Source: Accumulibacter sp. (GTDB lineage: Bacteria > Pseudomonadota > Gammaproteobacteria > Burkholderiales > Rhodocyclaceae). Taken from it: a stretch of 14,006 bases of DNA. The translations under genes were made by a program, and so were the position numbers. Location of the stretch: the NCBI GenBank assembly GCA_031267455.1, contig JAIRZC010000032.1, forward strand, positions 1-14,006, read 5' to 3'. The notes beneath the pieces were generated by a model. The model did not search any database and was not told where the DNA came from. It saw nothing but the letters and a program-made list of their open reading frames with translations. Positions 1 through 14,006 of the stretch are shown in pieces (positions within the stretch are counted from its first letter, which is position 1; each line of letters opens with the position of its first letter).

Positions 1-3000
1 CGTTATATGCAGGGCAAAAGCCAAGGGCAAGCGAAGCGTGAGGCGGAAATCGCACGGCAACGCGCGATGGAAAGATGGGACGAATTTCGCGTAATCCGGG
101 ACGAGGCCCGGAAAATCCAGAACGAGGTTCTCGCGGACATGGGCCTGCCGCCGACCAATCCACCTCCGCCGCCCTCGCCACCTCCTGTCGCGCCGTCTCC
201 GGGCGAGTCGGTTTCGATCGGACAAGACGCGGGAAACCCGCAGCAGCAATTGGCGGCACCACCGAATCCGGCAGAAGGCCAAGGCATCGAGGGCGCATTG
301 CCGGGCGCTGAGCCGGTGGAGCCGGTGGAGTCGGTGGAGTCGGTTGAGTCGGAGCGGGCGCGGTTTGCGGAAAAGGCGGCGGCGCTTTCCAAGTCGCTGG
401 TGACACTGGAAGCGGCAGAGGCGAGCGAGGCCGAGAAGGAACAGGCGCTTCAGGTCGTCACGGAAGGTGTCGCGGGACTGTCTGCCGAACCGACCGAGAC
501 CGGAACACTGGCGGTGTCCGGCCCCGGCGCGCGAAGCGTGGTCAAGGCGATTGTGCCCGGCGCGCGAATGCTGACACGATCGGATGGCGCGGTGGTCGTG
601 GGCAAGAGCGCCGCTCCGCAGGTGATCGAGGCGATCCAGAACGCGAAGACGCTCTGGAATCGCGGACAAAGTTCGAGTTCGCAAACCGTGACGTCGGCCA
701 CGTTCGCGCCGCTCACCGAAAGAGCGAAGGTTCCGGAAGCGAGTGTTCCGAGCGTTCCAGAAGCAGCGATTCCAGAAGCGAGTGTTCCGCCCGTGTCGAT
801 GGGAAATGCGCCGGTTCCAGAAGCAGGCGTTCCGGAAACGCGGGCGTACGCCGGGCAACCGGGCGCGCCGTCCGCGGATGAACGCCAAGAGGCGAATCGG
901 GCGGCGCGGGAAGCGCGGCGGAAGGCGTTTGAATCGAGGTATAAAACTACGATTTATACCGTGAACACGGAAGACGACGGATCGTTCGACGTAAAGCTGC
1001 TCCGCGACAATGACGGGAACGTCGTGATCTTCGATATGTCCGACAATGTTCCGCACATCAAGCTCCCTGCGGCGTTCGCGAAGGATAAAACGGATGAGGC
1101 CGTGCTGGCCTACGAGTACGAGCCTCTAGGCTATCTGTCGTCCACGGAACAGGCATCCCCCGACGCCCGTGGTGAATCTCGTCCATCGAATGCAGAATCC
1201 CAAGGTCTTACAGGCGATGCTGATGGCGATGGAAGAGTGCAAGAAAGATTACGACCTGAAGTAGAAAAACCGTCCGAGACGCTCCGTCAGGACAAGGCGG
1301 AAGCGGCGGGCGCGAAGGAGGATTCCACTTTGGGAAATGCGCCGGTTCCGGGCGGGCGGATTTCGCCGGTTCGGAGAAAGTCTCGCCGCTACGATCTGAT
1401 CGGCGATATTATCGATTTGGGCGGATTGTCCCCGGCGATTGCGCCGGATGTCGTTTCGGATACGGCGTTTCATTCGCACTTGCCCGGTTTGTTCCAGAGA
1501 GGCGCGAGCGAGGATTTGTCGTACATGAGTCGCCTTCTCAACGAAACGCACGGCTGGAATCTGGACGAGGACGGGCGCGAACTCTCCGATCTCATCCGGA
1601 GGGCGGCTTTCGGAGAACGTATTACATCTCCCGAACAGACCGAAGCCGAACTCAACGCCGGGAAAGAACGCCAATACCGCGACTCGATCCGCCAAGAGGC
1701 CGAGAAATTAAATCGGCGCTTACCCAAGGGCCAGAACATCCGAACCGTTGGCGTAAAATTCACCGCCCTCGAAAGGCAAGTGTCGGAAGTCAATGAAGCG
1801 CGTTTGAAAGAGGTTCGCGCCCAGTTGAAGAAACGCGAAGCGGCGTATTCCGAACGATTTTGGCGAGCCTATGAGCAGGCGCGAAGTATACTGGCGGAAG
1901 AAGAAATCGACGCGATCCTGGACGCGATTCCAGACAATAACCATGTTTCCTGGCTTGCCAGGGCAAGGAAAGAACTTGAACAAACCTACGAACGCATCAA
2001 CGCGGAAAAAGACGCCTACGAACGCGGCGGACGATCCGACCCAAGCAGTGGTCAATCGACTGGTCCAGAAAATGAAAGAGAAACTGCTCCAGAACAAGGC
2101 GTTCATGGAGGACCTTCAGGCGCTCGATCCGGAGGATCGGGAGAATATGTTCGAACTGGCGGCGATCGGGATGTTGAAAGATCATCTGGCCGCCAAGAAA
2201 GCCAAGAGAAAGAATCCAAACACCCCGGACTGACGCTCGAAGGACAGACCGAAGCCGAAGCGAAGGAATCGGAACGGCTTCGGGAAGAATCGGATCAGGG
2301 ACTTTCCAAGGAGCAGATCGACCGGGAACGGGAGGCTTTTACGCTTTCCGGAGAAAGTCAGGCGAAACCGCAGGGCAGCCAGTCGAACCTTTTTACGCCC
2401 GACGGAAGAGCGAGTCAGGCAGCCGAGGCGAAGGCTTCGTCCGAGGCCTTCATTCCCGCACCGGGCGGCGAGAACGACTACGGCGCGATTACGCCGGAGA
2501 TGGCACGCGCGATGAAGCGCCAGTCCGGGCCGATCCGACTCCAGCAGGGCATTCAGAACGCCGATGGCACCGGCTGGGGATTGGCGCATATCGAGGCCAA
2601 TCACGGAGAACAGATACGGCGAGCCGGATTTGCTTCGGTCGAGGATTTTGTATCGCGTATCGCGGCTAATTTCAACCGGGTTTTACAGACATCGAACGCT
2701 CAGCTTCTCGTGGCGATTACGGACGGTCGTCAGGAGGTGATGTTTATTCAGCTTTCGCCGTCGTCGGAAGGGGATTTTTATCGGGTGAACACGGCGTTCC
2801 CGGCCAGTCGCGATTACTTGGCCAAGCAAGAGCGGAAAAAGGGCTATCGGATGCTCTGGGACGGGAGCGAACCCGCGTCTGCTGTCGCCGGACAACAACC
2901 CCTATACGCTGGCAGTCCTGAATCAAAGTCCGGTCAGGATGCCCCCATCGCTCAGGGCCAAAGCAGTGATCCCACTATAGCACAGAACGCGGATTCCGGA

Positions 3001-5889
3001 TCGGCGGGCGAAACGTATGACCAGAGATACTATCGCCGGCATCATTCGGGCGATGGAATGTCGGAATGGGGCCACGCGATGATGTCCGATGAGGAGGAGC
3101 GCGTTGGTCATTACGGGCCGAAACTCTTTATCGCCGAACTCGACGGGAACTATGTGGGCGATGAATTGCGTGAAACGATTATCGAGGCATGGCGAAAGAG
3201 CGAAGAGGAAGGCAACGCGCCGGAAGGCTATGGGCCGGAAGACTCCGACGAACTCTCCGACGAAGAGATTATCGATCTGTTCAACCCGGAGGATATTGTC
3301 GATTCCGCGGCGGGCTTCGATAACGGAGAATTGGCCGAATGGTTCTATCGGAACGTGGTCGAACCGAATGACCTTACGTATGTGACGACCTACGACGGCG
3401 CGGTAGTCTTCGATCCCGCGCTTTTAGAGCGCGTCCAAGAGGAATACGAGCAGAGCGGCGCGCCGAAGAACGCGGTTGAGAAGCCGGAGGCCATGCGCCG
3501 TCTGGTGGATAGCGCTCTTTCCGAAACAAACGCCAATCAGACCGTGCGTATCGTACCGGTTTCCGAACAAGAAGCGCGGGCTGCCAGCGAACAGGCCGGG
3601 CTAGATATTTCAGGTTATACGCATACAGCGGATATGTTTGCCGTGCGTCATGCTTTGAATCAGCATGGCGATGCGAAGAAAGAAGCAAGGCGCGGACAGA
3701 TTGCCATCGGGCGTGAAGATGTGGCTGCTGTGCCTGACACTCTGGCTGCTCCAGATGCTGTCGTCTATGGAGCGAAAAACAATCGAGGGCAAGACTTGAT
3801 CGCGTCAATCAAGCGAATGCCGGACGGCACGCTGTTGATGGTGGAAGAAGTACGGACGGGAAAAAAGACGCTCGCGCTTACAAGCTTACGGAAGTATCCC
3901 GCCGCGAAAGATTTCAGTTCGATTGCTCGGACTCTGCTTTCCAACGCCCAAAGCGACGGCGGGAATGGACTGATTATATTCGATCCGAAGCAAGCGAACA
4001 AAAAATTATCGATCCCGCAAGACTTCTCGGTGGCGGGAAAGGCCGTGGCCGAGCAACTCGCGGCGACGGGACGGTATTCTCCCAAGGAAGTTTCGTCGTA
4101 TGCCGCGCTCGTCGATGCGTTCTACAAGACGCTCGCGACGCGCACCGGAATGCCGGTCGATGAACTCTGGACGAAGTATCCGCTGAAAGTGGTGGCGATG
4201 CTGGACGCGATGAGTCGCGCGGGTTTTGACCAGTCCGCTTACCACGGTTCGCCGCATCGGTTCAGCAAATTCACGCTGGATCACATCGGTTCGGGCGAAG
4301 GCGCGCAAGCCTATGGCTGGGGCCTGTACTTCACCGACCTGAGGGAAATCGGGGAATTTTATCGGACGAAGCTCACGCGTAATCGACAGGTTGAGCGGTT
4401 TTACAGAAAACCCGGTGCGGAGTATAGCCGATTCGTCCTGACAAACGAAGGCTGGGTCGCCGAGAATGACGATGCTTCCGATTTCATGAAGGCGACCGTA
4501 GCGGAAACTCTTGGGCTAAATCTCGCGGACGCCGTGGGGATCAATCAGGCGAGAAGGGATATTGAGGCTTTCCTGGGCGAAGACGATAAAAGACTCTCCG
4601 ACAAAGGGCGCGAAATCTTAGATTCCTGTGATACCTCGGACTTTTACATACTGTTGGACGCGGAAAACTTTCTCAAGGATATAGAGGTCGGAAAAGACGA
4701 GGGCCAACTCTACATAGCCGAGATTCCGGACAACGATGTTCTGCTCGATTGGGACACGCCGCTCTCGGAACAGCCGGAGAAGGTGAAGAAGGCGCTCTCC
4801 GGCCTCAAGAAACTTTTGCCCAAGAACGCCTTGCCCGATCTGGACGGCGACTGGAATGTGCTTTTCGGGGACGAAAACACCGGGAGTGAATTTTACGAGA
4901 CACTGACCGCGCTCGTGGGCAGCGACAAGAGGGCGTCGACGCTCTTGAACCAGGCCGGCATTCCCGGTCTGCGCTATCTGGACGGCGTTTCGAGAGGCAA
5001 GGGCGAAGGCACACACAATTATGTGATCTTCGACGATCAAACCATTGAGATTCTGGAGACGTTTTACCAGAACGAGAAGAACGGAAAGTCGCCGCGCGGT
5101 TCGTTCGATCCGAAAAGGCTTTTGACCACGTTATTCGAAGGGGCCGACCGTTCGACCTTCTTGCACGAGAACGGGCATTTCTTCCTTCAGATGTACGAGA
5201 ACCTGATCGGTGACGCGCTTTCTTCCGGAACGCCTTTGACGCGCGGCCGGATGATCCTCCAGCAGGACTTTTTGAACGCGATTCGCTGGGCGGGTTTCGA
5301 GGGATCGTTCAAGGACTGGCAGAAACTCTCGATGAACGAAAAGCGCCCTGTCCACGAGAAATTCGCGCGCGGGTTCGAAGCGTATCTGCGCGAAGGGAAA
5401 GCGCCGACGCCGAAACTGAAGGGGATTTTCGAATCGTTCAAGGAGTGGTTGAGAGCCATTTACAAGCGCCTGACTGATTTGAAGGTTCAACTGACACCGG
5501 ACGTCCGGAGTCTCATGGATCGGATGCTGACGACGGACGGCGATGAAGGGGTTTCGACCGGGATGGACGCGGCGAAGGGCCGTGCCCAGCCGCTCACGTC
5601 CCGCGTACTCACGCCTTCCGGTTACAGGTTCATGGGTGAGATTCGCGCAGGCGACGCGGTGATCGCGGCTGATGGTTCCACGACGACGGTGACGGCGGTC
5701 TATCCGCAAGGAAAGAAACCGATTTACCGAATCGTGCTTTCGGACGGAAGCCGCGCGCGCTCGACGGCGGACCACTTGTGGAAGGTGCGGGAAGAGCGCG
5801 AGGAAGATTTCAAGGTGATGCCGTTAGAAGCGATTCTGCGCGGTTTTGCCACGGGCCGGCGGTATGAGATTCCACCACTCGCTTTTTGA
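1..5889 (+). CDS. Giant phage polyvalent protein, N-terminal part, ending in an intein N-half (5' partial)
   Basis: The frame is open at the window edge; the first ATG is at 7 with no room to judge a ribosome site, so the gene probably begins upstream. Numbered from that ATG it is 1960 aa. Order seen: charged coil and Pro-rich stretch (1-62), acidic and VPEA repeats (about 102-278), a small domain (318-380), a DLIGDIIDLGGLSP segment (about 460), a PBECR-like nuclease-type domain with GWGLAHIEANH (about 841-957), a second PBECR-like domain with RHALNQHGD (about 1163-1298), an ADP-ribosyltransferase-like domain starting YHGSPHRFSKF (about 1412-1690), a zincin with HENGH (HExxH, 1720-1724) followed by a FARGFEAYLREGKAP helix that may give the third ligand, and an intein N-half from 1860. 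Such proteins are thought to be injected with phage DNA and act on host defence; that role is inferred from family. Two internal stretches look better coded in another frame (see the tails at 1154 and 2024). No transmembrane segment is evident. Confidence 0.85.
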   Translation, partial: RYMQGKSQGQAKREAEIARQRAMERWDEFRVIRDEARKIQNEVLADMGLPPTNPPPPPSPPPVAPSPGESVSIGQDAGNPQQQLAAPPNPAEGQGIEGALPGAEPVEPVESVESVESERARFAEKAAALSKSLVTLEAAEASEAEKEQALQVVTEGVAGLSAEPTETGTLAVSGPGARSVVKAIVPGARMLTRSDGAVVVGKSAAPQVIEAIQNAKTLWNRGQSSSSQTVTSATFAPLTERAKVPEASVPSVPEAAIPEASVPPVSMGNAPVPEAGVPETRAYAGQPGAPSADERQEANRAAREARRKAFESRYKTTIYTVNTEDDGSFDVKLLRDNDGNVVIFDMSDNVPHIKLPAAFAKDKTDEAVLAYEYEPLGYLSSTEQASPDARGESRPSNAESQGLTGDADGDGRVQERLRPEVEKPSETLRQDKAEAAGAKEDSTLGNAPVPGGRISPVRRKSRRYDLIGDIIDLGGLSPAIAPDVVSDTAFHSHLPGLFQRGASEDLSYMSRLLNETHGWNLDEDGRELSDLIRRAAFGERITSPEQTEAELNAGKERQYRDSIRQEAEKLNRRLPKGQNIRTVGVKFTALERQVSEVNEARLKEVRAQLKKREAAYSERFWRAYEQARSILAEEEIDAILDAIPDNNHVSWLARARKELEQTYERINAEKDAYERGGRSDPSSGQSTGPENERETAPEQGVHGGPSGARSGGSGEYVRTGGDRDVERSSGRQESQEKESKHPGLTLEGQTEAEAKESERLREESDQGLSKEQIDREREAFTLSGESQAKPQGSQSNLFTPDGRASQAAEAKASSEAFIPAPGGENDYGAITPEMARAMKRQSGPIRLQQGIQNADGTGWGLAHIEANHGEQIRRAGFASVEDFVSRIAANFNRVLQTSNAQLLVAITDGRQEVMFIQLSPSSEGDFYRVNTAFPASRDYLAKQERKKGYRMLWDGSEPASAVAGQQPLYAGSPESKSGQDAPIAQGQSSDPTIAQNADSGSAGETYDQRYYRRHHSGDGMSEWGHAMMSDEEERVGHYGPKLFIAELDGNYVGDELRETIIEAWRKSEEEGNAPEGYGPEDSDELSDEEIIDLFNPEDIVDSAAGFDNGELAEWFYRNVVEPNDLTYVTTYDGAVVFDPALLERVQEEYEQSGAPKNAVEKPEAMRRLVDSALSETNANQTVRIVPVSEQEARAASEQAGLDISGYTHTADMFAVRHALNQHGDAKKEARRGQIAIGREDVAAVPDTLAAPDAVVYGAKNNRGQDLIASIKRMPDGTLLMVEEVRTGKKTLALTSLRKYPAAKDFSSIARTLLSNAQSDGGNGLIIFDPKQANKKLSIPQDFSVAGKAVAEQLAATGRYSPKEVSSYAALVDAFYKTLATRTGMPVDELWTKYPLKVVAMLDAMSRAGFDQSAYHGSPHRFSKFTLDHIGSGEGAQAYGWGLYFTDLREIGEFYRTKLTRNRQVERFYRKPGAEYSRFVLTNEGWVAENDDASDFMKATVAETLGLNLADAVGINQARRDIEAFLGEDDKRLSDKGREILDSCDTSDFYILLDAENFLKDIEVGKDEGQLYIAEIPDNDVLLDWDTPLSEQPEKVKKALSGLKKLLPKNALPDLDGDWNVLFGDENTGSEFYETLTALVGSDKRASTLLNQAGIPGLRYLDGVSRGKGEGTHNYVIFDDQTIEILETFYQNEKNGKSPRGSFDPKRLLTTLFEGADRSTFLHENGHFFLQMYENLIGDALSSGTPLTRGRMILQQDFLNAIRWAGFEGSFKDWQKLSMNEKRPVHEKFARGFEAYLREGKAPTPKLKGIFESFKEWLRAIYKRLTDLKVQLTPDVRSLMDRMLTTDGDEGVSTGMDAAKGRAQPLTSRVLTPSGYRFMGEIRAGDAVIAADGSTTTVTAVYPQGKKPIYRIVLSDGSRARSTADHLWKVREEREEDFKVMPLEAILRGFATGRRYEIPPLAF
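310..354 (+). repeat. Tandem 9-base coding repeat (EPV/ESV)
   Basis: Five near-identical 9-base units beginning GAGCCGGTG or GAGTCGGTG, in phase with the reading frame, encode an EPV-EPV-ESV-ESV-ESE linker. Such repeats change length easily by slippage, so linker length probably varies between relatives. Confidence 0.8.
726..839 (+). repeat. VPEA-type imperfect coding repeat
   Basis: Repeated Val-Pro-Glu-Ala and Ile-Pro-Glu-Ala units encoded by variants of GTTCCGGAAGCG and GTTCCAGAAGCG, roughly six units. It reads as a Pro-rich flexible spacer between modules of the polyvalent protein. Confidence 0.7.
800..818 (+). repeat. 19-bp direct repeat, copy 1
   Basis: TGGGAAATGCGCCGGTTCC occurs here and again at 1331-1349 in the same reading frame, both times encoding GNAPVP. 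The pair brackets one module of the protein and may be a site of module exchange. Confidence 0.75.
1154..1264 (+). other. Alternative-frame coding tail 1 inside the polyvalent gene
   Basis: In the +1 frame relative to the long ORF this stretch reads HPPTPVVNLVHRMQ, then a Met/Leu/Glu/Lys-rich helix, and stops at TAG 1262-1264. Third codon positions look G/C-biased in this frame and A/T-biased in the long frame, whose reading (GDADGDGRVQER and neighbours) looks like an out-of-frame shadow. No good start codon with a ribosome site precedes it, so it would be reached by a frameshift or is a relic of a former gene end. It shares PT-x-VVN-x-LV-x-x-M with the tail at 2024. Confidence 0.35.
1331..1349 (+). 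repeat. 19-bp direct repeat, copy 2
   Basis: Second perfect copy of the repeat at 800-818, again in frame and encoding GNAPVP, 531 bases downstream of the first. The stretch between the copies contains the small domain near residues 318-380 and alternative-frame tail 1. Confidence 0.75.
2024..2233 (+). other. Alternative-frame coding tail 2 inside the polyvalent gene
   Basis: The +1 frame reads DDPTQAVVNRLVQKMKEKL, then an acidic and basic helical segment with MEDLQALDPEDREN and AAIGMLKDHLAAKKAKR, ending at TGA 2231-2233. Codon third positions are strongly G/C here, whereas the long ORF over the same bases gives a Gly/Ser/Arg-rich low-complexity peptide with A/T third positions. It may be the true C-terminus of an upstream module joined by a frameshift, a short overlapping gene starting at an internal ATG or GTG, or a relic. 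It resembles tail 1 at its start. Confidence 0.4.
5584..5886 (+). other. Intein (Hint) N-terminal half
   Basis: The last 101 residues of the first giant ORF match intein splicing blocks A and B: AQPLTSRVLTPSGYRFMGEI, then GDAVIAADG, VTAVYPQG and STADHLWKV. The presumed first residue is Ala after GR, not Cys, Ser or Thr; together with the Trp in HLW this fits class 3 inteins. The sequence runs into RRYEIPPLAF and stops, at the place where full-length relatives go from an IPL motif into a LAGLIDADG endonuclease domain. The matching C-half lies at 7230-7376. Either trans-splicing occurs or the intein is decayed; sequence alone does not decide. Confidence 0.75.
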
Positions 5890-5923
5890 GGATTCAACAC
5901 CATTGTTTCGATCCAAGTATGTA

Positions 5924-5937
5924 CCTATTGGAATAGG
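5924..5937. repeat. Perfect 6-bp-arm palindrome at the left cassette edge
   Basis: CCTATTGGAATAGG lies between the stop of the intein N-half and the end of the minus-strand toxin-like gene. It could be an insertion-site remnant or a weak operator. No U-run follows on either strand, so it is not a convincing terminator. Confidence 0.35.
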
Positions 5938-5959
5938 GAGCGTGGAAAAAGCGTGTCTT

Positions 5960-6259
5960 TCAGGGGCACCGGTCGATTTCGTCATGCGAGGCGACGCGAC
6001 GCAATATCGCGATATTGCCTTCGATTTCCATCGATATTTTGTAGTTTCCCGTTACATGGACACTGTAAATGTCCGGCTTCGCATAGCCTTTGAGTTTTTC
6101 AAAGCGCAAACCGGAGGGTATAGGACGTTTCGCCAGTGCTTGCAGGCATTTGTCTACGCTGTCACGCAGGCTTATTTCAAGCTTGCCGTACTCTTTGTGA
6201 AACGATCGCCGTTTTTTCCAAAAGATGATTTCAATGCCGCCGACTCCTACGACGGTCAC
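5960..6259 (-). CDS. RelE/ParE-superfamily toxin-like protein
   Basis: 99 aa. The start is GTG at 6259, sharing GTGA with the stop of the upstream gene (6256-6258), a coupling typical of toxin-antitoxin operons. The protein is small and basic: an FWKKRRSFHKEY start of helix 1, a second helix around residues 29-44, GLRFEKLKG at 50-58, then beta strands YSVHV, NYKISMEI and IAILRRV, and a C-terminal HDEID at 92-96. This is the layout of RelE/HigB/ParE-fold toxins, whose members cut ribosome-bound mRNA or poison gyrase; which target applies is unclear. It sits between two intein halves, antisense to the host gene. About 70 bases separate its stop from the intein N-half stop. Confidence 0.65.
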   Translation of the reverse strand: MTVVGVGGIEIIFWKKRRSFHKEYGKLEISLRDSVDKCLQALAKRPIPSGLRFEKLKGYAKPDIYSVHVTGNYKISMEIEGNIAILRRVASHDEIDRCP

Positions 6260-6762
6260 CGGCGTAAATCCGAGAGAAGCGCGTCAATCGTGCTAAAAAC
6301 GGGAAGATCGTCTGTAGGCTCCGCATTCAAGTCGTGCTTGAGGGTGGCGAGTCTTACCGCCATCAAGTCTTCGTGCAGCAGAGCCGCGTTCGTAATGGCT
6401 TCTTCGTATGCGTCGTGCAACGATTCCCGGTGTTCAGCAGACAATCTGTCGTCAAGGTCAATACTGGCGCGTTTTGCCAGCATGCGCGGCAGGTACGATT
6501 CGAGAGCGGATTCCGCTTTACGAAAGACATCGATTTTTTGGGCGTCCGGGTCGAGGTATTCACCGGCGACAACAGACAGATTCGATATTTCCGTCGTCAG
6601 ATGGGAGAGAACGCGGGAAAAATCCGAGAAATCGGCGGCGCGTTGCGCCAAGGCGTCAACCGTTGCGTCAATATCCGCCAACAGGTCGAGACGGGTGGTT
6701 GCCCAAGCCAACTCCGTGGCATGGGCAAATTTACCGGAAGAAGGAAAAATTCGTATTTTCAT
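6256..6762 (-). CDS. Putative antitoxin, 168 aa, family not recognised
   Basis: ATG at 6762 begins MKIRIFPSSGKF; an in-frame TTG at 6783 falls before the putative -10 box and is unlikely to be used. The product looks almost entirely alpha-helical and acidic, with helices about residues 15-50, 55-72, 85-105, 112-140 and a C-terminal DLPVFSTIDALLSDLRR. No DNA-binding ribbon-helix-helix or helix-turn-helix motif was recognised, and it is about twice the length of common RelE-partner antitoxins. Function is inferred only from position: immediately upstream of, and overlapping by four bases, a RelE-like gene. It might instead be an unrelated helical protein. Confidence 0.6.
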   Translation of the reverse strand: MKIRIFPSSGKFAHATELAWATTRLDLLADIDATVDALAQRAADFSDFSRVLSHLTTEISNLSVVAGEYLDPDAQKIDVFRKAESALESYLPRMLAKRASIDLDDRLSAEHRESLHDAYEEAITNAALLHEDLMAVRLATLKHDLNAEPTDDLPVFSTIDALLSDLRR

Positions 6763-6768
6763 GATCGT

Positions 6769-6785
6769 ACCAGTATACGACAAAA
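6769..6785 (-). repeat. 17-bp direct repeat with -10 box, copy at the antitoxin
   Basis: ACCAGTATACGACAAAA on the plus strand (TTTTGTCGTATACTGGT on the minus strand) is identical at 7169-7185. It includes the palindrome GTATAC and sits just upstream of the antitoxin start, directly after the broken protease stub. Confidence 0.8.
6772..6777 (-). promoter_or_regulatory. -10 element (TATACT) of the toxin-antitoxin module
   Basis: TATACT on the minus strand ends nine bases before the antitoxin ATG (6762), so transcription would begin at, or two to four bases before, the start codon. The message would be leaderless or nearly so, and no Shine-Dalgarno sequence is visible. A matching -35 box is poor. 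The GTATAC palindrome could serve as operator. Confidence 0.4.
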
Positions 6786-6788
6786 CTT

Positions 6789-6911
6789 TTATTCACAGGG
6801 AGGGATGGGCGCGCCCGTCTTTTTCAGAACTTCCGCGCGGTATTGGCTTATGCCGATGCTTACCGATAAGAGCGCCCCTTGTGAAGTTATCAGCAGGTTT
6901 ATGGCGGGCAT
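6789..6911 (-). pseudogene. Truncated start of a retropepsin-like aspartic protease gene
   Basis: From ATG 6911 a 40-codon frame reads MPAINLLITSQGALLSVSIG, then KKTGAPIPPCE and TAA (6789-6791). The N-terminal pattern resembles small phage or bacterial aspartyl-protease-like proteins that start MPxINxxxxxxGPxxxVxIG and go on to an ALIDTGA active-site motif; here the frame ends where that motif would follow. It overlaps the end of the upstream gene by 13 bases, as coupled genes do. The break lies within a few bases of the 17-bp repeat, so the downstream part was probably lost when the toxin-antitoxin block joined. The family call is from memory of pattern. Confidence 0.45.
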
Positions 6912-7138
6912 GGAACGATCGGGCGCGAAATGAACAAAGCGTGTTCGGCGAGCATGATTCTCTTGACCAGGAAGACATCAAGCCCGAATTGCGCGTATCC
7001 CTGCTTGAGCGCGTCGCCGTAGGTATCGAACGTGCCGACGATTTCGTCCCCCTTGATGAGAACAAATTTCCCTTGCTGTTCCAGCAACGAGGAAAGATTG
7101 GCGTTGTATGTGGCCACTTCTTTGTCCAGGACGCCCAT
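6899..7138 (-). CDS. DUF5678-like small protein
   Basis: 79 aa starting at ATG 7138, chosen because GGGAGGGAACA before it gives a good ribosome site; the frame extends to a TTG at 7183 lying inside the promoter-like repeat. The core GKFVLIKGDEIVGTFDTYGD, then ALKQGY and FLVKRI, is a compact alpha/beta pattern matching DUF5678-type proteins, of unknown function. Relatives are often found directly upstream of a small aspartyl protease-like gene, and here too a broken stub of such a gene overlaps its 3' end. It is the first gene of the minus-strand cassette and has its own promoter-like sequence. Confidence 0.6.
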   Translation of the reverse strand: MGVLDKEVATYNANLSSLLEQQGKFVLIKGDEIVGTFDTYGDALKQGYAQFGLDVFLVKRIMLAEHALFISRPIVPCPP

Positions 7139-7168
7139 TGTTCCCTCCCATTCATCCACAGTACGCAA

Positions 7169-7185
7169 ACCAGTATACGACAAAA
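7169..7185 (-). repeat. 17-bp direct repeat with -10 box, copy at the DUF5678-like gene
   Basis: Perfect second copy of the element at 6769-6785, 400 bases apart, in the same orientation, each preceding a minus-strand gene. Confidence 0.8.
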
Positions 7186-7198
7186 TTGTTTATTTCAA
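7172..7198 (-). promoter_or_regulatory. Putative promoter of the cassette
   Basis: On the minus strand TTGAAA (7198-7193) and TATACT (7177-7172) are separated by 15 bases, shorter than the 17-base optimum. It lies about 34 bases upstream of the DUF5678-like start and includes the 17-bp repeat. Confidence 0.45.
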
Positions 7199-7200
7199 GC

Positions 7201-7215
7201 GGTAGATTTTCTACC
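7201..7215. repeat. Perfect inverted repeat at the right cassette edge
   Basis: GGTAGATTTTCTACC, a 6-bp stem with a 3-base loop, lies between the cassette promoter and the intein C-half start. It overlaps the in-frame stop TAG (7203-7205) that closes the C-half frame upstream. It could be an insertion remnant, operator or mRNA hairpin before the C-half gene. Confidence 0.4.
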
Positions 7216-7229
7216 AGAAAGTGTTTGCA

Positions 7230-7376
7230 ATGAAGCTGTTGACTTCCTCGATCACCCCCTTCGCTCCGCGCTTCATTACCGGTATCTTCCCGGATGGTGA
7301 GGAAGAGGCGCAATGTATCCGTATCGCGCACCCGTCCCGGATGTATGTCACGGATGACTTGATTCCCACGCACAAC
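7230..7376 (+). other. Intein (Hint) C-terminal half
   Basis: Residues from ATG 7230 read MKLLTSSITPFAPRFITGIF, then GEEEAQCIRIAHPSRMYVTD and DLIPTHN followed by Thr. This is a clear match to intein blocks F and G: Cys in block F (AQC), penultimate His-Asn and +1 Thr. With Trp in the N-half it completes the Trp-Cys-Thr triad of class 3 inteins. At 49 residues it has the size of a natural split-intein C fragment. The last intein residue is Asn at 7374-7376, and the C-extein begins TYATEDAAK. Confidence 0.8.
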
Positions 7377-10300
7377 ACGTATGCGACAGAGGACGCGGCG
7401 AAGGACGCGGTCTTTCAGCAGGCGGCGGACGAATCGAGCGAGATTCCGAGCTTTGCCGAAACGGAGAAGGCTTACGGCGGAAAAAGGTCTTATCAGAAGG
7501 CAAAGTCCGCGAAGAAGACGAAGCTCAATTACCGACAGTGGATACAGGTCAGAACACCCGAGTTCAAGAACTGGTTCGGCGATTGGGAGGCGGCGCGAGG
7601 TGTCCGGAAGCTGGACAAAACAAAAGCGGCGAATCTGGACGGCGTGACGCCCGCTTCTGACCAAAAAGCCGTAGAAGCGTTGTTCAAGGGATTCGGCCCG
7701 GTCAAGAACACGGAAGACGGTCGTTCGGTTACTTTTCCGGTCGGCATGGCTGGAAAGATCGTCCGGCACAAGGGCTTTGACGTCAAACGGATCGCCGGGG
7801 CGTTCGATAAACTCTTCGCGAACGCTGTTCCAATGGGGTCAGAACTTGAGGAGAGAAGAGAAGGACACAAAGCGCATCCGGAAATTTCCGCCTACCATCA
7901 CTACGTCAGTAAGTTTGAGCAGGATGGCCAAGCGTACTATGTTCGCTTCTCCGTACAAGAGATGACAGCGAAAGAAGGGCAGCCGGGGAGAAACTTGGCG
8001 CACTCTTCTTTTGTTTCCGAAGTCGCTGTATACGAACAAGGCGCGAACCCTGAATCTGCCGGGGGCCGGGTTATTGACCCGGTCTTAACAGAGGGTGCCG
8101 CGCCTGTTGATCGCAAGTTAGCACAATGGCTCGAAAAAGGCAACCCCGCCACCGTCTCCAAGGTGGTCGACCCGGAGACGGGGGAACCGAAGGTGGTGTA
8201 TCACGGGACAGACGCGGAGTTTAGCCGGTTCATGAAGAAGTACGGCGGCAGAAGCGGTTCAGACGATGGGAAGCTGGGTTTCTTTTTTACCGATAACAGA
8301 GAGGTTGCAACGGATTACGCGGGCAGGAGCATGAAGGACGGATCGCCGCTCCCCTCCGGGCGCGTCATGGAAACCTTCCTCCGCATCAAAGAACCTGCCG
8401 CCTACGATCTTCGCGGGACCGGCGCTATCGGGGCAATGGCGCTCAAGCCACATATTCGCCTCGCGAAAAAAGAAGGACTCGATGGCATTATTTTCAAAAA
8501 CCTGAAAGACCCCGGTGGAGTTATATTTGGAACGCATGCGCCTAGCACCATCATAATCGCCTTTGCCCCCAATCAGATCAAATCGGCGACGGGCAACACC
8601 GGTGAATTCTCACCGAAGAACGATGAAATCTACCGGCAGGACGCGGAAGAGAACGGCCTTCGGCGGGCCAAAGCGCGGTTGCTGCGAATCGGGAAAACCA
8701 TTCGGGAGGGGCATCAAATCTCGAATGAACCCATTGATCTGGGAAAGACGCCGGAAGTCCTGACGCGGCTGGGGGTTCCGCAATTGCCGATGCGGATTCC
8801 CGATCCGAAGAAGCTCTTTCAGATCGTCGGGAAGGAAGGAGAAGGACGGCACGGCATCGACCCGGAAACGCTTTCCGAGGTGCCGGAGGCCCTGCATCAT
8901 CCGCTGGCGGTGTTTTCCTCGCGGACGCAGGACAATGCGTTCGTGATCGTGATGGAATTGAAAGATGGCGAAGGAAGACCTGTCGTCGCCGCGCTTCATG
9001 CCAACGCGCGTCAGGGACGAATGGAAATCAACCGGATATCGTCGATCTACGGAAAGGACAGCGCCGCCCGGATTTTTGGGCAGTGGGCCAAGGAAGGACT
9101 GTTGAAGTATCTGGACAAAAGCAAGCCCGAAGCGCTCCAGTCCGCCGGGCTCCAATTGCCCATGGAGGGAACGACATCGGGCTTGCCGAAGACTATAGCG
9201 CAGACCGGGAATAAAGACAAGGGCGACGTCTTCAATCAGGACGCGTTGCCCGCTGCCTCGGTCGATCCCTCGCCTTCTCCGTCGTCTCCGTCGCTTCCGT
9301 TCTCGCCGCCGGTGAAGTGGAACTATGTCCTTCCGGACGAGAAACTTGCCGCGAGGCTGGATTCGCTCCAGTTCGACTATCAGGATCGGTTTGTCGATAT
9401 GAAGCACATTATCGAGGCGATCCGGAAGACCGGCAAGGCGATTCGCGAGGAATTCAACCCTTATGCCGAAGAATCGACGATGCAGGGCCGCGTGATGCGG
9501 CGTATCAAGACCTTCAAACTGAACGAAGAAAAGCCGATTTTCGATTCGCTGGAAAAAATCGGCGTCTCGCTTCAAGACTTCCATACCTTCCTTCACGCGC
9601 GGCACGCGCCGGAGAGGAACGCGGAGATGAAGCGGCGAAATCCGGGTAAGGCAGAACTCGACGCGAGGATCAAGAAGGCGGAAGCAAAACTTCAGTCGGC
9701 GCTTATCGAAGACCGAAAAGACGACGCGACGCGGATTGAAGAGGAAATCGAAGACCTGAAGGCGATCGAAGCCTTTACGGGGACGGAAGACGAGCGCGCC
9801 ATGCTTTCGGGAATGAGCGATGAGGAGGCGAAGTCGATTCTCGAAAAATGGAAAAAGAGCGAGCACGCTTCGGAAATGGATCGGCTCGGGAACGCGGTCG
9901 ATCAGATCGTTCGCGGAACGCTCGACGAGATGCGCTTGGCCGGGCTGGAGACCGAAGAGACGTTGATCCGGATTGAAGGAATGTATAAGCACTACGTTCC
10001 CTTGCAGCGCGACCTTTCGAACGTTTTGGGCGATGAGGCGCTCGCCGGGGATGGGACGGGCCGAAGTCTCGGGAACGTGAAGGGGTCGAGCTTTAAACGC
10101 GCGACGGGTTCTTTGCGCAAGGTGGAGAATATCTTTGCGCAACTTGTCGCGGCGCGGGAAGCGGTGATCGTTCGCGGGGAAAAGAATCAGGTGATGCAGG
10201 CGTTGTATGGGCTGGTTCTCGATAATCCGAATCCGGAATTCTGGATGACGATCAAGCCCGGAACGCCGGCGGTGGCGGTCCGGAAGAAGCTGAGGGCTTC

Positions 10301-11801
10301 AGGAGCGGAGGCAAAGGATATTGCGGCGCTGGCGGGTCAGATGACGGTGCGCGTGCTCGATCCGGAAACGGGAACGGTGCGGACGGTGCTGAATCCGTAT
10401 TGGAAGAAGCTCGATAACGTGACGACGTTCCGCTTGAACGGGGAAGACCGGCTGATTGTGTTTAACCGGACGAACGATGCGGCGCTGCGTCTGGCGCAAA
10501 TACTCAACGGGTCGCACGCTTCGTATAAGCCCGCCCATGATCTCATAACCGCGATCGGGAAGGTGACGCGCTGGGCGGGTGGGGTGAATACGACGTTTAA
10601 CCCGATCTTCGGGATCACGAATTTTGAGCGCGATATTCAGTCGGCGCTCCTGAATCTTTCGAGCACGGAGTTGGGCGAGGATTGGGGGAAGCAGTCTTAT
10701 GAGGTCGCGAAGACGGTTCCGGCGTCGGTGCGCGCGCTGTGGCGTGAGGCGCGGGGCAAGGGGAATACGGGCGAGATGGCGACGTATGTTCAGGAATTCT
10801 TCACGTCGGGCGCGGTGACGGGTTATCGGGAAATGTTTTCGACGATTGAGGAGCGCGTCAAAGCGATCGAGAATGAAATGCTCGGAAAAGGTCTCCGGAA
10901 TATGCGGGGCGCGAAACAACTGCTCGACCTTGTGTCGGATTATAACGGGTCGATCGAGAACGGGACGCGCCTTTCGGTATTCATCGCGGCGCGTAAGAAG
11001 GGTCTGTCAACACGACGGGCGGCGGTGATTGCGAAGGATATTACGGTGAATTTCAACCGGCGGGGCGCAAAGACCGGACCGGCGGCAATGCTGTATATGT
11101 TCTTTAACGCGCGGGTACAGAGCGCGGAACGGACACTGCGAACACTCAGGGGACGACATGGGAAGAAGATCATCGCGGGAATGATGGTGGGAGCAGAAGA
11201 AGTCAAAGCCTCCTCCGGCTTGTCGCTATCCTTTTCCATCCCTGAGCAAAAAAAACAGCCGTGGCCTTCGGTTGCCTTTACACATACTATTCCTTCTCCG
11301 CTGTTTGAGAGCCTGTCAATGAATACATCGAATTTTGCGCGAAGGGGCGGCGATTCGGAAGAGGGTCAAACATCGGATCCAAGGAGAGATTTGAAGCGAA
11401 AACTCGAAGCGAGTATGAGACTACCTGCGCTTCTGCAGAAACTGGCGGAGTGGACGGGATACAAACACGGCTCAACCATGGGGAATTCAAGACAACAATC
11501 CATTAAATGCCTACAAAAATGCCTACTACGAGAACGATGTTCAGGGCCTTGTTTCGCATTTCAGTTCTTCGCACAGAGCTTGCCACGCCGAGAGTTTCAA
11601 GGCGTCTTCGGCGCAGTTTGCGACGACTCGATCAAAAAACTGTTTGCGCTCGGTTTCATCATCCACCCCGACACGGGGGGCATCCCCGCGCAGGGAACCG
11701 CGACGGGCGTTTTCGTTGCGCACGCGGCGAAGCTCAGCGTCGTAACGAGCGCGAGCGCCCGCGCGTATTGCGTCGATCTGTTTTTCATAGGTACTCCGTA
11801 G
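7230..11801 (+). CDS. Giant phage polyvalent protein, C-terminal part, starting with an intein C-half
   Basis: The frame opens after TAG 7203-7205; GTG 7221 or ATG 7230 could start it. ATG is preferred, though its upstream AGAAAG is a weak ribosome site. Numbered from 7221, order seen: intein C-half (4-52), AYGGKRSYQKAK and TPEFKNWFGDWE (84-124), an LPD3-like domain (about 157-277), a second ADP-ribosyltransferase-like domain starting VVYHGTDAEFSRF (327-460), a MuF-C-like domain (about 490-647), a Pro/Ser linker, and an LPD38-like region (about 704-1313) including ARHAPERN and NTTFNPIFGITNFERD. After IIAGMMV (near 11190) family-like sequence is lost, and from 11541 the frame is antisense to Rz, so the true end is uncertain. 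If the intein splices, this part joins the first ORF into a chain above 3300 aa. Confidence 0.8.
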   Translation: MKLLTSSITPFAPRFITGIFPDGEEEAQCIRIAHPSRMYVTDDLIPTHNTYATEDAAKDAVFQQAADESSEIPSFAETEKAYGGKRSYQKAKSAKKTKLNYRQWIQVRTPEFKNWFGDWEAARGVRKLDKTKAANLDGVTPASDQKAVEALFKGFGPVKNTEDGRSVTFPVGMAGKIVRHKGFDVKRIAGAFDKLFANAVPMGSELEERREGHKAHPEISAYHHYVSKFEQDGQAYYVRFSVQEMTAKEGQPGRNLAHSSFVSEVAVYEQGANPESAGGRVIDPVLTEGAAPVDRKLAQWLEKGNPATVSKVVDPETGEPKVVYHGTDAEFSRFMKKYGGRSGSDDGKLGFFFTDNREVATDYAGRSMKDGSPLPSGRVMETFLRIKEPAAYDLRGTGAIGAMALKPHIRLAKKEGLDGIIFKNLKDPGGVIFGTHAPSTIIIAFAPNQIKSATGNTGEFSPKNDEIYRQDAEENGLRRAKARLLRIGKTIREGHQISNEPIDLGKTPEVLTRLGVPQLPMRIPDPKKLFQIVGKEGEGRHGIDPETLSEVPEALHHPLAVFSSRTQDNAFVIVMELKDGEGRPVVAALHANARQGRMEINRISSIYGKDSAARIFGQWAKEGLLKYLDKSKPEALQSAGLQLPMEGTTSGLPKTIAQTGNKDKGDVFNQDALPAASVDPSPSPSSPSLPFSPPVKWNYVLPDEKLAARLDSLQFDYQDRFVDMKHIIEAIRKTGKAIREEFNPYAEESTMQGRVMRRIKTFKLNEEKPIFDSLEKIGVSLQDFHTFLHARHAPERNAEMKRRNPGKAELDARIKKAEAKLQSALIEDRKDDATRIEEEIEDLKAIEAFTGTEDERAMLSGMSDEEAKSILEKWKKSEHASEMDRLGNAVDQIVRGTLDEMRLAGLETEETLIRIEGMYKHYVPLQRDLSNVLGDEALAGDGTGRSLGNVKGSSFKRATGSLRKVENIFAQLVAAREAVIVRGEKNQVMQALYGLVLDNPNPEFWMTIKPGTPAVAVRKKLRASGAEAKDIAALAGQMTVRVLDPETGTVRTVLNPYWKKLDNVTTFRLNGEDRLIVFNRTNDAALRLAQILNGSHASYKPAHDLITAIGKVTRWAGGVNTTFNPIFGITNFERDIQSALLNLSSTELGEDWGKQSYEVAKTVPASVRALWREARGKGNTGEMATYVQEFFTSGAVTGYREMFSTIEERVKAIENEMLGKGLRNMRGAKQLLDLVSDYNGSIENGTRLSVFIAARKKGLSTRRAAVIAKDITVNFNRRGAKTGPAAMLYMFFNARVQSAERTLRTLRGRHGKKIIAGMMVGAEEVKASSGLSLSFSIPEQKKQPWPSVAFTHTIPSPLFESLSMNTSNFARRGGDSEEGQTSDPRRDLKRKLEASMRLPALLQKLAEWTGYKHGSTMGNSRQQSIKCLQKCLLRERCSGPCFAFQFFAQSLPRREFQGVFGAVCDDSIKKLFALGFIIHPDTGGIPAQGTATGVFVAHAAKLSVVTSASARAYCVDLFFIGTP
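11248..11274 (-). terminator. Weak Rho-independent terminator for the lysis operon
   Basis: On the minus strand CAACCG, a 7-base loop, then CGGCTG form a 6-bp stem with one A-C mismatch, followed by eight T. It lies about 270 bases beyond the Rz stop, in the direction of lysis-operon transcription, and inside the degraded 3' end of the convergent gene. Confidence 0.35.
11309..11506 (+). pseudogene. Orphan coding-like fragment, alternative frame, in the degraded 3' region
   Basis: A 65-codon frame from just after TGA 11306-11308 to TAA 11504-11506 reads EPVNEYIEFCAKGRRFGRGS, then KERFEAKTRSEYETTC and HGEFKTTIH. The residue mix looks like a real globular protein, unlike the overlapping long frame, but it has no start codon. 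It may be a relic of the original C-terminus of the polyvalent protein or of a lost neighbouring gene. The family was not recognised. Confidence 0.25.
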
Positions 11802-11993
11802 CTCGGTTAAATTTTCCTCATGCGCGGCTTTGATTTCTGCTTGTTCTTTCCGCGCTTTCTCGCCTTCGACCTGTACCGTTGCCCGATACGCCGTGAACTC
11901 GGAGACATTGGAGCGGTACATCCACCCGAGGATCAGCAACGCCGCCACGAGCGACGCGGACACACCGGCGAGGAATTTATCGATGGTCGGCAT
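11541..11993 (-). CDS. Rz: Rz-like inner-membrane spanin
   Basis: 150 aa, ATG 11993, with ACGGAG six bases upstream. An N-terminal transmembrane anchor covers about residues 6-24 (LAGVSASLVAALLILGWMY), followed by a periplasmic coiled coil rich in Glu, Lys, Arg and Ala (about 35-95), and a C-terminal part with three Cys. This is the i-spanin layout: it pairs through the periplasm with the lipoprotein Rz1 to fuse inner and outer membranes in the last step of lysis. Rz1 is nested inside in another frame, which strongly supports the call. It is last in the lysis operon, and its start overlaps the preceding gene by 17 bases. Its 3' end converges on the giant plus-strand gene. Confidence 0.88.
   Translation of the reverse strand: MPTIDKFLAGVSASLVAALLILGWMYRSNVSEFTAYRATVQVEGEKARKEQAEIKAAHEENLTELRSTYEKQIDAIRAGARARYDAELRRVRNENARRGSLRGDAPRVGVDDETERKQFFDRVVANCAEDALKLSAWQALCEELKCETRP
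11597..11788 (-). CDS. Rz1: Rz1-like outer-membrane spanin lipoprotein, nested in Rz
   Basis: 63 aa from ATG 11788, with ACGGAG and a five-base spacer upstream, wholly inside Rz in a different frame. Residues 1-22 are a lipoprotein signal: MKNRSTQY, a hydrophobic core, then the lipobox LSFAAC. The mature protein begins at that Cys and is short and rich in Pro and Ala (CATKTPVAVPCAGMPPVSG), as usual for o-spanins. It should be lipid-anchored in the outer membrane and bind the Rz C-terminus. The embedded layout is the classic lambda-type arrangement. Confidence 0.85.
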   Translation of the reverse strand: MKNRSTQYARALALVTTLSFAACATKTPVAVPCAGMPPVSGWMMKPSANSFLIESSQTAPKTP

Positions 11994-12177
11994 CTAAATC
12001 TCCGTTGCAAAACTCCATCACCAAGGAGGCGTCGACCCGGTGCCTGATCTCGGCGGCGGATTGATACGCCTGATACTCCCCCAACAGGTCGGTGTATTTG
12101 ACCGTCGACACTGCGAGCAGCACGGCGAAAAACGCGCTCATCGCCGCGAAGAAGTTACGGAGCGTGAGGTGCTTCAT
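11977..12177 (-). CDS. Small single-pass membrane protein of the lysis operon
   Basis: 66 aa, ATG 12177, two bases after the stop of the upstream gene; no separate ribosome site is visible, so translational coupling is likely. Residues about 8-25 (RNFFAAMSAFFAVLLAVSTV) form one hydrophobic segment after a basic start; the rest is soluble and helical. The 3' end overlaps the start of Rz by 17 bases. Its place between endolysin and spanins suggests a lysis accessory role, for example an antiholin-like or second holin-like protein, but the family was not recognised. Confidence 0.65.
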   Translation of the reverse strand: MKHLTLRNFFAAMSAFFAVLLAVSTVKYTDLLGEYQAYQSAAEIRHRVDASLVMEFCNGDLDADHR

Positions 12178-12179
12178 GG

Positions 12180-12449
12180 TTAGAGCGTGATGTTGCCTAG
12201 CATGGCCCCGCCTAGCGTAACGACGGCAGGCGTGTCGGCAGATGGGTAGGTGGCAGGCGTAAGCTGACCAATACGGGTATCAAGCACCGCCATATAAATA
12301 TTCATGGCATTTCGTTGCATATCGAGCAACCGTTGCTGGCGCATTTCGGGCTGACCATATACCGGATTGGCGATGAAATCATTCAAGCGATTGAGCCTCG
12401 ATTCAAGCTCGGCACGTTCGGACGTAAGTTCTTTATAAAGCACCGACAT
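12180..12449 (-). CDS. Acb2/Tad1 hairpin-domain-like protein (DUF7681-like), candidate anti-defence sponge
   Basis: 89 aa, ATG 12449, with GGAGG six bases upstream inside the end of the endolysin gene. It has a two-helix hairpin: helix 1 ELTSERAELESRLNRLNDFI, a loop, helix 2 with QQRLLDMQRNAMNIYMAVLD then TRI. The spacing E-R-x-x-L-x-x-x-L-x-x-L-x-x-F and Q-x-x-x-M-x-x-Y-x-x-x-L-x-x-R-I matches the Acb2/Tad1 hairpin family. Members of that family sequester cyclic nucleotide or cADPR signals of CBASS and Thoeris; many others in the family are untested. The last 24 residues form an extra Pro/Gly/Thr tail ending TLGGAMLGNITL that could be a beta hairpin. It sits in the lysis operon, not in an early region. 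Confidence 0.55.
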   Translation of the reverse strand: MSVLYKELTSERAELESRLNRLNDFIANPVYGQPEMRQQRLLDMQRNAMNIYMAVLDTRIGQLTPATYPSADTPAVVTLGGAMLGNITL

Positions 12450-12450
12450 A

Positions 12451-12870
12451 TCATTCCTCCAGTTGTTTACCCGCCTGAAAATCCTTGAGCGTCAATCCGC
12501 CGGTGTACTGACAGTGCGCAAGCTCTTTGAAGGTCGTCCAGCGTCCGGCCCATTCGAGGCCGACCGATTCGGCGATCTTTCCGCATCTCGCAAAGAGCGC
12601 GGTATCGTTCCAGTCGATTTTTCCGTTTTTCATCGGCGCAAAGTCGAACGCGACGCGGTAGTTATGCATAGACTGTCCCGCTTTCGCGTTCGTCACACGT
12701 TTACCGGGTTTCGTGCGCCCTTGCGCATAGAGCGCGTTTTGCGCCTCGGCGTCGCGGTACGTCGAGGTAATGCGTATCTCGATGTTTTCCTTGGCGCACG
12801 CTTCAAGAAAGGCTTTGGCCTTGGCTTTCACCACGGGACGCAGGTCTTCGAGACTTCGGCTATCGATCAT
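12451..12870 (-). CDS. Endolysin, L-alanyl-D-glutamate peptidase (M15 family)
   Basis: 139 aa, ATG 12870, whose start overlaps the preceding small gene by 11 bases. The single catalytic domain has the M15/VanY-like motifs: STYRDAEAQNALYAQGR (36-52), SMHNYRVAFDF with zinc ligands His69 and Asp76, GLEW with the likely catalytic Glu106, and His119 in ELAHCQ as third ligand. Such enzymes cut the L-Ala-D-Glu bond of the peptidoglycan stem. There is no signal peptide or transmembrane segment, so export should depend on the holin encoded two genes upstream. The length is normal for T5 Lys-like phage endolysins. The stop is one base before the next gene's stop-to-start overlap region. Confidence 0.9.
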   Translation of the reverse strand: MIDSRSLEDLRPVVKAKAKAFLEACAKENIEIRITSTYRDAEAQNALYAQGRTKPGKRVTNAKAGQSMHNYRVAFDFAPMKNGKIDWNDTALFARCGKIAESVGLEWAGRWTTFKELAHCQYTGGLTLKDFQAGKQLEE

Positions 12871-12988
12871 GACGTTTATTCCGACGTGCTAACTCCATTT
12901 CTTCTTGCCGAACTTTTACGATGTACTTCTGACGCTTAGTCAGGCCTTTGCTTTTCAGTTTTTTGCTTTTCAGTTTTTTGCTCTTCAT
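12860..12988 (-). CDS. Lys/Arg-rich 42-aa protein of the lysis operon
   Basis: From ATG 12988, with AGGAG three bases upstream in the 3' end of the holin gene; the ATGA overlaps the holin stop. The stop is TAG 12860-12862, inside the endolysin start region. The product is highly basic: MKSKKLKSKKLKSKGLTKRQ, then YIVKVRQEEMELARRNKRHD. G/C-biased third codon positions, a good ribosome site and exact fit between two genes support it as real. It may bind nucleic acid or membranes, or act mainly to couple translation from holin to endolysin. Not recognised as a known family. Confidence 0.65.
   Translation of the reverse strand: MKSKKLKSKKLKSKGLTKRQKYIVKVRQEEMELARRNKRHDR
12951..12980 (-). repeat. 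Two perfect tandem 15-bp copies in the Lys-rich gene
   Basis: CTTTTCAGTTTTTTG occurs twice in a row on the plus strand, encoding two KKLKS units on the minus strand. Being a multiple of three, its copy number can change without breaking the gene. Confidence 0.85.
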
Positions 12989-13488
12989 TTCTCCTCTTCC
13001 TTCCCCTCGGCTATCTCACTCAGTTTCCCCGTCGCCCGCTTACGAAGTTTTTCGATCAGTGCCTTGGCCAGCGGATGCACGGGTAAGCCCAGCTTCTCGG
13101 CGGACTTTAAAATCGATGCCGCCTCGGTCAGCACGAGCACAAAAATAAACCAGTCGATCAGCGGGAATGAATGCCCGGTCAGCCCGATCAGCATGACGGT
13201 GATCACGCCGCATACCAGTATCGTGAGCATGTGCGTCAGCGCTTTCACGATCCAGCCGTAGAGTTTCGCGCGTGAGAACGAGTCAGTCTTGAGCGCGTGC
13301 GCGACGCCAAAGACGAGGTCGATCACGGACAGCGCGAACCAGGTCTCGAAGAATCCCCAATTCCCGCCGAAGTAGGTCGAAAACGCAGCAGGAACGCTCG
13401 CGACAAGCGCTTTAAACTTGATCCCGGAAAACACCCCGGCGAGGTGATAACTCATCTCGCCGCCGACATCCGAGAATTTATACGCCAT
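12985..13488 (-). CDS. Phage holin (phage_holin_4_1-like)
   Basis: 167 aa from ATG 13488 (MAYKFSDVGG), chosen because AGGTGA stands a few bases upstream; an in-frame ATG at 13506 has no good ribosome site. Hydrophobic segments: about residues 24-45 (LVASVPAAFSTYFGG into GFFETWFALSVIDLVFGVAH), LTHMLTILVCGVITVMLIGL, and WFIFVLVLTEAASILKSAEKLG, with a charged helical C-terminus (LRKRATGKLSEIAEGKEEEK). The pattern of two or three transmembrane helices and the LTEAASILKSAEKLG ending matches the holin_4_1 / toxin-secretion holin family. It would form inner-membrane holes that release the endolysin. The downstream small gene overlaps its stop. Confidence 0.85.
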   Translation of the reverse strand: MAYKFSDVGGEMSYHLAGVFSGIKFKALVASVPAAFSTYFGGNWGFFETWFALSVIDLVFGVAHALKTDSFSRAKLYGWIVKALTHMLTILVCGVITVMLIGLTGHSFPLIDWFIFVLVLTEAASILKSAEKLGLPVHPLAKALIEKLRKRATGKLSEIAEGKEEEK

Positions 13489-13509
13489 ATCGTCACCTGC
13501 GTTCATGGG

Positions 13510-13866
13510 TCACAGCGCGATGGGTTTAGCGGATTGATTCGTCGGCACTCCGCACGTTCTAATCTCGTACTTGACGCACAGACGGTAAAGAAACGGGTCG
13601 AATGCTCCGTCAACAAACCACACAGCCTCCGCGTGCGCCATTTTTGACAAGACAACGCTTAGCGAATAAACGGGCATCTCTTCTAGAATTTCGGCGAAAT
13701 CAGGGTGGCCAAAAGACCACTGAACCGCATCTCCATTCTTCAAGATGAACTTTGTTAGTCGCTTCACGTTTTTCTTCAAAGCTTTCACTTCTTTGTGATA
13801 GTTTTTTATCGCCTTGGCGCTACGCGTCGGCGGATTTGGCGCCTTCCAATGGATTAGATATTTCAT
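13510..13866 (-). CDS. Unknown 118-aa protein upstream of the holin
   Basis: ATG 13866 (MKYLIHWKAPNPPTRSAK) is preferred because GGAGA lies five bases upstream; the frame extends to a TTG at 13887. It has a basic N-terminal region with a Lys-rich helix (YHKEVKALKKNVKRLTKFIL, about 29-48), then mixed alpha/beta sequence with FAEILEEMPVYSLSVV and AEAVWFVDGAFDPFLYRLC. No signal peptide or transmembrane segment is seen. Its stop is 21 bases before the holin start, so it should be in the same transcript. No family recognised. Confidence 0.65.
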   Translation of the reverse strand: MKYLIHWKAPNPPTRSAKAIKNYHKEVKALKKNVKRLTKFILKNGDAVQWSFGHPDFAEILEEMPVYSLSVVLSKMAHAEAVWFVDGAFDPFLYRLCVKYEIRTCGVPTNQSAKPIAL

Positions 13867-13880
13867 GCCGCTCTCCTTGT

Positions 13881-14006
13881 CTAACAAGCCCTCAATTCAG
13901 GCGGTAATTGCCGTCCGGCGCGCTCGGACTCATACGACGCTTCGCAGTGCTTGATATCGCCAAACCACCCGAAAAAACGGTCGATCGTTTTCCTCGGCCA
14001 CGATCG
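13881..14006 (-). CDS. C-terminal end of an unknown gene (5' partial, cut by window edge)
   Basis: The frame open at 14006 encodes 41 residues ending FFGWFGDIKHCEASYESERA, then GRQLPPELRAC and TAG 13881-13883. Codon use and the clean 14-base gap to the next start suggest a real gene end, and it is too short to assign. It would be the first gene of the lysis-side transcript seen here. Confidence 0.5.
   Translation of the reverse strand, partial: RSWPRKTIDRFFGWFGDIKHCEASYESERAGRQLPPELRAC

Follow-up and report, generated by a model that had tools for sequence, protein, structure and literature searches.

A split class 3 intein in a giant prophage gene as a probable dock for exchangeable cassettes, often toxin-antitoxin modules

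Split and contiguous inteins compared

Inteins are thought to persist through endonuclease homing. Dassa et al. reportedly described in 2009 fractured genes with the class 1 split inteins gp41-1, NrdJ-1 and IMPDH-1 and endonucleases between the halves. We have analyzed a stretch of 14,006 nucleotides from an Accumulibacter sp. (the window) in which a gene is also broken inside an intein and has other genes between the halves. Here, unlike in those systems, the intein is assigned to class 3 and the cargo of the group is varied and mostly antisense. In sequence, the halves fall into one family with class 3-like inteins that are contiguous and occur in helicases and terminases of phages. These have the junction GK|AQPL ... 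THN|T, presumably at the P-loop site, and are read in one frame, whereas ours are split and lie in linkers with G-R/H|A. Among the contiguous inteins, 131 of 146 rows (118 distinct) measured 332-416 aa, and LAGLIDADG was found in all three that were scanned.

A split class 3 intein, AceL NrdHF, is described in the available part of one study (PMC7891396), with halves of 98 + 48 aa and a GIY-YIG endonuclease between them. That part reports no split intein among 1701 class 3 inteins of a protein database and one from a metagenome; the group described here would add four whose halves share a contig. By the same part of the source, the window intein resembles AceL NrdHF in Ala1, in its (here predicted) class 3 chemistry, in the split at the endonuclease position, in the phage-like contig and fractured gene, and in size (101 + 49 aa). 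It differs in the host gene, polyvalent instead of nrdHF, in the full WCT triplet instead of MCT, and in having toxin-antitoxin (TA) or other cassettes where AceL NrdHF has GIY-YIG.

The interrupted gene and the intein halves

The interrupted gene is a giant prophage polyvalent gene in two pieces, both on the plus strand. The N-extein (7..5583), with its frame open to the contig start, matched PBECR3 (E 8.6e-24) and part of ART-PolyVal (E 0.0023, under cut-off) in Pfam. Its final domain matches Bbp10 of Bordetella phage BPP-1 (42% over 57% of the query), and it ends in ...DAAKGR. The C-extein (7377..11801) starts with TYATED and matched the Pfam families LPD3 (E 7.7e-8), ART-PolyVal (E 4.8e-24) and MuF_C (E 2.2e-24). 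A contiguous, intein-free relative of the gene was found in a genome of the same genus (G012). The two flanks share a 14-nt direct repeat, GGACGCGGCGAAGG, with copies at 5565..5578 (N-extein) and 7391..7404 (C-extein); a length of 14 nt was reached in 0 of 1000 codon shuffles of both flanks.

A reading of the sequence alone had placed the two halves of an intein in successive giant ORFs, and their borders proved exact. The N-half (IntN, 5584..5886, plus strand, 101 aa) starts with Ala1 (5584-5586), directly preceded by Gly-Arg, and is followed by a stop codon at 5887-5889. The C-half (IntC, 7230..7376, plus strand, 49 aa from ATG) ends in Asn (7374-7376), with Thr+1 at 7377. Position 1 is thus Ala and not a Cys, Ser or Thr nucleophile. 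The class 3 triplet is complete, with Trp N3:12 (5779-5781), Cys C2:4 (7314-7316) and Thr C1:5 (7368-7370, before His-Asn at 7371-7376), at the positions given in the available part of PMC7891396. IntN, IntC and a long plus-strand ORF (5846-7300) occupy three different frames. Separate frames and a split at the endonuclease position, as in a naturally split intein, were also found in G015, G087 and G344.

IntN matched PHROG families with inteins (helicase loader, E 1.1e-16; terminase, E 1.6e-8), the PDB inteins gp41-1 (E 7.7e-8) and DnaB (E 1.3e-6), and 441 phage records by tblastn. When the two short halves were scanned separately against Pfam, none of the five Hint/intein matches of IntN reached its curated cut-off (best E 0.0088; best Hint_2 score 16.9 bits vs 28.4), and PF14890 (Intein_splicing) gave no match in the window's own genome. 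For IntC there was no Pfam or NCBIfam match, nothing significant in PHROG (best E 0.25) and no intein in a PDB search with its profile; it was recognised by its position and its 75-88% identity to three other IntCs (about 40 aa compared). The sub-threshold Pfam scores of IntN and the lack of family and PDB matches for IntC count against the dock reading given below. Judged by sequence, IntN and IntC are the halves of one class 3 intein with the W-C-T signature intact, and we consider it very probable that this intein is functional, splicing being predicted.

Cassettes in the gap and at related sites

The RelE-like toxin already suspected between the halves was borne out by its fold. The AlphaFold2 model (pLDDT 75.5) of this 99-aa protein (5960..6259, minus strand) matched RelE 3bpq_B (Foldseek E 3.3e-6, TM 0.78), though its sequence family scores were under cut-off (HigB-like, E 0.009; PF05015, 16.9 bits vs 27). 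The gene overlaps by 4 nt that of a helical partner of 168 aa (6256..6762, minus strand), the putative antitoxin of the same reading. The partner has a weak match to T4 gp30.3 (PF08010, E 0.0014, under cut-off), and it adjoins a toxin gene in five other loci. The order was partner then toxin in 6/6 loci, with the 4-nt overlap in five and a distance of 3 nt in G389, and the pair also occurs outside inteins (G084, G054, G122, G145). Adjacent, co-oriented genes kept together in unrelated contexts are what is expected of a type II TA pair. Fold and pairing are those of the RelE/HigB/YafQ toxins; the partner differs in being helical, with no DNA-binding family match in Pfam and, for its model (pLDDT 88), nothing in the PDB at E<=0.001.

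Also on the minus strand, the DUF5678-like gene (6899..7138) encodes 79 aa when read from the ATG at 7138, its ORF being open as far as 7183. It matched PF18929 at E 0.014, under cut-off, and shares 55% identity with one of the genes between the G344 halves. The "protease stub" of the sequence-only reading is a 40-aa ORF followed by a stop (6789..6911) that had no Pfam match and may resemble the start of a retropepsin-like protease. A repeat beginning ACCAGTATACGACAAAA lies 5' of the partner-toxin genes (6769..6790), possibly as a shared promoter or operator, and has a 91% copy between the DUF5678-like gene and IntC (7169..7190). As had been noticed, no endonuclease gene of the sort found in fractured genes appeared between the halves: the six main ORFs of the gap, four on the minus and two on the plus strand, gave no endonuclease family match in Pfam or PHROG.

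Among 395 host-family genomes, that of the window included, 10 have split-type halves, all genomes compared being drafts. In four of them (the window, G015, G087 and G344) the two halves share a contig, and the antisense genes between them differ. Those of the relatives are a Panacea antitoxin (PF13274, E 7.4e-24) and a neighbour gene in G015, P63C, DUF4145 and a DUF5678-like gene in G344, and a head-closure gene in G087. IntC is adjoined by the RelE pair in G389, by Panacea in G195 (E 5.3e-24) and by P63C in G399, and a RelE/ParE-antidote pair lies beyond a further IntN in G429, with no linkage of the pair to the G429 IntC. The Panacea domain recalls the PanAT modules, as described in the available part of PMC8832971; unlike those, the genes here lie inside split-intein gaps, the neighbour in G015 is a toxin by position only, without Pfam match, and no toxin was recognised beside the G195 gene. 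Two of the ten genomes have the RelE partner, two Panacea and two P63C, always in one copy per genome, and 6/6 of these copies are beside an IntC. In all eight intact split IntC loci the next ORF upstream is antisense (seven with a family match or homologue); after IntN, the next gene is in sense in G428 and G429.

Ala1 and Trp were invariant in the eight split IntN rows, as were Cys and the THN motif in the eight intact split IntCs. The eight split-type IntNs have a stop codon 101-134 aa after Ala1, and in eight relatives within the same host family a single frame covers the two halves. Some copies appear broken. The G408 IntC is truncated, the G015 C-extein frame is apparently interrupted shortly after IntC, and in G389 a terminase-like gene takes the place of IntN upstream of IntC.

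With dS near saturation in several pairs, dN/dS between the window and G015 was 0.34 for IntN and 0.077 for IntC; it was 0.26 for IntN (window-G087) and 0.14 for IntC (G344-G399), values that point to purifying selection on the halves. The cargo values were 0.19 (toxin), 0.21 (partner), 0.22 (Panacea), 0.075 (P63C) and 0.15 (DUF5678-like). In a comparison of cargo and intein over 36 aligned residues, the RelE pair is common to the window and G389, whose IntCs are 69% identical, and the window and G015 have unrelated cassettes with IntCs 86% identical. Besides, P63C is adjoined in G344 by a remnant of an IntC head (82% over 55 nt to the G408 IntC, E 2.6e-9) and in G399 by one of an IntN tail, scoring only E 0.027. 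Since cassettes do not track intein similarity and remnants of intein ends appear in two loci, the sequences suggest that cassettes have been swapped and stacked.

Possible role of the split sites

We propose that the intein is a naturally split one of class 3, breaking the polyvalent gene into two pieces that would be translated separately. The halves would then find each other and splice in trans, so that ...DAAKGR is linked to TYATE... and the gap could house genes while the long phage gene product is kept. The cassettes filling the gap would be autonomous. Most of them are divergent from IntC and run antisense to the phage gene, so that they could be expressed in the lysogen while the late phage genes are silent. 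Phage morons are also accessory genes with their own expression among late genes; here, unlike in morons, the insertion is inside a gene and the product would be restored by protein splicing. Remnants and mismatched histories make recombination the probable route of exchange and stacking, the intein halves providing the common flanks. A TA cassette should help to retain the prophage allele. Trans-splicing, toxicity and addiction we infer. That the site is a dock with exchangeable cargo is quite likely, and the whole account, a split-intein cargo dock in a prophage gene often carrying TA modules, seems likely on balance; TA-based maintenance as a main role is rather doubtful. More tentatively, a prophage lineage may have turned homing inteins into splicing "arms" that carry interchangeable, mostly antisense cassettes (often TA) inside a large gene and leave its product unharmed. 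The arms would then serve as homology for exchange, TA would replace homing, and the RelE partner would be a new antitoxin family. Counting against the dock are the head-closure gene of G087, structural and not an accessory module, the G195 Panacea without recognised toxin, and the defects in G015, G408 and G389.

In the sequence-only reading the TA block could stabilise the intein allele by addiction rather than homing. Taken as the main explanation, it would stand in for the endonuclease and keep the allele by post-segregational killing, with other cargo secondary or decayed. A TA-like cassette in place of an endonuclease does recur: TA genes are in or adjoin the split site in five of the ten split-half genomes (the window, G389, G015, G195, G429), partner and Panacea occur within the ten only at split sites, and the contiguous relatives scanned have LAGLIDADG instead. 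Addiction is not the whole story, because some cargo is not TA (G344, G399, G087) and some copies are broken. Neither these three genomes nor G428 has a recognisable TA, the evidence in G195, G015 and G429 is incomplete as described, and the RelE pair also lives outside inteins, which leaves this explanation unlikely. It is very improbable that an endonuclease encoded elsewhere still spreads the split inteins, with the cassettes hitch-hiking. Between the G344 halves a stretch of 70 aa (phrog_16880, E 0.16), and in G087 the IntN tail (E 0.93), gave non-significant matches and may resemble endonuclease remnants. Yet the main ORFs of the window gap gave no endonuclease match, and the split sites, with differing flanks that have in common only G-R/H | T/S, would offer little for a site-specific enzyme to recognise. 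In favour of this explanation is AceL NrdHF, a split class 3 intein with its endonuclease gene between the halves (PMC7891396, available part).

Decay, with chance insertion of cassettes into a formerly contiguous intein whose host gene is dispensable, leaving fragments that persist but do not splice, would fit the defective copies, the structural gene in the G087 gap and the prophage fragments on small contigs. It fits the window poorly, because the signature residues are intact in both halves and dN/dS is well below 1 (<0.35 for both). Across the group, the architecture is repeated with different cargo on four contigs and the IntNs all end alike, while the same-family relatives keep their halves in one frame; we regard decay as improbable. 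Draft metagenome contigs invite the suspicion of misassembly, which the sequence-only reading had named as a refutation. An artefact is extremely unlikely since the same split is seen, in diverged sequence, on three further contigs, the four coming from different genomes and two being public records (JAIRPF010000164.1, JAIRPW010000006.1).

If the dock reading is true, inteins would have a second way of life, with their gaps taken by exchangeable TA or other cassettes, and phages a means of housing passenger genes within one of their own. One gene in G344 has two split sites, and together with the four new same-contig pairs it may therefore provide ligation pairs of practical use.

The intein halves of the window

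The window is the entire contig C156 of a draft genome (1.39 Mb, 59.8% complete) and its gene content is that of a prophage, with two polyvalent ORFs followed by endolysin and holin genes on the opposite strand. The first polyvalent ORF (7-5889, plus strand) has at its 3' end the N-half of the intein, IntN (5584-5886, plus strand, 101 aa, Ala at position 1), and the second (7221-11801, plus strand) has at its 5' end the C-half, IntC (7230-7376, plus strand, 49 aa). The sequence-only reading had placed the borders of both halves exactly. Class 3 inteins are defined by a triplet of Trp, Cys and Thr (PMC7891396, excerpt). All three residues are present here, and by sequence the halves are shown to be those of a class 3 split intein. 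Family models gave thinner support: IntN, secured by PHROG, PDB and phage matches, fell below all Pfam cut-offs. IntC, identified through related IntCs, had no Pfam or NCBIfam match, its profile matched no intein in the PDB, and the PF14890 profile found no match in the window's own genome. An antisense ORF of 150 aa (11541-11993) overlaps the second polyvalent ORF at its 3' end (11541-11801), and the last ~100 residues of the polyvalent ORF, dissimilar to the remainder, may represent a shifted frame.

The split intein is conserved under purifying selection. By the Nei-Gojobori method, with several dS values close to saturation, the dN/dS between the window and G015 (Accumulibacter sp. Cf509_bin25; G-numbers are related genomes) was 0.34 for IntN and 0.077 for IntC. 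The IntN of the window and G087 (Zoogloeaceae bacterium Cf509_bin62) gave 0.26 and the IntC of G344 and G399 gave 0.14. In the window the intein lies between two copies of a 14-nt direct repeat, which was unmatched in 1000 codon shuffles; no equivalent flank-to-flank repeat was found in the examined stretches of G015, G087 and G344. An intein-free relative of the same genus (G012) carries an uninterrupted gene of 2948 aa. Its flanking domains are those of the window, and they are connected by a 38-aa linker dissimilar to the window's.

Split and contiguous forms

We searched 395 host-family genomes, a sample of a larger group with the window's genome counted. An IntN profile built from three split IntNs matched 19 places in 18 genomes, and the IntC profile 19 places in 19 genomes. 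At eight IntN places a stop was found 101-134 aa past Ala1 (G000, which is the window's genome, G015, G087, G428, G429, G399 and two in G344). Polyvalent-type domains were detected in seven of the eight corresponding ORFs, including that of the window; the 246-aa ORF of G087 had no domain match, and the C-half ORF of this genome is related to the window's C-extein. At eight of the 11 other IntN places (G048, G151, G167, G241, G265, G286, G323 and G366) the same-length frame holds an IntC, and these are therefore contiguous inteins; the remaining three (G025, G210 and G273) were assigned to neither class. In a wider search of the order, 14 of 300 genomes (the window's counted) had a match at E<=1e-15. 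The remaining 13 matches lie within frames of 660-1261 aa, so that, within the sets searched, no split form was noted outside the host family. The flanks of the split sites have in common just G-R or G-H ahead of Ala1 and T or S past Asn, and most contiguous relatives among the matches listed read G-K|A...N|T.

Among the viral loci collected from IMG/VR, to which one search contributed the best 80 of 155, split architecture was assigned to three, none with a cassette resembling the window's. L296 appears to be a frame break, L306 appears broken between IntN and a further frame (presumably an endonuclease, judged by eye), and L275 has a lone IntN match preceding a contiguous intein. A further 72 viral IntN rows, redundant and some of them cut short, had no detectable IntC. 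Phage zth2-2 (L046) and the IMG/VR contig L042 were first taken as intein carriers because the match ran on; their alignments show no intein at the site. In the excerpt of PMC7891396, none of 1701 class 3 inteins is split, and a single split class 3 intein is reported, whose halves are separated by a GIY-YIG gene. Among the titles and abstract openings listed from one open-licence library, we found no description of TA (toxin-antitoxin) or other cassettes between intein halves.

Genes between the halves

In the window all main genes of the cassette are on the minus strand. The gene of the RelE-like toxin (5960-6259) is overlapped by 4 nt by that of its partner, which extends up to 6762; the gap also holds a DUF5678-like gene and a 40-aa ORF resembling the start of a retropepsin. 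The family score of the toxin was below the Pfam cut-off. Its model (pLDDT 75.5, built from six sequences) has a RelE fold, with 3bpq_B as top PDB match (E 3.3e-6, TM 0.78). The partner model is all helices (pLDDT 88) and matched nothing in the PDB at E<=0.001; a match to T4 gp30.3 was weak (E 0.0014, below cut-off). The pair is preserved in five further loci (G389, G084, G054, G122 and G145), with identical gene order in 6/6 and the 4-nt overlap in 5/6, the G389 genes being separated by 3 nt. The G389 copy adjoins a different IntC, and no intein half was detected near the other four. The TA-like cassette of the sequence-only reading is supported, and the partner is called a putative antitoxin because of its position alone. 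Toxin and helical partner are a candidate TA family of their own. The four stand-alone copies lie at L111 9386-10191, L113 9215-10026, L114 12071-12867 and L115 8761-9623. Of 148 related genomes, window counted, 7 carried the toxin and 3 the partner, and searches of the toxin against phages and of the partner against plasmids gave no match. PADLOC gave weak matches only, the best being the G429 toxin (E 3.8e-5) and the G344 DUF4145 gene (2.8e-4). A sigma-70 promoter scan of 5500-7500 found 0 against 1.6 expected. A 17-base box, ACCAGTATACGACAAAA, lies upstream of both antisense gene groups (6769-6790 and 7169-7190) and was absent from 12 other scanned loci with <=3 mismatches allowed.

Gap contents vary among related prophages. 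Both halves are on one contig in the window and in three relatives. In G015 a Panacea (PanAT) antitoxin gene (E 7.4e-24) and the neighbouring gene, whose 129-aa product matches phrog_19071, together occupy nearly all of 642-1666. G344 has a repeat-rich coil, DUF4145, P63C and a homologue 55% identical to the window's DUF5678-like protein, itself without a DUF5678 match. G087 has an antisense head-closure gene (phrog_8040, E 8.7e-66). In G399 the halves are at the ends of two contigs with 38 identical bases in common, with a coil and P63C. In G429 they are on two non-overlapping contigs; past IntN lies a RelE/ParE toxin (TIGR02683, 9.5e-36) paired with an antidote (TIGR02684, 1.4e-32). Only IntC was found in G389 (RelE pair, terminase-like gene upstream), in G195 (Panacea, 5.3e-24; contig ends) and, truncated, in G408, and only IntN in G428. 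The next ORF upstream of IntC is antisense in 8/8 intact split IntC loci, and in 7/8 this ORF either matches a known family or has a homologue at another locus (neither in G429). Of the eight IntN places, five are followed by an antisense gene and two (G428, G429) by a gene in sense, and the second G344 site ends with the contig. A terminase small subunit gene is located near the G429 halves (L149 1188-1838 and 1912-2530; phrog_1206, 2e-31) and likewise in G389 (L183 5974-7140; 87% DNA identity over 245 nt); the gap there may span ordinary phage genes. The dN/dS of the cassette genes was 0.19 for the toxin, 0.21 for the partner, 0.15 for the DUF5678-like gene, 0.22 for Panacea and 0.075 for P63C.

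A hidden endonuclease gene was considered and set aside: the main gap ORFs of both strands, rather than each small ORF, gave no significant match. LAGLIDADG was found in 3/3 contiguous relatives scanned (G126, G048 and G109). A piece of G344 (L151:7905-8114) and the G087 IntN tail resemble endonuclease remnants; at E 0.16 and 0.93 they are not claimed as such, and tblastn of the former against phages and plasmids gave zero matches.

Proposed cassette exchange and its alternatives

In the ten split-intein genomes, the partner (G000, G389), Panacea (G015, G195) and P63C (G344, G399) families each occur in two, one copy each, and all six copies adjoin an IntC. The window and G389 have the RelE pair in common (69% and 48% identity) with IntCs 69% identical; between the window and G015 the IntCs are 86% identical and the cassettes unrelated. 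Over 36 residues per IntC, cassette and intein histories thus appear to disagree. P63C of G344 adjoins a 55-nt fragment from the beginning of an IntC (82% identity to that of G408, E 2.6e-9), with a complete IntC downstream. In G399 an IntN tail (profile E 0.027) adjoins P63C on the same strand as IntC, and the DNA common to both genomes (75% identical) starts at this border. These fossils point to cassette stacking.

The halves would trans-splice, the antisense cassette would be expressed in the lysogen, cassettes would be exchanged by recombination between intein halves, and a TA cassette may help to maintain the element. The sequence-only reading had proposed addiction, and in its favour TA genes are in or adjoining the site in 5/10 genomes, a count that takes in G015 (toxin by position only), G195 (antitoxin only) and G429 (unlinked to its IntC). 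Because several gaps are without a recognisable TA, a cargo dock is the more likely reading than addiction alone. Against the cargo dock, the G087 gap holds a structural gene, the G015 C-extein frame is apparently broken past IntC, the G408 locus is broken, no toxin was recognised in G195 and G389 is without an upstream IntN. Some of these loci may be degenerating. The split-type genomes are all drafts, and the two named relatives (G015, G087) share the sample label Cf509. The isolate label hinted at a termite source for the named genomes, for which no confirmation was found.

A 65-nt part of the G399 P63C gene (L181 10846-10909) matches, in inverted orientation, the region past the G429 IntN (L149 3780-3842, 84.6%). 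In G344, an antisense coil gene contains in-frame 21/42-nt tandem repeats (L151 6526-6882; Alanine_zipper E 0.00038, below cut-off). One polyvalent gene of this genome has two tandem split sites (L151, G344:C134:6001-20395; 6141-6464 and 13722-14030), in the order IntN, IntC and second IntN, so that the full protein would need two non-cross-reacting trans-splicing steps.
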